Part shown: one piece after another, positions 1 through 63,548 of the stretch
Numbering within the stretch: the stretch's first letter is position 1
Layout of the letters: every line of letters begins with the position of its first letter
From: a virus
Virus record (IMG/VR): IMGVR_UViG_3300046167_000466
Coordinates: 1-63,548 of that record
Strand: one strand, 5' to 3'
Length of the DNA: 63,548 nt
Program-made: the position numbers and the translations under genes
Notes under the pieces: model-generated
Databases searched by the model: none
What the model saw: only the letters and a program-made list of their open reading frames with translations
What the model was told of the DNA's origin: nothing

Positions 1-296
1 ACTGTCAAATTGTACGCCATCAACAAACTCAACATAAGTTTCGTTTGTATCAGACTCTTCCATTAGAACGACTCCATTTTTTCCAACTTTTTCATAAGCT
101 TGTCCAATTTTATCTCCAAGCTCTGTGTCGTTGTTGCATGAAATACTAGCAACTTGCTTAAGCATGTCACCTTTAATTTCAATACTGGCTTTATTAAGAT
201 AAACCATAACTTTTTCAGCGCCACTAGTAATGCCACTTTTAAGCTCTCTAACTTCTTCTTCATTTAAGTGCTTATTAACTGTTTTAAGTAAAGAAT
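1..296. repeat. Terminal direct repeat, left copy
   Basis: Bases 1-296 are identical to 63253-63548. The repeat lies inside groEL and restores its reading frame when the ends are joined. This marks a complete circular or circularly permuted genome of 63,252 bp. It is most likely assembly overlap, although a real direct terminal repeat cannot be excluded from sequence alone. Confidence 0.97.
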
Positions 297-606
297 GCGC
301 GAGGACGGTTGATGTTGTTGTACCGTCCCCGGCTTCTTTTACTGTATTGCTTGCCGCTTCTTTTATAAGTGTAGCGCCAATATTCTCAACCGGATGTAAT
401 AAGACTACGCTTTCCGCAACGGTTACACCATCTTTTGTAATCACCGGTTTTCCAAGGGCGTCCTCATATATAACGCATTTTCCAGACGCACCCAACGTGC
501 TCTTTACTGCGTTTGACAATTTTTCAACGCCTTGCATAATTTGTTGTTTGGCATCATCGCCAAATGTGAGAGTTTTAACTATCTCACTAGGGTTATTAAA
601 TTCCAT
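1..606 (-). CDS. groEL: Chaperonin GroEL, N-terminal part (gene continues across the contig break)
   Basis: This is the 5' half of a phage-encoded GroEL. The start ATG is at 606-604, and the frame is open to base 1 and continues from 63252 down to 62305 because the contig ends repeat. Joined, the protein is 517 residues; bacterial GroEL is about 548. Visible hallmarks are KPVITKDGVTVA (about residue 53) and the ATP-site segment AGDGTTTSTVL (92-102), whose Asp94 corresponds to E. coli Asp87. As a family, GroEL folds proteins in an ATP-driven double ring with GroES, which is encoded next. A role in folding capsid or tail proteins is inferred from its place in the late operon. The leader is AT-rich without a Shine-Dalgarno sequence. 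Confidence 0.93.
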   Translation of the reverse strand, partial: MEFNNPSEIVKTLTFGDDAKQQIMQGVEKLSNAVKSTLGASGKCVIYEDALGKPVITKDGVTVAESVVLLHPVENIGATLIKEAASNTVKEAGDGTTTSTVLAHSLLKTVNKHLNEEEVRELKSGITSGAEKVMVYLNKASIEIKGDMLKQVASISCNNDTELGDKIGQAYEKVGKNGVVLMEESDTNETYVEFVDGVQFDS

Positions 607-626
607 TAAATTAAATTTTAAATTAT

Positions 627-920
627 TTACTCTTTTTCAAAAGTCTTTACAATTTTAGGTCCTTTCATAAAATCTAGCTTTTTCTGATAATATTGAATTG
701 ATCCGTCAATTGCTGCTTCTGCACCCTCGATAGTTTCTCTCCTTGTAATATCTTTCCAGGAGTCTTCGTCTGGTACTTTGATTTCTGTTTGGTAGAATCC
801 ATTTGGTAGTTGCACGATTCGCCAATTGCTTTTGTCGGAGGCGTGCTTCCAGGTTTCTACGGTTTTTTCACTTACTTGTGGTTGACTACTCCACGAACTA
901 GTCTGATAAAATAGTGTCAT
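627..920 (-). CDS. Conserved-type small phage protein of unknown function
   Basis: The gene encodes 97 residues with no signal peptide or membrane segment. It has a central RIVQLPNGFYQTE stretch and a charged C-terminus (YYQKKLDFMKGPKIVK). It lies between the tail-fibre genes and groEL in the late operon, ending 20 bp before the groEL start. The RIVQLPNGFYQTE stretch reminds me of small proteins in marine T4-like phages, but I cannot name a family. A minor virion or assembly role is only suggested by position. Confidence 0.7.
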   Translation of the reverse strand: MTLFYQTSSWSSQPQVSEKTVETWKHASDKSNWRIVQLPNGFYQTEIKVPDEDSWKDITRRETIEGAEAAIDGSIQYYQKKLDFMKGPKIVKTFEKE

Positions 921-1002
921 TTTGGTTTTGGTTTAATTATTACTATCTGGTTGCTCTGTCCCGAGCCGGTATACTTTATATATTACGTGGTTTATGACGG
1001 CA

Positions 1003-1332
1003 TTAACTTGGTTTTTCATCAACCCAAGGCTTGCCATTTTCCACCGACGGATTCTCAATAGCATCTTTGTTAGCTATCGCCATCGCGTCTATCTCTATTT
1101 CTGTTTGTGAAACAGCCTCGGCTCCAATAGCGTCTTTAACCCACCCTAATACTACTTCTTTGGTTAATTCACCATAAGGTATATAGCTAGAGGCAGGTGC
1201 TCCTTCAAATTTATTAATAAATATTTTGCGGGCATAACCAGGTGCATCTGTTTTTTCGCATGCACTCGTAACCTCTATTACATAACCATCGGAGGTTCTA
1301 TGATTCATTTCTAATACTGTCCAATTTGCCAT
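1003..1332 (-). CDS. Small structural-type protein (DUF7936-like)
   Basis: This 109-residue protein starts MANWTVLEMNHRTSDGYVIEV and has a conserved-looking middle, YGELTKEVVLGWVKDAIGAE. The pattern of a beta-rich first half followed by L-T-x-E-x-V-x-G-W-V matches small cyanophage proteins catalogued as DUF7936 (recalled, not searched). It follows the two tail-fibre genes in the late operon, so a tail-associated role is plausible but unproven. The 82-base gap to the next gene contains a weak GCTC/GAGC hairpin. Confidence 0.72.
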   Translation of the reverse strand: MANWTVLEMNHRTSDGYVIEVTSACEKTDAPGYARKIFINKFEGAPASSYIPYGELTKEVVLGWVKDAIGAEAVSQTEIEIDAMAIANKDAIENPSVENGKPWVDEKPS

Positions 1333-1356
1333 TTGTTTTGTTTTATATTATTTTTT

Positions 1357-4300
1357 TTAATGCGCTTTCGCTTGAATTATAATCCATTCTGCTCCATCCG
1401 ACCATAACATTACTCCTTCGTAAGATTTAGATATTTCAAAGTCAGAAGCTCCGTCAACTGTTTCACTAAAATCGCTACCTGTTATAAGTACTTTATCACC
1501 CGCTCCATTACCAAAAGTGCCGTCTGAAATAAATCTAACTTTTCTGTATTGCATATCTGCGGCCGGAGGCAAGTTTAAAACATATGTGCCATTAACTCCA
1601 TTCCAGCTTATTTTTACAAGTGTAGCTATATCATCTGCCAATAAACTAGATGATCCACCAGGGGATGCTGTTACATTAAATGGTACTAAATAAGTTGCTT
1701 CCGAAGATTCATCACCACTCATCCTTATTTTAACGTCATTACCATTTCTATATAGCTGACCCACTTCGACACCTGATGCACCAGCATCTGCATCATTCCC
1801 ATAAGAAGTGCTGTAGCGTAAAGCGTGTGCCATAACCTGCATAGAGTCCCCCGCACTTGTATCGCCCGCGGATGTTGGTTTGCCCCTGAACTCCCAAGCT
1901 GTTCGTCTTATTTCATTGTTTACCCCAACCCCGAAAGCTACGGTTGACCTACCGTTTGGGTTATCAGACCTAAGAACAGTAGGGTCAGAAAATTGTCCTA
2001 GAATAATAGTATTGTTCGTAGCGGGTTTATTTTCTCTACCGATTAAATAAGTTCTTTGCGTGTTTAAAACATCGTTGTTATCTCCTATTGCAAATGATTT
2101 AAAATTAATATTATCATTTCCAAAACCAAATGCATATGCTTTTTCAATAGCAGATATACTATTGTTAGTACCAACGGCCACAGATGCAGCGGCGGCAATT
2201 GTATTAGACTTTCCAAAAGCGTACGACTCATTACCAGTAATTGCATTTTGTTGGCCAATTGAATATGTTCTATCAGCAGTAGAGCTGCTATTAACACCAA
2301 TAATATAAGCTCCTTGGTTATCGCTGTTTATAGTATTAGACGTACCTAAACAAAGTATACGATCACCTAAAACATTATTTAAGTGTCCAAATATCATCAT
2401 AGACCCAAAACCATCACCTGTTTCTGTAACTGTATTTCTGTCACCTAAAACAATAGTGTCGACAGAATCTACAGTGTTTTCTCTACCAATTACAAATTGT
2501 CTTGCTACTCCCTCGGATGTAGTGTTATCGACCCCAGCCACAAAGCTAGTTCCGCCTTTAACTGTATTAGTTGTACCAACTACTAATGTTTCACTTGCAT
2601 TTAAATTATTGCTTTTCCCTATAACTGTAGAGTTAAGAATTTCGGTTTGGAGATCGGTAGCCTGTATGTTGTTGTATTCACCAACCACAATAGCCCTAGC
2701 TGTTCTTCCGCTTGTGCTTCCTACGGAATTATAATTACCAACTTGGAGTGTTCTATTGGATGTTCCTGGTAGAGGTACGTTGTTCCAATCGCCTATCAAA
2801 AGGTTATCTTCATACGAGCCCACGCCGCTTATGGTGGTGGGTATAACTTTAACAGGAGAGTCACCTAACACCCCATTTGGACCATCTGACCATACTGGCA
2901 AGGTTTGGGTTGTACCAGTTCCTGTTACATTTCCCCCAGCGTCTGTAATTTCAATTATATCACCACTTGATGTAACGCCCAACCTGTATGCTTCAGTACC
3001 GGTTATTGTACCGGCTCCATAAGCATTTAATCTTATACTGTCACCGCCAAGTGCCAGCTGGCCCGCTACGGATGTTAAAGCGTTTTTGCCTATCGCGGTT
3101 GAACTCGAGTATTGCGCTATTGCATTGTCCCCGGCTGCTAAGGCAAACTCCACAACGTCGGTTTCGCTAGCTACTGATTTAACAATCGCGTGACCAATCG
3201 CTGTGGATTTTTCTACATCTGGACCATAGTCTGGGTAGGTAAATCCGGGAACTACTTTTGCTTCGTAGCCTAGGGCGACATTATGCTTACCCTGCGCCAA
3301 AGTAAAAGAGCCGATAGCTGCATTGAAATTATCAATTGTCCTGGGCTCATAGCCTAAACCGATACTAAATCTCCCTTGAACAAAAGGTACGTAGCCTGCT
3401 CCAAAACCACCCATTCCGGAAACTAGACCACCAAACCCTCTTTCAGGATCGAAGTCTTCGCCAACGCCAAATAAAGCTCCCGCAGAACCTGTAACTGTAT
3501 TTTGGTTACCTGCTGCGAAGCCTGATGGTGCGCTCACCGTATTGTAGTCACCGAAAGCCTGCCCGCCACTAGCTGTAACTATATTTCCTATACCACTTGC
3601 AAAAGAATTTGTATTTGATATTTCATTACTAGTTCCAAAAGCCGCGGAAGCAGAGCCCGTTACTGTGTTATTATTACCAGAAGCGAAAGCATTAGGGTCA
3701 GATATTGTATTGTTTTCACCAAAAACAAACCCCCTATGCACGCTAGTTGTATTTCCGACTCCAAAATTATATACGCCCAAATCGTCGTCAAAAGAAACAG
3801 TTGTAGACTGAGTTTGGATGTTATTACTGTCTCCGATCCATATTCTGTTTTCATCCAACGCGAATTGCCCATTAACAGCAATTGTTATAGTATCACCTAA
3901 AGCTGTTGTTGAAATAGCGTTGCCACCTAATATTTTAAACACCTGGGTATCTAAATCTACTGTGCCGTCACCCACGTCCCCCTCGAAGTTTAAATCATCG
4001 TCTTCCGGATCTGCCCAGTACACTTTACCAACACCATCCGTTGTAAGTTGTGAGCCAGCAGCCCCAATATCATTTGGAAGCTCCATTGTGTATGAAGCGG
4101 GTAAATCAGCATGAGCAGGCGCTTTAATAGTAATACCTGTTGCGTTTAGGCTTGAATTTAAAATCAGCCGCCCAGATTCAGCAACCCCTTCTGTTAGCTT
4201 TCCTTTTATCTTAGCTTCTTTATCAACTTGCAATAATCCAGCAATTGTTATTTTAGTACCGTCAGGGTTTACATCTTGCGACATAATAGAGCCTGTTATA

Positions 4301-4518
4301 CGAGTGGCGTTTGAGCCTAATGTATCTTGGGTATCTCTAAATACTGGAATTGTAAAACTAACTGCATCTGGGTCTATAAACTTATCAATGACATATTCTG
4401 CAATATCGCCTAGAAAAAAGTTTTTAGTTACTAGTTCATTAGTATCTCCATCTGTACCGATTATGCGGTCAAGATCGGATATATGTAGGTCCTTTTGATA
4501 AGTAGGTATTCTAGCCAT
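1357..4518 (-). CDS. Tail fibre with YadA-like head repeats
   Basis: The gene encodes 1053 residues. The first 50 (MARIPTYQKDLHISDLDRIIGTD...) match the N-terminus of the neighbouring fibre, so this is probably the virion-docking domain. From about residue 225 to 830 there are many short repeats of the type NTVTGSASAAFG / NSFASGIGNIV. These alternate N-x-[VI] and [FA]-[AV]-x-G steps and resemble the left-handed beta-roll head of YadA-type adhesins. The C-terminal 100 residues form a small beta-rich cap ending EGVMLWSDGAEWIIIQAKAH. The likely role is receptor binding as a trimeric fibre, which is inferred from the repeats and genome position. Its start overlaps the end of the upstream fibre gene by 8 bp. 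Confidence 0.85.
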   Translation of the reverse strand: MARIPTYQKDLHISDLDRIIGTDGDTNELVTKNFFLGDIAEYVIDKFIDPDAVSFTIPVFRDTQDTLGSNATRITGSIMSQDVNPDGTKITIAGLLQVDKEAKIKGKLTEGVAESGRLILNSSLNATGITIKAPAHADLPASYTMELPNDIGAAGSQLTTDGVGKVYWADPEDDDLNFEGDVGDGTVDLDTQVFKILGGNAISTTALGDTITIAVNGQFALDENRIWIGDSNNIQTQSTTVSFDDDLGVYNFGVGNTTSVHRGFVFGENNTISDPNAFASGNNNTVTGSASAAFGTSNEISNTNSFASGIGNIVTASGGQAFGDYNTVSAPSGFAAGNQNTVTGSAGALFGVGEDFDPERGFGGLVSGMGGFGAGYVPFVQGRFSIGLGYEPRTIDNFNAAIGSFTLAQGKHNVALGYEAKVVPGFTYPDYGPDVEKSTAIGHAIVKSVASETDVVEFALAAGDNAIAQYSSSTAIGKNALTSVAGQLALGGDSIRLNAYGAGTITGTEAYRLGVTSSGDIIEITDAGGNVTGTGTTQTLPVWSDGPNGVLGDSPVKVIPTTISGVGSYEDNLLIGDWNNVPLPGTSNRTLQVGNYNSVGSTSGRTARAIVVGEYNNIQATDLQTEILNSTVIGKSNNLNASETLVVGTTNTVKGGTSFVAGVDNTTSEGVARQFVIGRENTVDSVDTIVLGDRNTVTETGDGFGSMMIFGHLNNVLGDRILCLGTSNTINSDNQGAYIIGVNSSSTADRTYSIGQQNAITGNESYAFGKSNTIAAAASVAVGTNNSISAIEKAYAFGFGNDNINFKSFAIGDNNDVLNTQRTYLIGRENKPATNNTIILGQFSDPTVLRSDNPNGRSTVAFGVGVNNEIRRTAWEFRGKPTSAGDTSAGDSMQVMAHALRYSTSYGNDADAGASGVEVGQLYRNGNDVKIRMSGDESSEATYLVPFNVTASPGGSSSLLADDIATLVKISWNGVNGTYVLNLPPAADMQYRKVRFISDGTFGNGAGDKVLITGSDFSETVDGASDFEISKSYEGVMLWSDGAEWIIIQAKAH

Positions 4519-7500
4519 TGTTTTCTTTTAATGTTTTTATTTCTTCTTTAAGATCGTTTACACTTTCTATTAATTCTTTAATAGCCGCGGTATTGATAGC
4601 AATTATATTGTTATATTCAACACTTAACGGCTTGTCAACACCATTGACGCTATTTTTATTTTTTAGTATAGCTGTAGGTAAAACCTTTTCTATTTCTTGC
4701 GCTAGGAATCCGTATTTTTCATTTAAACTAACATTTAAGTCTTTACGGTTTGACACGCTGGCTTTCCAGTCATACTTTACAGGGTTTAGCTTGTTAACTA
4801 GATCTACAGGACTTTCGATAGCTGATATATTATCCTTAAGTCTTTTATCTGAAAAACTGCTCGCCGACAGTGTGCTAACAGTAGTTGAGGCTACATCACC
4901 TGCTATTTGTATATCTCCCCAAAATTCTGCTACGTTGTTTCCAGCAGTAATATCCCCAATTGCAGCGTAACCATCAGTACTTTTAACTTGAATACCATTT
5001 TCCGCTATCGTAACGCGCTTTGTGGAGCCTGACCCTTCCCTGTAAACAATGGGTTGAAGCCCAGTGTATGTGCCCGTGCCTGTCCCCAAATATGGGTCGC
5101 CTGGGACAACCGTCACACTCTTGTCGCCTGAGTATCCAGTGGTTCTTACTGTATTAAACGCTAGATTTTTTACTTCATATTTAACTTTAAAATCAGTTAC
5201 TTTTACTGCACTACCAACCGTTAATCCAGACAAAGTCCCCTCCGCAGCAGACGGCACTGCTTCAAAATAAGAGAAAACTCCTGGGTCAAATTCGAAATAC
5301 CAGCTGGAGGGAGTGCCATCCGGGTAGAATCCGTCGGGGTATACCCACACATTGCCATCAGTTTCACTCCATGAGGCGTATAAAGTGTCGGCCACAGTCT
5401 GATCAAATATAACCGAGTTAACTTGTTGAGTATACGAGTACCCGTTTGGACGAGTGATTGTAAATGTAAACTCCGCTGTTGCTTTTAAATAAAAATTAAC
5501 ACCGCGCTGCGCGACAAAACTAGTGTATACCGGTTCGCCAGTCTGTGAGTCTGTGTATCCTGTGTCATATTGACTGCTAGTTCCTACTAGATCTATTGGA
5601 ACGTCAAATGATAAAAGCGGCGTACCTAATTCGTACATTTGCATTACGAAATCAACGGTTGGCGATGTTACCGTATAAGGCGTGTTATCAGCGGCATTTG
5701 TATTATCATACCATGTAAAATCAGAAAATAATATATTTCCATTAGATTGCAAGTTGGTGCTATTTCTCGATAGCGTCCCGGAATTAGACGATGTAGTTAG
5801 GCTTACGTAGCCTACTGGTGTTATGGGGTTTAAGCTAGAGGAGGAAATTAAAATTTCTTCGGAACCTGCTTGATTATAATTTCCATTAGGATCAAACGCT
5901 ATATTCGGGGATGACGCTGATGATTTTAACGCTCCATTTGAATCCACTACCCAAGACCCAATTGATCCCGCTGAATGGGCACCTCCAAAATTTGCACTAC
6001 CATCATTATTGATATAGAACTGCTCCGCATGGATGGAACCGTTGTCTAGGTTTATGGCCATACCTTGGTCTGAGAAACCTTCAGTAGGTGTAGTAGCGTG
6101 CTGATAATTCCCACTGGCTATGATCCCCGTTTCTATTTGGCCGCCATTAATTGTTGTGCTAGTAGTTATATATCCACCGTTTGTAAGATAAGTGGCTAAT
6201 TGGGCTGCGTCCAATCCGGCACCCACTTGGTAGCCTTGATCGTTTAAGTAAGTCTGAAGAGCTGCTTCGTCTAAAAACGAAGAAGTATCTGGTAGATCGC
6301 CTGTAGTAGTATAGTTGTTTTGGGTTAGGTATGTAGAAAGATCGTCAAAATCAATACCCTGCCCTGTCGATGCGTTTGAGAATGTTACTTGCCCGTTTAA
6401 TGATATAGTACCGTCCGCGTTAATAATAAATGGAGATACCGTTCCACCTGGGGTATTAATCTTAAATACATCAGCTAAGAAAGCAATTTCAGATAGACTT
6501 GTTTGCCCGTCAGCTAAGAATGTCATTCCTGCAATTGCGTCGCCGGCAGTTAAATTTAATCCATAAGATGATTGCAATTGGCCCTCTATATCGGAAACTG
6601 TACTTGCTGTTTGAGTAAGCGTAGCCGTATTGCCATTTACAGTAGATTCCAGTGATGTTACGCTTTGTGCTGTTGCCAACGTGTCAGTAGCGGTGGTTTC
6701 TAATAGCGAAGTCGCGAACGCTTCTGTGACATCGCCGTTTGGGCTAAATATTTGCGCGTTTAAGTCTGTTACTGTTTGTGCCAATGCATAATCTGCTAGC
6801 ACTGTGGTTAACTGTGACCCTGTAATACCAGCCGTTGAAGACGAAGCAATCTCTCCGTCTATATAATTAGTTAAAGTGGATTCTAATGTAGTTAAGTCAG
6901 ATGAGGTTGCATAACCTTCACCCGCAACTGTCGTTGTTATTTCATTTGCTAGTGCACTTGAAAGCCCAGTTAAGTTACCATTTGCATCAAATGTACCAAA
7001 TTCAGCTCCTAAATCTGTAATTGACTGCGCAGTTGCTAAATCTGGCCCTGAATATGTGCTTAATACGTTGTTTGCAAACGCGTCTGACAGCGTATTTAAC
7101 GTTCCGTCTGGGTTGAATGTCCCAAAGCTGCTTAAAAGGTTAGTCCATTGCGAGGATTGAGAGAAATCCGAACCAGCTTCAGCAACTATACCACTCACGG
7201 CACTTGCAAAAGAATCTGTTTGGATAATTCCATCGGCGTAGCTTTGATAACCGGCCGTTAAAGTGTCTTGAAGGAGTGCAATAGACCCTTCTAGTGTAGA
7301 AGTTGTTTGCGCCAACTGATCAATTGTGGCATATGTGTCTATTGTAAGCTGCCCATCTATAATTTGCTGGACTTGTGAAGATAAAGAATTTAGCGACGTG
7401 GCAGAAGCAAACCCTTCGGAAGCTATAGTTTCGTAGAAATTAGTGATATTTGCTGTAGAAAGCGTTACCGTGCCATCAACATTTGTATTAAATACAGATT

Positions 7501-7789
7501 CTAGCGTTTCTGTACGATTTACAATAGACGTAAATTCGTTTGTAAGAGTGTTTACTATGTTTTGGTATGTAGCAATGGATGTAGTATTTCCATCTATGCT
7601 TGTTGTGATATCCAGAAGACTCTGATTTATGCCATCACCGTTACCATTTGTTGAAAAGTAATCAATGGCTAGGTCAACAATAGCCGCAATCGGTATATTC
7701 ACCGTAGCTTTCTGATTTTCTACATCGGTTCCGACCAATGTGTCAGATAATGTTACCTTACCCTTAGTGTATCTATGTATTCTAGCCAT
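4511..7789 (-). CDS. Tail fibre/spike with C-terminal S74 intramolecular chaperone
   Basis: The gene encodes 1092 residues. The N-terminal docking segment MARIHRYTKGKVTLSDTLVGTD resembles that of the next gene. It is followed by a long Ala/Ser/Thr/Leu-rich region of heptad-like repeats (about 60-420, trimeric coiled coil likely), then beta-rich modules. The C-terminus is a clear Peptidase_S74 domain with SDKRLKDNI at 980-988 and YGFLAQEIEKVLP further on. The Ser980...Lys985 pair has the spacing of the family's self-cleavage Ser/Lys dyad, so the last ~110 residues should fold the trimer and then be cut off. This is probably the main host-recognition fibre. Confidence 0.9.
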   Translation of the reverse strand: MARIHRYTKGKVTLSDTLVGTDVENQKATVNIPIAAIVDLAIDYFSTNGNGDGINQSLLDITTSIDGNTTSIATYQNIVNTLTNEFTSIVNRTETLESVFNTNVDGTVTLSTANITNFYETIASEGFASATSLNSLSSQVQQIIDGQLTIDTYATIDQLAQTTSTLEGSIALLQDTLTAGYQSYADGIIQTDSFASAVSGIVAEAGSDFSQSSQWTNLLSSFGTFNPDGTLNTLSDAFANNVLSTYSGPDLATAQSITDLGAEFGTFDANGNLTGLSSALANEITTTVAGEGYATSSDLTTLESTLTNYIDGEIASSSTAGITGSQLTTVLADYALAQTVTDLNAQIFSPNGDVTEAFATSLLETTATDTLATAQSVTSLESTVNGNTATLTQTASTVSDIEGQLQSSYGLNLTAGDAIAGMTFLADGQTSLSEIAFLADVFKINTPGGTVSPFIINADGTISLNGQVTFSNASTGQGIDFDDLSTYLTQNNYTTTGDLPDTSSFLDEAALQTYLNDQGYQVGAGLDAAQLATYLTNGGYITTSTTINGGQIETGIIASGNYQHATTPTEGFSDQGMAINLDNGSIHAEQFYINNDGSANFGGAHSAGSIGSWVVDSNGALKSSASSPNIAFDPNGNYNQAGSEEILISSSSLNPITPVGYVSLTTSSNSGTLSRNSTNLQSNGNILFSDFTWYDNTNAADNTPYTVTSPTVDFVMQMYELGTPLLSFDVPIDLVGTSSQYDTGYTDSQTGEPVYTSFVAQRGVNFYLKATAEFTFTITRPNGYSYTQQVNSVIFDQTVADTLYASWSETDGNVWVYPDGFYPDGTPSSWYFEFDPGVFSYFEAVPSAAEGTLSGLTVGSAVKVTDFKVKYEVKNLAFNTVRTTGYSGDKSVTVVPGDPYLGTGTGTYTGLQPIVYREGSGSTKRVTIAENGIQVKSTDGYAAIGDITAGNNVAEFWGDIQIAGDVASTTVSTLSASSFSDKRLKDNISAIESPVDLVNKLNPVKYDWKASVSNRKDLNVSLNEKYGFLAQEIEKVLPTAILKNKNSVNGVDKPLSVEYNNIIAINTAAIKELIESVNDLKEEIKTLKENNG

Positions 7790-7807
7790 TTATTTTTTGT
7801 TTTTACG

Positions 7808-8044
7808 CTAGTAATTAGCGCCTGATTCTTTCTTTGTGCCTTGACCATCGTTACCCCTGTTTCTTTCTGGAGTTTCCCAACGTTTATCCTTGTGGTCCCA
7901 ATCTTTTCCTTCTGCTTCACTGCCAGCGGCTCGACGCCGTTTTTGGTTTTCAGCTTTTTTTCTTCTCCTATCCGGGCTCATAGCGTAAGCTTTATCGCGT
8001 GCAGCTTTAGCTCTCCTGGCTGCCGGAGATAGTTTTTGTGTCAT
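7808..8044 (-). CDS. Small highly basic protein, first gene of the late operon
   Basis: This 78-residue protein is rich in Lys/Arg/Ala (MTQKLSPAARRAKAARDKAY...RRRKKAENQKRRRAAG) with a polar, Gly/Asn-rich tail. It has no hydrophobic segment. Being first in the minus-strand late operon, just below the intergenic promoter region, it should be among the first late products. It resembles small basic, possibly DNA-binding or virion-packaged proteins of marine phages, but no family can be named with confidence. Confidence 0.72.
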   Translation of the reverse strand: MTQKLSPAARRAKAARDKAYAMSPDRRRKKAENQKRRRAAGSEAEGKDWDHKDKRWETPERNRGNDGQGTKKESGANY

Positions 8045-8096
8045 ACTGTGTATGATTACGCTGTTTTCGGAGTACTTAATGCGACAGTTGCCTGCT

Positions 8097-8125
8097 ACTA
8101 TTATATATAACTACCTAATGTCACA
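8097..8125 (-). promoter_or_regulatory. Candidate late promoter or regulator site
   Basis: Read on the minus strand this is TGTGACATTAGGTAGTT followed by ATATATAATAGT, upstream of the late operon's first gene (start at 8044). TGTGACA and TATAAT look like -35/-10 elements, but the spacer is only about 13 bases, so it is not a normal sigma-70 promoter. A similar word pair occurs at 9429-9460 with a longer spacer. Confidence 0.3.
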
Positions 8126-8338
8126 ATATATTTAAAAAATAGTTAGATATGTAGGGGTAATGGGTTGCTACTACACATACAGCGTACAGCCGCGATACGG
8201 GAACTCGTTTCTTTTGACCAGCCCCTGCCCAGGTTTACGTTTCCGGGTCCTGGTTCCTGGTTACGGCTTCAGGCTTACGGCTGCAGCAGACTGGCTAGCA
8301 CAGGATCCTGTCCAGGTTTTAGGGATTCATGTATAGCA

Positions 8339-8374
8339 TTTACAGTATTACTACGGTGCATTACCGATAATATA
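8339..8374 (+). promoter_or_regulatory. Early promoter motif, copy 1
   Basis: This is the first of ten copies of a three-part motif: TTTACA, then TACGAA-like 13 bases later, then CGATAATATA another 13 bases later. Here the parts are TTTACA (8339), TACGG (8352) and CGATAATATA (8365-8374). It precedes the first early ORF (8395) by 20 bases. Function as a promoter is inferred from exact spacing and placement. Confidence 0.7.
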
Positions 8375-8394
8375 TACGAATAAAGAATATAACT

Positions 8395-8550
8395 ATGAAA
8401 CAATACTTAATCTCAACAAAGAACTGGCTCGGTAATTACAACACAACACTGGTCAACATAACTAACGAGCAGCATCTGACCAACTACCTGGACAAGATCA
8501 ACAGATCCTCAACCAGTAAACTTATCGGAGTTACAGAGCACACACGATAA
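8395..8550 (+). CDS. First early small protein, unknown function
   Basis: The ORF encodes 51 residues (MKQYLISTKNWLGNYNTTLV...) ending SKLIGVTEHTR. It starts 20 bases after promoter motif 1, and its 3' end overlaps motif 2. It has no recognisable domain and is polar and compact. As the first gene of the early arm it is a candidate host-takeover protein, by position only. Confidence 0.6.
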   Translation: MKQYLISTKNWLGNYNTTLVNITNEQHLTNYLDKINRSSTSKLIGVTEHTR

Positions 8551-8565
8551 CCACACGATAATATA
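8530..8565 (+). promoter_or_regulatory. Early promoter motif, copy 2
   Basis: The copy has TTACA at 8531, ACACGAT in the middle position and CGATAATATA at 8556-8565, with the same spacing as the other copies. It overlaps the last codons of the preceding ORF and drives the ORF at 8593. Confidence 0.65.
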
Positions 8566-8592
8566 AATGTATAACAATTAAAACTAATAACT

Positions 8593-8712
8593 ATGTCTCA
8601 CATGAATACAACCTTACTAAAGATCTCATACAGAAAGTATGGCAAATGCTACAGCAAACTAACGTCTGAGCAAAGATCAACAGTCCTAGATATATACTAT
8701 GACTTCTATTAA
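8593..8712 (+). CDS. Very small early protein, unknown function
   Basis: The ORF encodes 39 residues (MSHMNTTLLKISYRKYGKCY...DIYYDFY), starting 27 bases after promoter motif 2 and ending just before motif 3. It is Tyr-rich with one Cys and no known domain. The tight promoter-ORF-promoter packing supports a real gene. Confidence 0.55.
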   Translation: MSHMNTTLLKISYRKYGKCYSKLTSEQRSTVLDIYYDFY

Positions 8713-8713
8713 A

Positions 8714-8749
8714 CTTACAAACTGAATACGAATGGTATTCGATAATATA
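8714..8749 (+). promoter_or_regulatory. Early promoter motif, copy 3
   Basis: The parts are CTTACA (8714), TACGAA (8727) and CGATAATATA (8740-8749). The copy lies in the gap between two small ORFs; the next start codon is 39 bases downstream. Confidence 0.7.
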
Positions 8750-8788
8750 AATGTAACAAATAAATAATAAACTTAAATAAATTAAATT

Positions 8789-9109
8789 ATGTCAAATTCT
8801 AAATTAAACGAAGCAATTTCAAAACTATCTAAAGAAGAACTAAATGAAATCTTCCCACCTATCGAACGTAAGAACTTCGTAGTCCGTAAATCTTGGTACG
8901 GTAGAAATCAAATCATTACCTTTGTAAATAACAAAAATCAAAAGATTACTTACAATCATGATGAAGTACTTAAAGTAATGTTACCTAAACTATCTATCAT
9001 GCCTTGTTGGATTAAAAGAGGTTACTGGTCTCAATCTACCGATATGCCTTCGAATGTTCGAACTAATGTAATCGAAAGAGTTGAATTAGAGGAGACTACT
9101 GAAAAGTAG
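8789..9109 (+). CDS. Early protein of unknown function
   Basis: The gene encodes 106 residues, beginning MSNSKLNEAISKLSKEELNEI, with a basic centre (RKNFVVRKSWYGRNQIITFV) and an acidic tail. An N-terminal amphipathic helix and a following beta region are likely. It is served by promoter motif 3 and has a typical AT-rich leader. No family is recognised; an antihost or regulatory role would be a guess from its position. Confidence 0.75.
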   Translation: MSNSKLNEAISKLSKEELNEIFPPIERKNFVVRKSWYGRNQIITFVNNKNQKITYNHDEVLKVMLPKLSIMPCWIKRGYWSQSTDMPSNVRTNVIERVELEETTEK

Positions 9110-9134
9110 TTTCTTCACCCCAAACAAATAAATT

Positions 9135-9269
9135 ATGGAAACACAATACCTAAAAGATCTTATAACCAATCTAGAAAATAAAAACGATAGGATCGCCTTA
9201 CTATGGACTTTAACAAATAGTAAGAAAATAAACAGAAGACAATTTAAAGAACTTCTAAAGACCCTATAA
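9135..9269 (+). CDS. Small helical early protein
   Basis: The ORF encodes 44 residues (METQYLKDLITNLENKNDRIALLW...RRQFKELLKTL), predominantly amphipathic helix. It follows the 106-residue gene by 25 bases, probably in one transcript, and is followed at once by a hairpin. No known domain. Confidence 0.6.
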   Translation: METQYLKDLITNLENKNDRIALLWTLTNSKKINRRQFKELLKTL

Positions 9270-9270
9270 C

Positions 9271-9288
9271 TATACCTTCTCGGGTATA
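9271..9288 (+). terminator. Hairpin after the first early transcription unit
   Basis: TATACC (9271-9276) and GGTATA (9283-9288) form a 6-bp stem with a 6-base loop just after the stop codon at 9269. There is no long T-run, so it is a weak terminator or an RNA end-protecting hairpin. Confidence 0.4.
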
Positions 9289-9547
9289 ATTCAAACAGCC
9301 TGGCGCGTTGAGATGTGTGCATCACCAGTATAAATAACGTTGAACAGATCACCTAATATGCATCGTAACTGATGTGTATAGCAACCGCCTATAACTTATT
9401 CAATCGATCGGTATGCGACGATAGCTTCTTATTATATATACTTAACACCCTATTGTCACACTATTTGGGTAAATAATTTTTTAGGTACTTAGAGGAGTAG
9501 AGTAATACCTGTATAACTATTTCTACCTACAAACAAAGTATATACTT
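9289..9547. other. Non-coding stretch with repeated regulatory words
   Basis: No ORF is credible here. It contains short hairpins (for example GATGTGTGCATC at 9311 onward) and the 15-mer TATGCGACGATAGCT (9412-9426), which recurs at 17441. A TTATTATATATA...TGTCACA word pair (9429-9460) resembles the late-promoter region at 8097-8125. It ends at promoter motif 4. The content suggests a regulatory block; no known RNA family is recognised. Confidence 0.5.
9412..9426 (+). repeat. 15-bp repeat TATGCGACGATAGCT, copy 1
   Basis: This is an exact 15-mer shared with 17441-17455; both copies are followed by an AT-rich TATATA stretch. It may be an operator or a second promoter class. Confidence 0.6.
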
Positions 9548-9583
9548 TTTACAATATAAATACGAAGTATATTCGATAATATA
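9548..9583 (+). promoter_or_regulatory. Early promoter motif, copy 4
   Basis: The parts are TTTACA (9548), TACGAA (9561) and CGATAATATA (9574-9583), with the same 13+13 spacing. The first ORF of the next cluster starts 23 bases further on at 9607. Confidence 0.72.
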
Positions 9584-9606
9584 TATGAATAAAAAATATA
9601 ACTACT

Positions 9607-9744
9607 ATGCAATTTATACTAACTTGTGAAAACGGAAAACAAATAGATATGTCCACCGATATTTTATGCCAAATGAAAGGTGGGATAACTCGTGAAGAAG
9701 TTGAAGAAAGAATCGAATTTTATCAAACTACTAATACTAAATAA
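9607..9744 (+). CDS. Small early protein, unknown function
   Basis: The ORF encodes 45 residues (MQFILTCENGKQIDMSTDIL...EEVEERIEFYQ) with a short beta start and an acidic helical end. It is the first ORF after promoter motif 4 and sits 3 bases ahead of the next ORF, which suggests a shared transcript. No family recognised. Confidence 0.6.
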   Translation: MQFILTCENGKQIDMSTDILCQMKGGITREEVEERIEFYQTTNTK

Positions 9745-9747
9745 ACT

Positions 9748-9882
9748 ATGCGAAACATTAAACTCACTGAAAACGATTGTACCTTTGTACACTATGTACT
9801 TAGAATGTATGCACAACAAACACCGGGATTAGACCGACAAGACAAATTAGAAATTCGCGAAGTCGCGGCAAAATTTAAATAA
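9748..9882 (+). CDS. Small early protein, unknown function
   Basis: The ORF encodes 44 residues (MRNIKLTENDCTFVHYVLRMYAQQ...REVAAKFK), mostly helical and near neutral. It is packed between two other small ORFs, one base ahead of the next start. No recognised domain. Confidence 0.6.
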   Translation: MRNIKLTENDCTFVHYVLRMYAQQTPGLDRQDKLEIREVAAKFK

Positions 9883-9883
9883 T

Positions 9884-10105
9884 ATGAGTAAACTAATATA
9901 CACCGAAGAATATGTCTCCGACGGAAAAAAGTTTTATTGGGACGTTGATACCCTAAATGCTTTTAGATTTGAGGCTAACTATATGAACAAAGAAGAACTG
10001 TTAAAATCAGTTACTGAATTTGTAGAAATTGATTGCCACTTAGAAGATGGCGAAACAGAAGAAATGTTAATTTCGGATTTAATGAAACAAATTTTGCAAA
10101 ACTAA
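9884..10105 (+). CDS. Small acidic early protein
   Basis: The ORF encodes 73 residues (MSKLIYTEEYVSDGKKFYWDV...), strongly acidic at the C-terminus (EIDCHLEDGETEEMLISDLMKQ). Acidic early proteins of this size often act as DNA mimics or host-enzyme inhibitors, but nothing specific is visible here. Its last codons overlap the start of promoter motif 5. Confidence 0.68.
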   Translation: MSKLIYTEEYVSDGKKFYWDVDTLNAFRFEANYMNKEELLKSVTEFVEIDCHLEDGETEEMLISDLMKQILQN

Positions 10106-10128
10106 TACGATTACCTAACGATAATATA
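10093..10128 (+). promoter_or_regulatory. Early promoter motif, copy 5
   Basis: The parts are TTTGCA (10093), TACGAT (10106) and CGATAATATA (10119-10128). The next likely start codon (10134) is only 6 bases from the end of the motif, so the mRNA may be leaderless. Confidence 0.68.
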
Positions 10129-10133
10129 TGTGT

Positions 10134-10418
10134 ATGAAACTAATAGAAATAAATAAAAACGGAACTACCACATTCCTATTAAATGACGGACGTAAAATAA
10201 AATCCTACCAATCAGGTTACGTCAGAATTGAATCACACCGACTCGATCGATTGTACCAAATAAACAAAGTGGTAAAAATTATGGACGAGTATTGGACGGG
10301 CGTATGGCACGGCAGGGGTAGAATGGATGTAACTATCTATAACCACAAACGAGTACTAATACCTAACGAACTCGATCGACTTGAATATATTATTAACTGG
10401 GTAAAACGAAATGTATAA
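10134..10418 (+). CDS. Early protein of unknown function
   Basis: The gene encodes 94 residues from ATG 10134 (MKLIEINKNGTTTFLLNDGRK...). An upstream in-frame ATG at 10128 overlaps promoter motif 5 and is unlikely to be used. Beta-strand-rich first half, basic middle (WHGRGRMDVTIYNHKRVLIP), helical end. Its stop overlaps the next start (TAATG). No family recognised. Confidence 0.7.
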   Translation: MKLIEINKNGTTTFLLNDGRKIKSYQSGYVRIESHRLDRLYQINKVVKIMDEYWTGVWHGRGRMDVTIYNHKRVLIPNELDRLEYIINWVKRNV

Positions 10419-10666
10419 TGGAATTATGTGAAAATATTACCGTAAACGGTTGGGACTTTGAACTAGTAAGAAACGATATAGACGACGTGTTTTACCAATG
10501 TAGAGGCGAAGTAATGTATGACGACGAGCACGATGAAATGCCAGAACCTAGTCTTTGGCGAGCAGCGGAGAAGTTAGAAGAAATACTAACTAAAGACGGA
10601 TTAAAAGTATATGCTGGCCACAGTGAAAAAGGCTGGGTTGAAGTAACTATAAATACACAACTATGA
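10418..10666 (+). CDS. Acidic early protein, unknown function
   Basis: The gene encodes 82 residues (MELCENITVNGWDFELVRNDIDD...) with an acidic cluster VMYDDEHDEMPE. It overlaps the preceding stop by one base and the following start by four, so it is translationally coupled. No recognised domain. Confidence 0.7.
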   Translation: MELCENITVNGWDFELVRNDIDDVFYQCRGEVMYDDEHDEMPEPSLWRAAEKLEEILTKDGLKVYAGHSEKGWVEVTINTQL

Positions 10667-10902
10667 TGACAATGAAAGAAGCGTGTGAGTACGTTAAAAA
10701 CTCAAGACTAGCGAAGAATCGCCAACACCGAATCGAAGTAACTAAAGGCGACTATTGCTCTGGGTTAACCGATCGAGAATACAAACGTGTACAAGTACGA
10801 GCTAAAGGTGCCGGAAGTAAAGGCAGAAGTTATTCTCACACCAAATTATGGAGTGACCAAAATTTATCAAACCGAATACACACATTTTATCACACTAAAT
10901 AA
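10663..10902 (+). CDS. Basic early protein, unknown function
   Basis: The gene encodes 79 residues, basic, with a helical start (MMTMKEACEYVKNSRLAKNRQ) and a Lys/Arg/Gly-rich core (KRVQVRAKGAGSKGRSYSH) that could bind nucleic acid. A second ATG follows immediately, so the start is ambiguous by one codon. It overlaps the previous gene by four bases. Confidence 0.68.
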   Translation: MMTMKEACEYVKNSRLAKNRQHRIEVTKGDYCSGLTDREYKRVQVRAKGAGSKGRSYSHTKLWSDQNLSNRIHTFYHTK

Positions 10903-10908
10903 ACTAAT

Positions 10909-11043
10909 ATGAAAAGAAAATTTACACACAAAGTACTAACAGTAATAACTTACGCTGCGATCGCTGGATTAGCCACAATTGCAGTAACCGGAATATTAGC
11001 ATCTATATTCTTTTTAATTACTGACCCCACGTTTAGAGTATAA
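10909..11043 (+). CDS. Small single-pass membrane protein
   Basis: The ORF encodes 44 residues: a positively charged start (MKRKFTHKVL) followed by about 25 hydrophobic residues (AAIAGLATIAVTGILASIFF) and a short tail. This is a clear transmembrane segment with the N-terminus predicted inside. It could act on the host envelope early in infection (for example superinfection exclusion), which is speculation. Promoter motif 6 follows directly. Confidence 0.65.
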   Translation: MKRKFTHKVLTVITYAAIAGLATIAVTGILASIFFLITDPTFRV

Positions 11044-11046
11044 GTA

Positions 11047-11082
11047 TTTACAAACTAAACACGAACAACTATCGATAATATA
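11047..11082 (+). promoter_or_regulatory. Early promoter motif, copy 6
   Basis: The parts are TTTACA (11047), CACGAA (11060) and CGATAATATA (11073-11082). It begins 4 bases after the preceding stop codon and 60 bases before the next start. Confidence 0.72.
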
Positions 11083-11106
11083 ATTGAATAAAATAAATAA
11101 TTTACT

Positions 11107-11313
11107 ATGCAAAATACAATTAAATTTACCACAAACAAAAAAATTAAACTCAACGGAGTTACCTACAAACCTTATACTATCGGTAATCTGCCACCTTCAT
11201 TCGGTTTCAAATACGATGAAGAAAAAGATAAAGACGGAATTTATCAATGGTTTAACTACAAAGGCTTAACTTATGTCGAAGACAAAAAAACTATCTGGGA
11301 TGCTTTTGCATAG
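11107..11313 (+). CDS. Early protein of unknown function
   Basis: The gene encodes 68 residues (MQNTIKFTTNKKIKLNGVTYKPYTIG...), beta-rich and Lys-rich, ending YVEDKKTIWDAFA. It is first after promoter motif 6, and its end overlaps the start of the next gene. No family recognised. Confidence 0.7.
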   Translation: MQNTIKFTTNKKIKLNGVTYKPYTIGNLPPSFGFKYDEEKDKDGIYQWFNYKGLTYVEDKKTIWDAFA

Positions 11314-11566
11314 GGGTATTCCCTACCACTACAAAGAGTGGACGACTTGGAGCGGTGAGCAAGCTAATGGTTATGGTTGTACAGAATTTAATTTTTCGCC
11401 ATACAATGTTAGCTACTTACCTGCCCAATCGGAAGACGAAATGAAAGCTCGTATTGACGACTTTATCGACAATCACGACAAGTATGTGAGACTGCGTAAG
11501 CTGCACGATGCCGGATGTGAAGCATATTATGCAAGTAAAAAACCCGGCGAATACACAGGAGATTAA
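11300..11566 (+). CDS. Early protein of unknown function
   Basis: The gene encodes 88 residues if started at ATG 11300 (MLLHRGIPYHYKEWTTWSGEQ...). An in-frame ATG at 11273 would add nine residues but lies deeper inside the previous gene. Aromatic-rich N-terminal half, helical C-terminal half with two Cys. No recognised domain. Confidence 0.6.
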   Translation: MLLHRGIPYHYKEWTTWSGEQANGYGCTEFNFSPYNVSYLPAQSEDEMKARIDDFIDNHDKYVRLRKLHDAGCEAYYASKKPGEYTGD

Positions 11567-11569
11567 ATT

Positions 11570-11812
11570 ATGAGTGATACAATAACTAAATGGCACGAAA
11601 TGCAAGAAGAAAATAACGAAAAACCATACCACCAAAAAGCGCAATGGGTATTCATTATGGACTTTACTGACGGTAAAGCCTACAGATACGATGTAAGCGA
11701 CCTAGCTGACGACAGCGAAGTGATCGAAGCGTTCTTACACGGTGCTGGTCACAAGCTTTCTAACTGCGAATGGATGGTAACTAAACATAAAGATTTTATA
11801 AATGGCAACTAA
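11570..11812 (+). CDS. Early protein of unknown function
   Basis: The gene encodes 80 residues (MSDTITKWHEMQEENNEKPYH...). Its middle, WVFIMDFTDGKAYRYDVSDL, suggests a small alpha/beta fold, with an acidic patch. It overlaps the next start by 11 bases. No family recognised. Confidence 0.68.
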   Translation: MSDTITKWHEMQEENNEKPYHQKAQWVFIMDFTDGKAYRYDVSDLADDSEVIEAFLHGAGHKLSNCEWMVTKHKDFINGN

Positions 11813-11918
11813 TAAAGAATTATACGAAGCATTTATATACAATTTAAACTGCTATGACTCTAAAATAATCGATAAAAACGATTTTATTAACGCAATGGAA
11901 GAATATATTTATGAGTAG
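11802..11918 (+). CDS. Very small acidic protein
   Basis: The ORF encodes 38 residues (MATNKELYEAFIYNLNCYDSK...EEYIYE), helical and acidic. It overlaps both neighbours by 8-11 bases, which is typical of this tightly packed cluster and is the main support for it. Confidence 0.55.
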   Translation: MATNKELYEAFIYNLNCYDSKIIDKNDFINAMEEYIYE

Positions 11919-12102
11919 AATGAAAGAACTTGACGAAATCGCACAAGGTGTCGCCGACGTCACAATGGAACTAATGTATGATAGTGTTGAATGGCAACTA
12001 TCGGATTTTGAACAAGACGGTGATGACTTTAATGCTATACACAGCCACGTTATGTACCTCGCAATAGCTAAAATGTATGAACAAACGAAGAAAAAAGCGT
12101 AA
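11911..12102 (+). CDS. Small acidic helical protein
   Basis: The ORF encodes 63 residues (MSRMKELDEIAQGVADVTMEL...) ending in a basic tail EQTKKKA. It overlaps the previous ORF by 8 bases and the next by 26. No known domain. Confidence 0.6.
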   Translation: MSRMKELDEIAQGVADVTMELMYDSVEWQLSDFEQDGDDFNAIHSHVMYLAIAKMYEQTKKKA

Positions 12103-12211
12103 ATTTTCGCATCACAAAATAACGAGAGCGCAGATCGAAGCGTTAGAAAGACAATATTGGGAAAGGTATAATTCTGGTATGCCACAGTGGCAAGCCGCAC
12201 AATATCAATAA
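12077..12211 (+). CDS. Small Arg/Lys-rich protein
   Basis: The ORF encodes 44 residues with a strongly basic start (MNKRRKKRKFSHHKITRAQIE) and a Gln/Trp-rich end. It overlaps the previous gene's 3' end in another frame and ends 3 bases before the next start. Possible nucleic-acid binding. Confidence 0.5.
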   Translation: MNKRRKKRKFSHHKITRAQIEALERQYWERYNSGMPQWQAAQYQ

Positions 12212-12214
12212 GTT

Positions 12215-12352
12215 ATGGAATACAACGAAGCAAGAGTCAAGGCTCTAGAGACTGAGGTTTTTAACCTTAACCAAAAAATTAAACAAATGCAATCAGAGTT
12301 AGATTATTTTAAACGCAATGCCGTACGAAAAATGATAAGTGACTCAAAATAA
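12215..12352 (+). CDS. Small coiled-coil protein
   Basis: The ORF encodes 45 residues with heptad spacing of Leu/Val/Ile (VKALETEVFNLNQKIKQMQS), so a short coiled coil is likely. It ends exactly one base before promoter motif 7. Confidence 0.6.
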   Translation: MEYNEARVKALETEVFNLNQKIKQMQSELDYFKRNAVRKMISDSK

Positions 12353-12388
12353 TTTACAAAGCTAATACGAACACAAATCGATAATATA
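12353..12388 (+). promoter_or_regulatory. Early promoter motif, copy 7
   Basis: The parts are TTTACA (12353), TACGAA (12366) and CGATAATATA (12379-12388). It should drive the zinc-ribbon gene at 12411 and probably the structured RNA downstream. Confidence 0.73.
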
Positions 12389-12410
12389 TATGTAACAAAA
12401 AAACAAAACT

Positions 12411-12599
12411 ATGTATTGTAAATGTGGCACTGAAGTGCACCCTATTAGATTAGAATATGGTTATAAAACATGTGTACCTTGTAGTACTGTTGAAGACTAC
12501 AGTTATGTACCGATTATAACTCACAAAACAGGTAATACAATACAAATCGTCAGCCAAGAAGTAAGTGCATCAGTACACAGAGCTTGGCGGCGTAAATAG
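12411..12599 (+). CDS. Small zinc-finger protein (DksA/TraR-like C4 motif)
   Basis: The gene encodes 62 residues with Cys-x-Cys at 3-5 (MYCKCGTEVHPIRLEYGYKT) and CVPC about 17 residues later. The C-x(1-2)-C...R...C-x2-C pattern matches the C-terminal zinc finger of DksA/TraR-type small phage proteins, some of which act on RNA polymerase. A transcription role is inferred only. It lies directly upstream of the structured non-coding region. Confidence 0.7.
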   Translation: MYCKCGTEVHPIRLEYGYKTCVPCSTVEDYSYVPIITHKTGNTIQIVSQEVSASVHRAWRRK

Positions 12600-13015
12600 T
12601 GTGTTTCCCACTAAGACTATGACGAATAGTTGAAACTTGCTAATCGGCAAGCGGCAGAAAGGATGTTTGACGCACTAGCTAGACGAGTAGCTTAGTTAGG
12701 CACATAGGAACTCAGGGAGGAGATACGTGTGTACATAAGTGAATTGCTAGTAACGAGAAGAAGTCTGGAAACCAGATTAAAGGCGACAAGATATTGACGG
12801 CACTAGGGTTTGATCACCTGTAATTGTGTGAACGATGACGTCGGCTCGATGAAGGTGAAAGATAGTATAAACAGAGAAAAGAGTATAAGTCAGGGCATAC
12901 TAGTTAATGACGTGCATCTCTAACATTCCAGTTCTATCCTCTTCTCAAGTATACAGGTATGGGCACGAGTGTGGTGCTGTAACTCGACCGAAAAACATAC
13001 GAGCATACCTGAAAT
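12600..13015 (+). ncRNA. Structured non-coding region, probable RNA of unknown class
   Basis: There is no credible ORF in about 400 bases. Many exact stems are visible: ACTAT/ATAGT near 12618, CTTGC/GCAAG near 12636, TCTGG-AAA-CCAGA near 12764, TCACCT/AGGTGA (about 12809 and 12850), and an 8-bp CAGGTATG/CATACCTG closing 12954-13012 with an inner CGAGT/ACTCG. The base composition is richer in G and C than the flanking genes. I compared it by eye with tmRNA, RNase P RNA and group I intron cores and found no secure match. It runs into the tRNA-like domain at 13016. Confidence 0.5.
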
Positions 13016-13116
13016 GGGCGTGAAATGGTTAGATGAATAGCAACTGCTCTGAATGTCAGACTTTCGAGTCCGTCATCAGGACTATTCAAACGCGGGTTCG
13101 ATTCCTGCCACGTCCA
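13016..13116 (+). ncRNA. tRNA-like domain (T-arm and acceptor stem)
   Basis: GGGCGTG (13016-13022) pairs with CACGTCC (13109-13115) as a 7-bp acceptor stem with one G-U. GCGGG-TTCGATT-CCTGC (13092-13108) is a textbook T-arm in the right register, followed by A and CTA. There is no clear D-stem. Instead GAATAG (13035-13040) pairs with CTATTC (13082-13087) around a 41-base insert. This layout resembles the tRNA domain of tmRNA more than a standard tRNA. An alternative hairpin AGTCC-GTCATCA-GGACT would give a CAT anticodon loop. The next gene's ATG begins at 13119. Confidence 0.45.
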
Positions 13117-13118
13117 CT

Positions 13119-13325
13119 ATGGAAATAAATGAATATATAAAAACAGAGATGGCGAAGCTCGATCGAGGTATCGTAGCAACGCCTGAAGACAGAGAACAAC
13201 TAGAGAACTTTGCAGGTGGATGCGGTCAAGGCTCTTTAATACTAATGCAAATGGCAATTAACTTCGGTTATAAAATAGCGTTAGAAAATTTACAAATTGA
13301 ATACGAACAAGAATCGATAATATAA
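13119..13325 (+). CDS. Early protein of unknown function
   Basis: The gene encodes 68 residues from ATG 13119 (MEINEYIKTEMAKLDRGIVA...). An upstream in-frame ATG (13053) lies in the tRNA-like element and is rejected. Helical, with GGCGQGSLILMQMAINFGYK in the middle. Its last 11 codons double as promoter motif 8. Confidence 0.65.
   Translation: MEINEYIKTEMAKLDRGIVATPEDREQLENFAGGCGQGSLILMQMAINFGYKIALENLQIEYEQESII
13289..13324 (+). promoter_or_regulatory. Early promoter motif, copy 8 (inside coding sequence)
   Basis: The parts are TTTACA (13289), TACGAA (13302) and CGATAATATA (13315-13324). The whole motif is embedded in the 3' end of an ORF that seems to have adapted to it (encoding LQIEYEQESII). 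Confidence 0.72.
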
Positions 13326-13340
13326 TAAATTAAAACAAAT

Positions 13341-13592
13341 ATGAGTAGACTAACAATTTATGAAAGGCTAAAGCCAGAAATCAAAGAGGCATTACATTCC
13401 TCTGAAAACGACAAATACCAAGCGAGTGTTGACTCTATAGTCGAAGCGCTTTCAAGCACTACATTTTATAGTGACCTAAAAATTAGCGACGTTAGCTCGT
13501 TATATACATTTTCTAACATTGAACTACTTAGAGTTTCAGCGTGGGATTTTAAATACGGTGATAACATTTTAATAACTAAAGACTATGAGTAA
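13341..13592 (+). CDS. Early protein of unknown function
   Basis: The gene encodes 83 residues (MSRLTIYERLKPEIKEALHSS...), helical first half, mixed second half. It is first after promoter motif 8 and overlaps the next start by 8 bases. No recognised domain. Confidence 0.68.
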   Translation: MSRLTIYERLKPEIKEALHSSENDKYQASVDSIVEALSSTTFYSDLKISDVSSLYTFSNIELLRVSAWDFKYGDNILITKDYE

Positions 13593-14061
13593 AATACTAA
13601 CTGACGAATTGATCGAAGCAAGGCTACGTAAAATTAACGTACTTGATAGACAACCGATGGGTGACGACGATTTAGACCATGACTATATGCTTAAAACTAT
13701 AGCTAATCACTTTGATTTTAAGATAACTAGCGATTGGCCGAATCAACCTGACATGATGTTTTACAGCGAAACAACTGCCGATGGCTACGAGCTATGGATT
13801 GCAACCGATAACGATCGCAACCCAAGTGTAAGTGAAGACATATACTATTATGATAACGACTGGCTAGAAAAAATGCCTGACGCTATGATTGATGGAGCTA
13901 GCATATACTACGACCAGCTTGATGACGAAGAGTATGCTTTCCAAGAAGTGGTTGAAGAAGTATACGATGACTATTACAACGATAAGAAAAAAGAAATTGA
14001 AAACGAATTAATTGAAGAAGGTTATGAGTACGAAAGAGAAGACGAAACAGTCGGTGCCTAA
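13585..14061 (+). CDS. Large acidic early protein
   Basis: The gene encodes 158 residues, very rich in Asp/Glu/Tyr, especially the C-terminal third (EEVYDDYYNDKKKEIENELI). The middle (FKITSDWPNQPDMMFYSETTADGYELW) looks folded. Acidic phage proteins can mimic DNA, but no specific family is recognised. It overlaps the next gene by 38 bases. Confidence 0.72.
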   Translation: MSKILTDELIEARLRKINVLDRQPMGDDDLDHDYMLKTIANHFDFKITSDWPNQPDMMFYSETTADGYELWIATDNDRNPSVSEDIYYYDNDWLEKMPDAMIDGASIYYDQLDDEEYAFQEVVEEVYDDYYNDKKKEIENELIEEGYEYEREDETVGA

Positions 14062-14296
14062 ATGGTTTAAAGGTATGATATACGACAAGGGCGAAACAGT
14101 TACAAATCCGTTCAGCGGCGAAACATACGAGCTAACCGGCGTTGAGTTATCTATGTATGACTTCATAATGGGTAGTCAGTACGTAATGGAGGTTGCTCCA
14201 AAGACTGTAACACAAAAACAAATTAATGATTTTCACAAAGCACTACGTTGGTTTCAGAAAAACAATATTGAAGCCTATATGGTATTGCTAGATTAA
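14024..14296 (+). CDS. Conserved marine-phage-type protein, unknown function
   Basis: The gene encodes 90 residues from ATG 14024. The ATG at 14012 would add four residues. The segment VPKWFKGMIYDKGETVTNPF followed by SGETYELTGVELSMYDFIMG resembles a protein repeatedly seen in marine T4-like phages (recalled). Function unknown. It overlaps the acidic gene upstream. Confidence 0.72.
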   Translation: MSTKEKTKQSVPKWFKGMIYDKGETVTNPFSGETYELTGVELSMYDFIMGSQYVMEVAPKTVTQKQINDFHKALRWFQKNNIEAYMVLLD

Positions 14297-14306
14297 TACT
14301 AAAATT

Positions 14307-14516
14307 ATGCCAAATATGAGTTATTGCCGCTTCGAAAATACGGCAAAAGATATGCAAGACTGCGTGTACGCGATCGAAGACCGCGACGTGTACGATTTTG
14401 GAGCTCACGAATTACGTGGCTTCAAAGAAGTTTACGAGCTAGCGCAAGCGATCGTAGATATGGAAGACGACATTGAAAAAATAATTGACTACTATGAATC
14501 TCCTGACACAAAATAG
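14307..14516 (+). CDS. Conserved phage protein (MPNMSYCRFENT type)
   Basis: The gene encodes 69 residues beginning MPNMSYCRFENTAKDMQDC, a start I recall from many small phage proteins of unknown role. The remainder is acidic and helical (ELAQAIVDMEDDIEKIIDYY). Its end overlaps the next gene by about 30 bases. Confidence 0.72.
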   Translation: MPNMSYCRFENTAKDMQDCVYAIEDRDVYDFGAHELRGFKEVYELAQAIVDMEDDIEKIIDYYESPDTK

Positions 14517-15099
14517 TAAATTAAAAAAGACAAGTAAAGAACTCGGGCTCCGTGTGTTTAACTTCGGTATACCTGCATATAAATCTGCAAGTGGTAAGTT
14601 AACATGCCCAATGGCTGACGAATGTGTTAAATTCTGTTATGCTAAAAAAGGAGCCTACATCTGGTCTAACGTAAAACCGGCGTTTGAAAAGCGTTATCAG
14701 CTAACAAAGACTGAAAACTTTGTCGATGCTATGAATAACGAAATACGTAAGAAGAAACCTGATTACGTGAGAGTCCATGATAGCGGAGATTACTACTCAC
14801 CCGCATATCTAAAAAAGTGGATTGAAGTTGCTATACACAACCCAGGCGTACGGTTTTACAGTTATACCAATATGGTAGATATGATGCTAAAAACCTCATT
14901 ACCAGATAATTATGATATAATTTTTTCCGATTCAGGAAAACAAAAACATTTAATAAATGAACGAAAACACCGACATACAAAAATATTTACTACTACTAGC
15001 AGCCTCGTTTCTAGCGGTTATGTGGATGCTTCTAGCGTAGATCTATACGCAACAAAGTGGTTCAGTAAAAACAACAAAGTGGGATTAGTATTTCATTAA
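14485..15099 (+). CDS. GP88-like phage protein with cysteine motif
   Basis: The gene encodes 204 residues; a start at 14494 (MNLLTQNSKLKKTSKELG) is equally likely. It has CPMADECVKFCYAKKGAYIW (about residues 40-60), then FEKRYQLT and a DYVRVHDSGDYYSPAYLKKW block. This layout matches the phage gene product 88 family (Pfam GP88), whose Cys cluster suggests a bound metal or Fe-S cluster. The biochemical role is unknown. It follows small early genes and precedes ligase by three ORFs. Confidence 0.72.
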   Translation: MTTMNLLTQNSKLKKTSKELGLRVFNFGIPAYKSASGKLTCPMADECVKFCYAKKGAYIWSNVKPAFEKRYQLTKTENFVDAMNNEIRKKKPDYVRVHDSGDYYSPAYLKKWIEVAIHNPGVRFYSYTNMVDMMLKTSLPDNYDIIFSDSGKQKHLINERKHRHTKIFTTTSSLVSSGYVDASSVDLYATKWFSKNNKVGLVFH

Positions 15100-15121
15100 A
15101 ATAAACTTAAAACAATAAATT

Positions 15122-15289
15122 ATGGGTAAAGAACCATTAAAAATAACACTAGAGTATTACAACAAAAAGATATCTACTCAAGTAGATCATTCAGACTTAA
15201 AACTTGAAGAACTACATGAGCTATGGATGGATATAGTTAGAGCTATGGGTTACCATCATAAAACAATAAAAGATTTTTATGAAGAATAA
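15122..15289 (+). CDS. Small early protein, unknown function
   Basis: The ORF encodes 55 residues (MGKEPLKITLEYYNKKISTQV...), helical with His/Asp/Glu-rich parts. It ends one base before promoter motif 9. No domain recognised. Confidence 0.62.
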   Translation: MGKEPLKITLEYYNKKISTQVDHSDLKLEELHELWMDIVRAMGYHHKTIKDFYEE

Positions 15290-15325
15290 TTTACAAACTT
15301 AATACGAATACAAATCGATAATATA
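15290..15325 (+). promoter_or_regulatory. Early promoter motif, copy 9
   Basis: The parts are TTTACA (15290), TACGAA (15303) and CGATAATATA (15316-15325). It is the closest copy to the consensus and precedes the ORF-ligase cluster by 13 bases. Confidence 0.74.
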
Positions 15326-15338
15326 ATAAATTAAAAAT

Positions 15339-15563
15339 ATGAGTAATATAATTGAAAAAGTCTTAGTAGACTCTGAGTGCATCCATGATGCAAAGTACAA
15401 CAATGTGACTAAACGTCTTACACTATTTTATAAAAGCGGCAGCGTTTATAACTATGAGCGCATTCCAAGATTTTATTGGCATGGCTTATTCAACGCAAGT
15501 TCTAAAGGTAAATTCATTAACGCTAACATTATTGGCAAATGGCAATATACTAAAGTAGGTTAA
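15339..15563 (+). CDS. KTSC-domain-like protein
   Basis: The gene encodes 74 residues. The order LTLFYKSGSVYNYERIP then LFNASSKGKFINANIIGKWQY fits the small KTSC domain (hydrophobic strand, G-x-V-Y-x-Y, then A-x-S-K-G-x-[FY]). Its role in phages is unclear; the family is often found with nucleic-acid enzymes. Its stop overlaps the next start. Confidence 0.7.
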   Translation: MSNIIEKVLVDSECIHDAKYNNVTKRLTLFYKSGSVYNYERIPRFYWHGLFNASSKGKFINANIIGKWQYTKVG

Positions 15564-15847
15564 TGACTGAAAAAGAACTCGAAGCGTTAGCTATTAAAGT
15601 TGCTGATCTTGTTATGGTAGGCTTAATTGAAAAGCAGAAAGAATGGGATCAGCAATTCACTAATGACGTAAACCAAATGTTTACAGGTACTAATGCAGAG
15701 CTTGTTAACGAAGAAGAGCTATTGCTCGCTGAATTAGCTAGGCTAATGACATTACTATCTGGATATGAAGAAAAAGAGCAGTTTGAAAAAGCTGCAATTA
15801 TACACAATAAAATTAAATATATAGAAAATAAAATAAATAGATTATGA
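15563..15847 (+). CDS. Helical protein with UVR-like segment
   Basis: The gene encodes 94 residues, mostly helical. The C-terminal half (ELARLMTLLSGYEEKEQFEK then AAIIHNKIKYIENK) follows the helical-hairpin pattern of UVR motifs (L-x2-L-M...F-E-x-A-A-x-I-x-[ND]-x-I), which mediate protein contacts in UvrB/UvrC. The match is by eye only. It overlaps the ligase start by four bases. Confidence 0.62.
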   Translation: MTEKELEALAIKVADLVMVGLIEKQKEWDQQFTNDVNQMFTGTNAELVNEEELLLAELARLMTLLSGYEEKEQFEKAAIIHNKIKYIENKINRL

Positions 15848-16680
15848 TAAAACCAATGCTCGCATACAAAGTAGGCAAAAAAGAAGTCGACTGGTCCGAG
15901 AAAGTATTTATACAACCTAAGCTTGACGGCGTACGCTGTGTAATATCTAAAGACGGCGCTTACTCACGCACCGGTAAAGAGTGGCTTAATATCCATCACA
16001 TTACTGCAAACCTCGAACCGTTCTTCGAAACGTATCCTGACGTGATACTCGACGGCGAACTATATAACCACGACCTAAAAAATGATTTCGAAAAAATTAT
16101 TTCACTTGTTCGTAAAACTAAACCCTCTGAGGGTGATCGAGTTGAGTCTGCCGGATATGTACAGTTTCATTGCTACGACTACTTTTACGCACCTAGTAAT
16201 GATAATTTTTCTAGCCGAATTACGTGGCTTAAAAATGAATTACCGGAAAGCTACTGTGTTAAATTTACTAACACATACTTAGTTGATAAATACGAAGAGG
16301 CTTTAAACATGCACAACGATGCTTTCTTAGCTAATGGCTACGAGGGTTCTATACTGCGCCTTGACAAACCGTACGAATGTAAACGTTCTTACAACCTTCA
16401 AAAGTTTAAAGACTTCCACGACACTGAGGCAACTATTGTTGGCTATGTACCGGGCAAAGGTAAGTTTACTGGCTTGATCGGTAAATTTCTTATGCAAGAT
16501 GACGATGGCATAGCGTTCGGCTGCCCTATCGGCAAAGGCTACAACTTTCAAGATCGTCGAGACATTCTAAACAATGTGCATGACTATATTGGCAAACGTG
16601 CTACGTTTACATACTTTGAACGTACAAAAGCCGGCAGCTATCGTCATCCTCTGTATAAAACACTACGTAACTATGAGTAA
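15844..16680 (+). CDS. ATP-dependent DNA ligase
   Basis: The gene encodes 278 residues, a small phage-size ligase. The adenylation motif is K26-L-D-G-V-R, with D-G-E-L-Y, E-G-S-I-L-R and K-F-K as motifs III, IV and V, and a C-terminal OB-fold region. It seals nicks using ATP through a covalent AMP-lysine and should join Okazaki fragments and recombination products. It overlaps a four-base ATGA with the ORF before it, and its final codons contain the start of the next small ORF, so the cluster is translationally coupled. Confidence 0.95.
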   Translation: MIKPMLAYKVGKKEVDWSEKVFIQPKLDGVRCVISKDGAYSRTGKEWLNIHHITANLEPFFETYPDVILDGELYNHDLKNDFEKIISLVRKTKPSEGDRVESAGYVQFHCYDYFYAPSNDNFSSRITWLKNELPESYCVKFTNTYLVDKYEEALNMHNDAFLANGYEGSILRLDKPYECKRSYNLQKFKDFHDTEATIVGYVPGKGKFTGLIGKFLMQDDDGIAFGCPIGKGYNFQDRRDILNNVHDYIGKRATFTYFERTKAGSYRHPLYKTLRNYE

Positions 16681-16780
16681 ACTAATATGGCAACTATACA
16701 ACGAAAATATGATAAGCGAAGAAGTCGCTCACCTATTATTAGACAAACATTATAACAGAGTTAATAAGAAAAGGTTTTAA
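16673..16780 (+). CDS. Tiny protein downstream of ligase
   Basis: The ORF encodes 35 residues (MSKLIWQLYNENMISEEVAH...) with a basic end. It overlaps the ligase stop and the next start (TAATG), which supports translation. A longer in-frame ORF beginning inside ligase (16574) is rejected as shadow sequence. Confidence 0.55.
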   Translation: MSKLIWQLYNENMISEEVAHLLLDKHYNRVNKKRF

Positions 16781-17283
16781 TGAATATATTTTATTTACAC
16801 CCAGACCCAGCTAAAGCTGCTAGTTTCTTTTACGACAAGCACAAAGTCAAAATGATTTTGGAATCGGCGCAAATGTTATGTACTGCGCATCATGTATATA
16901 ACAACGGTGACAACGTGCCATATAAAAAAGCACACCTTAATCATCCAAGTACCATATGGGTACGTGATAGTATACACCACTACAATTGGTTGTACGATCA
17001 CATGCTTGCATTAGGTAAAGAGTATACAGCTAGATACAATAAGCATCACCTCAGTATTGCTAAGTGTCGTGAGGCTTTAATGTACCCGCCTTCAGGTATG
17101 CCAGACAATGGATTTGTCCAACCACCTCAATGTATGCCTGACGAATATAAAGAGACTAGTAGCTTAGCTGCGTACTGGAATTATTACGAACAAGAAAAAC
17201 ACACAGTAAAAAATAAAAATGAGCAAAAAATTATACGACCACATTATATCAACGAATTATGCGAACATTACAAAGAAAGTTAA
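16780..17283 (+). CDS. Conserved phage protein of the KH-x2-KM-x2-E-x-AQ type
   Basis: The gene encodes 167 residues: MNIFYLHPDPAKAASFFYDK, HKVKMILESAQMLCTAHH, then HPSTIWVRDSIHHYNWLYDH and EYTARYNKHH. Conserved His, Trp and Arg positions suggest an enzyme. Related phage proteins are sometimes labelled pyrimidine-dimer DNA glycosylase, but I cannot see the T4 DenV sequence in it, so that label is uncertain. It sits among DNA metabolism genes after ligase. Confidence 0.72.
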   Translation: MNIFYLHPDPAKAASFFYDKHKVKMILESAQMLCTAHHVYNNGDNVPYKKAHLNHPSTIWVRDSIHHYNWLYDHMLALGKEYTARYNKHHLSIAKCREALMYPPSGMPDNGFVQPPQCMPDEYKETSSLAAYWNYYEQEKHTVKNKNEQKIIRPHYINELCEHYKES

Positions 17284-17453
17284 AACGTTTCAAAAGAAAA
17301 AGAAAACATCTAAGGTATCTTCAAAATAGTATATGGACATTAAAGTATGAAATACTTAATGATGCCCTTATATTAGAAATTAATGAAACCAAAATAAATT
17401 TGTTTCACAAATACCAGAAAAGATACAAGCTAATCACATTTATGCGACGATAG
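17259..17453 (+). CDS. Small very basic protein
   Basis: The ORF encodes 64 residues with many Lys/Arg in the first 20 (MRTLQRKLKRFKRKRKHLRY) and a helical remainder. It overlaps the previous gene by 25 bases. Its last codons form the 15-mer repeat at 17441. It may bind nucleic acid; coding status is moderately supported. Confidence 0.45.
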   Translation: MRTLQRKLKRFKRKRKHLRYLQNSIWTLKYEILNDALILEINETKINLFHKYQKRYKLITFMRR

Positions 17454-17455
17454 CT
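17441..17455 (+). repeat. 15-bp repeat TATGCGACGATAGCT, copy 2
   Basis: This is identical to 9412-9426. Here it is followed by AATATATAATAAA, 27 bases before the HTH gene, so it may be a promoter or operator for the regulator-sigma pair. Confidence 0.6.
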
Positions 17456-17481
17456 AATATATAATAAATAGTAAGAAGCTA

Positions 17482-18117
17482 ATGTCATACTACGACCGAA
17501 ATACCAAATATCTAGAGCAGCATCGTATTATATACCGGCAAAATCCAACAACAGACGAACCAACAGAATCGTTTGACTGGGGTTGGTATTATGAAAACGG
17601 TACACATCAATGCTATACACTCTTTAACTCGCGAGCTAAAATAAACACGTATAAGAGCCTTAAATGGCATTTGTATGTGTTATGGTATCTTAATCCTCAA
17701 ATGGATCAAGAAGCGTTCGCAGGGCTTGTTAAATACATTTGTAATAAGCGCACGGGGTTTGTAACCTTCAATGTTTCAGATCAGCTTAGGGAAAGCATGA
17801 TATATGATGTTTCGTTAATGGAATTAGATACGCCGCCACCAAATAAACTACGTAAAGTTATATTTAAAGACTTCACTGGTTTAGATATGCGACAAAAGCT
17901 TTCTATAGTAGGTAAGTTAGTTGGTAGGTCTAAAATATCTGAAAGCGAAATATACGATGCGATGCTACTTATAAATGATAGTGAAATTAAAATAACGGTT
18001 GCAAGACTTGCTGATTCACTTAAATGTTCCACAAGAACTATATACCGTAATATGAGTAATGAGTTGAAAAAAGAAAAAGAATTACTTAATCAACAAGTTG
18101 ACCCGTTTACAAACTAA
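17482..18117 (+). CDS. Putative HTH DNA-binding regulator
   Basis: The gene encodes 211 residues. The N-terminal 140 residues are unassigned, with several Trp/Tyr (WGWYYENGTHQCYTLF). The C-terminal part contains a clean helix-turn-helix, ITVARLADSLKCSTRTIYRN (about 174-193), followed by a charged tail. The HTH type is like that in replication-initiation or sigma-like phage proteins. It sits directly before the sigma factor, with promoter motif 10 inside its 3' end, so it could regulate early or late transcription or mark an origin. The exact family is not recognised. Confidence 0.72.
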   Translation: MSYYDRNTKYLEQHRIIYRQNPTTDEPTESFDWGWYYENGTHQCYTLFNSRAKINTYKSLKWHLYVLWYLNPQMDQEAFAGLVKYICNKRTGFVTFNVSDQLRESMIYDVSLMELDTPPPNKLRKVIFKDFTGLDMRQKLSIVGKLVGRSKISESEIYDAMLLINDSEIKITVARLADSLKCSTRTIYRNMSNELKKEKELLNQQVDPFTN

Positions 18118-18141
18118 ACACGATCTTGTTTCGATAATAAA
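18106..18141 (+). promoter_or_regulatory. Early promoter motif, copy 10 (sigma gene)
   Basis: The parts are TTTACA (18106), CACGAT (18119) and CGATAATAAA (18132-18141). This is the most diverged copy, with A for T at position 9 of the last box. The sigma start codon is only 4 bases away, suggesting a leaderless transcript. Confidence 0.62.
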
Positions 18142-18144
18142 AAT

Positions 18145-18903
18145 ATGAAAAAATATAACATACAAAATTATATAAGATATAAAGAGGATCTAAAGACTTC
18201 TATATGTAATCTAGAAGGTAAGTTTTATGATGAATATACCAGAGATGAACTTATAATAAAGTTTATGCCACTTGTTGAGAATCTAGCGCGTAAGTTTGCA
18301 ACTTCGGATCAAGCGTCTGGTGTATTAAGTATAAACGATTTAATACAAGAAGGCAACAAGGGTTTAATTTTAGCTGTAGATAAGTTAGATTGGGGTATGC
18401 TTAATGATTCCGAAGATATTGAAAAAACTTTAAAAAGTTTCTTTAGCAAAAGAATTAAAGGAGCTATAAGACGCGCGATTGATATTAACCGAGGCGACAT
18501 ACGTATACCTGAACACAAGCTAAATGAAATACGTAAAAATCCTAAAGACGAAAAAATTGTTATGATGTTTTTCAATTCTATATTTTCTAGCATTGATGCT
18601 AATTATAATACAGATGAAGAAAATCCATTGTATCAAATACCTGATGAATCTGAGCCATACAATATAAATTTACTTAATGCTTATTTATTAAGTTTAATGA
18701 AACAACACTTAACAAGTATTGAGTATGAAGTATTACGATTATCATATGGCTTGGATTGTGACAAACACTCTGCTAACTATATAGCAGGCAAATTAAATAT
18801 AAATGTAAACACTGCAAATGTGCGTGTTTCACAAATAAAAAGAGAAGCTATAAACAAACTTATCGCTAACACTGACGCAAACCAAGTGATTGATTATCTG
18901 TAA
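18145..18903 (+). CDS. RNA polymerase sigma factor, sigma-70 family
   Basis: The gene encodes 252 residues. Region 2 is visible as FMPLVENLARKFATSDQ (40-56) and DLIQEGNKGLILAVDKLDW (65-83), followed by FFSKRIKGAIRRAIDINRG. Region 4 is the C-terminal helix-turn-helix (about 195-245), with LTSIEYEVLRLSYGLD and ANYIAGKLNINVNTANVRVS. It is shorter than a primary sigma and lacks a region 1.1. It should bind host core RNA polymerase and direct it to phage promoters. Its own upstream region carries a copy of the early motif, so it may act on its own gene; which promoters it recognises is unknown. Confidence 0.9.
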   Translation: MKKYNIQNYIRYKEDLKTSICNLEGKFYDEYTRDELIIKFMPLVENLARKFATSDQASGVLSINDLIQEGNKGLILAVDKLDWGMLNDSEDIEKTLKSFFSKRIKGAIRRAIDINRGDIRIPEHKLNEIRKNPKDEKIVMMFFNSIFSSIDANYNTDEENPLYQIPDESEPYNINLLNAYLLSLMKQHLTSIEYEVLRLSYGLDCDKHSANYIAGKLNINVNTANVRVSQIKREAINKLIANTDANQVIDYL

Positions 18904-18966
18904 GTTATGAACTTAAATGCAATTAAAAATGTGTAATTATATTAATATACCAAAAAGTAAAACCTT

Positions 18967-19506
18967 ATGACCATTAATCAAAAACTGGCGACGATCCAGA
19001 CAAAGTTTAAATCGAAGAAAAGTAGATTTAACTCATTCGGCAAATATTACTTCCGATCAGCCGAAGACATTCTCGAAGCAACAAAACGATTTCTATTAGA
19101 ATTAGAAGTTAGTGTAACAATTAATGAAAAAGTAGTCTTAGTAGACTCCCCTTTTCCAATGATTGAATCTACTGCAACCATAACTGACGGCAAAGATGCT
19201 ATACACGCTACGGCGATTGTTGGCGTTGACCTTGATCAGAAAGGTATGCAAATGCCTCAAAAATTCGGTAGCGCTTCGAGTTACGGAAAGAAGTATGCGT
19301 TAGGTAATTTGTTCCTAATAGATGACACTCAAGATTCTGACGCTGTAAATACTCACGGCAAAGGAGCGAGTGCAACATTAACATCAACAAAAGATCCAGC
19401 ATTTGCTAAGGCAAAGGATTATGTGCAAAAAGGCGGAAAGCTTGATGCAATTAAAAAGAAGTATAAATTAAGCGCTGAAGTTGAAAAAGCGTTAACAACA
19501 CTTTAA
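18967..19506 (+). CDS. erf: ERF-type single-strand annealing protein
   Basis: The gene encodes 179 residues with the ERF family hallmark FGSASSYGKKYALGNLFLID (about 99-118), followed by DDTQDSDA. ERF proteins anneal complementary single strands in phage recombination and genome circularisation. The C-terminal 50 residues are a Lys-rich tail. It is immediately followed by a PD-(D/E)XK exonuclease and an SSB-like protein, the usual partners of such an annealase. Confidence 0.93.
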   Translation: MTINQKLATIQTKFKSKKSRFNSFGKYYFRSAEDILEATKRFLLELEVSVTINEKVVLVDSPFPMIESTATITDGKDAIHATAIVGVDLDQKGMQMPQKFGSASSYGKKYALGNLFLIDDTQDSDAVNTHGKGASATLTSTKDPAFAKAKDYVQKGGKLDAIKKKYKLSAEVEKALTTL

Positions 19507-20238
19507 ATGAAAAACAAAGCAGCTATTGAAAAGCTAAGAGACGATAAAAACTACTATGGCAAGTTTGGTAAACAATACTTGTCTAATAGTGATATTGGAA
19601 CTTTGCTTACAAATCCTTTAGCACTCGGTACACCATTAAAACCGTCAGCTGCATTTTTAGTTGGCGGTTACTTTCACACTGCAATACTAGAGCCAGATAA
19701 GCTTAAGAAGTATAAGATAGTAGAAAGTTCTACGCGGAATACCAAAGCGTATAAAGAGATCTCAGGCGGTGAGCTGTGTCTTCTACAAAAAGAAGTAGAT
19801 CAAATTGAACTAATGACAGACAAGATGTTAGAGAACGATGTCTGCCGTGGTTTAATACGGGGTACTAAAGTAGATTACGAACAGCCTGCGATTACAGAGT
19901 TAGAAGGCTTGCAATGGAAAGGCAAAGCGGATATTGTTAATCACGAAGAAGGTTTAATAATTGATTTAAAAACCACGGGTGATATAACAAAATTTCGTAG
20001 CTCAGCATGGCGATACAATTACGACTCACAAGCTTACATTTATAGTAAACTATTTGGTTATGAAATGTTGTTTATAGTAATAGACAAAAATACACACCAA
20101 ATAGGAATATTTGATTGCTCACCTGAATTTTATCAGCGCGGTGCAGACAAAGTTCAACAAGCGGCAGAACAATATAAATTGTTTTACCAAAATCCGGATT
20201 TCGATCCAAACAATTATTTTATTAACAAAACCCTTTAA
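19507..20238 (+). CDS. PD-(D/E)XK exonuclease, recombination partner of Erf
   Basis: The gene encodes 243 residues. The nuclease core is GKADIVNHEEGLIIDLKTTG (139-158), giving Asp142, Asp153 and Lys155 as probable metal and catalytic residues, with YDSQAYIYSKLFG further on. This arrangement is typical of RecE/YqaJ-like phage exonucleases, which resect double-strand ends for the annealase. It starts directly at the Erf stop. Confidence 0.88.
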   Translation: MKNKAAIEKLRDDKNYYGKFGKQYLSNSDIGTLLTNPLALGTPLKPSAAFLVGGYFHTAILEPDKLKKYKIVESSTRNTKAYKEISGGELCLLQKEVDQIELMTDKMLENDVCRGLIRGTKVDYEQPAITELEGLQWKGKADIVNHEEGLIIDLKTTGDITKFRSSAWRYNYDSQAYIYSKLFGYEMLFIVIDKNTHQIGIFDCSPEFYQRGADKVQQAAEQYKLFYQNPDFDPNNYFINKTL

Positions 20239-20241
20239 AAA

Positions 20242-20421
20242 ATGGCAAGAACCAGAAAACCACGTACAAGAACTTGTACAGTAACCGGAATGGAAACTAG
20301 TGTAAATAATTTTTATGCTAATCAAAATCATGTAAAAGCCGTAGACAACTTGAGGCGGAATAGCGGCGCAACTAAAGATCAGTTGCAAAGAATGTTTAAT
20401 CAATTAAATGCATATGTATAA
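20242..20421 (+). CDS. Small basic protein, unknown function
   Basis: The ORF encodes 59 residues (MARTRKPRTRTCTVTGMETS...) with a basic head and a C-x3-G motif followed by NNFYANQNHVKAVDN, faintly like half of a zinc-ribbon/HNH start. Its stop overlaps the SSB start (TAATG), so coupled translation in the recombination operon is likely. Confidence 0.6.
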   Translation: MARTRKPRTRTCTVTGMETSVNNFYANQNHVKAVDNLRRNSGATKDQLQRMFNQLNAYV

Positions 20422-20735
20422 TGGCAAGTATAATTAAAACGAGTATCAATTTATCGGAAATCCCGAAAGATAAAGTAATCATTGGTAAGAAAGGTAAGTA
20501 TTTACCTATTACAATTACATTAAATGACGAAGCAGATCAGTTTGGGAATCAAGGTCCGGTAGTTGTAGCACAATCAAAAGAAGAGCGTGAAGCTAAACAA
20601 AAGAAAATTTACTTAGGTAATGTTCAAGTTGTTTGGACTAATGGCGACAACGTTGCTGCAGCACCAAGACAAGACCAGCCAATGCAAGCTGCTCCAGTGG
20701 GGCAAACTGCACCTGCAGACGATCTACCATTTTAA
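20421..20735 (+). CDS. Single-stranded DNA-binding protein (SSB-like)
   Basis: The gene encodes 104 residues: a short beta-rich core (residues 1-75) with KIYLGNVQVVWTNGDN, then a Gln/Pro/Ala-rich linker and the acidic tip DDLPF. That tip is the hallmark of bacterial SSB and recruits host repair and replication proteins. The core is shorter than a full SSB OB-fold, so the assignment rests on tail plus context beside Erf, exonuclease and primase-helicase. Confidence 0.78.
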   Translation: MASIIKTSINLSEIPKDKVIIGKKGKYLPITITLNDEADQFGNQGPVVVAQSKEEREAKQKKIYLGNVQVVWTNGDNVAAAPRQDQPMQAAPVGQTAPADDLPF

Positions 20736-20845
20736 TGCACTATAAAAATAACGGCGAACTAGCGTGTCAAATGTGTCACGCTGGTATGTCGCAAGAGGAA
20801 TATGACTTTTGTGATATATGTCCAGAATGCAGAGACCAATGGTAG
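20735..20845 (+). CDS. Tiny double zinc-ribbon protein
   Basis: The ORF encodes 36 residues with C-x2-C at 11-14 (CQMC) and C-x2-C near the end (CPEC), plus an extra Cys between, so a zinc knuckle is likely. It starts in the SSB stop (TAATG) and overlaps the next ORF. Role unknown. Confidence 0.6.
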   Translation: MHYKNNGELACQMCHAGMSQEEYDFCDICPECRDQW

Positions 20846-20910
20846 ATGAAAACGATTACATTAGTATAACTACAGATAGCAATGGTAATGTAACATTAAT
20901 AGAAGATTAA
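20839..20910 (+). CDS. Possible 23-residue leader peptide before primase-helicase
   Basis: The ORF encodes MVDENDYISITTDSNGNVTL plus three residues. It overlaps the zinc-ribbon stop and ends 9 bases before the primase-helicase start. It is very short and may simply keep ribosomes moving along the operon. Confidence 0.35.
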   Translation: MVDENDYISITTDSNGNVTLIED

Positions 20911-20919
20911 TTTAATTAA

Positions 20920-22629
20920 ATGCAGACAACAGAGATCAATGGATTTGTTATTGACGAGTTCAATATACATAAGCTTGAAGAGGGTAAAAAGCAGGGTGTA
21001 TGCCCTGTGTGCTCCCACGATAGAAAACCCAAGAATCAAAAAGCAAAATGTGCTTCTTACGATTGGGAACGGGGTCTCGGTACTTGTCATAATTGTAATA
21101 AATCATTTCAACTACATACGTATCAGCGCAAAGGTAAAGCTGAAAAGGTTTACGTTAAACCTGAACCAGTTGCTATACACAAGCCAGGTACAAAAGTAGA
21201 AGAGTGGTTTAAAACTCGTGGTATATCTCAGGAAACCCTTGCTGATCTTAAAATTAGTGAGGGCCCTGAATATATGCCTCAGACCGGTAAATCCGAGAAT
21301 GTAATAAAGTTCAATTATTTTATGGGCGGCGAATTAACTAATGTTAAATACCGTGATGGAAGAAAGAACTTTAAATTATATAAGGGTGCTGAAAAAGTAT
21401 TCTACAATATAGATAGCATCGTAGGTTGGGAGTATTGTATTATTGTTGAAGGCGAAATGGACGTATTAGCGTTGCATGAAGCTGGTATAACAAACGCAAT
21501 ATCTGTTCCTAACGGTGCAACACTTAATACTAACAACTTAGATTATTTAGACAATTGTATAGATTATTTCGAAGACAAAGAGAAGATTATATTGGCCGTA
21601 GATTCAGACGAAGCTGGCCAAGCCTTACAAACAGAGTTAATACGTAGATTAGGATCTGAAGTATGCTACATAGCAACGTTTGATGATTGTAAAGACGCTA
21701 ACGAATATTTAATAAAGCATGGAAAAGAAAAATTGGCGGAGCGTATTTCAAGAAGCAAGCCGGTACCGCTGGAAAATGTTACTACTTTCAGAGACATCGA
21801 AGATGAAGTTACGGACTTTGTTCGTAATGGCTTTAAGAAAGGATTTCAAGTTGGGCTTAGTAATTTTGATGAAATATTTTCAACTTATACCGGTCAATTT
21901 ATTACTGTCACTGGTATACCTTCTTCCGGTAAAAGTGATTTTGTCGATCAAATGGTTGTCGGCTATAATGCGAACTATGGTTGGAAAACAGCTTTCGCTT
22001 CGCCAGAAAATGTACCAACGTATCTTCACGCTCATAAGTTAATGCGTAAGACTTGGCAAGGTATGCCTTCTAAAGAAGATATTGGTGGTGATAAATGGAA
22101 TCAAATAGCGGATCATTGTAATGATAATTACTTCCACATTGATATGGAACGTTATACTTTAGAATCAGTGCTTAAGAAAGGTGCTGAGCTGGTTAAGCGT
22201 AAAGGTATTAAATGTTTAGTTATAGATCCATACAATAAAGTTAGAGACGTTGATTGTAAAACTGAAGATGTTAATCGTTATACAATGGAGTACCTAACTA
22301 AGATTGAAATCTTTGCTAAGAAGTTTGATGTGTTAGTCTTTATAGTGGCTCACCCTACTAAGATGTATAAAACGCAAGATGGTAAAATTGAAGAACCATC
22401 AATGTATAACATTAAAGGCGGTGGTGAATGGTATGATGCTAGTTATCATGGGCTATTAGTTCACAGAGACTATGAGGCTAAAACTGTTAAAGCTAAAGTA
22501 TTGAAAGTTAAATTTCAAAACCTTGGTGAGAATGGCGCTGAAGCTCATTTCAAATGGGAGCCAAAGTCAGGTTGTTTCATTCCTCACGAGCAAGTTAATC
22601 TTGCTGGCGAGAAAATGCCCTGGGAATAA
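20920..22629 (+). CDS. Primase-helicase (T7 gp4 type)
   Basis: The gene encodes 569 residues. The N-terminal zinc finger has Cys28, Cys31, Cys56 and Cys59. The TOPRIM primase core has VEGEMD (176-181) and VDSDEAG (227-233). The C-terminal RecA-like helicase has Walker A GIPSSGKSD (332-340) and a Walker B-like CLVIDPYNK near 430. It should unwind DNA as a hexamer and make RNA primers. It is the only replication-fork enzyme in the genome besides ligase, so it must recruit a host DNA polymerase. It ends in TAATG shared with the next gene. Confidence 0.95.
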   Translation: MQTTEINGFVIDEFNIHKLEEGKKQGVCPVCSHDRKPKNQKAKCASYDWERGLGTCHNCNKSFQLHTYQRKGKAEKVYVKPEPVAIHKPGTKVEEWFKTRGISQETLADLKISEGPEYMPQTGKSENVIKFNYFMGGELTNVKYRDGRKNFKLYKGAEKVFYNIDSIVGWEYCIIVEGEMDVLALHEAGITNAISVPNGATLNTNNLDYLDNCIDYFEDKEKIILAVDSDEAGQALQTELIRRLGSEVCYIATFDDCKDANEYLIKHGKEKLAERISRSKPVPLENVTTFRDIEDEVTDFVRNGFKKGFQVGLSNFDEIFSTYTGQFITVTGIPSSGKSDFVDQMVVGYNANYGWKTAFASPENVPTYLHAHKLMRKTWQGMPSKEDIGGDKWNQIADHCNDNYFHIDMERYTLESVLKKGAELVKRKGIKCLVIDPYNKVRDVDCKTEDVNRYTMEYLTKIEIFAKKFDVLVFIVAHPTKMYKTQDGKIEEPSMYNIKGGGEWYDASYHGLLVHRDYEAKTVKAKVLKVKFQNLGENGAEAHFKWEPKSGCFIPHEQVNLAGEKMPWE

Positions 22630-22904
22630 TGCCAAGTTTATATGGCAAGCGAGCAAAACCAATGCCACCATATACCGCTAGCGATGAAGAGTGGAAGGCG
22701 TATAGATATTGTGTTAGAAACAACATAAGAATATCACCTTATGGAATACAAAATGATACGGATCACTGGCATATAGCTATTAGTTTAGGTCCATATCAAA
22801 AATGGGAAAAGCCACACTTGTCACCGAGCAAGTATTGTAGAAAAACAATTTGGATAGAGTATTATAAAATGTGTAAATATTATTATGATAAATATAGAAA
22901 ATGA
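22629..22904 (+). CDS. Basic aromatic-rich protein, unknown function
   Basis: The gene encodes 91 residues (MPSLYGKRAKPMPPYTASDEEW...), rich in Tyr/Trp/Lys, with KYCRKTIWIEYYKMCKYYYD at the end. It overlaps primase-helicase by one base and thyA by 20 bases. The pattern could be a small nucleic-acid-binding protein. No family recognised. Confidence 0.68.
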   Translation: MPSLYGKRAKPMPPYTASDEEWKAYRYCVRNNIRISPYGIQNDTDHWHIAISLGPYQKWEKPHLSPSKYCRKTIWIEYYKMCKYYYDKYRK

Positions 22905-23721
22905 ATATAGAGGACTTATGGCAGGAATTCTCTACGGAGGATCTGACAAGGCGGATAGAACAGAGACTGGGACGAAGTCTGTCTTCGGAAGAACGATTAA
23001 GCATGACATGTCACTTGGCTTCCCTATACTCACATCAAAGAAAATAAGTTTTAATGCAGCAAGAACAGAATTGCTTTGGATATTACAAGGTAGAACTGAT
23101 CTTAAATACTTAGAAGATAATGGTGTTAAGTATTGGAGACCAGACTATGAACGTTCAGGCAGAACAGACGAAACACTTGGTCCTGTATATGGCAAGCAAT
23201 GGCGCGATTTTAATGGTGTAGATCAGCTTTATAAACTTGTAGGCAACATAAGTATTAATCCGAAATCAAGACGTCTTATGGTTAGCGCATGGAACCCGGC
23301 TGATATGCCGGATATGGTTTTACCTCCATGTCATTATGCTTTTCAAGTATATATTAACAACGGCACAATGGATTTGATGTGGCAGCAACGTTCGGCTGAT
23401 GTATTTTTAGGTTTGCCTTATGATATTGCAATGTACGGTTTGCTATTAGAAATGCTAGCTAAAGGTGCTGGTTTGAAAGCTGGTAGACTTATTGGCCAAC
23501 TTGGTGATTGTCATTTATATAATAATCATTTAGAGCAAGCCCAAGTATACTTAGATAGACCAAAGCGAGCATTACCAAAGCTACAATTAGATGAAGGTAT
23601 TAGAATATCTAAAAAAATGGATGCTCATAGTAAGTTAATTATACCAGAAATTGATGAAATAAAATTAAATAACTACAATCCTTTACCTGCTATTAAAGCG
23701 GAACTAAGTGTTGGTAACTAA
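22885..23721 (+). CDS. thyA: Thymidylate synthase, ThyA type
   Basis: The gene encodes 278 residues, full length for the family. The active-site cysteine is Cys149 in LPPCHYAFQV. Other conserved blocks are FPILTSKKISF, WNPADMPDMVLPPC, QRSADVFLGLPYDIA and LGDCHLYNNHLEQ (the last usually GDAHIY). It methylates dUMP to dTMP using methylene-tetrahydrofolate and works with the ribonucleotide reductase encoded nearby to supply dNTPs. Confidence 0.96.
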   Translation: MINIENEYRGLMAGILYGGSDKADRTETGTKSVFGRTIKHDMSLGFPILTSKKISFNAARTELLWILQGRTDLKYLEDNGVKYWRPDYERSGRTDETLGPVYGKQWRDFNGVDQLYKLVGNISINPKSRRLMVSAWNPADMPDMVLPPCHYAFQVYINNGTMDLMWQQRSADVFLGLPYDIAMYGLLLEMLAKGAGLKAGRLIGQLGDCHLYNNHLEQAQVYLDRPKRALPKLQLDEGIRISKKMDAHSKLIIPEIDEIKLNNYNPLPAIKAELSVGN

Positions 23722-23729
23722 CAAAAAAT

Positions 23730-24500
23730 ATGTATAACATTTATCACATTCCTGGTAAAAAGATCGGAGTTACATGTGATCTTAATAAGAGGGTTACGGA
23801 GCAGCAAGGTTATGCACCAGGCGAATACGAAGTTTTATTTACGAGTGATGATATTAATTTAATATCTAACAAAGAGATAGAACTTCAACAGTCTTATGGC
23901 TACAGAAAAGACAGAACATTATATAAAAATTTATTTAAATCAAATATGAGAATAAACCCAACAGAACAAACAAGTACATTCCCTGTTCCTATAAATAAAC
24001 TTAAGGGCAACCTTATGGATAACATAGGATTGGAATGGGAAACACCAGACTATAAGTTTAAATTAGAAAAAGAACATATACCCTGGGTAATGCAAAACGC
24101 AAGAACCTCGATGTTTAATGACGATCGAAGCTATATTTACAATAAGGCTTTCTATGAAGCCTTTTTTAATCCAAAGCATAATCCAAAGACAACAGCTCTA
24201 AACAGCACTAGATTTGATTTAATACGCGATTGGGCCGCTGTAAGGGGTATATATGACAAAGGCGATTCTAATACTCAATATGTTAAACTAATGGAAGAAG
24301 CTGGAGAACTAGCTAAAGCATTACTTAATAAAGATAAACCAGAAGTTATCGATGCTATTGGTGATATGATAGTTGTATTAACAAACTTAGCTGCTTTAGA
24401 AAATCTTAATGTAGAAGACTGTATTGATTCAGCTTACAAAGTAATAGCACAGCGTAAAGGTAAAATGATTAACGGAACGTTTGTAAAACAAACATTATAA
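23730..24500 (+). CDS. Fusion of a GIY-YIG-like domain and a MazG-type nucleotide hydrolase
   Basis: The gene encodes 256 residues. Residues 1-65 (MYNIYHIPGKKIGVTCDLNK, RV...) follow the GIY-YIG pattern: Y-x-I-Y, then K-I-G-V-T-x-D-L-x2-R, with Glu51 as a candidate metal ligand. Residues 180-245 carry the MazG/all-alpha NTP-PPase signature: EEAGE (189-193), Asp208 and GD at 211-212. The linker (75-165) is unassigned. MazG-type enzymes hydrolyse (d)NTPs or alarmones. The fusion could pair DNA cutting with nucleotide clean-up, but whether the nuclease half is active is unknown. It lies between thyA and the RNR genes. Confidence 0.8.
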   Translation: MYNIYHIPGKKIGVTCDLNKRVTEQQGYAPGEYEVLFTSDDINLISNKEIELQQSYGYRKDRTLYKNLFKSNMRINPTEQTSTFPVPINKLKGNLMDNIGLEWETPDYKFKLEKEHIPWVMQNARTSMFNDDRSYIYNKAFYEAFFNPKHNPKTTALNSTRFDLIRDWAAVRGIYDKGDSNTQYVKLMEEAGELAKALLNKDKPEVIDAIGDMIVVLTNLAALENLNVEDCIDSAYKVIAQRKGKMINGTFVKQTL

Positions 24501-24513
24501 TGTGCATAAAAAC

Positions 24514-24580
24514 ACACGTTAAGTACAAAAAACGTGTATAACGCATATAAAAACGTACATAAACCTAATAAACGCATAAA
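24514..24580 (+). promoter_or_regulatory. Hairpin and four short tandem sites before the second MazG-like gene
   Basis: ACACGTT (24514-24520) and AACGTGT (24531-24537) form a 7-bp stem. Four related 10-mers follow the pattern AACGYRYATA: 24531, 24540, 24552 and 24571 (the last AACGCATAAA). The 97-base gap is the longest within the replication operon, so a terminator plus operator or promoter is plausible. Confidence 0.45.
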
Positions 24581-24597
24581 TTAATATACAAATTATA

Positions 24598-24861
24598 ATG
24601 AATAAAAAAGAAATAGAATTTAGAGACCCAGTTGTTGAACGCGTAGTAGATAAGTTTATATCTAGATCAGATATTGGCTTTGAAAAATACGGAATAACGC
24701 TTGAAGAAGATATGTCTAATGTTTTTATTTGGATAAATCATTTACAAGAAGAACTTATGGATGCTGTGTTGTACCTTCAAAAGCTTAAAGAATCTAGCAC
24801 TGAAGAGTTACAAGAAGCGCTATTAAAAAACATCGAAGTAAATGAGGAAACTACCTTATAA
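24598..24861 (+). CDS. MazG-like/DUF550-like phage protein
   Basis: The gene encodes 87 residues: RDPVVERVVDKFISRSDIGF, EKYGITLEED, then WINHLQEELMDAVLYLQKLK. The H-L-Q-E-E-L-x-D-A-x-x-Y-L motif is the metal-binding helix of small dNTP pyrophosphohydrolase-like phage proteins. The likely role is nucleotide-pool control alongside thyA and RNR. It overlaps the next gene by 20 bases. Confidence 0.75.
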   Translation: MNKKEIEFRDPVVERVVDKFISRSDIGFEKYGITLEEDMSNVFIWINHLQEELMDAVLYLQKLKESSTEELQEALLKNIEVNEETTL

Positions 24862-25300
24862 AAGAAAGAAAAAGCGTGGTCCTGTTGTAAGTAAAAAAGT
24901 TACTTACGATGGGATCAACTTTGCTTCAGGACTGGAACGTTATATGTATATAGCGTTAAAGAAAGCAAAGATCAAAGCTAAATATGAAGGTGAAACATTT
25001 GTTTTATTAAATGGTTTTCATTTTGAAAACGAGGTATATGAGAGACAAGCTAATGGTAAAGGTGATTACAAAAATAGGGGATGCAAAAGAATATTACCTA
25101 TTAAATATACGCCCGATTTTATTGGCGATAATTTCATAATTGAAACAAAAGGAAGAGCTAATGAATCTTTTCCAATGCGCTGGAAATTATTTAAGCAGTT
25201 GGTTATGCGGCAGTTTCCAAACACAACACTTTATAAACCACAAAATCAAAAAGAATGCGACAGAACAGTAGAGTTGATTCTAGAAAAGCTAAAGACTTAG
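24842..25300 (+). CDS. PD-(D/E)XK endonuclease (T7 endonuclease I-like)
   Basis: The gene encodes 152 residues. The catalytic set is visible as Glu32 (SGLERYMY), Asp92 (YTPDF) and Glu101-x-Lys103 (IETKGR). The N-terminus is very basic. Size and motif spacing fit phage Holliday-junction resolvases and related DUF1064 nucleases. It should trim branched DNA before packaging or act in recombination with Erf. Its end contains the start of the next ORF. Confidence 0.83.
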   Translation: MRKLPYKRKKKRGPVVSKKVTYDGINFASGLERYMYIALKKAKIKAKYEGETFVLLNGFHFENEVYERQANGKGDYKNRGCKRILPIKYTPDFIGDNFIIETKGRANESFPMRWKLFKQLVMRQFPNTTLYKPQNQKECDRTVELILEKLKT

Positions 25301-25425
25301 CTAGACGCAAATATGCTCAAAGGCAAATTGATAAATGGGTTAAGTGGTCTTGGGAGCAGCGAGGCAAAGTGCTATACACAGAATTAGTTAAATTACAAGA
25401 AGAATACGGCATAAAATGCTATTAA
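25255..25425 (+). CDS. Small basic helical protein
   Basis: The ORF encodes 56 residues (MRQNSRVDSRKAKDLARRKY...) with an Arg/Lys-rich helix, then WVKWSWEQRGKVLYTELVKL. It overlaps the endonuclease 3' end by 46 bases in another frame. Nucleic-acid binding is possible. Confidence 0.55.
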   Translation: MRQNSRVDSRKAKDLARRKYAQRQIDKWVKWSWEQRGKVLYTELVKLQEEYGIKCY

Positions 25426-25435
25426 CAATGAATAT

Positions 25436-25588
25436 ATGAAAGAAAATCCAAATGAATCCGCATGGTCAATATCTATAGGTTTTTATCCTGGAGTTTTAAT
25501 AGGTATGAGAACATACCCGGAACAAGACCACACAACGCACGTATTTTATTTACCATTCATAGACCTAGCAATAGAAATATATAAGTAA
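25436..25588 (+). CDS. Small protein before nrdB
   Basis: The ORF encodes 50 residues (MKENPNESAWSISIGFYPGV...), beta-rich with moderately hydrophobic stretches. Its stop overlaps the nrdB start (TAATG), supporting translation. No family recognised. Confidence 0.6.
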   Translation: MKENPNESAWSISIGFYPGVLIGMRTYPEQDHTTHVFYLPFIDLAIEIYK

Positions 25589-26556
25589 TGGGGTTATTTG
25601 ATGAGCGCGTAGCGTATAAGCCATTTGAATATCCTGATTATTATACAGAAGGTTGGCTAAAGCAAGCACAGGCATTTTGGTTACACACTGAAATACCTAT
25701 GCAAGGTGATATAAAAGACTGGAAAGAAAAATTAACACCAGAAGAAAAGAATTTAGTAGGTAATATACTATTAGGTTTTGCACAAACCGAATGTGCTGTT
25801 TCAGATTACTGGACACAAAAAGTGGTATCATGGTTTCCTAAACACGAAATACAGCAAATGGCCATGATGTTCGGGTCACAAGAAACAATACATGCTGTAG
25901 CGTATAGTTATTTAAATGAAACACTTGGTCTTGAAAATTATGAAGCCTTTCTCCATGAGCCTGCAACTGCTGAAAGGTTTGACAACCTGGTTGCTTATGG
26001 CGGGACAAGCTCTGTTGGTATTGGCAAGTCTCTTGCTGTTTTTAGTGCTTTTGCTGAGGGGGTTAGTTTATATTCTGCTTTTGCTGTTCTCTATTCTTTT
26101 CAATTAAGAAACTTATTAAAAGGTATAGGGCAACAAATGAAGTGGAGTGTGCGAGACGAATCTTTACACAGTAAAATGGGGTGTAAGTTGTTTCGTGATA
26201 TGTGCAGTGAAAACAATCAATTATTGGATTTATGTCGGGAAGATATTATTTCTGCCGCCGAAACAATGGTAAAACTTGAAGGTAAGTATATAGATAAAAT
26301 GTTCGAGATGGGTGACATTGAAGGCATTAAAGCAAATGATTTAAAACACTTTATAAAGAAAAGAACAAATGAAAAACTGGTGGAACTTGGTTATATTGAC
26401 CTTGGCTCGTACTTCCCGTATGACAAAGATGCAGCGGCTAATCTTGATTGGTTCTATCATCTTACCGGCGGGGTCACTCATACTGATTTTTTCGCGGTTC
26501 GGCCGACGGACTATTCGAAAGCTGGTGAAGGTGAGGACTTTGAAGACATTTGGTAA
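25588..26556 (+). CDS. nrdB: Ribonucleotide reductase, small (radical) subunit
   Basis: The gene encodes 322 residues, typical for a class I beta subunit. The metal-radical site is seen as TECAVSDYW, then SQETIHAVAYSY (Glu, His and the radical Tyr in E-x2-H-x3-Y spacing), then VRDESLHSKMG (Glu and His). It holds the di-metal/tyrosyl radical that starts catalysis in NrdA, encoded two genes downstream. It ends ...GEDFEDIW; the C-terminal tail normally binds the large subunit. Confidence 0.95.
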   Translation: MGLFDERVAYKPFEYPDYYTEGWLKQAQAFWLHTEIPMQGDIKDWKEKLTPEEKNLVGNILLGFAQTECAVSDYWTQKVVSWFPKHEIQQMAMMFGSQETIHAVAYSYLNETLGLENYEAFLHEPATAERFDNLVAYGGTSSVGIGKSLAVFSAFAEGVSLYSAFAVLYSFQLRNLLKGIGQQMKWSVRDESLHSKMGCKLFRDMCSENNQLLDLCREDIISAAETMVKLEGKYIDKMFEMGDIEGIKANDLKHFIKKRTNEKLVELGYIDLGSYFPYDKDAAANLDWFYHLTGGVTHTDFFAVRPTDYSKAGEGEDFEDIW

Positions 26557-26579
26557 TTTAATAACCGAAGAAGAAATAT

Positions 26580-26852
26580 ATGAAGACCTCTACGACAAAG
26601 CGTAGTCTGTTGAAAGCGCTTGTAAGACAAAGAAGATTAAAGCCTCAAGAGAGGATAGCAAATAGGTTAGGATATATGGGGACTGGATTTATGATGACAG
26701 CTCCCCATCTCCTGCCGGATACAACTGGCATGGTAGTATATATTATCGCCGGCGTAATATCAATACCGCAAGTATTTGTTGCAAAGCAATGGAACTTAGT
26801 GGCGGTTAATTTAAACGTAGCAATAGCCTACACAATATTATACTTTACATAA
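26580..26852 (+). CDS. Small membrane protein between the RNR genes
   Basis: The gene encodes 90 residues. The first 28 are basic (KTSTTKRSLLKALVRQRRLK). Two or three hydrophobic stretches follow (GTGFMMTAPHLLP, TTGMVVYIIAGVISIPQVFV and LNVAIAYTILYF). It is probably a two- or three-pass membrane protein. Its stop overlaps the nrdA start. A role in RNR is unlikely; it may act on the host envelope. Confidence 0.65.
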   Translation: MKTSTTKRSLLKALVRQRRLKPQERIANRLGYMGTGFMMTAPHLLPDTTGMVVYIIAGVISIPQVFVAKQWNLVAVNLNVAIAYTILYFT

Positions 26853-28570
26853 TGTGGAATGAAAACTGGAAAAAAGGTGAGGATTACCCGGCGTGGGGTA
26901 ATAACGACGTATACAAGAAAACTATATCCGGGGGATATTTATTGTACGACGAATCACCGAGAGACGCTTACATGCGGGTTGCTAAAACAGTTGCTCGTAG
27001 ATTATATAAGCCAGAAATGGCGGAAACTTTTTTTGAATATATCTGGAACGGTTGGTTATGCTTGGCTTCGCCGGTTCTTAGTAACACTGGCACCGACCGC
27101 GGCTTGCCTATTAGTTGCTTTGGTATTGATGTTGCTGACTCGATACAAGATATAGGGCAAAAGAATTTAGAGATGATGCTACTCGCTAAGCACGGCGGTG
27201 GAGTTGGCATTGGTATAAATCAAATTAGACCCGCTGGCGCTAAAATTACAGGTAATGGAACATCAGACGGAGTTGTCCCCTTTTGCAAAATCTACGACTC
27301 AACTATCCTCGCGACTAATCAAGGCTCTGTTCGCAGAGGCGCAGCATCAGTCAACATCAATATTGAACACGACGATTTTGAAGAGTGGCTTGAAATTAGA
27401 GAACCAAAAGGCGACGTTAACAGACAGTCACTCAACCTTCATCAATGCGCAGTTGTTGGTGATAAGTTTATGCGACGCCTTGAACAAGGAGATTCGGAGG
27501 CGCGGACTAGATGGAGTAAACTTATTAGAAAGCGAAAAGCAACTGGAGAACCGTATATATTGTTTAAAGGAAATACTAACAAAGCAAATCCAGCAGCATA
27601 TAAAGACAACGGGTTAAAAGTACATATGACTAACATATGTTCAGAAATTACATTACACACAGATGAAAATCATAGTTTTGTATGTTGTTTATCATCATTA
27701 AATTTAGCAAAATATGAAGAATGGAAAGATACTAATCTTATATACGACTCCATTTGGTTTCTTGATGGTGTTATGGAAGAATTTATTCAAAGGGCCAAAG
27801 GACTTAGAGGATTTGAAAACGCAATACGATCAGCTCAAAAAGGAAGGGCCTTGGGCTTGGGGGTCCTTGGATGGCATACATATATCCAGGAAAAAGGTGT
27901 TCCTTTCGAAGGTTTACTTGCTCAGTTTGAAACTAGGAAAATATTTTCACAAATTAAGATCGAAAGTGAAAGAGCCTCGAGAGACCTGGCCGAAATTTAT
28001 GGAGAGCCTTTATGGTGTGTTGGGACGGGTATGCGTAATACTCATCTACGGGCTATTGCTCCTACTGTTTCTAATAGCAAGCTTAGCGGTAATGTTTCTC
28101 CTGGTGTTGAGCCGTGGGCTGCGAATGTTTTTACAGAGCAGAGTGCGAAGGGGACTTTCATTAGGAAGAACCCGACACTCTTAAAGCTTCTTAGAAAACA
28201 TAAGTTAAATACAAATGAAATATGGGATAAGATACTTGCTGATGGTGGTAGTGTACAAGACATTAAAGAACTTGATGATATAACAATGGCACACGATATA
28301 CCGGCTAAAGATGTATTTAAAACCTTTAAAGAAATAAACCAACTAGAGCTAGTAAATCAAGCAGGCATACGCCAGCAATACATAGATCAGTCGGTTAGTT
28401 TAAATCTCGCTTTCCCAAGTGTTGCAACACCAAAATGGATTAACCAAGTACATATGCAAGCATGGAAGAACGGAATAAAGACTTTGTATTATACTAGAAC
28501 AGAAAGTGTTCTACGCGGAGATATAGCACAACAGGCTATGGATCCTGAATGCGCTGCTTGTGACGGTTAG
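26852..28570 (+). CDS. nrdA: Ribonucleotide reductase, large (catalytic) subunit
   Basis: The gene encodes 572 residues, shorter than the usual 700-850 because the N-terminal ATP-cone is absent. Catalytic features are the ISCFGI cysteine, NICSEI with the thiyl Cys and Glu, the VCCLSSLNLA cysteine, the YY pair in LYYTRTE for radical transfer, and the C-terminal ECAACDG disulfide shuttle. It converts ribonucleotides to deoxyribonucleotides. Without the cone it should escape dATP shut-off, a common phage feature. It is the last plus-strand gene; its stop overlaps that of the endolysin on the other strand. Confidence 0.95.
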   Translation: MWNENWKKGEDYPAWGNNDVYKKTISGGYLLYDESPRDAYMRVAKTVARRLYKPEMAETFFEYIWNGWLCLASPVLSNTGTDRGLPISCFGIDVADSIQDIGQKNLEMMLLAKHGGGVGIGINQIRPAGAKITGNGTSDGVVPFCKIYDSTILATNQGSVRRGAASVNINIEHDDFEEWLEIREPKGDVNRQSLNLHQCAVVGDKFMRRLEQGDSEARTRWSKLIRKRKATGEPYILFKGNTNKANPAAYKDNGLKVHMTNICSEITLHTDENHSFVCCLSSLNLAKYEEWKDTNLIYDSIWFLDGVMEEFIQRAKGLRGFENAIRSAQKGRALGLGVLGWHTYIQEKGVPFEGLLAQFETRKIFSQIKIESERASRDLAEIYGEPLWCVGTGMRNTHLRAIAPTVSNSKLSGNVSPGVEPWAANVFTEQSAKGTFIRKNPTLLKLLRKHKLNTNEIWDKILADGGSVQDIKELDDITMAHDIPAKDVFKTFKEINQLELVNQAGIRQQYIDQSVSLNLAFPSVATPKWINQVHMQAWKNGIKTLYYTRTESVLRGDIAQQAMDPECAACDG

Positions 28571-28923
28571 TACGTCCAAATAACGTTAGGTGATTTATCA
28601 GGGTCGACATCAATGTGGATAAAAGTATCTGCGATGCCGATCCTGTTTATACCTAAATCTAAGAATATATCAATAAGCTCAAATCTATCTTTTGATTTGC
28701 GACAATCAATATCGGCGGCTAAGCCTTTTAAATGAGAAGACTTTTCGGTTCCGCCAACAGCATCATTATGAGCAGGGGTACGGTAGCCTGAATTAATATG
28801 TATAGGTTTATCAAACTTTTCTCGTGCTAAATCTAATAAGCTTAAAAAATCCCTATCCATCATTTGGCCTGATCCCATTATATCTGGACTATCGAATTCG
28901 TGATAATTAAAATACTTCATCAT
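28567..28923 (-). CDS. Endolysin-type M15 peptidase
   Basis: The gene encodes 118 residues with the zinc motif SSHLKGLAADIDC (S-x-H-x2-G-x-A-x-D) and the second His in FIHIDVDPD near the end. This is the Peptidase_M15_3 layout of D-Ala-D-Ala carboxypeptidase/endopeptidase endolysins. It lacks a signal peptide, so it needs a holin, which the adjacent gene could provide. It is the last gene of the late arm. Confidence 0.9.
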   Translation of the reverse strand: MMKYFNYHEFDSPDIMGSGQMMDRDFLSLLDLAREKFDKPIHINSGYRTPAHNDAVGGTEKSSHLKGLAADIDCRKSKDRFELIDIFLDLGINRIGIADTFIHIDVDPDKSPNVIWTY

Positions 28924-29078
28924 TAGTTATCTTTTTTAACTTCCTTCCATTTACTTATAGTATATCCTATGGTTACTACCAAAAGAATGATCTTTAATCC
29001 GTCTTCTATTTGTGTAAATGTAGTGACACCTAATGTGCTGCCATTTATTGCGTAAAGCTTAAGCTCATTAAAACTCAT
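28923..29078 (-). CDS. Small single-TM protein, probable holin
   Basis: The ORF encodes 51 residues: MSFNELKLYAINGSTLGVTT, then a transmembrane segment (LKIILLVVTIGYTI) and a charged tail KWKEVKKDN. Its stop overlaps the endolysin start (TAATG). Size, charge layout and position directly upstream of the endolysin indicate a holin or spanin-like lysis protein. Confidence 0.72.
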   Translation of the reverse strand: MSFNELKLYAINGSTLGVTTFTQIEDGLKIILLVVTIGYTISKWKEVKKDN

Positions 29079-29081
29079 TTC

Positions 29082-29321
29082 TTATTTCTTTTTTTTGTAT
29101 CTACTTACTCTTCCTTTGGTATTTTTTTCTTTTTGACCTCGGGCTTTTTCAGCAGGGGTTAGTTCATTCCAAGTTGCTGGTGTCTCTTTGGATACTTTTT
29201 TGGTTGGTCTAAAGGTATTCTCTCCTTTGCTGTAATCTTTTTTACCGCTTGGTGTTTCCCATTCCTCTTCAAACCATCGTTTAAGATTTTTAAAGGGTGA
29301 CGGATTCATTTTAAATGCCAT
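29082..29321 (-). CDS. Small basic virion-type protein (WFEEEW type)
   Basis: The gene encodes 79 residues from ATG 29321 (MAFKMNPSPFKNLKRWFEEE...), two bases after the upstream stop. A longer form from 29357 is less likely. ETPSGKKDYSKGE, ENTFRPTKKVSKETPATW and a very basic end resemble a small protein found in many marine phages. It shares the MAFK start with the gene at 60981-61370. Confidence 0.7.
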   Translation of the reverse strand: MAFKMNPSPFKNLKRWFEEEWETPSGKKDYSKGENTFRPTKKVSKETPATWNELTPAEKARGQKEKNTKGRVSRYKKKK

Positions 29322-29322
29322 A

Positions 29323-29562
29323 CTATTTAGATTTATTTCCCCAGTTAGCAGCGCCAACTTTTCTACATTTTACTAGTGCTCCACTAGCATATGCTGATGG
29401 CCATTTCTTATAACGACTTTTAACTTTACTATAGCAAGCGTCTTTTTTCTTAGCGATACTTATAGGGCCGCCACTGCCGTCTGCATTCTTTGTTACTTCT
29501 TCGTTTGCTGGAAAACTATTAGATTTCCGCATCTTTACTATTTTAGTTATAGGTGTTCCCAT
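29323..29562 (-). CDS. Small conserved virion-type protein (SRYKKWPSAYASGALVKCRK type)
   Basis: The gene encodes 79 residues. It starts MGTPITKIVKMRKSNSF and carries CYSKVKSRYKKWPSAYASGA, LVKCRKVGAANWGNKSK, a block I recall from small cyanophage and other marine-phage proteins of unknown function. The P-I-T start is shared with three proteins at 59.8-61.6 kb. It lies between the giant ejection protein and the lysis genes. Confidence 0.75.
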   Translation of the reverse strand: MGTPITKIVKMRKSNSFPANEEVTKNADGSGGPISIAKKKDACYSKVKSRYKKWPSAYASGALVKCRKVGAANWGNKSK

Positions 29563-29563
29563 A

Positions 29564-32500
29564 TTATTGCTGCATTAATATTTCTTGTTTCTTTCTTTTG
29601 TTTTCTGCTCTTGTAGCCGATGCTTTTCTAGCAGCTTCGCTTCTTCTTCTTTTTTCTTCAGCCATATAAGCTTGCTTTTCTTCAGGGCTCATTAAAGCTA
29701 ATTCATCAAGTTTCTGTTGCTGCTTTCTCTTTCTTGTTTCAGCGGCTTTCTTTTTGCCTTCTGCTTTACGATTTGCTTTACCGACAAGCTTAACCCATTC
29801 TTCTTCCTCTTTTCTAGCTTTAACATCCCATGTTCTCCAACCTAATCCCAAAGCTAATCTTTGATAAGATGTATTTCTAGCGTCAAGCGCCTCTGCTATA
29901 CCGTCTATTTCAGCTAAAGCTCTATCTAGCGGTAGGTTTAATCCAGCAGATGAAAGTGATGCTAATATTTCGTAATTAGGTGATATGTTAAATCTTCCGT
30001 CTAAAGTAACATCCCAGCCTTGAGCTTCCATTACATCTTTGTCAAACTTCTTAGTTTGAATTGCGCCGTATACTTTCCTCATCTTAGAACCTATAGGCGG
30101 CGATACGTTCGCTAGTTCTAATAGCGTGTAGGCGTGATCAGCATTATAACCTTTCTTCTCTTCTTTATAGTATCTATTAATTGTGTTCTTTAATGTTGAT
30201 ACTACCGCACCTGTTAATCCAGATCCCCTGAGAATAGTGTCCACCATAGAATTAACAATTCTTTCAGTCTTTGTATTAATGATTTTTTCGTACTGCTCAT
30301 CGTCTTCTTCTTCATCATCAAATCCTGGTATTAATGCAAATAATGAATTTTGCAGCGCACTAAATATAAGGTTTTGTATAAACCCATAATAAGCTATCTT
30401 ACTAATATTAGTCTTAGCATCGCCACGGCCGTTTATAAGATCCTGGCCAGCTTTTTTCATTAATCTAGTGTATTGCATCGGCGTATTTTGAAAAGCCAAT
30501 ACAAGACGCCCTAAATGACTCGACTGTTGTGCAGATACAAGCATAGGATCACCTGATTGCTGTGTCTCATCAGAGATAGCGCTAAAGTCTTCAAATGCTT
30601 TTGCTTCCGCTTCTGCCTGTGATAAACCTTGCTTCTTATAAGTTTTTGTTCTGTTAATTAAAAACGTAGCGCCTCCTGTTGCAATAGCAAAACTATCCGC
30701 TATTTGAGTAGGTGTGAAACCTATTTTTAATAAGTATGCAACTACAGCGCTCGCTTTGTCTTTACTGTTCTTAGCTTGGTTGGCTATCTCTTGCTCTTGC
30801 ACATCGGATTTTAAACCACCACGACGTTCTTTAAGTTTATCAGAGTTAAATATTTTTGACCATGCACTCCAGTATGCTGGTTGATTAGCAAATGCGATAC
30901 CAGCTTTTAACGGATTATTATCACCCCAATTTACAAAGTTAGCAAATGACAACATCTGCATTGCTGCTGATCTACGGTTAAAAAACATTATAGTACCTAC
31001 AGAGTTGTTAACCCAGTTTAACCATTGTTGTTCATAAGCTCCTGGCTGGGCCGGTCTGTTACGGCCAGACTTCATTCGAGCTATTGAGTTCTTTAAAGCA
31101 TTTACATAGCGAGTGCCGTACGCAGCTTCTAGTTTGGTTAAATTGTTTTCGTCAAATATAATATCAACGTTATCGTTAAACTCCTGTAAGTACTCGCCTC
31201 TTGTAAGCACTTCGTTAATTTCATTAATATCTTTTAAAACAGAGCCTGCTATCCAATGCTCGCTCGGAGCAGGCCATTGATCTTGTTTTGATATTGTCTG
31301 CAGACCTTGAGCAAACGACGTTAACATTGGGTCTTTAGCTATCAAGCTGTTTAGTTTCTTTTGATCTCTTTTGGATATACCAGGAACCTCTTGCCCTTGC
31401 TGTGTCCATAAGTATACACGTACCGCTTGATCAACAGTGTAATCTGTGTCTCCGATTTGTTTACCTAAACGTTTTTTCATTCCGGGTAAAGCTTTTAATA
31501 AAGTAGCAAAATCATTTTTAAGCGCACGCCTAGCCTTCTCCATAGCGGCTATACCTCTCATATATGGCGCCACTAAATTATCTTCAAAGAATTTTTGATC
31601 AGCTTCACCTTGCTTGCCTTTACCAGCCAATGTATATGACGTTAGCCCTCTAAAGTCCTCTGCCCCATACGGTAAGAAAACTTTAAATCTACCCTTTTTA
31701 GCGCCTTCTTTTCTTGCTCTGATCTTAGAGTATACGGCTTCAGACGCAATACCTTTATTGCGCTCAATCATATCGTTAAGGTCTTTACCCAGCGCGGCGC
31801 TTCTTTTAACTCTTGCTTGCTGCACTTTACCTTTAACATCAAACGTATTAAGAACATCCTTAACAGCCTTAACATTACCCATATGGTCATCTACAAAATA
31901 AAAGTCATTATAACCTTCTGAAACTTTGCCTACCATCCACGCAGCCTTTGCAGCAGGGGCGCCATTGGCGAGCCCAGTTATGTTTTCAAGCGGTATCTCT
32001 AACCCTATACCTTTTAAAAATCCGTGTATAGCATTTGCCGATTCTGCTGGCCTAGCTGTTAATACAAATATATTTTTGTTACCAAACTTTTGTATTGCCT
32101 TTTTTAATCTAGGGGCTAACGGTCCAGGCGTACCTTTAACAACCTTACTAAATTCACTAAAATCAAATTCAGCTCCTGACTTAGCAAGTTGATCGCCTTG
32201 CTTGGCAAATTCGGCAGGTGTTATTTTCTTTGTTGTACGCGGTACATCTTTTAATACTTTCGCTTGCTCTTCTTTTGTAAGGTTATCAAACTTTCTTAAG
32301 AAACCCGGGAGATCTTTAAACTCATTTGCAAATAATCTTCTAGCGGCAATATCAAGTATTTCTTTATTTGGAGGCATTTTTACTATAACCTCGCTTTTGC
32401 TAAATGCAAGAGTATCATCAAAGTCATATACACTAATACCTTTGGGGTTAGCGGCATATGATTGTTTTCTAGCATTATTTATAGCTTTTTGCTCTGTAGC

Positions 32501-35500
32501 TATTTTAGCGCGCTCAGCAACGTTTTTGGCGCTAAACATTGTATTTAGTAAGGTTTGTACCCTACCAATTGTTTGTAATCCCTTTATATCGTAAAAAGCA
32601 TTTTGGCTTTCTAGTGGTATAGCTAATAATCTTAAGTCGCCAATATCGCTTGTTGATCCTAGCTTTGCGTCCTGCAGATCAGATAATACTTTAGTGTTTA
32701 ATTGTTGATTAAACTCTGTAGTTAATTCATTAATCTTTGCGATTAAAGCATCTTTAACTTGTTGCACGCCGCCGGGGTTTTGCAAAGCGATACCTAGCAT
32801 CGTTAAATACTCTTTAGCGACAGCTACATTAAAATTAGATGAAGGTGTTGCATGCTCACCTTTTATTCTTAATAACTGAGCTAAGGTTTGTTTAGAGCCA
32901 TCAGCTATAAACTTTTTAGCCTCTTTGTAGTTGGGGTGATTTTCATTAAGAACAATTTCACCAGATTCAACTTTTGATACTTGGCTAGCGGTTAATGTGT
33001 TACTATATCCCTTGCCGTTTTGGGTATTTATGTAAACAGCTTGAGATGCAGCTGTCATTTGTATATCGCTAATACCTGTTAAAGATCTAAGTGACTTGCC
33101 TATATTAGTCGTAGACTCTAGCATCCTTAAGAATCCAACGGCTTGTTGTGGTTTAGCTACAGCAATATCAAACGCTGTAGATATAACTTTTTCTATAGCT
33201 TTTTTATTTGCTACATTTAAAGCGTCTACTTCCTCACCGTACTTGTCTATAAAAGCATCAACTTTATCTTGAGCGGTTTGGAATTCTTTATTTAATATAT
33301 CCTTTGTTATAGTAGCGACAATGCCGGAACCAGCTTGTATTAAGCGCATGTCCTCAGGATTAAATCCTATGTCTTCACCTGTATCGGGTAATGCTTCTAT
33401 TTTTGCTCTTATTTTAGCGCCTAAAGACTTTGCTTCTTTAGGGTTTAAATATCTATAATGCGCGCCAAAGAAATCTGCTCCCAAAGCTTTTACTAGTGCG
33501 TTTGGTAAAGCATCTATCATAGCTGTACTAAACTGATAGTATTCCTTCATTGCTTGTTTGTTATCACGAGCTGAATTGTTTTCAAAATACTGATCAATAA
33601 ACGGCTGTACATTTTCTGGTGCGTCCTTCCATTTCTTAATAGATTGCTTATACCTAGCCGTGTCAACTTTTATATTAGCTGTAATATTTTCATAAGCTGC
33701 TCTGTCTTCGGCTGACAATACTTCCAGTAATGCTAATGAACCATCTAGGTCTCCGTCTATTTCCAATGCTAACGCATCTCTAAATATTGTTTGAGTGTTT
33801 ACAATAGCGCTTCTTTTAACAAGACCACGTTCGCTTTGCTTTGCTACTTCCTCAACAAAGTTATCCGCTATAGCCATACCAAGCATCTCTTGATTATTTT
33901 CAAAAGCTTGACTTATAGGACTATCTGGATCCTTTAATGCGTCGTTTATAACATCAAAACCGTATTCTTCAGCTAGCGCTTTAGATAAAGATTCTTTACG
34001 GCCACGTATAACGTCACCATCTTTAAACATATAGCTAAGAAATTGTTCGTCAGTAATTTTGTTTGCCGCATTTGGTAAACGTCTTACTATTTCAGGGCCC
34101 GATGTTTTACCTTGTTGTTTGGTTGATGTCTTTGCTCTATCTATTGTTTTACCTTGCCAATCGCTAGTGTATTTAGGTATAAATATAAAATCACCGTTAG
34201 AGTCTTTAACTCTTTTGCCTTCGTTGTCAACTTTATAAGTACCGCCGACAGATTTTTGTATTGTAAACGGCATAGCTTGCATCAACCATGTGGTTGTCAT
34301 GTTCTCAAGTATAGCTTTCTTGTATCTAAGTACATTTTTCTTAAGCTCATCACCCTTCTTTTTGCCTAGCATCTTTTTAAACTCAATATCGATTGCCTTG
34401 CCAAGCTCACGCTTCAGCTCATTGATAATAGGTGTTACAGACGCGTTAGGCCCTAACGGTGCATCTAATCTGCTTTTTAATACTCTAGCTATAGATATTA
34501 TTTTTTGCTCTACAGCTTTAGCTTGCTCTGCCGGTAATATTCTTGTTTGTGTAAGATTTCTATATTTAGGTTTTTCTTGCGTGACTGGAGCCTGCTCTGG
34601 TGCAATTAAATCTTTTTGATCTTCAGGCTGTAAATTGTCGACCGTACCTAAAAATTGTCTTTCGGTTGGTTGTAGTTTATACTCTGCTCTAACAACGTCA
34701 GCTATACGAAAACTAATTCTTCCGCCAAGATAACCACTTAGTTGGCCTCTCCCGTCCCAACCTGTATTTTCTTTGGCTAAGTATATTCTTCCAACAACTT
34801 CAGCTGTAAAATCTTGCAACGCTTGAGGTGGCAATGTATATCTCCCGGCTATTTGAGCTGCAACCATGTTTGTAATCTCTTCAAACAATAAGGCTTGAGC
34901 TCTTGGCCCAGACAGTTGCTCTTTTGTTATAAGATTAACCCTTGCATTACTTTTTGCCGCCGCTGAACTTATTTGCTGTTTAGTTATTCCGCTACCAGCT
35001 ATTCCTTTCTTTATTGAAAAGCCAGCAGCTTTGTTTTGAAAATTAGCAACAAAAGCGTAAACATCACTTGCACTATTAATTTTAAATAACGGCGCCATAT
35101 CACCATTAAATTTTTGCAACAAATTGTTAATAAATGTTTTTGCTCCAAACAAATTACCGTAACTGCTTCTAGGCAAAATACCTATTGCCGTGAAGTCCCC
35201 TATAAGCTGTATAAGCTCATCTGCATCAACACCATTAGTTTCAGTATATTTTCCTTTACCTTCTTTTGTATAATAAGCCATACGCTCATTAAAAACATTC
35301 ATTTCTTCCTGCGTGATCTTGCCTTGCTCAAATCTAGACTGTACGTCTTGTAATATATTTTGTACAATATCATTAGCAGAATCAACTGCTAGCTTATCGT
35401 TTTTTATTAGGCCAGCCGCAACAGCTTGCTGGTGTCCTATTTCATGTAAAGGTGATACCGCAGCTATTTTAGCATTTATACCGCCTTGGGACATTTGATT

Positions 35501-38386
35501 TAAAATAACCTCTTCGTAAATAATTTGATCACCATTTAGCTCAAATGAAGCATTTGATGTTCCGTAGTTATCTAAAAATTTCTTTTTCGCTGCGTCATTA
35601 TCTTTAAAAGCTTGATCCGCATAAGCCAAAGCCTCTGCCTTGTCTTTAATTAATACACTGTTTATACCTGGATTATTCTCAGCTATATATTTATAAGTAT
35701 TATAAGTTCTAGCATTAACTTCTGCCTCAACTGGGTTTGCTGTATTTTTAGCAAACTTCTCGATATTAGTTTCACCTCTGCTAAGCATTTTTTGATTAGC
35801 GTTGAACAACTCTTGGGCTTTAGAGCTTAGTCTATCAAATTCTTTTTTATTTAAATCTGTAACATCTAAGTCTTGCGCTTCAAGTTTTAACCTACGTATT
35901 TCAGCGTGGTTTTCAAATACAGTTTCAATTTCACTGCCAGTAAGATCTTTAAGATTAAGCATTACATCAGTGTTCTCTATACCCGCCTGAGTAATAAGAC
36001 GATCTCTTTCAAATCTCAATGCTCTAGCTTCAGCAGTTCGCCCGTCTAAGTTTTCTAACTCCGCTTGAATACCAAACAATTCATCTCTAATCTCTGCTTC
36101 TCTGCGGCTTTGTTTTCTAGTTTTAACAGCCCCCGCAACTTGACTATATATGTTTTGGCTAACACTAGGTCCAGATATAGCTAAAGATGTTACCATGGTG
36201 TTCCTAAAGAATTCACCATCTAATCCTTCTATAAGACTTTTGGGGTTGTTGGGCTGGAATATAACATTGTCAGATGCGTTTTGGCCTATAAGAGTCATGC
36301 TCTCTTCTAGCATTTCTATACCTGCTCCAATACCTGTTGCATTAAGCAAACCTACATTTTTAGCAACCCTTGAGCCTACCGCGTCTCCAAATAGTTTTCT
36401 AAATTGATTACCGCCAACAGATTTTGAATACTTTTGAAAATTACTTATAAAGCCTAATGTACCTATTCTTTCTGCTCCAGCCGCAATACCACCATATATT
36501 ACACTATTAAGGCCTTTTTGGAACATACCCAAACTTAACAGATCCTCTTGGTCTTGTATTTGACTTTTAATTTTATTCATATCAGCCACCGCAGCGCCAG
36601 ATTCTTGCATTGCCTTAAGCTCTTCTTTCAGCCCGGCAATTACTTTAGGTGCGTTACGCTGTCCAATTTCTAAATTAGATAATTGCCCACCCGCTTCCAT
36701 AGTAAAAAATGTACCTGTAGCATATCTTGAAGCTGTTTTTACAGCTGCTGCTCTTACAGCCGCGCCACCTCCTGCAGCGGCTACACTACCATATCCCGCT
36801 GTGGCTAAAGCAACTGCTATAGAGGGTGAATTATTAACAAGCATATCGCCAGCATACTGCCAAGCAGTGCTATCATCATCCATTGTTAAATTGCCTGGCA
36901 AATATTTTTCGCTATACTCTTGTAGCTTTTGATTGTAGTCTATTGCTGCGTTGTAAGTTTCTTCATCACCAAACACTCTTGCGATACCACCAACTAACAT
37001 TTTAGCACTACCCACAAACGCGCTATCCCAAACATTGGCCAGCTTATCCATAGTTTTATATGACTTAAGCAAAGCTGCATCACTTATTCCAGCAACTCCG
37101 GCTTGTTCAATTTCATTTGTCAATGCTGTAGACTCCGTGTTTAGTACAACTATTTGAGCATTTATTTTATCTAAAAGATCATTTTCTTGCTTAATTAAAT
37201 TATTTCTTATAGCTAGCTGATCAGGGGCATTGTAATTAACCGTAGAGTACTTTTGCATTTCCGCTTGTAAAGCTTCAAGTGATTTAATGTCACCTTCTAC
37301 ATTAACTTTATCTTTTTCAAAACTTTCTAGTCTGCGACCAATCTCTATTTGATTTTGTTTTTCAACTTCATCTAGTGTTAATTCTAAATTAGGAATAGGA
37401 TCATATGTTACGCCGTCAATAGTTTGTTTTTCAACTAAACTTTTACCTGTAATTTTAAAGTATGCAGCCTGATCTTTTTGTGCTTGCTCAACAGCGTTAG
37501 CGTAAGCTTCTTGTTTCTTTTTTTGCACAGCTTCAGATCCAGTATAAAACTCTGCTAAAGTTTTAGCGTCATCGTCAACACCTCTTAATGGTATTTCCGA
37601 AGCAGATTTTTGCGCTTCATATACAACTTGCGCTTGAGTGTCAGCACTTGCGTCGTCTAATGTAGCGAAGTTAGCTATATTATCTTTATTTAGAGTCATA
37701 CCAAACTCCTCAGCACTGCTTTGTAGTTCTTTGTACCTATCGTATTTATTACCTAACTGCTCCTTAAGGTAATCCTCGTATTGTTCATCTGACTTAAACC
37801 TAGGCATAGACGATGCCCATCCCCCCATGCCAGCATACCCATATCTATGGTCCCTAGACTTAAGCTCACCTAACTTAAAAGTCTTTGCTAATATATTATT
37901 TTTTTCTGTTTCAGCTGTTATACCGAGTACTAACTCTTGATTATCTTTTGCTATTTTTTTAGCTTCAGCTTCTAGCTCCGGATCTATATTTGTAATTAAA
38001 CCTTGCGCCGCATCAACTTTTTTCTGCATTTTTGCATCATAAGCTATAGCGCCTGGGGATCCCTCTCTGTAATATTCTCTACGTATAGATTCAGCGCTTC
38101 TACCTTTTTCACGCTCTTGTCTATAATAACCTTGGTCACCTTTTTGTAATTCCGAAGAAGTATCTTCCGATGGCAACTCCGTAGCTTCGGGTTGAACACC
38201 CGTAATTATGGATGCTCGACTTGGCATTGCTGGAGTTGCAGGCGCATCCGTCCCCGCAGCTCCGTCTTGAAAATCCTCTTCTACAAGCGTTGATCCCGGA
38301 AAATCTTTAAGAAAATTATCCAGTTGTTCTTGCGAGTAATCATCAGTGTTGACAATTCCTCCATTAATCAATTTATAATCTGGCAT
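29564..38386 (-). CDS. Giant ejection-type polyvalent protein with zinc-protease and HAD motifs
   Basis: The gene encodes 2940 residues, 14% of the genome. N-terminal 400 residues are charged and helical. Around 510-560 is an Ala/Gly-rich hydrophobic segment. H981-E-I-G-H985 is a zincin protease motif (SPLHEIGHQQ). D1988-F-D-D-T starts a HAD phosphatase domain (also LTARP near 2110 and VDDH near 2165). Around 2670 is another hydrophobic stretch (NLIFSALQNSLFALIPGF) before an acidic patch, and the tail is Lys/Arg-rich. Such layouts are known as large polyvalent proteins injected with phage DNA. It follows two T7 gp14/gp15-like genes, matching the gp16 position, so it is probably ejected into the host. 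Confidence 0.82.
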   Translation of the reverse strand: MPDYKLINGGIVNTDDYSQEQLDNFLKDFPGSTLVEEDFQDGAAGTDAPATPAMPSRASIITGVQPEATELPSEDTSSELQKGDQGYYRQEREKGRSAESIRREYYREGSPGAIAYDAKMQKKVDAAQGLITNIDPELEAEAKKIAKDNQELVLGITAETEKNNILAKTFKLGELKSRDHRYGYAGMGGWASSMPRFKSDEQYEDYLKEQLGNKYDRYKELQSSAEEFGMTLNKDNIANFATLDDASADTQAQVVYEAQKSASEIPLRGVDDDAKTLAEFYTGSEAVQKKKQEAYANAVEQAQKDQAAYFKITGKSLVEKQTIDGVTYDPIPNLELTLDEVEKQNQIEIGRRLESFEKDKVNVEGDIKSLEALQAEMQKYSTVNYNAPDQLAIRNNLIKQENDLLDKINAQIVVLNTESTALTNEIEQAGVAGISDAALLKSYKTMDKLANVWDSAFVGSAKMLVGGIARVFGDEETYNAAIDYNQKLQEYSEKYLPGNLTMDDDSTAWQYAGDMLVNNSPSIAVALATAGYGSVAAAGGGAAVRAAAVKTASRYATGTFFTMEAGGQLSNLEIGQRNAPKVIAGLKEELKAMQESGAAVADMNKIKSQIQDQEDLLSLGMFQKGLNSVIYGGIAAGAERIGTLGFISNFQKYSKSVGGNQFRKLFGDAVGSRVAKNVGLLNATGIGAGIEMLEESMTLIGQNASDNVIFQPNNPKSLIEGLDGEFFRNTMVTSLAISGPSVSQNIYSQVAGAVKTRKQSRREAEIRDELFGIQAELENLDGRTAEARALRFERDRLITQAGIENTDVMLNLKDLTGSEIETVFENHAEIRRLKLEAQDLDVTDLNKKEFDRLSSKAQELFNANQKMLSRGETNIEKFAKNTANPVEAEVNARTYNTYKYIAENNPGINSVLIKDKAEALAYADQAFKDNDAAKKKFLDNYGTSNASFELNGDQIIYEEVILNQMSQGGINAKIAAVSPLHEIGHQQAVAAGLIKNDKLAVDSANDIVQNILQDVQSRFEQGKITQEEMNVFNERMAYYTKEGKGKYTETNGVDADELIQLIGDFTAIGILPRSSYGNLFGAKTFINNLLQKFNGDMAPLFKINSASDVYAFVANFQNKAAGFSIKKGIAGSGITKQQISSAAAKSNARVNLITKEQLSGPRAQALLFEEITNMVAAQIAGRYTLPPQALQDFTAEVVGRIYLAKENTGWDGRGQLSGYLGGRISFRIADVVRAEYKLQPTERQFLGTVDNLQPEDQKDLIAPEQAPVTQEKPKYRNLTQTRILPAEQAKAVEQKIISIARVLKSRLDAPLGPNASVTPIINELKRELGKAIDIEFKKMLGKKKGDELKKNVLRYKKAILENMTTTWLMQAMPFTIQKSVGGTYKVDNEGKRVKDSNGDFIFIPKYTSDWQGKTIDRAKTSTKQQGKTSGPEIVRRLPNAANKITDEQFLSYMFKDGDVIRGRKESLSKALAEEYGFDVINDALKDPDSPISQAFENNQEMLGMAIADNFVEEVAKQSERGLVKRSAIVNTQTIFRDALALEIDGDLDGSLALLEVLSAEDRAAYENITANIKVDTARYKQSIKKWKDAPENVQPFIDQYFENNSARDNKQAMKEYYQFSTAMIDALPNALVKALGADFFGAHYRYLNPKEAKSLGAKIRAKIEALPDTGEDIGFNPEDMRLIQAGSGIVATITKDILNKEFQTAQDKVDAFIDKYGEEVDALNVANKKAIEKVISTAFDIAVAKPQQAVGFLRMLESTTNIGKSLRSLTGISDIQMTAASQAVYINTQNGKGYSNTLTASQVSKVESGEIVLNENHPNYKEAKKFIADGSKQTLAQLLRIKGEHATPSSNFNVAVAKEYLTMLGIALQNPGGVQQVKDALIAKINELTTEFNQQLNTKVLSDLQDAKLGSTSDIGDLRLLAIPLESQNAFYDIKGLQTIGRVQTLLNTMFSAKNVAERAKIATEQKAINNARKQSYAANPKGISVYDFDDTLAFSKSEVIVKMPPNKEILDIAARRLFANEFKDLPGFLRKFDNLTKEEQAKVLKDVPRTTKKITPAEFAKQGDQLAKSGAEFDFSEFSKVVKGTPGPLAPRLKKAIQKFGNKNIFVLTARPAESANAIHGFLKGIGLEIPLENITGLANGAPAAKAAWMVGKVSEGYNDFYFVDDHMGNVKAVKDVLNTFDVKGKVQQARVKRSAALGKDLNDMIERNKGIASEAVYSKIRARKEGAKKGRFKVFLPYGAEDFRGLTSYTLAGKGKQGEADQKFFEDNLVAPYMRGIAAMEKARRALKNDFATLLKALPGMKKRLGKQIGDTDYTVDQAVRVYLWTQQGQEVPGISKRDQKKLNSLIAKDPMLTSFAQGLQTISKQDQWPAPSEHWIAGSVLKDINEINEVLTRGEYLQEFNDNVDIIFDENNLTKLEAAYGTRYVNALKNSIARMKSGRNRPAQPGAYEQQWLNWVNNSVGTIMFFNRRSAAMQMLSFANFVNWGDNNPLKAGIAFANQPAYWSAWSKIFNSDKLKERRGGLKSDVQEQEIANQAKNSKDKASAVVAYLLKIGFTPTQIADSFAIATGGATFLINRTKTYKKQGLSQAEAEAKAFEDFSAISDETQQSGDPMLVSAQQSSHLGRLVLAFQNTPMQYTRLMKKAGQDLINGRGDAKTNISKIAYYGFIQNLIFSALQNSLFALIPGFDDEEEDDEQYEKIINTKTERIVNSMVDTILRGSGLTGAVVSTLKNTINRYYKEEKKGYNADHAYTLLELANVSPPIGSKMRKVYGAIQTKKFDKDVMEAQGWDVTLDGRFNISPNYEILASLSSAGLNLPLDRALAEIDGIAEALDARNTSYQRLALGLGWRTWDVKARKEEEEWVKLVGKANRKAEGKKKAAETRKRKQQQKLDELALMSPEEKQAYMAEEKRRRSEAARKASATRAENKRKKQEILMQQ

Positions 38387-38400
38387 AGTATTTTATTATA

Positions 38401-39648
38401 TTATTTTTTATTCTTTTGCTCTATCTTATAGTCATACATCTCTTTACTAAGATTTGGATATTGGCCTATAAGATCGTCATATAGCTTTTCGTCTGTAACC
38501 CATTCTGGATATTCATTAGGAACAGTGGTAGTAGTGGTTGTAGTAGTCTTTTTAGGGCTTCTTCTTAAATCTGTTAGCTCATTAGAATCCCCTTCATATA
38601 TGTTACCTCTTTGATCAACAAATCTTACGGATCCATCAGTGCCATCTTGTCTATCATAAACTTTACCGTCGGGACCCTTAAATCGCATCCTATCGCTATA
38701 AGCTAATCTAAAGTTGTATTGCCTACTGCCTTTTTTCTTACTTTCCTTTCTGGAGTGACTATCATTAGCCACTTTTTCAAAGCCATTCATTAATGAATTA
38801 ATAACACCTTCCTGCAAACTAGCTACGTCATTAAACTGAGTATAATCAATGTTAAGCATTCCTGGAGACAATAACTTATCTACCGCGATAGATTGTAGTA
38901 TCTCGGGATTACCGTCAAATGCACTTAATAGCTGGAGTCTTAAAGAATCTTTCTGGTTTTGAGTTAGCTTTTCGCCAGTGCTATTAACAGTCTCTGTCAT
39001 TTTCATAATAGCATTTGCAGTGTCATATGCTTTTATAGCAGGGTTTCTAAAATCAGAATAGTTTACTTCCCCACCTTCTGTTCTAAACATTAAATTTCCA
39101 CCTTTAATATTAAAATCAGCATCTCTGCCATATACGTCGGTAGCGGTGTTTATTTTAGCAGTGTCAGCGTCGGATAATCTATTTTTAAATCCATCTTCTA
39201 AAAATTCCGCCTGTGATGTTTTGTATGCTTTTAAGTTATTTGATAAAGATGCAATTTCGTTGTTTACATTTTGCATAATATCGGCATAGTCCATGTATTC
39301 TCTATCTGTAGGACTATACTGTGCAATAGCATTAGCCGCATCTACATATTCTTGCCTTTTATCTAGTAAAAAGTTTTTTACTATTTTTTGTTGAGCAGGT
39401 GATACTCCAGTTAAATCTACGTTAGTGTCTAACTGGCTTAGCATTTTACCTACCTTTTGGTTTGTACTTGCTATTTCAGCTTCTTTTTGAGCCTTAGCTT
39501 CTTGACGCTTAGCCTCCTGAGCTTGGTAAACTTTAGTAGCTATGTCAAGGCCTCCTCCAACAGCTTCAGCTACGTCAAAGAATCCCCCTTGTTCGTTGCC
39601 TCCTGTGATAGCGAATCTTTCTCCTTGTATTAAATTTTTGTTTGCCAT
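38401..39648 (-). CDS. Probable internal virion/ejection protein (gp15-like position)
   Basis: The gene encodes 415 residues. A strong coiled coil (YQAQEAKRQEAKAQKEAEIA, about 40-65) is followed by a helical domain. The C-terminal third has beta-rich YNFRLAYSDRMRFKGPDGKV and a Thr run (KKTTTTTTTTVPNEYP). It sits between an Ala/Gly-rich small protein and the giant protein, the same relative place as T7 gp15. The family is not recognised from sequence; the role is inferred from position and composition. Confidence 0.7.
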   Translation of the reverse strand: MANKNLIQGERFAITGGNEQGGFFDVAEAVGGGLDIATKVYQAQEAKRQEAKAQKEAEIASTNQKVGKMLSQLDTNVDLTGVSPAQQKIVKNFLLDKRQEYVDAANAIAQYSPTDREYMDYADIMQNVNNEIASLSNNLKAYKTSQAEFLEDGFKNRLSDADTAKINTATDVYGRDADFNIKGGNLMFRTEGGEVNYSDFRNPAIKAYDTANAIMKMTETVNSTGEKLTQNQKDSLRLQLLSAFDGNPEILQSIAVDKLLSPGMLNIDYTQFNDVASLQEGVINSLMNGFEKVANDSHSRKESKKKGSRQYNFRLAYSDRMRFKGPDGKVYDRQDGTDGSVRFVDQRGNIYEGDSNELTDLRRSPKKTTTTTTTTVPNEYPEWVTDEKLYDDLIGQYPNLSKEMYDYKIEQKNKK

Positions 39649-39659
39649 ATTGTTAATAT

Positions 39660-40310
39660 TTAAGCACCTCCGCCAAGCATGTTAGCCATAAAACCTTTAC
39701 CTTTGCTTGCTAGCGCTTTTGCTCCTGGCAATTGAGGTATAACTGAGCCGGCTAAACCAGTAACTCCACCTATAATAGATTTTGTAGCCGCGTCTTTAGC
39801 AGCTTGTGCAGCTCCTAATCTTTGCTGAGACATACCAAATAAAGTTTCTGTTTTTTCTTTTTCTTGCGCTCTAGATATGAGTTCTCCTTGTCTTTCTTGA
39901 GATTGCAATTGACCCGCCATTTGTCTTTCTGCCATTTGGTTAGAAGCCTCTTGCTGACCTATGCTTGCTGATGCCGCTGCTAAATTCTTAGACTGTTGTC
40001 CAACTAGCGATTGCGCTAATGCAGCAATACCGGATCCTCCCGCTGCTCCTTGCAAGCCTCCCATTGCGTTTGCCGCTGCTTGCTGTTGTTGTTCTGCTAA
40101 AAAATCAGCTTGTTGAGTATTAACGGTTAGATCTTCCATGGTATTCTCCATGTTTTCATAAGGGTTTGATGTATCTAGCCCCATCAACCGTTGTTTATTT
40201 CTCGCGTACTCTGCTTTTGCTTCGCGTAATTCTCTTCTTCTTTTTCCTGCACCTATGAGTCCGCCAGCAATTCCAGCAACTCCTTTAATGGCGCCCATCA
40301 ATGGTAACAT
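39660..40310 (-). CDS. Probable internal virion protein (gp14-like)
   Basis: The gene encodes 216 residues. It has a hydrophobic Gly-rich N-terminus (MGAIKGVAGIAGGLIGAGK), a Gln/Ala-rich helical middle (65-165) and a second hydrophobic segment (TKSIIGGVTGLAGSVIPQLP). This matches the membrane-inserting small ejection protein of T7-like phages (gp14). It is the first of three ejection-type genes. Assignment is by composition and position. Confidence 0.7.
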   Translation of the reverse strand: MLPLMGAIKGVAGIAGGLIGAGKRRRELREAKAEYARNKQRLMGLDTSNPYENMENTMEDLTVNTQQADFLAEQQQQAAANAMGGLQGAAGGSGIAALAQSLVGQQSKNLAAASASIGQQEASNQMAERQMAGQLQSQERQGELISRAQEKEKTETLFGMSQQRLGAAQAAKDAATKSIIGGVTGLAGSVIPQLPGAKALASKGKGFMANMLGGGA

Positions 40311-40343
40311 ATTCTTAAGTTTTTATAGTTTTATTATTACGTA

Positions 40344-40682
40344 TTATTTACTGCTCTCAAATGTCTCTGAAGCTAAAGAAAAAAGTTCTATTTTCTTTTT
40401 ACTGTCATTAATCATTCCGACTTCAGCATAATATCCTTTTAAAGCGCTAGTATTTGCTTTATTTGTTTTAGAAAAAAGTATAAAGCTTGTTAGCGTTGGT
40501 CGTATTGTTGCACCGTCTATATTTGCTACAATTTGGTTTAAACCTTGGTTAATATTTGTTATAACCCCTATTTCTACAATATCATCACCGTTTATATCAT
40601 TTGTATAATATACGGTATCTCCAACCTGAACAGATGTGTTTAACGGTTGCGGGAAAGTTAATGTTATTTGTTGTATTGCCAT
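40344..40682 (-). CDS. Small structural protein
   Basis: The gene encodes 112 residues, beta-strand-rich (MAIQQITLTFPQPLNTSVQV, GDTVYYTNDI, GVITNINQGL). It looks like a compact beta-barrel virion protein. Similar small proteins occur beside tail genes in crAss-like and marine phages. It begins 3 bases after the 527-residue structural gene ends. Confidence 0.7.
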   Translation of the reverse strand: MAIQQITLTFPQPLNTSVQVGDTVYYTNDINGDDIVEIGVITNINQGLNQIVANIDGATIRPTLTSFILFSKTNKANTSALKGYYAEVGMINDSKKKIELFSLASETFESSK

Positions 40683-40685
40683 ATT

Positions 40686-42269
40686 TTAAGGTATTGTTGG
40701 TTGCCAAGGTACACTACATTCTGAATCTGGCTGAATTGTAATAACTCCATCACCTGCTGTTACGCTTGGAGCCGGCGTTGTCCTAGCGCATACACCTATA
40801 GAATCACCAGCGGTAACCGTATTAGTCTGTAATGAACCATCGCTGCATTGAGCATATTCATAAGTTGTGTCTGCTGTAGCTGCTGAGGCATCAAATTCAA
40901 AAGTTGTACAAGATGGAACTTCACCTATATATAAATCTATGTTTGCATTACTTGTAAATCCAGCTGAGCCGTAAGTATCAAACTCTACAGTTAGAGTTAT
41001 AGTTACATCACTAGTTGTAGGTGTACTAAGTGGGGTAATTTGTACATTTGTTATTTCAAATTCTGTTCCATTAGGTTCAGTGCCATTTTGGTAACTCCAA
41101 GTCCCCGTAGGTATTTGCACTACCTCGATCGCATTACCAGCTGAAGGTGAAACAACTAAGTCTATATAGTTTATTTCCGGACTTGCAGGAGTGGTATTAG
41201 GCGTGAATATTCTAGGGCTGCTTGTTACAGTTGTGGAGCCATATGTTATACTAAATAAAGCTTCTGGTAAATCCGCTGACCCATTTTGTGATATTGTAAA
41301 TGGATTGTCTTGACCGGAACCTAAATTAATTATAGAACCGTTATAGTCTGTTAAACGTATTGTCCATGTAGTATTGTTAGTCGCTGACGGAAACACGATG
41401 TTCGTGCTGTATGATTGAGCTGCTGGCATTGGGAGATCTTCAACTAAGTATGTCCACGAAGCTCCGTTGTCATCAGATATTTCAACAGAAGACATATAGT
41501 TTTCCGCACCGTACACATAAAGTTCTCTTTGTGCTCCCTGTGGGGAGATTGCAGATTCATTTATTAAGTAACTAGTTATACCCTGCGGCTGACTAACAGA
41601 TGGTATTGCTATATTTGCAAATATGTTAAAAGTATCATAATTTGGAGAAGTTAAATTATATCTGCCATTTGGTTGAAAATTGTACAAAGCTGTATACGTA
41701 ACACTTTTTAATTCACTTGTATTAACAGGATCGTAAGTTTCAGCAGTGGATATAGTGTATGGTGTTTCATCTGTTTGCGCTGACGAAAGTATACTTGGAA
41801 CCGAAGGAAAGTAATATCCATTCTTAGCAGCCGCTATAACTTGCCACGCTTGCAGGTTGTCATTTTCAAATGCTGTTAAAGTATAATTGTAGTTTGTAGT
41901 GCCGGTCGGATCTGTGTTAGCATCACCTACTATATTAACCTCTCCATTTAATGTAAAAGATATTTCCCTGGCTACGCCTTTCAAGCATACACCTATACTT
42001 ATTGGCCCACCCGGAATAGGCATGCTAGCAGTGTTAGTAAATCTAAATTCAAATATAACATTATTGTTATCTTGTGTAAATGTAGGTGGATTAACCGTGT
42101 TGTCTATGTATGAAGGCGGCGTACCATTTAAAGAAAAATCAGCAGCTAATAAAGTATAGCCTTGCACAGGCGATATAGTTATACTGCCAACCGGTAAAGC
42201 GTCTTTAAATAGTTCTCCTTCTTCAACCTGAAAGGTAACTTGTGAAAATGTTACGTTATCTATTGCCAT
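40686..42269 (-). CDS. Beta-rich structural protein, tail or surface
   Basis: The gene encodes 527 residues, almost entirely Thr/Ser/Asn/Pro-rich beta-strand sequence with probable Ig-like modules (for example VTFQVEEGELFKDALPVGSI and VTITLTVEFDTYGSAGFTSN). The C-terminus has three Cys within a repeated T-A-G-D motif region (TVTAGDSIGVCARTTPAPSV, TAGDGVITI). It lies between the VWA/cadherin protein and the ejection genes. A surface-exposed tail or head decoration role is likely but not provable here. Confidence 0.7.
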   Translation of the reverse strand: MAIDNVTFSQVTFQVEEGELFKDALPVGSITISPVQGYTLLAADFSLNGTPPSYIDNTVNPPTFTQDNNNVIFEFRFTNTASMPIPGGPISIGVCLKGVAREISFTLNGEVNIVGDANTDPTGTTNYNYTLTAFENDNLQAWQVIAAAKNGYYFPSVPSILSSAQTDETPYTISTAETYDPVNTSELKSVTYTALYNFQPNGRYNLTSPNYDTFNIFANIAIPSVSQPQGITSYLINESAISPQGAQRELYVYGAENYMSSVEISDDNGASWTYLVEDLPMPAAQSYSTNIVFPSATNNTTWTIRLTDYNGSIINLGSGQDNPFTISQNGSADLPEALFSITYGSTTVTSSPRIFTPNTTPASPEINYIDLVVSPSAGNAIEVVQIPTGTWSYQNGTEPNGTEFEITNVQITPLSTPTTSDVTITLTVEFDTYGSAGFTSNANIDLYIGEVPSCTTFEFDASAATADTTYEYAQCSDGSLQTNTVTAGDSIGVCARTTPAPSVTAGDGVITIQPDSECSVPWQPTIP

Positions 42270-42279
42270 ATTAATTTTT

Positions 42280-43533
42280 TTATCCTGAATAAGGATCTAT
42301 ACTAAATCCTGCATTTATTAGTGCATCTATAACTAATTCAGTGTAATACCCGTTTGTGGTGTTCCCATCGTCAACTAAGTCGTAACCAAACATAGCGCCA
42401 GCGTTAACTGTATTACCTAAAGACACTTCGCTTGTATAATTAACCAAATTGTTGTTCTGCTGTTCAAACGCACTATTGGTACTGTTGTTGAATGCATCGT
42501 AGAATGTTTGCATTACACCTCTACCATCTCCAGTAGTATTTGGCTCCACTGCAAAATATATACCTCTATACGTTACACCACTGTTGTCTATTACAGCTTT
42601 TAATGCACTCAGGTTGCTCATGGAAGTTGCATTTGGTATTGAATTAGATGGGGAGTACGCGTCATATGGTATAGAGGAATTACTGGCTTCATCTAAAAAT
42701 GACATTACTGTTACAGTATCCGCATTAGGGAATGTTGTGCTAAAAGCAATGCCTTGGTTGTTTAATTGCCTAAAAGGCCTCTCTGTACCGTCATTAACTA
42801 TAAATACCTTTGCGTCATACTCGTCCGATCCATTTGTAGATGTGTCCGTATTTCCGTTGGCTTCCGTACCTGCTGTTGCGTAAAAATCCTGTAAATATGA
42901 TTTTAAGCATGTAGCATCACTATACGGATCCGTAACACCATCACCTAAAAGATCTCTTTCAAGCCTAGCCTGAGTTGTAGCCATTGAACCTGAGCTGTCA
43001 AATATTATTTTAAAGTAAGAGTCTACTGTTGGGACTATACCGCCTATGGTTATTTCTTGCTCATCATATAAACCTGGGGATCCAGCGTCGGTCACTTGTA
43101 TCTTAAATGTAACATTCCCAGCTTGCACCCCGGTTCCATCGTCTTGTATTGTAGCTGTTCCTGTAAAGCCAGCACCGGTCGTTGATAATGTAATCCACGA
43201 AGGAGCATTAATTAAAGACCAAGTAAGCTCATCTTGCTGGTGATCCGGGTCGGTTGCTTCTATCGGTGAGTATGAATAAGAATCACCTACATTAAATGTA
43301 CCTGTTGGCGGCAAAGTGGTAATGTTAGGCGCGTCATTTACTTCTGTCACCTGAACAGTAACTGTGGCTATATTGCTGTCAAAATAACCGTTATTTACAG
43401 AATAAGTAAAGTAACCTGCGTACCCGCTAAAATCTGGATCCGGCACAAAGCTAACAACCCCTGTGTTTATATTAAACGATGTTAACGTACCATTAGTTGT
43501 TCTGTCGTCTATTAGTTTATAAGTTAGTGCCAT
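42280..43533 (-). CDS. Virion protein with cadherin-like repeats and a VWA-type MIDAS motif
   Basis: The gene encodes 417 residues. Residues 1-66 form a cadherin-like module (FVPDPDFSGYAGYFTYSVNN ... VTVQVTEVNDAP), and 67-165 a second Ig-like module (TDPDHQQDELTWSLINAPSW, FKIQVTDAG). Residues 172-410 look like a von Willebrand A domain with D179-S-S-G-S-M, the metal-binding MIDAS. Both module types bind Ca/Mg and mediate adhesion in other systems. It lies just after the tail nozzle, so a tail-tip or appendage adhesion role is inferred. Confidence 0.78.
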   Translation of the reverse strand: MALTYKLIDDRTTNGTLTSFNINTGVVSFVPDPDFSGYAGYFTYSVNNGYFDSNIATVTVQVTEVNDAPNITTLPPTGTFNVGDSYSYSPIEATDPDHQQDELTWSLINAPSWITLSTTGAGFTGTATIQDDGTGVQAGNVTFKIQVTDAGSPGLYDEQEITIGGIVPTVDSYFKIIFDSSGSMATTQARLERDLLGDGVTDPYSDATCLKSYLQDFYATAGTEANGNTDTSTNGSDEYDAKVFIVNDGTERPFRQLNNQGIAFSTTFPNADTVTVMSFLDEASNSSIPYDAYSPSNSIPNATSMSNLSALKAVIDNSGVTYRGIYFAVEPNTTGDGRGVMQTFYDAFNNSTNSAFEQQNNNLVNYTSEVSLGNTVNAGAMFGYDLVDDGNTTNGYYTELVIDALINAGFSIDPYSG

Positions 43534-43536
43534 ATC

Positions 43537-46500
43537 TTAAGGTGTTGGATTATTTGGGTCAGACGCCGCTAATTGTAATGTTACACAAGAAGGGTCACAA
43601 TCTTCTACGAGAGTGTATGTCATATTACCAGCTAACGGAGGCAATACTTCAGTAGAACAGCTATTATCAATAAATACAGTAACATCAAATATTGTAATTG
43701 GAGGCACATCAATAACAGATGCTCTACCTATACCCTGAACAGTGAATTCATTGGTATCTACATTGTTATCTATATTGGTATTAAAAAATGTGTCTTTACC
43801 TTTTATGTTATTAAACCACTTACCTTCTTTATTTAAAAAGTAATCAACCTGTCCTTCTTGAAGATCAGTTACTATAGTTTCAGCCCACCATCCGTCTTTT
43901 TCTATTTGCGTAATAGGCAATAAATTGTTTGCTCTGATTTCAGCTATAGAGTATTCACGGTTAGTAACGTCTATGTTATACTTGTATTCTTTTGCTTCTG
44001 TTCCAGTATAGTTTAATGTTTTATAACCTTTAACCGATAAAGGTGTATTAGCTATAGGCACATTAACTGTGCTAACATACTGCAAACCATAAAAGTTATT
44101 GTAAAGCGTATTAGCTTCATGCTCCCATACTCTACCTTTTTTGAAAGTATAATATTTATTATTTAATGTTAAACCAGATTCTGGTATATATGATTTTCTA
44201 GACGACCAACCATTAACATCTTCTTTAAAAGAAACAGTTGTTTGTTCTGCTGTTTGGGGTAATTTATTTTCCCATTCAGATGTTAAGTTATTTAATGTTA
44301 AATTATATACGCCTTTACTTCCATCAAAGCTACCGATTAATTTATCGTTAATAGCTAAATTGTCAGCAAAGAAATCACCCATTCCGTACCTAGATATCTC
44401 TTCTAATCCGTCTCCGGATAGTCTTAATACAACACCTCTGGATTTGTCTGTAAAGTAAGATCTATATGCGTACTGTGTAAAAGACTCTGGGTTTGTACTA
44501 ATACCAAACTCACCAACATATGGTACAGCTTGACCTAATACTTTCTGATTACTTATAAGCTGCGGACTTCCATCAGCCTCAAATAAAGCGTCTTTATTGG
44601 CTAATACTTTTAAACACTTGTCTTCACATAGCGTTATTAAATCACCGTCTTTAGACCTTGAGTATAGCTTTTGTATACTACCATATATAGGGTTTAAATC
44701 TTTAGTTATAGGTAAAGCTTGTATAAACTGATTGACATTGTTTACACCAGATCTACTATTAAATATTTGTGAAAATATAAATCCTGTTTTTCTATCCTCT
44801 TCTTGATAAGGATCATCTAATACAGCGGAAGCTTTAACACCTTTAGCGATGTATGGTGCATTAAAATCGTCACCAATTCTATTAGACTCAACTCCATTAC
44901 CAAATGATACACAGTTGAAAAAATCTAATGTGTGCTGAGTACCATGCTCAGATATAGAGTAAGCCTTACTGCCTTCGAAATATATATCTAAATCGATTTG
45001 TTCCTTTGGCTCGGTTTCAAATACAGCTGGATTGGTGCTAGTAAATGAACTTGACTCTGTAAAAGAGCTTAAAAGTTCTATAGCTGTTGTAGCACTACTT
45101 TGTCTGTTGCCTCTATCATTTAAAGGCAATATACTTTCTGGCGTCCATACAATTGGCTTATCTAAGTCTAAGTCAAACCTGGTTCTTTTATTTGAACCCC
45201 AGTTACTGTCAGATGACCAACTTTTATCAAAGTTTCTTACACTGTAAGTTCTAGCCCCTGTAGTTGTATAAACCTCGCCATTAGGATCGTCTGTAAACCT
45301 TATTTTAGCGCCTGGCTCTTTTATAGCTTGCACAAAATCTGCAAACTGAGCAGTGCCACTTGTATTACCAAGCTCACCTGTTCTCGCTCCGTGATAATCT
45401 ATACTAATAGTAGTTGCACCTACTTTTATACCAGGAGCAGGATCAGGAGCTTCGTGCGGTCTGTATGTCGTGGAATTGTTAATCTGCCAACCTCCTCGTA
45501 CACCACCACTGCTATATCGCCAATGGCTGTATTCGTTGTAAGCCGTAACTTGGGTATTTCTAAACCCTGTTACTCTAGCCCGTATAGTGTAATCCTCTTC
45601 TTGATTAGCTGATAGTATATTATTATTTAAAGACGCGTTTCTATAAAGCTTAATAAAAAATCTACCTTCAAATTCAGGTTTATTTTCTGTTTTCTTTTTA
45701 AATATTCTAGCGAATAAACCAGTTAAAGGTGCTGATACGTTACCAATAACCTCTTCAATATCGTCTTGTATTTTCGACTCTAAACTTACTCTATACCAAT
45801 CACTACCAGCAGTAAACAAAGCAATCGATGCTACCTCATATTGTATTGATTTAGCATTAGCCGATCCAAATTCTATAACTAATCCAGACTCGCTTTCTAA
45901 CCCATTAAAACTGCTATCTTGCCATTTATCTTTGTCTATGTCTACAAATATAGTATCTGGGCTTGGGAAGCCGCTAGGTTCAAACATACTCTGATCTTGC
46001 AGTCTACCCGCCTCTACTCTTCTGGTCTTTAAGAACAGCGGAGCTTCGTTGCTTATTGCTATAATTTTAAATCTAGCCTCGTCTAGTACTGCAACATCGT
46101 TACTATGCTGCTTCTTCAATACCAAAAAATCTTCTTCAGTAACCTTGTTTCTATCCGAAGAAGGTATCGATAACCATATATTACCATCTTCAGCTAGGTA
46201 GTATCTATCCATAGCTAAATTGTAATACTCTGTAGAAGGGTCTTTAATATAGTATTTAAAATGCGTTGCCCAGCTCGGTGCGGCTGATTGTATTTGAGCA
46301 GTAAAAGATGTGCTGACATTAGAGTATTCTTTCTCTAAAGAAAACCCTGCGTTTTTTGAAGAAAATACTGGAGACTGTCTACCGTACTCATCTTGATAAA
46401 CCACACCTACTTGATATGTTCTTAACGACTTAACACTATTTCTAGGTACAGACGGAACAGGTTCAGTGCCATTTTCAAGTATAGAAAGACTAATTTCTGG

Positions 46501-47862
46501 CTGTATTTCAAAATCGTAGTTTTGTTTATAGTTAGCAAATATTAGTCTATTAGCACTAAACTCCAATGCTTTTGCAGACCTAGGTACATTATCCCATGGT
46601 CTTAACAATTGATTTGCTTCTACGTTTTTATATATAAGTTCAGAATCTAGCTCAAAATCTGTTTCAGATATATCTATATCGTCTACAACATATATACTAG
46701 CACTATTATCCGCTTTATACAAAACCTCTAAACGCTCAACATCATCGGGCGGCGTGTCAAATCCTGAAAGTTTTAATCTTTTTATTGTGTTATACATCCC
46801 AAGGTTATACCCTTTTAATGTATTCCATTCATAACCACCTGGCTCAAAAGCTACTTGTGTAAAAGGAGAAAAAGCCGAATACTGGTTATTGTTAAATTTC
46901 CATCGGTAAGCAAACCTAACAAATTTGTTTTTAAATATACCTTCTGGCTCTACTAAGTCTCCCTCATATAATAAAGATCCTGAAGGAATGTTTTCAGGAG
47001 CAGAAGCTACAATGCACGATATAGATGTCGTGTACACTGGAGCTACAACTTGTAGTCTAAGTATAATATCAACCGACTCTGATCCGTCTGTATCAGTGGT
47101 TGTACATTCTATTGTATCTCCTTCGTTTAAGTTAGGTATTAAGTTTGCTACAATTGTTACTGGAGAACCATTAGGCAAGGTTATTGTATTGCCCTGGGAA
47201 TCTGTAGTTCGGAAGTCGTATGTAAATGTGAAGTTTGTTGGCTCGTTTCTAAACGAAGTAAACAGCTCTATTTGAGGAGGTGTAAGCGGGTGCTTTCTTA
47301 TTACAGTAATATCCTCTTCTATAAAAGGTCTACCGTAGATATTCGAATGGCTTAAAAAACTCACTGCTGAATCTATCCATTTGCTTACATCAAGCTGTTT
47401 GGGCTCTGTTAACCCGTCTGTCCAGTATAATATACCCTCTATTATAGTCAGCCCCGTTATAAGTCGATCTGGGCTAAATTTTAAAATGTTAGCAGTGTCT
47501 ACTAAGACAGGTTTAATTACATTTGTTTGTTCATTAAATTCGTATATAGCGTCGGCTTGATCGTAAGTTATAAAAGAATATATTTTATTAGCAGGCTCAT
47601 CTTTTACGGTTGCTATACACGTTGCATTACTTGGTATAAAATCACCACCACTCCACTCTATAAATTCGCCTGTGTTCTGGTTAAATGATTTATATTTTCT
47701 TTCTAAGTTACCTTGAATATTTTCAATAGCTCCTACATCTGAACCTTGTGAGTCTGACACTTGAATATTTAAAGCGTCCACATAGGCTCCATTAGGAACA
47801 AGTCTTTCGTCGAGGTCTTTGTTCATAGTACCTCCTTGGAAAGTCCTTACAAGTTCCGCCAT
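43537..47862 (-). CDS. Tail nozzle/stabilisation protein (T7 gp12-like, crAss type)
   Basis: The gene encodes 1441 residues. The N-terminus MAELVRTFQGGTMNKDLDER, LVPNGAYVDALNIQVSDSQG is characteristic of the large tail tube/nozzle proteins of crAss-like and marine podoviruses. Many repeated beta segments follow, consistent with a propeller-type nozzle that hangs below the adaptor ring. It follows the two adaptor genes in the usual order. The last 50 residues resemble a carbohydrate-binding or Ig-like end. Confidence 0.85.
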   Translation of the reverse strand: MAELVRTFQGGTMNKDLDERLVPNGAYVDALNIQVSDSQGSDVGAIENIQGNLERKYKSFNQNTGEFIEWSGGDFIPSNATCIATVKDEPANKIYSFITYDQADAIYEFNEQTNVIKPVLVDTANILKFSPDRLITGLTIIEGILYWTDGLTEPKQLDVSKWIDSAVSFLSHSNIYGRPFIEEDITVIRKHPLTPPQIELFTSFRNEPTNFTFTYDFRTTDSQGNTITLPNGSPVTIVANLIPNLNEGDTIECTTTDTDGSESVDIILRLQVVAPVYTTSISCIVASAPENIPSGSLLYEGDLVEPEGIFKNKFVRFAYRWKFNNNQYSAFSPFTQVAFEPGGYEWNTLKGYNLGMYNTIKRLKLSGFDTPPDDVERLEVLYKADNSASIYVVDDIDISETDFELDSELIYKNVEANQLLRPWDNVPRSAKALEFSANRLIFANYKQNYDFEIQPEISLSILENGTEPVPSVPRNSVKSLRTYQVGVVYQDEYGRQSPVFSSKNAGFSLEKEYSNVSTSFTAQIQSAAPSWATHFKYYIKDPSTEYYNLAMDRYYLAEDGNIWLSIPSSDRNKVTEEDFLVLKKQHSNDVAVLDEARFKIIAISNEAPLFLKTRRVEAGRLQDQSMFEPSGFPSPDTIFVDIDKDKWQDSSFNGLESESGLVIEFGSANAKSIQYEVASIALFTAGSDWYRVSLESKIQDDIEEVIGNVSAPLTGLFARIFKKKTENKPEFEGRFFIKLYRNASLNNNILSANQEEDYTIRARVTGFRNTQVTAYNEYSHWRYSSGGVRGGWQINNSTTYRPHEAPDPAPGIKVGATTISIDYHGARTGELGNTSGTAQFADFVQAIKEPGAKIRFTDDPNGEVYTTTGARTYSVRNFDKSWSSDSNWGSNKRTRFDLDLDKPIVWTPESILPLNDRGNRQSSATTAIELLSSFTESSSFTSTNPAVFETEPKEQIDLDIYFEGSKAYSISEHGTQHTLDFFNCVSFGNGVESNRIGDDFNAPYIAKGVKASAVLDDPYQEEDRKTGFIFSQIFNSRSGVNNVNQFIQALPITKDLNPIYGSIQKLYSRSKDGDLITLCEDKCLKVLANKDALFEADGSPQLISNQKVLGQAVPYVGEFGISTNPESFTQYAYRSYFTDKSRGVVLRLSGDGLEEISRYGMGDFFADNLAINDKLIGSFDGSKGVYNLTLNNLTSEWENKLPQTAEQTTVSFKEDVNGWSSRKSYIPESGLTLNNKYYTFKKGRVWEHEANTLYNNFYGLQYVSTVNVPIANTPLSVKGYKTLNYTGTEAKEYKYNIDVTNREYSIAEIRANNLLPITQIEKDGWWAETIVTDLQEGQVDYFLNKEGKWFNNIKGKDTFFNTNIDNNVDTNEFTVQGIGRASVIDVPPITIFDVTVFIDNSCSTEVLPPLAGNMTYTLVEDCDPSCVTLQLAASDPNNPTP

Positions 47863-47865
47863 ATT

Positions 47866-48786
47866 CTAGTGTTTTATTTGCTTAGACTTGCCTCGCATAA
47901 CCTGCGTAAGCTCTTCTAATTTTAAATTCGATAGTCTTAATTTAGCATTTCTTTTGGATGCTCTTGCTTCTTTTTTGTATCTCTGGACAATGTATTCCGG
48001 ATATGATGGCCGCGATGATATAATAGCGTAAGCTATATACTTATATAAAGCTTCTTCTGCAAATTTGTGTATCTTGCTATCTTCATCTGTGGCTAAGCCG
48101 TCTGATACGTATTTTATAGTAACGATCTGACCAACTATGTTTGAACTAAAATGCATTATCCCTCTTATTGGATCTATAAAAAACACGCCATTACTATTTG
48201 CAAACTCTGGGTCTAACCCATATCTTTGTCCGACTCTGCCTTTGTTTAATAGGTCTGTATTATTTACATTTTGAAAGTCTGATTCTAATGTACTACCAGA
48301 ACCTTCCGCTGCTCTAAATCTTTTAAAGGTTTCAGAAGGAGTAGCTGTTACTATTTCACGGCTTTGTTCATCAAATATATATTCATATGAATTATCTTGA
48401 ACATACGGCAACGGGTCTCCTGTTTTTCTTGCTGGGTAAAGTATTCTTTCCATACCAGCACCGTCTGTCATTGATATTTTTGTATAGCCAACAAAATCTT
48501 GCGGCAATGGTACATATAAGGTAGGGCCAACCTCAACTTCAATAAATTTAGCTGTAGGTAAAACATCAAAGCTCATTTCAGCTAAACCACGCTGAGCATG
48601 GAAAGCGACATCACTTCTTTTTAGTCTGGGTATAAGCTTATCTTGGCCAACGTTAGATACAATAAAATTATTTATTACATCACCTATAGAAATAAATTGA
48701 TAATCACCGTAGTTTTCATCGTAGCTATTCCATATACCGTCGGGGCCTAAATAGTATTGTTCGTTATTTTGATATAGTAACCCCAT
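47866..48786 (-). CDS. Head-tail ring/adaptor protein
   Basis: The gene encodes 306 residues: MGLLYQNNEQYYLGPDGIWN, then SDVAFHAQRGLAEMSFDVLP and LYVPLPQDFVGYTKISM. Its place between a smaller adaptor and the tail nozzle, and its general style, match the ring/tail-tubular proteins of crAss-like phages. The C-terminal 60 residues are basic and helical (KKEARASKRNAKLRLSNLKL). Assignment is by context and remembered family pattern. Confidence 0.75.
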   Translation of the reverse strand: MGLLYQNNEQYYLGPDGIWNSYDENYGDYQFISIGDVINNFIVSNVGQDKLIPRLKRSDVAFHAQRGLAEMSFDVLPTAKFIEVEVGPTLYVPLPQDFVGYTKISMTDGAGMERILYPARKTGDPLPYVQDNSYEYIFDEQSREIVTATPSETFKRFRAAEGSGSTLESDFQNVNNTDLLNKGRVGQRYGLDPEFANSNGVFFIDPIRGIMHFSSNIVGQIVTIKYVSDGLATDEDSKIHKFAEEALYKYIAYAIISSRPSYPEYIVQRYKKEARASKRNAKLRLSNLKLEELTQVMRGKSKQIKH

Positions 48787-48789
48787 TTA

Positions 48790-49575
48790 TTATGCTTTTT
48801 CTTGTTGTGTATTTCTAACTTCTTCTTGCGCTGCTATTTGATACATTTGAATATCTTTAACAGATAAGCCAGAAAATTCTAATATTTTGATTACAAGCTC
48901 AGTTTCTTCAGATGGATCTAATTCAAAATCTACAGAGTAAGTAGCGTCATATAACGCTTCTCCGTATACCATTTGATATTTCCACTCTACTTTAGCGGGC
49001 TTACGTATATAATTACACTTTACACCAGAAGTTAATTCTTCATCTCCGTATACATTTATATTGCCATTTTTCGATGTATATATCGGCATACTGTTTTTAG
49101 GCTTAGTTAATGGTGATAAGTTTAAATACAATAGTTCATTACCGTTAACTCTTTCAGCTTCAATTTGATTACTTAATGTTTGTCTGTATATTACAGGATC
49201 ATTGGGTGGGTAATTTGCTATTTGTGTTGGAGAAGGATACAAATCACGTGTAATTGTGTTTGTATATATAACAGTACCAAGGCGGTACATATCTGACGGC
49301 AAAGCATAGTAGTTGTCTGTCAAATTATAAGTTAGCGCTGACTGTGTTTCGAAAGTCGCTATCTTTTTATTGAGTAGATCAAGCATGTCTGAATACTCTG
49401 TATCGTTACCAGGTATTCTTCCAAACTGATTAATATCATAAAAATACTGCTCAAATAAATCGAGTTGTGCTTGGTTTGCAAATAAATTAAACTCCTGAGG
49501 CGTAACATATCCTCGTTGTTCTTTGTTGAGAATACCCAACACTCTTTGATAAACAGTATCTATACTTACGCTCAT
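48790..49575 (-). CDS. Head-tail adaptor protein
   Basis: The gene encodes 261 residues (MSVSIDTVYQRVLGILNKEQ, RGYVTPQEFNLFANQAQLDL). An N-terminal helical bundle and later beta region (YYALPSDMYRLGTVIYTNTI) match the first ring protein of crAss-like podoviruses. It comes after a 57-base gap holding two competing hairpins, and ends 3 bases before the next gene. Confidence 0.77.
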   Translation of the reverse strand: MSVSIDTVYQRVLGILNKEQRGYVTPQEFNLFANQAQLDLFEQYFYDINQFGRIPGNDTEYSDMLDLLNKKIATFETQSALTYNLTDNYYALPSDMYRLGTVIYTNTITRDLYPSPTQIANYPPNDPVIYRQTLSNQIEAERVNGNELLYLNLSPLTKPKNSMPIYTSKNGNINVYGDEELTSGVKCNYIRKPAKVEWKYQMVYGEALYDATYSVDFELDPSEETELVIKILEFSGLSVKDIQMYQIAAQEEVRNTQQEKA

Positions 49576-49594
49576 ATTTTTTTATTTATAGTAA

Positions 49595-49631
49595 TTAGGC
49601 CACTCATACAATGGCCTAACCACTATGAGTG
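49595..49631 (-). promoter_or_regulatory. Two mutually exclusive hairpins between head genes
   Basis: On the plus strand, TTAGGCCA (49595-49602) pairs with TGGCCTAA (49612-49619), while CACTCATA (49601-49608) pairs with TATGAGTG (49624-49631). Both stems are perfect 8-mers and overlap, so only one can form fully at a time. They begin two bases after the stop codon of the upstream gene. Confidence 0.55.
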
Positions 49632-49632
49632 A

Positions 49633-50463
49633 CTATTTAAGTCTTTTTTCAATTGCTTTATAAACCTCAACACCGTCATCAGTTTTAAACCATGCAGCTA
49701 ATGCTGAATATGGATTTTCATCGAATGGTATAGTTAAAAGCTTTCTTTTAGTATCGCCGTACGTAAAAGTTCTTTGATCTGCTGATAATTGTATAATGCG
49801 TGACTCAACAGCTTTAATACCAAAGTTTCTTAATTGTACATTATCGTCTTTAGCAAGCTCAACAAACAGTAAAGGTTTTCTTTTTGCAAAAATCAAACCA
49901 TCGCGTTTTAATTCGCTGCTTGACAAGTCATTAACTTTGTTACCAAATTCAACTCTTAAAATAGCTTCTAGCTCATCTATGCTAAGTGACTTAGCTAGGT
50001 TTAGCGCTTCTATTTCAGCCTCAATCCAATCTAATTGATTTGCAGCTTGTTGTACTGGCTTGTACTCTTCATACACCTCGTCTTTGAAAGGGTGGTATAA
50101 TGAAAGTAGTTTTTGTAAATTTTGATTTTCTTTTGGCACACGTAATGCCCCATCTCTCATTACAATTCTACCTAAAGTGGCAGGTCCTTGTTGTTCATCA
50201 ACAAATGGCGATCTTTGGTTGGTAGCGTATTTTAACTCACGCTGGTAACCTTTATTTTCGTCAAACCACATTAAGGGTCTTTTTGCTGAATGTTTAGATG
50301 GTATTGTAAATACTAAAGGTTGTTTATTGCTTTTAAGCGTATATAATCTATCTTTAATTTCCCACTCTGGTTTAGCGGGTTGTTTTTTAATTTGTTGTGT
50401 TTTTTCAACAACTGGCTGAGGCGCAACCTCAACTTTTTCTTCTGCGTTAGCTTTCTTAGCCAT
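49633..50463 (-). CDS. Head-associated protein of unknown function
   Basis: The gene encodes 276 residues. It has a basic, disordered N-terminus (MAKKANAEEKVEVAPQPVVE), then PLMWFDENKGYQRELKYATN and helical C-terminal parts. It directly follows the major capsid gene after a hairpin, the usual site of head decoration or completion proteins. No family is recognised. Confidence 0.72.
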   Translation of the reverse strand: MAKKANAEEKVEVAPQPVVEKTQQIKKQPAKPEWEIKDRLYTLKSNKQPLVFTIPSKHSAKRPLMWFDENKGYQRELKYATNQRSPFVDEQQGPATLGRIVMRDGALRVPKENQNLQKLLSLYHPFKDEVYEEYKPVQQAANQLDWIEAEIEALNLAKSLSIDELEAILRVEFGNKVNDLSSSELKRDGLIFAKRKPLLFVELAKDDNVQLRNFGIKAVESRIIQLSADQRTFTYGDTKRKLLTIPFDENPYSALAAWFKTDDGVEVYKAIEKRLK

Positions 50464-50501
50464 AATATGATATAATAAAAATGTTAATAAAGGTAATAAC
50501 T

Positions 50502-50524
50502 ACCCCCGTAAATTCAACGAGGGT
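50502..50524 (-). terminator. Hairpin after the major capsid gene
   Basis: In mRNA sense, ACCCTCGT and ACGGGGGT form an 8-bp stem (one U-G) with loop TGAATTT. It lies 20 bases past the capsid stop and is flanked by further GTAAT/ATTAC pairing. It probably acts as a partial terminator or 3'-end stabiliser, raising capsid mRNA over downstream genes. Confidence 0.55.
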
Positions 50525-50543
50525 AATTACTACAGTAAAAATA

Positions 50544-51959
50544 CTAGCTTGTTGCTTTCAACAATACAAAGTTGTTAGCAGCTTGTACACATAGTGCTCT
50601 TTCAGATAAGAAATGAACATTCATTTCATCAGCGTCACTTGTGAAGTTACCACCAACTGATCCAGTCACCCAAGACTTTAATCTACGGTCATCAGCTTCA
50701 GAAGCTCTGTAGCGAATATGTAGGAATGGTCGTGAGATATTCTTTCCTAATTGTTGATCATAAACTGTTGAAGTTCCTGCTGGTACCAAAACACCTTCAA
50801 TATCTGCAACCAATCCACGAGTTGTAGAATCGTTTAGATATTTCCAGTCAGTCTTATAAAAATCATAAGAACCTCTTCGGAATCCAGAGAATCCTAAGTT
50901 TAGAGCCATATCTTCAGAGTTGTCAAATACACCGTAAGATGTACCGCCAGCTCCGTAAGAATTTTGTTGTGCTAGCATGTTATCGATAGACAAAGAAGTT
51001 CCACGATCTAGGAAAAGCATGTTTTCTTCGATAGCACCTTGCTTATCAAGTTCAGCTAGAATAGTATCAAATTCAGCAAGACCTGCACCATCTGCAGCGG
51101 CAAAGTCAGCGTCATTATATACTAAACCACGAGTCTCTAATACAGAGAATAAACCGTCAGAACCAGTAATCGCTGAACCGCCTCCAAATCCAGAAGCAGG
51201 AGTGATAGCTCTTGTTGTTCCATCAACGTTTAATGATTTCTCAGCTTCAACCATAGCCATTTCAAGTTGATCTTCAAAACGGATACGAGCTTCGTGCTCA
51301 GATTTTAAGTACCAAAGGTAACCAGAAGTTCCAGCTTCAGTAGTTACTTCTACCCAACCAATTTGAGCAACATCAGAACCGTTTACATTATACTTATCTC
51401 TAAGGATAATTGGCTTGTTGTTGAAAGTTGTGAAAGAAGCGTCAACTGAATTACCAGCGTTGCTAGTTCCTTTAGCATATTCAGAACCGTAAACAAATAC
51501 TTTTACGTCGTCCCCAGTTACTGTAATACCAGAAACCTCACCGTAAGTATCTACAGTTACAGTTTGTCCTACTACGTCTTTAACATAAGCTTTCTGAGTA
51601 GTGAATCCTTTAGACACGATAATAGTCATACCTTTACCGATCAAGTGACCAGCTGGGAATGTAAGATTAGCTGTATCTACTACAGAAACATCGTCATAAG
51701 CGATATGTAAACGACCTTGCTCAGACCATACTACTTGGTCAGAAGCCATAGGCATCTCTGCCCCAACCATACGTAAAAATCCAGAGATAGTACGATTACC
51801 GTATCTCTCTACTTCTTTTTCGTATACTTCAGGTAGAAATTGTTGTGTAAAATCCATCTCTCCTACAGAAAGATAGTTGTCACCAAACAAGCCCTTTACT
51901 GGGCGTGGGGTCAAGTGACTTAGGTTTGCCAACGAGGTTGGCGAAGTTGCAAATGCCAT
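50544..51959 (-). CDS. Major capsid protein
   Basis: The gene encodes 471 residues. It starts MAFATSPTSLANLSHLTPRP and lies downstream of portal and a scaffold-like gene, the standard place. It has DFTQQFLPEVYEKEVERYGN (long N-arm region) and a compact alpha/beta remainder consistent with the HK97 fold, as in crAss-like capsids. Codon use is less A/T-extreme than its neighbours, with many GTA/GCA/TCA codons, as often seen for highly expressed phage genes. A strong hairpin follows. Confidence 0.87.
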   Translation of the reverse strand: MAFATSPTSLANLSHLTPRPVKGLFGDNYLSVGEMDFTQQFLPEVYEKEVERYGNRTISGFLRMVGAEMPMASDQVVWSEQGRLHIAYDDVSVVDTANLTFPAGHLIGKGMTIIVSKGFTTQKAYVKDVVGQTVTVDTYGEVSGITVTGDDVKVFVYGSEYAKGTSNAGNSVDASFTTFNNKPIILRDKYNVNGSDVAQIGWVEVTTEAGTSGYLWYLKSEHEARIRFEDQLEMAMVEAEKSLNVDGTTRAITPASGFGGGSAITGSDGLFSVLETRGLVYNDADFAAADGAGLAEFDTILAELDKQGAIEENMLFLDRGTSLSIDNMLAQQNSYGAGGTSYGVFDNSEDMALNLGFSGFRRGSYDFYKTDWKYLNDSTTRGLVADIEGVLVPAGTSTVYDQQLGKNISRPFLHIRYRASEADDRRLKSWVTGSVGGNFTSDADEMNVHFLSERALCVQAANNFVLLKATS

Positions 51960-51985
51960 TTTATTATTTTTTAATGGTTAACTAA

Positions 51986-53191
51986 TTATTTCTTTTTAAT
52001 CCTTAGCTTTGAACCGCGTACATTATCACCGGGCACTGCTCTAATAGTCCAGCCATTCTGTGTCGTAACTTTTTCATGAGTCCCTCTCGGATCCATATCT
52101 ACGTTTTTAGACCTGGCTACGCTATCTTTCATTGCATCAGCTTTTCCTTGTTCGTAAAAGTGATTGGCAATAGTATCAGCGTTCATTGCTGTGAATAAAG
52201 ATTTGTGATACCCTTTAGCATCAACCATTTCATTTTTATCATTCAAGAACTTCTTGACGAAATTATTAATGTTGCTTTGGGTTTCTTTAACTTTATTCGC
52301 ATCTTTTACTTTGAACCGATATTTTTTATCCCCCACAGAATAATCAAAACCTTTGAAATCTGTACTAAATACATTATCAGTTTTTTGTAAAAATGTTTTT
52401 GCTTGCTGGTTTTCAACTTTTTGAGCCGCTTCTTGTTCTTTGTTATAGCGATCAAAAAATTCTACAGCTTTTTGCTGATCAGGGTTTAATCTTGATCCAG
52501 CTTTAATTTCTTCGTAATATTTGGATTTTAATCCATCTAAATGCTTTTTAGCTTTAGCTGCTTCCTCTTTAAAAGCAATTTTAGCTTTTTTAATAGCACG
52601 TTCGTCATCTAATTCCTCATCGTAAGAAAACTCTTCCATTAAGACGTTTATGTCTTCTGAATCTAGATGAGGTTTTGTTGTTTCATAATACTCTTTAATT
52701 AATTGAGCTTCGTTTAATTGAGAGTAATCAGTATTTAGCTTTACGTAGTCTTGCAACGTTCCACCGGTTTCATTCATAAATTCAACTACCTTCTGTATAT
52801 TCTCAGGCAGTTCTATACCAGCTTCCGCTTCAACTAATGCTTGTTCTACTTGCTCTTCTAATTCTTCGGCAGCCTCTTCGACCTCTTCACCTGTTACTTC
52901 TTCAAGAACGGGTGTTTCATTTTGTTCGGGCTCCCGTACTTCTTCAACCACTTCTTCGCTACTTGGCGAGTCTTCGGATTCTCCGACAACATCATTGCTG
53001 TCATCTGCGCTTTGCTCTTGAACGGCATCTTCTTGTGGCTTATTTAATTCTGCTAAATTAATTTTAATTGTACCTTCCTCGTCTTGTGTTACAGGGGTGG
53101 GTCCATTCTCTTCAGCTACACTCGTTTCCGGCGCAGCCTGTTCTTGAGTTTCCTCTTGGTTATCAAGAACTTCTTCTTGGTTTTCTGACAT
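51986..53191 (-). CDS. Scaffold-like head assembly protein
   Basis: The gene encodes 401 residues. The first 150 are extremely acidic and low-complexity (SENQEEVLDNQEETQEQAAP, EELEEQVEQALVEAEAG). The middle is charged helix, and the end (GSKLRIKKK) is basic. An acidic helical protein between portal and capsid fits a scaffold, with the basic C-terminus as the usual capsid contact. No sequence family is recognised; it could instead be a head-vertex protein. Confidence 0.68.
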   Translation of the reverse strand: MSENQEEVLDNQEETQEQAAPETSVAEENGPTPVTQDEEGTIKINLAELNKPQEDAVQEQSADDSNDVVGESEDSPSSEEVVEEVREPEQNETPVLEEVTGEEVEEAAEELEEQVEQALVEAEAGIELPENIQKVVEFMNETGGTLQDYVKLNTDYSQLNEAQLIKEYYETTKPHLDSEDINVLMEEFSYDEELDDERAIKKAKIAFKEEAAKAKKHLDGLKSKYYEEIKAGSRLNPDQQKAVEFFDRYNKEQEAAQKVENQQAKTFLQKTDNVFSTDFKGFDYSVGDKKYRFKVKDANKVKETQSNINNFVKKFLNDKNEMVDAKGYHKSLFTAMNADTIANHFYEQGKADAMKDSVARSKNVDMDPRGTHEKVTTQNGWTIRAVPGDNVRGSKLRIKKK

Positions 53192-53224
53192 GATAAAATA
53201 TTATATAATTATACACTACTATTA

Positions 53225-55651
53225 TTACCTAGGCTCGAAAGAACCTAAGTCAAAACCGCCTCCTATTATATCGTTTCCGCTAGACTCAAAGTCTTGAGGA
53301 GGAGTGTTGTTTTGTCTTTGCTCTATAAGTTTACTTTGCTGTGTCGCTTGTAACTTAGTTCGATCGTCTTTACGATCTTCTTTTTCATTTTCTTTTTGTG
53401 ACAGAGATTGAGTTTCTAGACTCTTTAGTTGCATATTGTATTGGAACTCTTGAGCCATTAATTCTTTCTTAGCCATTACTTCAGCTTGTAGTTTTTGCAA
53501 ATCAAATTGGTTTTCCATTTGCATCAACTCTGCTTTCTGTGCTGTTAAAGCTTGATTCTTTTGAACTTCAGCTTGAGCGGCTACTTGTTGTGACTGAGCA
53601 TTAGCCTCTGCTTGAGCTTGAATATTTTGCTGTTGCATTAACTGGTCACGTTCTTGTTTCTTTTTACGTCTTAATTTAAGCAATTGATTAGCCAGCTTAA
53701 TATTCTTAATCTCTCTAATATCTATTGCATCATCTAAATCAATTAAACCAGCTGACAATGCTGTTTGTATATTATTCTCTAATAATGCTTTTTCCTCTTC
53801 GTCCGGTGTTAGCTCTAAGAATATACCAAAATCATACAGATGTAAATCACCCATCTCGCCTAACGTGGCTACATTGTGTCCACCTATTTTTTGTATAAAC
53901 GCTTCTCTTGTTGGTGAATACTCTAATATATCTGATATCCTAAGTGATAAGCATTCAGCTAAATGAGACGTTATGTTTAATCCGGCTTCGAGTATGTGTC
54001 TTGTTGCGGTATTTGAATTCGCCGCTGCTAGCTTTTGTACGCCAACTAATGCTCTTGAGTCTGGAGTACTTGCATCTCTAGCTTCATTAAGACCGGTTAC
54101 GTCGCGTATCATTTGTAGGTAATAATTGTAAGTACTAATTAAAGCTTGCAATTTATTTCCTCCACTACCAGACGTTATCTCTTGTATAGGAACTTTGCCA
54201 GGATTCATATCCCCGTCTTGTGTAAAAGATCTACCAATTACAGAACCTGTTTGGAAAAACATATTTAATGCTTCTTGCGGATTGTAATTTGTTCCATTAC
54301 CTAAATCTATTTCAGCAAGACCATCTGCATCAAGATAAACACCATCCGGTACCATCCTTGATAATAACTGCTGTAGCTTTAAGTGAGTTAGCTGTATCAT
54401 ATCAGCAAAACCAGTAATACGGCTTACTAATGATTCAATACGCCCTTTATACATTCTCGGCGCGTTGATTGCATAACTCATTAAAACTTTTGTTTGATCG
54501 CTTTTGGGTCTCATCATATTAGTAGCAATACCCCATTTAAGAAGCTTGTCTGTACCTAATATTAAAACACCCTCGTATAAAACCTCTAGCGATCTTTCAA
54601 GTTTACCAAACTGCTGTTCTAAAACTTCAACAGGAGGATCGAATGTATCATCTCTAAGTAATACCTTAGCTGCTCCTGTAGCTGTCTCTTTAATTTTATA
54701 CACTTCATTCATATAAGTTTTGTAATTAAAATACAATACTTGAACAGTGTTTGAATCTGAATTGTTTGAGTTTGTTATACTTCTATCGTAAAATCCATTG
54801 TTTTGGTAACCTTGTTTAGATATAGACTCTAACTCTTCGTTGGTTAGCTCCGGAAACTGCTTTTTAAGCTCGTTTAAGGGCACCTGTTTCACTTCGCCTA
54901 CATAATATATATCGTCAAAATAAGGAGACTCTGTGTAAGACCAAACTAAATTAGCGGGATCTACATAGTCAACGGTAATTCCTTCTGATTTTGAAAAAGA
55001 ATTTTTTACCGCCCCAATACCTATAGTGGATAAATCGTATATAACTCTTTTCTTAGTTAAATCGTAGTGGTTGCCGTCGAGTAAAACATTTATAGCCTGT
55101 TCTTCAGCTATTTCAACTTGCTGCTTATACGTTAGCTGCATGTGTAATTCAAGCTCTTCTTGTGACTCTGGTAATTTAGCAGGATCGTTTTCGAACATGT
55201 TTATACCAAACTCTTGCTGAACAAATTCGTTTAGCTCCTTGGTTTGCATGTCGCGTATAATGCTTTCCATATACTTAGTCCGCTTTTCTACACCGTAAGG
55301 ATCTTGCGAATAAGCTTTAATATCAAATGATCTTTCGGAAATTCCGTTTACAACTAAGTCAACAAACTTAGGTATAATAGGCACTGGCTTCCAATCTAAA
55401 TTAAGATATGATAAATCCCCGTTAATTGATAATTCATCTTTATACTTTTGAATTGGCTGTTCACCTCTCGCGTATAATCTTAATCTATGAAATGTATTTT
55501 GATTACTTTTAAACCTTGTAGTACCAGAATCAGCTTTAAACCATTCATCTTGAATAGCTCTACCAACTCTAAGCCCATACTCCAGCGACAACTTTTCTTG
55601 ATCGCTAGCCACTTGGCTTGGGAAAAAACTTTTTATAACTGACTCAGCCAT
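53225..55651 (-). CDS. Portal protein (crAss-like)
   Basis: The gene encodes 808 residues. The section RLYARGEQPIQKYKDELSIN, GDLSYLNLDWKPVPIIPKFV, DLVVNGI is typical of crAss-like phage portals. The C-terminal 120 residues are Gln/Ala-rich coiled coil (RDQLMQQQNIQAQAEANAQS), forming the usual barrel region. The dodecameric ring is the DNA gateway and terminase dock. It follows TerL by 5 bases. Confidence 0.9.
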   Translation of the reverse strand: MAESVIKSFFPSQVASDQEKLSLEYGLRVGRAIQDEWFKADSGTTRFKSNQNTFHRLRLYARGEQPIQKYKDELSINGDLSYLNLDWKPVPIIPKFVDLVVNGISERSFDIKAYSQDPYGVEKRTKYMESIIRDMQTKELNEFVQQEFGINMFENDPAKLPESQEELELHMQLTYKQQVEIAEEQAINVLLDGNHYDLTKKRVIYDLSTIGIGAVKNSFSKSEGITVDYVDPANLVWSYTESPYFDDIYYVGEVKQVPLNELKKQFPELTNEELESISKQGYQNNGFYDRSITNSNNSDSNTVQVLYFNYKTYMNEVYKIKETATGAAKVLLRDDTFDPPVEVLEQQFGKLERSLEVLYEGVLILGTDKLLKWGIATNMMRPKSDQTKVLMSYAINAPRMYKGRIESLVSRITGFADMIQLTHLKLQQLLSRMVPDGVYLDADGLAEIDLGNGTNYNPQEALNMFFQTGSVIGRSFTQDGDMNPGKVPIQEITSGSGGNKLQALISTYNYYLQMIRDVTGLNEARDASTPDSRALVGVQKLAAANSNTATRHILEAGLNITSHLAECLSLRISDILEYSPTREAFIQKIGGHNVATLGEMGDLHLYDFGIFLELTPDEEEKALLENNIQTALSAGLIDLDDAIDIREIKNIKLANQLLKLRRKKKQERDQLMQQQNIQAQAEANAQSQQVAAQAEVQKNQALTAQKAELMQMENQFDLQKLQAEVMAKKELMAQEFQYNMQLKSLETQSLSQKENEKEDRKDDRTKLQATQQSKLIEQRQNNTPPQDFESSGNDIIGGGFDLGSFEPR

Positions 55652-55655
55652 ATAT

Positions 55656-57866
55656 TTATTTTATTATTTCCGACGTTGATCCGGCGTTTTTGTATCTTGC
55701 AATACGTAAATTTAACTTTGGTTTTTCAACCATTGGGTTTGGTCTATATAGATGTCTATTGCATGCCATTATAGCTAAACCAGAACTAATAGCCGCATCA
55801 AATTTTGTTCTTTTTGTTATATCAAATTTAGCCCAATCGTTTAGTGTGTCATTAAAATACATACTACCATATTGTCCATCTGATTTCACTCCTACATGAT
55901 TCTGTATGTAGGTTTCAATAGCAGCAGCGTGTGCTTGCTTAATATCTTCTGATGAATTCGGTATACCACCAATTTCTCTTTCTGCTACAGATAATTTATT
56001 GTAACTTTTGTCCGGTCTATTCATTGAATAACCTCTATATCCTCTTCTTTTAAAATAATACAATAATCTAGGTTTATTGTTTTCAGCTAATATTGGCATT
56101 CCGTAAAACACACATGCCATTAACACGTCTTCAAAAAACATTTCAGCTGTTTGTGGCCTTGCTACATATTCTAAGAAAAATGAATTAGGCGGAGCATCCT
56201 CCATGCTAAAAGTCGTAAGACCGTGCAAAGCTCCTTTTGATCCTCTCCCGTCTGTTGTACCTGATATGTCATAACTATCACAACCAAACGCTCCTATATG
56301 TTCGTTACCAGGATACCTTATACCATTTTTAATTACCTGTTTATTTTGCAAATCAACTTTTGGTACCCAAGATACTTTAAATCTTCCGCTCGGATTTGGT
56401 GAAAACATCACTTTACTATCTTTAATGCCATGTTCCCAATTAAAACTCCCTGTTGTAACTACTCCAGAACTTCGTAGATCTTCGTTATAATCTATTTGTT
56501 CGTATATTTTTACTAAGTTAAATATACTATTTTTAGTTTCGTCTCTAAATGCGTGTTCCTCTGTGCGTGGAAATTGTCTATAAAACTCATTTAAAGCGTC
56601 CTGGTCGCCTTTTAATCCTTCAGCTTCATTATTCCAGTGCTCTACGACCCCAACCTCGATAGCGTCGCCGTGTGGGCCAATGCAATCTGCTGATGGGGTT
56701 TCGAATACAGGCATTCCATAAGAATCAATGAATCCTTCGTAATTCCATTCCATAGGAATGAACAAAGAATATAATCCTGACTTAGTTTGTCCGTTACGGT
56801 TTCTTTTTGAAACATCCGAGTCACTGTATAGTTTTTTAAAATTTTCTCCACCTTTATCCAAGGCGTTTGATGTTGATCCCATCATGCACTTTCCAATAAC
56901 TCTACTACCTAATCTTAAAGTAGTTTTTGTAACACGCCAGTTGTTTAATATGTTGTCGGGCTTTTCCCATTTACCGCTTTCATCATGGACTAACAGCTTT
57001 AGCTTTTCACCGTCATAACTGTTATCTCCAGTATTTTTCCAGTCAATAGTTGTGTCTAGCCCTTCTAGTAATTCCTGGTCTTGTTTGTTTTGTATAGACT
57101 TCCTTGTAAGCCTTGAGGCTGGTATTCTATACGCTAGCTCTGTTTTCGGACGGTCCATACCGTCTTGTATTGGCTTAAAGAAAAATGGATAGTTTACAGA
57201 TATTGGTACTACCTTGTCTGTAAACATTTTTTTAGCGTCAGAACCGGACTTTGATAATATTCCGAATCGCGCATCGCTTGATATTGTAGCCATGTTAACG
57301 GTCTCACCGCTTGCCATAAAGGAAAAACCTGAGCGTCTGTTTTTGAGATAGCACATACCGTAGCATCTGGAATCCGCTTTACAAGCTTCCCAGAAAATGA
57401 AGAATAATCTGTTGGCTTCCCTAAAGTCTGGGTGCCCAACGTCAATCTTAGACCATTGCAGGTACATAAAGTGAGTGCCAGTAATGTAAGTGCCCACACC
57501 TTTATTATTGAACCAATGGCCTTCTTCGCGGCGTTTGAATTGTTCATCTATGTATGTCTCCCATTTTTCTTTAAAGTCGTCAGGATAATCCCTCCAGTCA
57601 AACACACTTTGAATGCGCTTTAATTCTTTTGGTATTTCTTCAACAACCCATTTGTCATTTGATTTATCTATATTCGAAGGTAGCTTGGGTAATGCTATCT
57701 TCAAATTTTGTATATTGTATATTTCACCAATTTGTCCGGTTTTGCTAATAACAACGATATCATGCTCTTTGTTATAACCGTATTTCCATTTCTTACCTTT
57801 ATTAAGTCTACTTATAGTAGTCTTTTTGATAGGTGTTATTACGCTATATAAAGTTTGCTCGTACAT
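55656..57866 (-). CDS. terL: Terminase large subunit (crAss-like)
   Basis: The gene encodes 736 residues. The ATPase region includes CYLKNRRSGFSFMASGETVN (a diverged Walker A, about 170-190) and KLKLLVHDESGKWEKP (Walker B, with Asp-Glu). The nuclease region begins at AFGCDSYDISGTTDGRG. The length and the diverged P-loop are typical of crAss-like TerL. It cuts and pumps DNA into proheads through the portal encoded next. Its start overlaps the stop of the small gene upstream. Confidence 0.92.
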   Translation of the reverse strand: MYEQTLYSVITPIKKTTISRLNKGKKWKYGYNKEHDIVVISKTGQIGEIYNIQNLKIALPKLPSNIDKSNDKWVVEEIPKELKRIQSVFDWRDYPDDFKEKWETYIDEQFKRREEGHWFNNKGVGTYITGTHFMYLQWSKIDVGHPDFREANRLFFIFWEACKADSRCYGMCYLKNRRSGFSFMASGETVNMATISSDARFGILSKSGSDAKKMFTDKVVPISVNYPFFFKPIQDGMDRPKTELAYRIPASRLTRKSIQNKQDQELLEGLDTTIDWKNTGDNSYDGEKLKLLVHDESGKWEKPDNILNNWRVTKTTLRLGSRVIGKCMMGSTSNALDKGGENFKKLYSDSDVSKRNRNGQTKSGLYSLFIPMEWNYEGFIDSYGMPVFETPSADCIGPHGDAIEVGVVEHWNNEAEGLKGDQDALNEFYRQFPRTEEHAFRDETKNSIFNLVKIYEQIDYNEDLRSSGVVTTGSFNWEHGIKDSKVMFSPNPSGRFKVSWVPKVDLQNKQVIKNGIRYPGNEHIGAFGCDSYDISGTTDGRGSKGALHGLTTFSMEDAPPNSFFLEYVARPQTAEMFFEDVLMACVFYGMPILAENNKPRLLYYFKRRGYRGYSMNRPDKSYNKLSVAEREIGGIPNSSEDIKQAHAAAIETYIQNHVGVKSDGQYGSMYFNDTLNDWAKFDITKRTKFDAAISSGLAIMACNRHLYRPNPMVEKPKLNLRIARYKNAGSTSEIIK

Positions 57867-58141
57867 TACTTACTCCTTCTTTCTGCAAATCCTGAAAAGG
57901 TTTTCTTTTTTTCCTCTTCTTTAGGTTTGTTCTCTAATATAGCTTCTTCTTCTTGTATACGCGTAAGTATTTCAAAAGCATCAAATATAGCTAACTTTTT
58001 TGTAGCCGCAGCGTTCTTCAACCTATCAGCTGATATGTCATCATCAGAATCAACTATAGGTTCTTTAGCTACTTTAATTAATTCCTCAACTGCTATTTGC
58101 CCAGCTTGGATTATATTCTTCTTCGTCTCCTTGATATTCAT
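57866..58141 (-). CDS. Small helical protein before TerL, possible small terminase
   Basis: The gene encodes 91 residues: helical, with an acidic centre (EPIVDSDDDISADRLKNAAA) and a Lys-rich end. Its stop is coupled to the TerL start. The gene just before TerL often encodes the small terminase subunit, but no HTH is evident, so this is a guess from position and size. Confidence 0.65.
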   Translation of the reverse strand: MNIKETKKNIIQAGQIAVEELIKVAKEPIVDSDDDISADRLKNAAATKKLAIFDAFEILTRIQEEEAILENKPKEEEKKKTFSGFAERRSK

Positions 58142-58685
58142 ATTTAATTGTAATTAGATTTGTTGGAACACGATATAATTTTTCTTTATTTATAATAAAT
58201 TCGTACTCTGCGCCAGGCCTAAAGCCTACGAGATCACCTTCTTCAACACTTTTTAAACTAGGGTCTTTATATTTAAGCACTCCTATTAATGGTTTTTCAA
58301 AGTTGATTGAAAACATTTTATTTTCTTTTATGGGTTTAACAAAGTTAAATCCATTTAATGGTATCCACTTGTATATACGCTTGTACGCGAATATTTGATC
58401 TGGCGAAACAAAATACATATTGTTTTTATAATAGCTCCTGCTATTTTTTTCTTCGCCTCTAATATCCCGGAATCTACGGAATACATTGTGATGCAATACA
58501 ACCTCATCGCCTTCACGTACACCAGTTGAGTTTGTCTTTGGTGTGGCCATAACAATACCTATTCTTGAAACAAAATTATGATTTTGTAATTCCGTATTAA
58601 GTATTAATTCTTTACCATCTATTGTTTTTGTATTGTTATACCTGTCTTCTTTAGGCATAACAACAAAATCAAAAACGCCTCTCAT
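58086..58685 (-). CDS. Protein built of two GroES-like halves
   Basis: The gene encodes 199 residues. The first half (FDFVVMPKEDRYNNTKTIDG, GIVMATPKTNSTGVREGDEV, VLHHNVFRR) and the second (IGVLKYKDPSLKSVEEGDLV, GFRPGAEYEFIINKEKLYRV) each repeat the GroES outline: a G-x-V strand, a G-D-x-V strand, then a strand ending near the C-terminus. It is much longer than the 85-residue GroES at 62051. It may be a dedicated co-chaperonin for capsid folding, like T4 gp31, or a structural relative. The overlap with the next gene is 56 bases. Confidence 0.68.
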   Translation of the reverse strand: MRGVFDFVVMPKEDRYNNTKTIDGKELILNTELQNHNFVSRIGIVMATPKTNSTGVREGDEVVLHHNVFRRFRDIRGEEKNSRSYYKNNMYFVSPDQIFAYKRIYKWIPLNGFNFVKPIKENKMFSINFEKPLIGVLKYKDPSLKSVEEGDLVGFRPGAEYEFIINKEKLYRVPTNLITIKYEYQGDEEEYNPSWANSS

Positions 58686-58903
58686 TAATAGTCTATATTG
58701 TATTCAATGGCTATTGCCATATTTTTATTAAAATCTTTCCAGGGTATCACATCGTTACCCTTCTGAATATAGATAGAGTACTTTTCTTCTTCTTCTATAA
58801 TATTAACTATAGTATGACCACCATACACTTCCTGTCCAACAGAATAGTGCATGGCGTCATTTTTATAGTCTTTTCCTATACTAATCTTCCTTAGCAGGCT
58901 CAC
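58685..58903 (-). CDS. Small phage protein, unknown function
   Basis: The gene encodes 72 residues (MSLLRKISIGKDYKNDAMHY, SVGQEVYGGHTIVNIIEEEE), beta-rich, small-domain-like. It resembles other small late proteins of marine phages. It overlaps the double GroES-like gene by one base and the coiled-coil gene upstream by 23. Confidence 0.7.
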   Translation of the reverse strand: MSLLRKISIGKDYKNDAMHYSVGQEVYGGHTIVNIIEEEEKYSIYIQKGNDVIPWKDFNKNMAIAIEYNIDY

Positions 58904-59123
58904 GTAATTCTCCTGTATTAATATCGATTACTTTATCACCATACTTAGTTTGCAGCTCTTTTTGCTGCTCCTCAAGTTTGGTTTTCATTTGAGCAAATGC
59001 GTGTAGCAGCTCATGCTTTTGTAATTCAATACCACCAATTTGCGTTTGAACGCTGTTTAGTTGATTAATAGTGTTCTTTAGAGCTTCTAGCTCTTCTGTA
59101 GATAGTTTTGCTTCTTTAGCCAT
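58881..59123 (-). CDS. Small coiled-coil protein
   Basis: The gene encodes 80 residues from ATG 59123, chosen because it has an A/T-rich leader ending TAAAATG; a longer form from 59183 would overlap the holin gene. STEELEALKNTINQLNSVQT, GIELQKHELLHAFAQMKTKL is a long amphipathic helix with prefoldin-like spacing. Role unknown; common near structural genes in such phages. Confidence 0.72.
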   Translation of the reverse strand: MAKEAKLSTEELEALKNTINQLNSVQTQIGGIELQKHELLHAFAQMKTKLEEQQKELQTKYGDKVIDINTGELREPAKED

Positions 59124-59133
59124 TTTATTTAAT

Positions 59134-59532
59134 TTAATTGTTATTGCTGGATTTCTTTGCTTTTTCCCAGGTACGCCCAACAAAATACGCCCCGTAGACT
59201 GTTATTAATAAAGATTGAAAAATTGGTATATAGTCTTCAGCTATTTTAAACTCTCCTATATTGCCATCAAAAAAACAAAGCGCCGTAAAGATAACAGTTA
59301 AATATATAAGAACCATAGGTCTTATATTTTTAGAAAGGAATGAATCAGAATTCATATCTGCTTCCCATCTTGCTGTTACTTGCTCTTGCGCTTCTTTATC
59401 TGCTTTTTCTAGAATCTCAGTTATTAAACGATGAGCTTCTAGTTTTTCTTCTTTAGTTGTAGTTAATTTATCAATGACATCCCCGACTTCTTTAATTACT
59501 CCACCGGTAAGCCATTCCCATATTTTTTTCAT
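59134..59532 (-). CDS. Holin of the 3-TM (GTA-type) family
   Basis: The gene encodes 132 residues: amphipathic N-terminus (MKKIWEWLTGGVIKEVGDVI), charged helix, then VTARWEADMNSDSFLSKNIR, PMVLIYLTVIFTALCFFDG and a second membrane helix (IFQSLLITVYGAYFVGRTWE). The A-R-W-E-A-D...R-P pattern is that of the GTA_holin_3TM family. It would release endolysin, although it sits 30 kb from the endolysin gene. Confidence 0.8.
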   Translation of the reverse strand: MKKIWEWLTGGVIKEVGDVIDKLTTTKEEKLEAHRLITEILEKADKEAQEQVTARWEADMNSDSFLSKNIRPMVLIYLTVIFTALCFFDGNIGEFKIAEDYIPIFQSLLITVYGAYFVGRTWEKAKKSSNNN

Positions 59533-59536
59533 AGTA

Positions 59537-59830
59537 CTAACATTTCCATCTGCGTCTAGCTGCGCAGATTCTTTTATCTGGTGTTTTACTGCAATTTATA
59601 TTATGCATTTCCATTTGCCCTTTAGATCTTGCGCAATATGACGTACGTCTTTTACCTCCTCCTGGTTGTGGAGCTTTAAGGTTACCACCTGTTTTTTTAT
59701 TATAAGCTTTTCTACCAGCCTCGGTCATTCCTGCACCTTCTTTGGCTGTTAAAAAATGTCTCCCTTTACCTTTCGTTGTTTTACGAAGTTTTGCGGCTAC
59801 TGAGTTTTTTGGTTGCTGAATATAAGGCAT
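59537..59830 (-). CDS. Small Cys/Arg-rich protein (DUF6321-like)
   Basis: The gene encodes 97 residues: FLTAKEGAGMTEAGRKAYNK, GGNLKAPQPGGGKRRTSYCA, then RSKGQMEMHNINCSKTPDKR, ICAARRRWKC. This matches a conserved small phage protein (DUF6321 type) with four Cys likely binding zinc. Role unknown; it is found with virion genes in marine phages. Confidence 0.8.
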   Translation of the reverse strand: MPYIQQPKNSVAAKLRKTTKGKGRHFLTAKEGAGMTEAGRKAYNKKTGGNLKAPQPGGGKRRTSYCARSKGQMEMHNINCSKTPDKRICAARRRWKC

Positions 59831-59833
59831 AAT

Positions 59834-60691
59834 TTATTTTTTTAGTTTTGAACCATAGCCCCCCATTTTATATGGTGCGCGCTTTTTATTAAAAGTACTT
59901 CCAGCCGCAGCCTCGCCTCTCAAAATATCAGCGCTAGTACCTTCTCTAGTTCCTGAAACGTACTTCTGTCCAACACCAATACCTTGTGAAATTTGTTTTA
60001 CATTTTCGTCATATTGTTGCTGAGCTGATTCGCTCTTCATTCCCGCTTTGTTAATACCAGCTGTAACTTTTTCGTATTTTTTTCTATCGCTGCCAAAACC
60101 TAGAAAGCCTTTTTTCATTCCTTTTTTCTCGTCGAAACTTAATTTACCATCGCCATCTTTGTCGTATGTTTCAAGTAATTGTGACTTTTTAAATTCTAAG
60201 TTTGCCTTCTTTTTGGATTGTCTGGATACTTTGCCAGCCATTTTTTCACTAGACTGCTGCTCCCATTTTCTATCCCATTTATCTTTACCAACACCACGTG
60301 TATTGATTAACTGTGGAACATCTTCTTTTTTGTCAGGAGTACCTGCTGTTCCAGGTGTAGCTGGCTTCGGAGGTTTATAACCTTCTCTAAGACCCTCAGC
60401 TTGCTCTCTAGCATATCTTTTTCTTTTTTGCTCTTCTGATTCATTTGCTAAATACTCTTTCCACTTGTCATCTGACATTTGGTTTTCTGCAGCTTTAACA
60501 ATTTTCCCACTTGAACCAGGATCTCCAGGATCTCCAGCTGAGCCTTCTTGACCAGGGGTAGTTGTTCTAATAAGCAACTTTCCTGCGTCGTCAACAACGT
60601 TTTCTACTATCGGCTCGGTCTGCTTATTAGGCGACACAGACATTCCTTTACTTGTGCTGTGCTGAATTCTAGATGTTATAGGTTTGCTCAT
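59834..60691 (-). CDS. Virion-type protein with P-I-T start, collagen-like stretch and EF-hand
   Basis: The gene encodes 285 residues. It starts MSKPITSRIQHSTSKG. A Gly-rich collagen-like run (GQEGSAGDPGDPGSSGK, 48-63) follows. A perfect EF-hand calcium loop D177-x-D-x-D-G-x-L-x-F-x-E188 (ETYDKDGDGKLSFDEKKG) lies within a charged helical region. The C-terminus is Gly/Lys-rich. The sequence suggests a structural protein with one calcium site. It belongs to a run of small basic late proteins. Confidence 0.75.
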   Translation of the reverse strand: MSKPITSRIQHSTSKGMSVSPNKQTEPIVENVVDDAGKLLIRTTTPGQEGSAGDPGDPGSSGKIVKAAENQMSDDKWKEYLANESEEQKRKRYAREQAEGLREGYKPPKPATPGTAGTPDKKEDVPQLINTRGVGKDKWDRKWEQQSSEKMAGKVSRQSKKKANLEFKKSQLLETYDKDGDGKLSFDEKKGMKKGFLGFGSDRKKYEKVTAGINKAGMKSESAQQQYDENVKQISQGIGVGQKYVSGTREGTSADILRGEAAAGSTFNKKRAPYKMGGYGSKLKK

Positions 60692-60693
60692 TT

Positions 60694-60984
60694 TTATTGT
60701 TTTAGTAAGTTTGAGATTGACGAACCTAGATCAGGCACATTGATCTTCATTTCCTGCATAGACGGTACTTTAAATTTGTTAAAAGGATTAGTTTTATTTT
60801 CCTCCACGTCTGTAGTATCAGGCTTTCTTTTTTGTGTATTCTTTTTGTCACCCTCAAGACCTTTTTGTACTTCTGCGCCTAGGTCTAAAAATGTTTCTTT
60901 TGTTTGCGCTTCGCCTGCAACAATAGCTTCATTCATTTTGTTTGGCGATGATTTGCATTTTTGTGTTATAGGTAGTGACTTCAT
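60694..60984 (-). CDS. Small late protein with P-I-T N-terminus
   Basis: The gene encodes 96 residues from ATG 60984 (preceded by A-rich AAAAAAAA). It starts MKSLPITQKCKSSPNKMNEA and has charged, disordered features (DKKNTQKRKPDTTDVEENKT). Probably a minor virion or assembly protein. The upstream in-frame ATG at 61017 lies in the previous gene. Confidence 0.72.
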   Translation of the reverse strand: MKSLPITQKCKSSPNKMNEAIVAGEAQTKETFLDLGAEVQKGLEGDKKNTQKRKPDTTDVEENKTNPFNKFKVPSMQEMKINVPDLGSSISNLLKQ

Positions 60985-61370
60985 TTTTTTTCTTGTTTGT
61001 AAGCGTCTTTTTCCCACTCTAAATCAGAAGGATCTCCTTCTTTAATCTTTTTACCAGCGCTAGCCAACATACCATTGTCTAGTCTTTCATACACGCGAGC
61101 AGGTGAACGAGTGTCTTTTTTCCAGGTAACCATGTTATCATCGTAGTCCAACTTGTTCTGAAGCATCTGTTCATGATGTATATTTTCATGATCTATAGAG
61201 TCTTTCTTTTCTTTCTCACTGGCGTTCTTATCCACAAAAGTAGTACGATCCCTATTAGCTTCGGCTATAACCCCAGGCTCTAATTTTTTTTCAAACACAG
61301 GTCTACCAAATTCAGATAGCTCCTCGTTGATGCCAAATACCTCGCCTTTAGATTTAAGCTTAAATGCCAT
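60981..61370 (-). CDS. Small protein with HExxH zinc-protease motif
   Basis: The gene encodes 129 residues: MAFKLKSKGEVFGINEELSE, then SIDHENIHHEQMLQNKLDYD, DNMVTWKKDTRSPARVYERL. H-E-N-I-H matches HExxH, with a downstream Asp/Glu-rich segment as possible third ligand. Related proteins in marine phages share the H-E-x-x-H-H-x-Q-M block (recalled). Activity is unproven. A role in capsid maturation is one option. Its stop and start overlap its neighbours. Confidence 0.75.
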   Translation of the reverse strand: MAFKLKSKGEVFGINEELSEFGRPVFEKKLEPGVIAEANRDRTTFVDKNASEKEKKDSIDHENIHHEQMLQNKLDYDDNMVTWKKDTRSPARVYERLDNGMLASAGKKIKEGDPSDLEWEKDAYKQEKK

Positions 61371-61612
61371 TATTTCCCGTAATATCCTTTTTTATAATTT
61401 TTTCCGGGAGCAGACTTTCCTTCTTTAGCCGCAATAGCACTTACAATTTCTTTAGGTAAGTTAGCTTTTTGCTTAGCAGTTTGCTTAGCTGGTGACCCGC
61501 ATCCGCATCCCTTGCTTGATCCTCCTTCTACTTTACCTACGTTTAGCAATGGCTCCTTGATACCTCCTTTGGTACCTTTTTGAATTTTAGCTGTAATTGG
61601 TGTTAAGTTCAT
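61370..61612 (-). CDS. Small Cys-rich protein with P-I-T N-terminus
   Basis: The gene encodes 80 residues: MNLTPITAKIQKGTKGGIKE, PLLNVGKVEGGSSKGCGCGS and a Lys-rich end. It is one of four late proteins with the P-I-T-x-[KR] start. Short, basic and probably disordered, it could be packaged in the virion. Its stop overlaps the metallopeptidase-like gene's start (TAATG). Confidence 0.72.
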   Translation of the reverse strand: MNLTPITAKIQKGTKGGIKEPLLNVGKVEGGSSKGCGCGSPAKQTAKQKANLPKEIVSAIAAKEGKSAPGKNYKKGYYGK

Positions 61613-61613
61613 G

Positions 61614-62054
61614 TTATCTTTCTTTATCGTTAATCATATCGTCAATAGCTTTGTTATAAACTTTATCCGTATATGTTTTATTTTTATAAAATGTACTTCT
61701 CTCAGATGTTGGCAAATCCTCTTCTGCTAACATTATTCTGTATATTCTTTTAATTAGTAGCTTACACTTATTTGATGTTTTATAAACAGCGTACTTAGAC
61801 GTAGTGCGGTTTCTTTCTTTAAATACATCAATCCAACCGTTTCTTCTTAAGCGTTCCCACCGGTTTTTATCCCAGCTGTAAGTATAAACACCGTTAATAA
61901 AATCATTACGTGTAAAAAGCTTTTTGCAATCTAAATAAATAAGTAGTTCTAAATCAGCATCTTTTAAATTGTAAGTTTTACAGACCCACCTTCTGATAAG
62001 CCTGTAATACTTTAACAAATTCATATCCTGCAAGTCTTGCCCGCTTAGTCTCAT
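61614..62054 (-). CDS. Putative winged-helix protein after GroES
   Basis: The gene encodes 146 residues from ATG 62054, which overlaps the GroES stop (ATGA); an upstream ATG at 62108 lies inside GroES. Sequence LSGQDLQDMNLLKYYRLIRR, DLELLIYLDCKKLFTRNDFI, WDKNRWERLRRNGWIDVFKE has the layout of MarR-like winged helices (recognition region about 60-85). It may be a late regulator or have another DNA role. Translational coupling to GroES is clear. Confidence 0.72.
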   Translation of the reverse strand: MRLSGQDLQDMNLLKYYRLIRRWVCKTYNLKDADLELLIYLDCKKLFTRNDFINGVYTYSWDKNRWERLRRNGWIDVFKERNRTTSKYAVYKTSNKCKLLIKRIYRIMLAEEDLPTSERSTFYKNKTYTDKVYNKAIDDMINDKER

Positions 62055-62308
62055 TCTATAAGTACTATATCTGAGATTTTTAACACATAATACAAATGAT
62101 CGTTCCATTCAATACCATGCCCGGCGTGCTTATCATACCTAACAAGATCTCCGTCTTGTAGTATATCTATTTGGTCACCTATACTAATGACCCTGCCTTT
62201 AACGTAACGTACGTCTTTATTTTGCTTTTCAGTAAGTTCTAATCCGCCTACTTTTGACGGCTCCTCTTTTATCTTGTCTACAATTACAAAGTGATTTATT
62301 GCTTTCAT
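62051..62308 (-). CDS. groES: Co-chaperonin GroES
   Basis: The gene encodes 85 residues, a little shorter than the usual 95-97. It has KAINHFVIVDKIKEEPSKVG, the mobile-loop region KVGGLELTEKQ, KGRVISIGDQIDILQDGDLV and the roof-like end YYVLKISDIVLIE. It overlaps the groEL stop by four bases (ATGA), so the pair is translationally coupled, with groEL first rather than groES first as in most bacteria. It should cap the GroEL ring of the same phage. Confidence 0.88.
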   Translation of the reverse strand: MKAINHFVIVDKIKEEPSKVGGLELTEKQNKDVRYVKGRVISIGDQIDILQDGDLVRYDKHAGHGIEWNDHLYYVLKISDIVLIE

Positions 62309-63548
62309 GCTAATCGTTTATTACTGATTATACAATCGGCAGATATAATTGTATTAACAACACTCACTGCGTTTTTTAAAGCTGTTTTTGTAACTAACAC
62401 TGGATCTATAATCCCAGCTTTGATCATATTAACATCTTTACCCGTTTTAACATCTATACCTCTATTTTTGATTTGAGGATACACCACAGGCATATTGGCA
62501 TTTTCTAATATAGTTTCATATGGCGATCTTATCGCTTCTAACAATATTTCTTCACCTTTGTTTTTAGCTTTTACTAATGTAGAGGCATTTAACAAAGCAA
62601 CTCCGCCTCCAGGAACTATACCTTCTTTATAAGCAGCTTTTGTCGCATATATCGCGTCTTCGATGCGATCTTTCTTTTCTTTAAGCTCAACCTTAGAATC
62701 CGCTCCAACATATATTATACCGACTTGTCCGGTTAACATTGATAAGCGTTGCTCTAATTTTTTCTTAAAAAATGGATTGGTTTCTTCGGCTATTTGCTTT
62801 TCAACATCCATTATTCTTAATGCAACCTCTTCATTTGCTTCGGCTACTTGCAGAACAGTGTTTTTATCGTCTGTAACAGCTTTAAACGCTTTGCCTAATA
62901 CATCAGGGTCTATGAGATCTAAATCGTCCCCTAACTCTTCGTTTATTATATTAGCACCAGTAAGTATTGCTAGATCTTCAAGCGTCTGCTGCTTAGTTGG
63001 CCCAAAGCCAGGTAAATCAACTATATTTACTTTTATATTGCCTTTTACTTTATTGGCTAATAATGTTTGATACGGTTGTTGATCCATATCCGCTACTATC
63101 AGTAAGCTACGCTTATTTTTTATAACATGCTCAAGCACATTTTGTATTCTACGTATATTTGGTATAGGTGAAGATACTATAAGAACATATGGATCTTCTA
63201 ATGTAGCTGTACCTTTATTTTTATCCGTAGATAAATGCTGCGATTTTAATCCACTGTCAAATTGTACGCCATCAACAAACTCAACATAAGTTTCGTTTGT
63301 ATCAGACTCTTCCATTAGAACGACTCCATTTTTTCCAACTTTTTCATAAGCTTGTCCAATTTTATCTCCAAGCTCTGTGTCGTTGTTGCATGAAATACTA
63401 GCAACTTGCTTAAGCATGTCACCTTTAATTTCAATACTGGCTTTATTAAGATAAACCATAACTTTTTCAGCGCCACTAGTAATGCCACTTTTAAGCTCTC
63501 TAACTTCTTCTTCATTTAAGTGCTTATTAACTGTTTTAAGTAAAGAAT
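62305..63548 (-). CDS. groEL: Chaperonin GroEL, C-terminal part (open at the contig end)
   Basis: This is the 3' part of the chaperonin gene begun at 606-1; the last 296 bases duplicate the window start. Visible blocks are GKNGVVLMEESDTNETYVEF, DGVQFDSGLKSQHLSTDKNK, IEDAIYATKAAYKEGIVPGG and GVALLNASTL, which are standard GroEL equatorial and intermediate elements, with the Asp of IEDA matching catalytic Asp398. It ends ...CIISNKRLA without the usual Gly-Gly-Met tail. The stop TGA overlaps the groES start. Confidence 0.93.
   Translation of the reverse strand, partial: SLLKTVNKHLNEEEVRELKSGITSGAEKVMVYLNKASIEIKGDMLKQVASISCNNDTELGDKIGQAYEKVGKNGVVLMEESDTNETYVEFVDGVQFDSGLKSQHLSTDKNKGTATLEDPYVLIVSSPIPNIRRIQNVLEHVIKNKRSLLIVADMDQQPYQTLLANKVKGNIKVNIVDLPGFGPTKQQTLEDLAILTGANIINEELGDDLDLIDPDVLGKAFKAVTDDKNTVLQVAEANEEVALRIMDVEKQIAEETNPFFKKKLEQRLSMLTGQVGIIYVGADSKVELKEKKDRIEDAIYATKAAYKEGIVPGGGVALLNASTLVKAKNKGEEILLEAIRSPYETILENANMPVVYPQIKNRGIDVKTGKDVNMIKAGIIDPVLVTKTALKNAVSVVNTIISADCIISNKRLA
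63253..63548. repeat. Terminal direct repeat, right copy
   Basis: This stretch is identical to bases 1-296. See the left copy: joining the two closes the circle and makes one intact groEL. Confidence 0.97.

Follow-up and report, generated by a model that had tools for sequence, protein, structure and literature searches.

A phage groEL–groES pair with intact ATPase residues and altered groove, lid and inter-ring surfaces

Our analysis of a 63,548-nucleotide stretch of viral DNA (IMG/VR record IMGVR_UViG_3300046167_000466, positions 1 to 63,548; hereafter, the window) suggests that it encodes a functional group I chaperonin pair private to the phage, which would be made late, driven by ATP and closed by its own lid. 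We consider this reading, drawn from sequence comparison, to be likely. The groEL-first order of the two genes was already known. What the aligned sequences add is a changed apical groove in GroEL, a changed GroES loop, lost inter-ring salt bridges and a missing C-terminal tail, and it is these rewired surfaces, which can be put to the test, and not the gene order that give the module its interest.

Results and discussion

Circular genome and gene content

Bases 1–296 of the window are identical to bases 63253–63548, forming an exact 296-bp repeat at both contig ends, and in complete relatives the same segment sits inside groEL in a single copy. The identical ends and the single copy in these relatives together indicate that the contig closes into a circle of 63,252 bp; groEL is split at the contig ends because the circle was opened inside the gene. 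We considered the end repeat as additional coding sequence and rejected this, since the relatives hold one copy and the repeat is the overlap of a circular assembly. When joined across the junction (minus strand, from 606 to 1 and then from 63252 to 62305), groEL is one open frame of 1554 nt encoding 517 amino acid residues and a stop codon, in agreement with the first-pass annotation of the window, which had proposed a full GroEL completed by bases 1-606. That annotation had given the extent as 62051–63548 plus 1–606, which identified the gene correctly but counted the 296-bp overlap twice. The features of the locus are as follows.

1..606, minus strand: 5' part of groEL; start codon at 606; PF00118 positions 1-186; continues across the junction into 63252 to 62305
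62305..63252, minus strand: 3' part of groEL; stop codon TGA at 62307-62305; PF00118 E=2.1e-53 for the joined protein
62051..62308, minus strand: groES, 85 aa; start ATG and groEL stop TGA run together as ATGA; mobile loop KVGGLELTEKQN
61614..62108, minus strand: phrog_17028 gene, 164 aa; overlaps groES
627..920, minus strand: small gene directly upstream of groEL in the same direction; kept in many relatives and found in 55 stretches
58086..58685, minus strand: GroES-like protein of tandem (double) type, 199 aa; lies immediately upstream of the terminase genes
63253..63548, no strand: end repeat (overlap of circular assembly), identical to 1-296

A run of minus-strand genes extends from about 8 kb down through the circular junction to 28.5 kb and includes genes for holin, the tandem GroES, terminase, portal, head, tail, lysis and packaging; the plus-strand genes (about 8.8–28.6 kb) include those for ribonucleotide reductase, thymidylate synthase, primase-helicase, ligase and a sigma-like protein. 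The groEL–groES pair thereby sits in what looks like the late block of the phage genome. The largest phage gene is a single frame of 2940 aa (29564-38386, minus strand). The Bacteroidota -7 motif TANNTTTG occurred 48-53 times per strand, close to the 40 expected, and gave no promoter directly 5' of groEL. The 164-aa gene that overlaps groES is under purifying selection (dN/dS 0.03-0.12) and could be part of the chaperonin module. All portal relatives with a known host are from phages of Flavobacteriia. The source is a marine bacteriophage and its host, as judged solely from the named relatives, is probably flavobacterial.

Conservation of GroEL and GroES

The joined GroEL matched the Pfam family Cpn60_TCP1 (PF00118) at 2.1e-53, above the curated cut-off and spanning positions 1-489/490, and the PHROGs family chaperonin groEL at 6e-141. 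A relative whose GroEL is 97% identical to that of the window (L011) did not reach the NCBIfam GroEL equivalog TIGR02348 (448.7 bits against a cut-off of 582), and reached the NCBIfam subfamily NF000592 (456.7 over 397). Because groEL of the window is divided between the two ends of the contig, the fold was modelled on this relative; the AlphaFold2 model (pLDDT 86) gave TM scores of 0.87 to GroEL in the gp31 complex and 0.86 to single-ring mtHsp60. Loss of key ATPase residues, a possibility that had been raised at the outset, was not seen: the ATP/Mg residues D52, D87, T89–T91, D398 and D495 were unchanged in 79/79 aligned family members. The pairwise dN/dS of groEL against close relatives was 0.05–0.10 (where dS was measurable), which indicates strong purifying selection. 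On these comparisons, we regard the window GroEL as a complete group I chaperonin, its homology to Cpn60 extending over the equatorial, intermediate and apical domains.

The stop codon TGA of groEL and the ATG of groES overlap at 62308-62305, confirming the proposed ATGA overlap with groEL first. GroES matched Pfam Cpn10 (PF00166) at 2.9e-9 (37.3 bits against a curated cut-off of 21.1), PHROG co-chaperonin GroES phrog_3188 (8e-13) and Thermus thermophilus Cpn10 (1e-5), and its pairwise dN/dS against close relatives was 0.01–0.10 (where dS was measurable). A tblastn search of phage records with the 84-aa GroES gave no match, showing that GroES is divergent, rather than absent, in these records.

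Gene order and distribution

Among the matches listed in a scan of IMG/VR with the window GroEL, we collected 80 relatives with 67–100% identity. The order groEL, groES and then the 164-aa-type gene was found in 80/80 of these listed relatives, and the tandem GroES-like gene lies further downstream in most of those with long enough stretches. The junction between groEL and groES varies among relatives (ATGA, TAATG and others), so that adjacency, not one particular overlap, is what is conserved. In three wider phage groups, groEL precedes groES in 80/80, 21/22 and 13/14 cases among the matches listed. The host order is the opposite, as had been asserted for most bacteria: groES precedes groEL in 30/30 Flavobacteriaceae chromosomes, drawn from the family of one Flavobacteriaceae MAG, and likewise in E. 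coli. Since the order is kept across phage groups and reversed in hosts, the inverted order is a stable phage trait.

The novelty that had been attached to this order was not upheld. The inverted order is already known: it is conserved in a large phage clade of ancient origin and is annotated in cultured Flavobacterium phages. In addition, the order of the large and small viral chaperonin subunits has been reported as linked to GroEL phylogeny, in a Lake Baikal study (PMC9611531, quoting Marine et al. 2017 on virioplankton). The pair as an invention of this phage was likewise rejected, since annotated relatives exist. The remark that phages with both genes are uncommon has to be qualified: GroEL-like genes matched 281/50,697 phage records (some of these being bacterial records), but IMG/VR contains at least hundreds of contigs with this GroEL family.

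Phylogenetic origin

In a maximum likelihood tree of 70 GroELs, the window GroEL grouped with that of its close relative L007, the two falling within a phage clade that comprises 45 sampled rows (the window, IMG/VR groups and phage-like MAG contigs) with support of 100/95. The GroELs of Panino and elemo fell outside this clade, and the host and E. coli GroELs were placed elsewhere in the tree. The window GroEL is 41–44% identical to host GroEL and 37% identical to E. coli GroEL, and the phage GroES, as measured on L007, is 19–27% identical to host GroES. A recent host origin of one of the two genes, for which we looked by both phylogeny and identity, was not seen, and the deep phage clade and these values show that neither gene is a recent host capture.

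These data bear on the view that the locus has no role specific to the phage, being either host genes captured recently or part of a contig that is chimeric or bacterial. Chaperonin genes originate in cells, and the GroELs of phages DAC16 and Va1, together with that of 207E48.1, do group with cellular GroELs, suggesting that phages have probably taken up groEL more than once. The contig of the window, however, is a closed circle with terminase, portal and holin genes, and its locus is common to 80/80 listed viral relatives; the view is refuted by the tree and the synteny, and we regard it as extremely improbable.

Phage-type groEL contigs were also found in GTDB genomes titled Maricaulis, Alphaproteobacteria, Euryarchaeota, Rickettsiales and Aliivibrio (L094, L095, L097, L099 and L100); these are probably phage contigs misbinned into those genomes. 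One Flavobacteriaceae MAG (G001; L104, L106 and L110) has a host-type groEL and three more groELs, two of which are of the phage type, with groES following groEL. The MAG G004, titled Maricaulis, contains a thermosome-like chaperonin (L101) that is likely to stem from contamination, either archaeal or viral, or to be a group III chaperonin of a bacterium.

Altered groove, loop and inter-ring residues

We take Y199, Y203, F204, L234, L237, L259, V263 and V264 to be the apical residues of E. coli GroEL that bind substrate and GroES, as in established mutagenesis. This hydrophobic set is a hallmark of canonical GroEL and not a strict requirement of the family. In the window it reads L-H-L-Q-L-Y-L-A, with only L237 kept. 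The change L234Q was found in 79/79 aligned family members; elsewhere in the groove, Y199 is replaced by L/I, Y203 by H (72/79), F204 by L (73/79) and V264 by A/S/T. Hosts keep the groove as Y-Y-F-L(M)-L-L-V-V(M), with M rare, and their groove and inter-ring residues are conserved at or near 30/30. Of the two inter-ring salt bridges, K105–D435 was present in 0/78 members of the phage family and R452–E461 in 4/78, against 30/30 hosts for each; alignment columns about 430–465 are gappy and residues there shift between alignments, so that these counts concern the loss of the bridges and not the residues replacing them. The C-terminal Gly-Met tail present in hosts is missing from the phage GroEL.

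The mobile loop of the window GroES reads GG-L-E-L, with the outer two positions of the tripeptide hydrophobic and Glu at its centre. The tripeptide is L/I-E-L or similar, with the central Glu in 79/80 listed relatives, whereas hosts have III, IYI or LYI. E. coli GroES no longer binds when it carries I25D or L27D but still does so with V26D (PMC5575113); since V26D is tolerated, the phage L-E-L loop should still allow the lid to bind. A strict rule by which GroEL position 234 and the middle residue of the GroES loop vary together was rejected, because Q234 occurs with both LIL and LEL. The LEL loop occurs with M264 in the L177 group, and the link of the middle residue to GroEL position 264 is incomplete and confounded with clade membership. 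The combination of L234Q with an all-hydrophobic LIL, and of LEL with M264, indicates that the changes follow clades and no strict pairwise rule; as statistics, the case for lid–groove co-adaptation in these sequences is weak.

These surfaces also bear on whether the pair could be host-like, that is, a double ring with an exchangeable lid that simply adds folding capacity late in infection. The membership of the same Pfam families, the intact ATPase residues, the predicted GroEL fold and the persistent association of groEL with groES agree with such a pair, but most of the groove and inter-ring residues that hosts keep are lost or changed in the phage clade, the identity of its GroES to that of hosts is just 19-27%, and there is no Gly-Met tail. 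We therefore consider a host-like pair unlikely.

Human mitochondrial Hsp60, a single-ring chaperonin, is without the same two salt bridges, and an engineered single-ring GroEL gains function once lid binding is weakened (PMC5575113). The phage EL chaperonin makes double rings via other contacts (PMC7185714), so that the loss of E. coli-type inter-ring residues is no proof of single rings.

Tandem GroES-like protein

The tandem GroES-like protein at 58086–58685, already recognized in the first-pass annotation as a double GroES-like protein, was confirmed as such. It matched PHROG co-chaperonin GroES at 5e-16, a family matched by 35/35 relatives; when searched alone against Pfam, it gave no Cpn10 match. 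Cpn20 of Chlamydomonas is a tandem GroES, and chloroplast lids mix Cpn10 and Cpn20. The AlphaFold2 model of the phage protein (pLDDT 78) had Chlamydomonas Cpn20 (7ekq_R; E 4e-5, 198 columns) as its best PDB match, and two GroES-type barrels are predicted in the one chain. Across the 35 relatives, the first half carries a near-invariant L-[I/L]-L-N-T(-E) in the loop region and the motif HHNVFRRFRD. The protein was found in 77 phage records, from Flavobacteriia phages or their kin.

By analogy with the chloroplast system, the phage might have a self-contained, orthogonal single-ring machine in which an L-E-L lid with a weakened grip is joined or replaced by the tandem GroES for a particular late protein, as with Cpn10 and Cpn20. 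We put this forward tentatively, as a possible but rather doubtful elaboration.

Comparison with other phage chaperonins

The Flavobacterium phages vB_FspP_elemo (Elemovirus; NC_055853 and others) resemble the window in that groEL is followed directly by groES and a tandem-type 180-aa co-chaperonin GroES lies beside the terminase large subunit. Their portal is 42% identical to that of the window, their GroEL only about 36%. Unlike the window, they keep L234 and Y199, have LYL in the GroES loop and have an altered ATP loop, in which T91 is C or G (L085, 5998-7560, and L163-L176). The GroEL of the cultured elemo phage also has G88S, L31M and P33Y, with D52, D87 and D398 retained; the ATPase behaviour of elemo GroEL may, on these residues, differ.

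The closest named portal (55%) is from the uncultured phage MW202828 (Manatee Spring), in which groES follows groEL on the same strand and a tandem GroES-like protein is encoded near the terminase, as in the window. Its proteins are, however, distant (the tandem GroES is 36% identical), and tblastn gave no close GroES match. The Cellulophaga phages phi38:1, phi40:1 and Calle (Pervagoviridae) and Maribacter phage Panino also have groEL, groES and the tandem GroES-like protein, and their GroELs are 36-40% identical to that of the window; the Panino paper reports both homologues (PMC11590407). Unlike in the window, groES precedes groEL in phi38:1 with one gene between them, and one small ORF separates groEL and groES in Panino. 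Viral GroELs are known from marine plankton as well (Marine et al. 2017, as cited in PMC9611531).

T4 gp31 and RB49 CocO are phage co-chaperonins of the GroES kind, as in the window, but are used with host GroEL, whereas the window phage encodes its own GroEL. The gp31 protein of T4 serves capsid-protein folding. Phages EL, OBP and AR9 encode group I-like chaperonins with single-ring states; that of EL is far more divergent than the window GroEL (22% to GroEL). For all three, activity in the absence of a co-chaperonin has been described (PMC7185714, PMC9598537), whereas the window has a fixed cognate groES.

They provide the model for a further explanation, in which the window GroEL is mainly a holdase without a closing lid, as in phage EL, and the GroES-like proteins serve other partners, for instance host GroEL or virion assembly. 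The EL chaperonin stops aggregation without enclosing its substrates and does not respond to E. coli GroES, the OBP and AR9 chaperonins are reported to be active without a co-chaperonin (PMC7185714, PMC9598537), and the groove of the window GroEL is partly polar (L234Q). EL, however, has no known cognate GroES, whereas in the present family almost all complete relatives have groES coupled to groEL, the mobile loop is conserved and the dN/dS of groES is as low as that of groEL. These points make a lidless holdase quite improbable.

Proposed mode of action

In our preferred reading, that of a phage-private pair with its own lid, groEL and groES are probably carried on one message, presumably late, and translationally coupled. 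The GroEL rings would bind unfolded proteins, presumably those of the phage, and the cognate GroES would close the rings in a cycle powered by ATP, as in the GroEL–GroES system of E. coli. The surface that the two share would be rewired, through the apical groove of GroEL and L/I-E-L in place of I-V-L in GroES. As groove and loop differ from those of the host, the two phage proteins are probably matched to each other and would combine poorly with host GroEL or GroES. The E. coli-type inter-ring contacts are missing, for which reason single rings are probably the working form at least in part, and the lid would be weak enough to release without a signal from a second ring. The gene content and order, the overlap, the conserved ATPase residues, the purifying selection and the changed surfaces are observed, and from them we infer the time of expression, assembly, ring number, pair specificity and clients.

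Implications

Single-ring chaperonins with their own lid have so far been studied mainly in engineered E. coli mutants and in mitochondrial Hsp60. A large natural family in which the ATPase is intact, the inter-ring contacts are dropped and the lid surface is rewritten would offer many ready test cases. Its existence suggests that flavobacterial phages gain from carrying a whole folding machine rather than borrowing that of the host.
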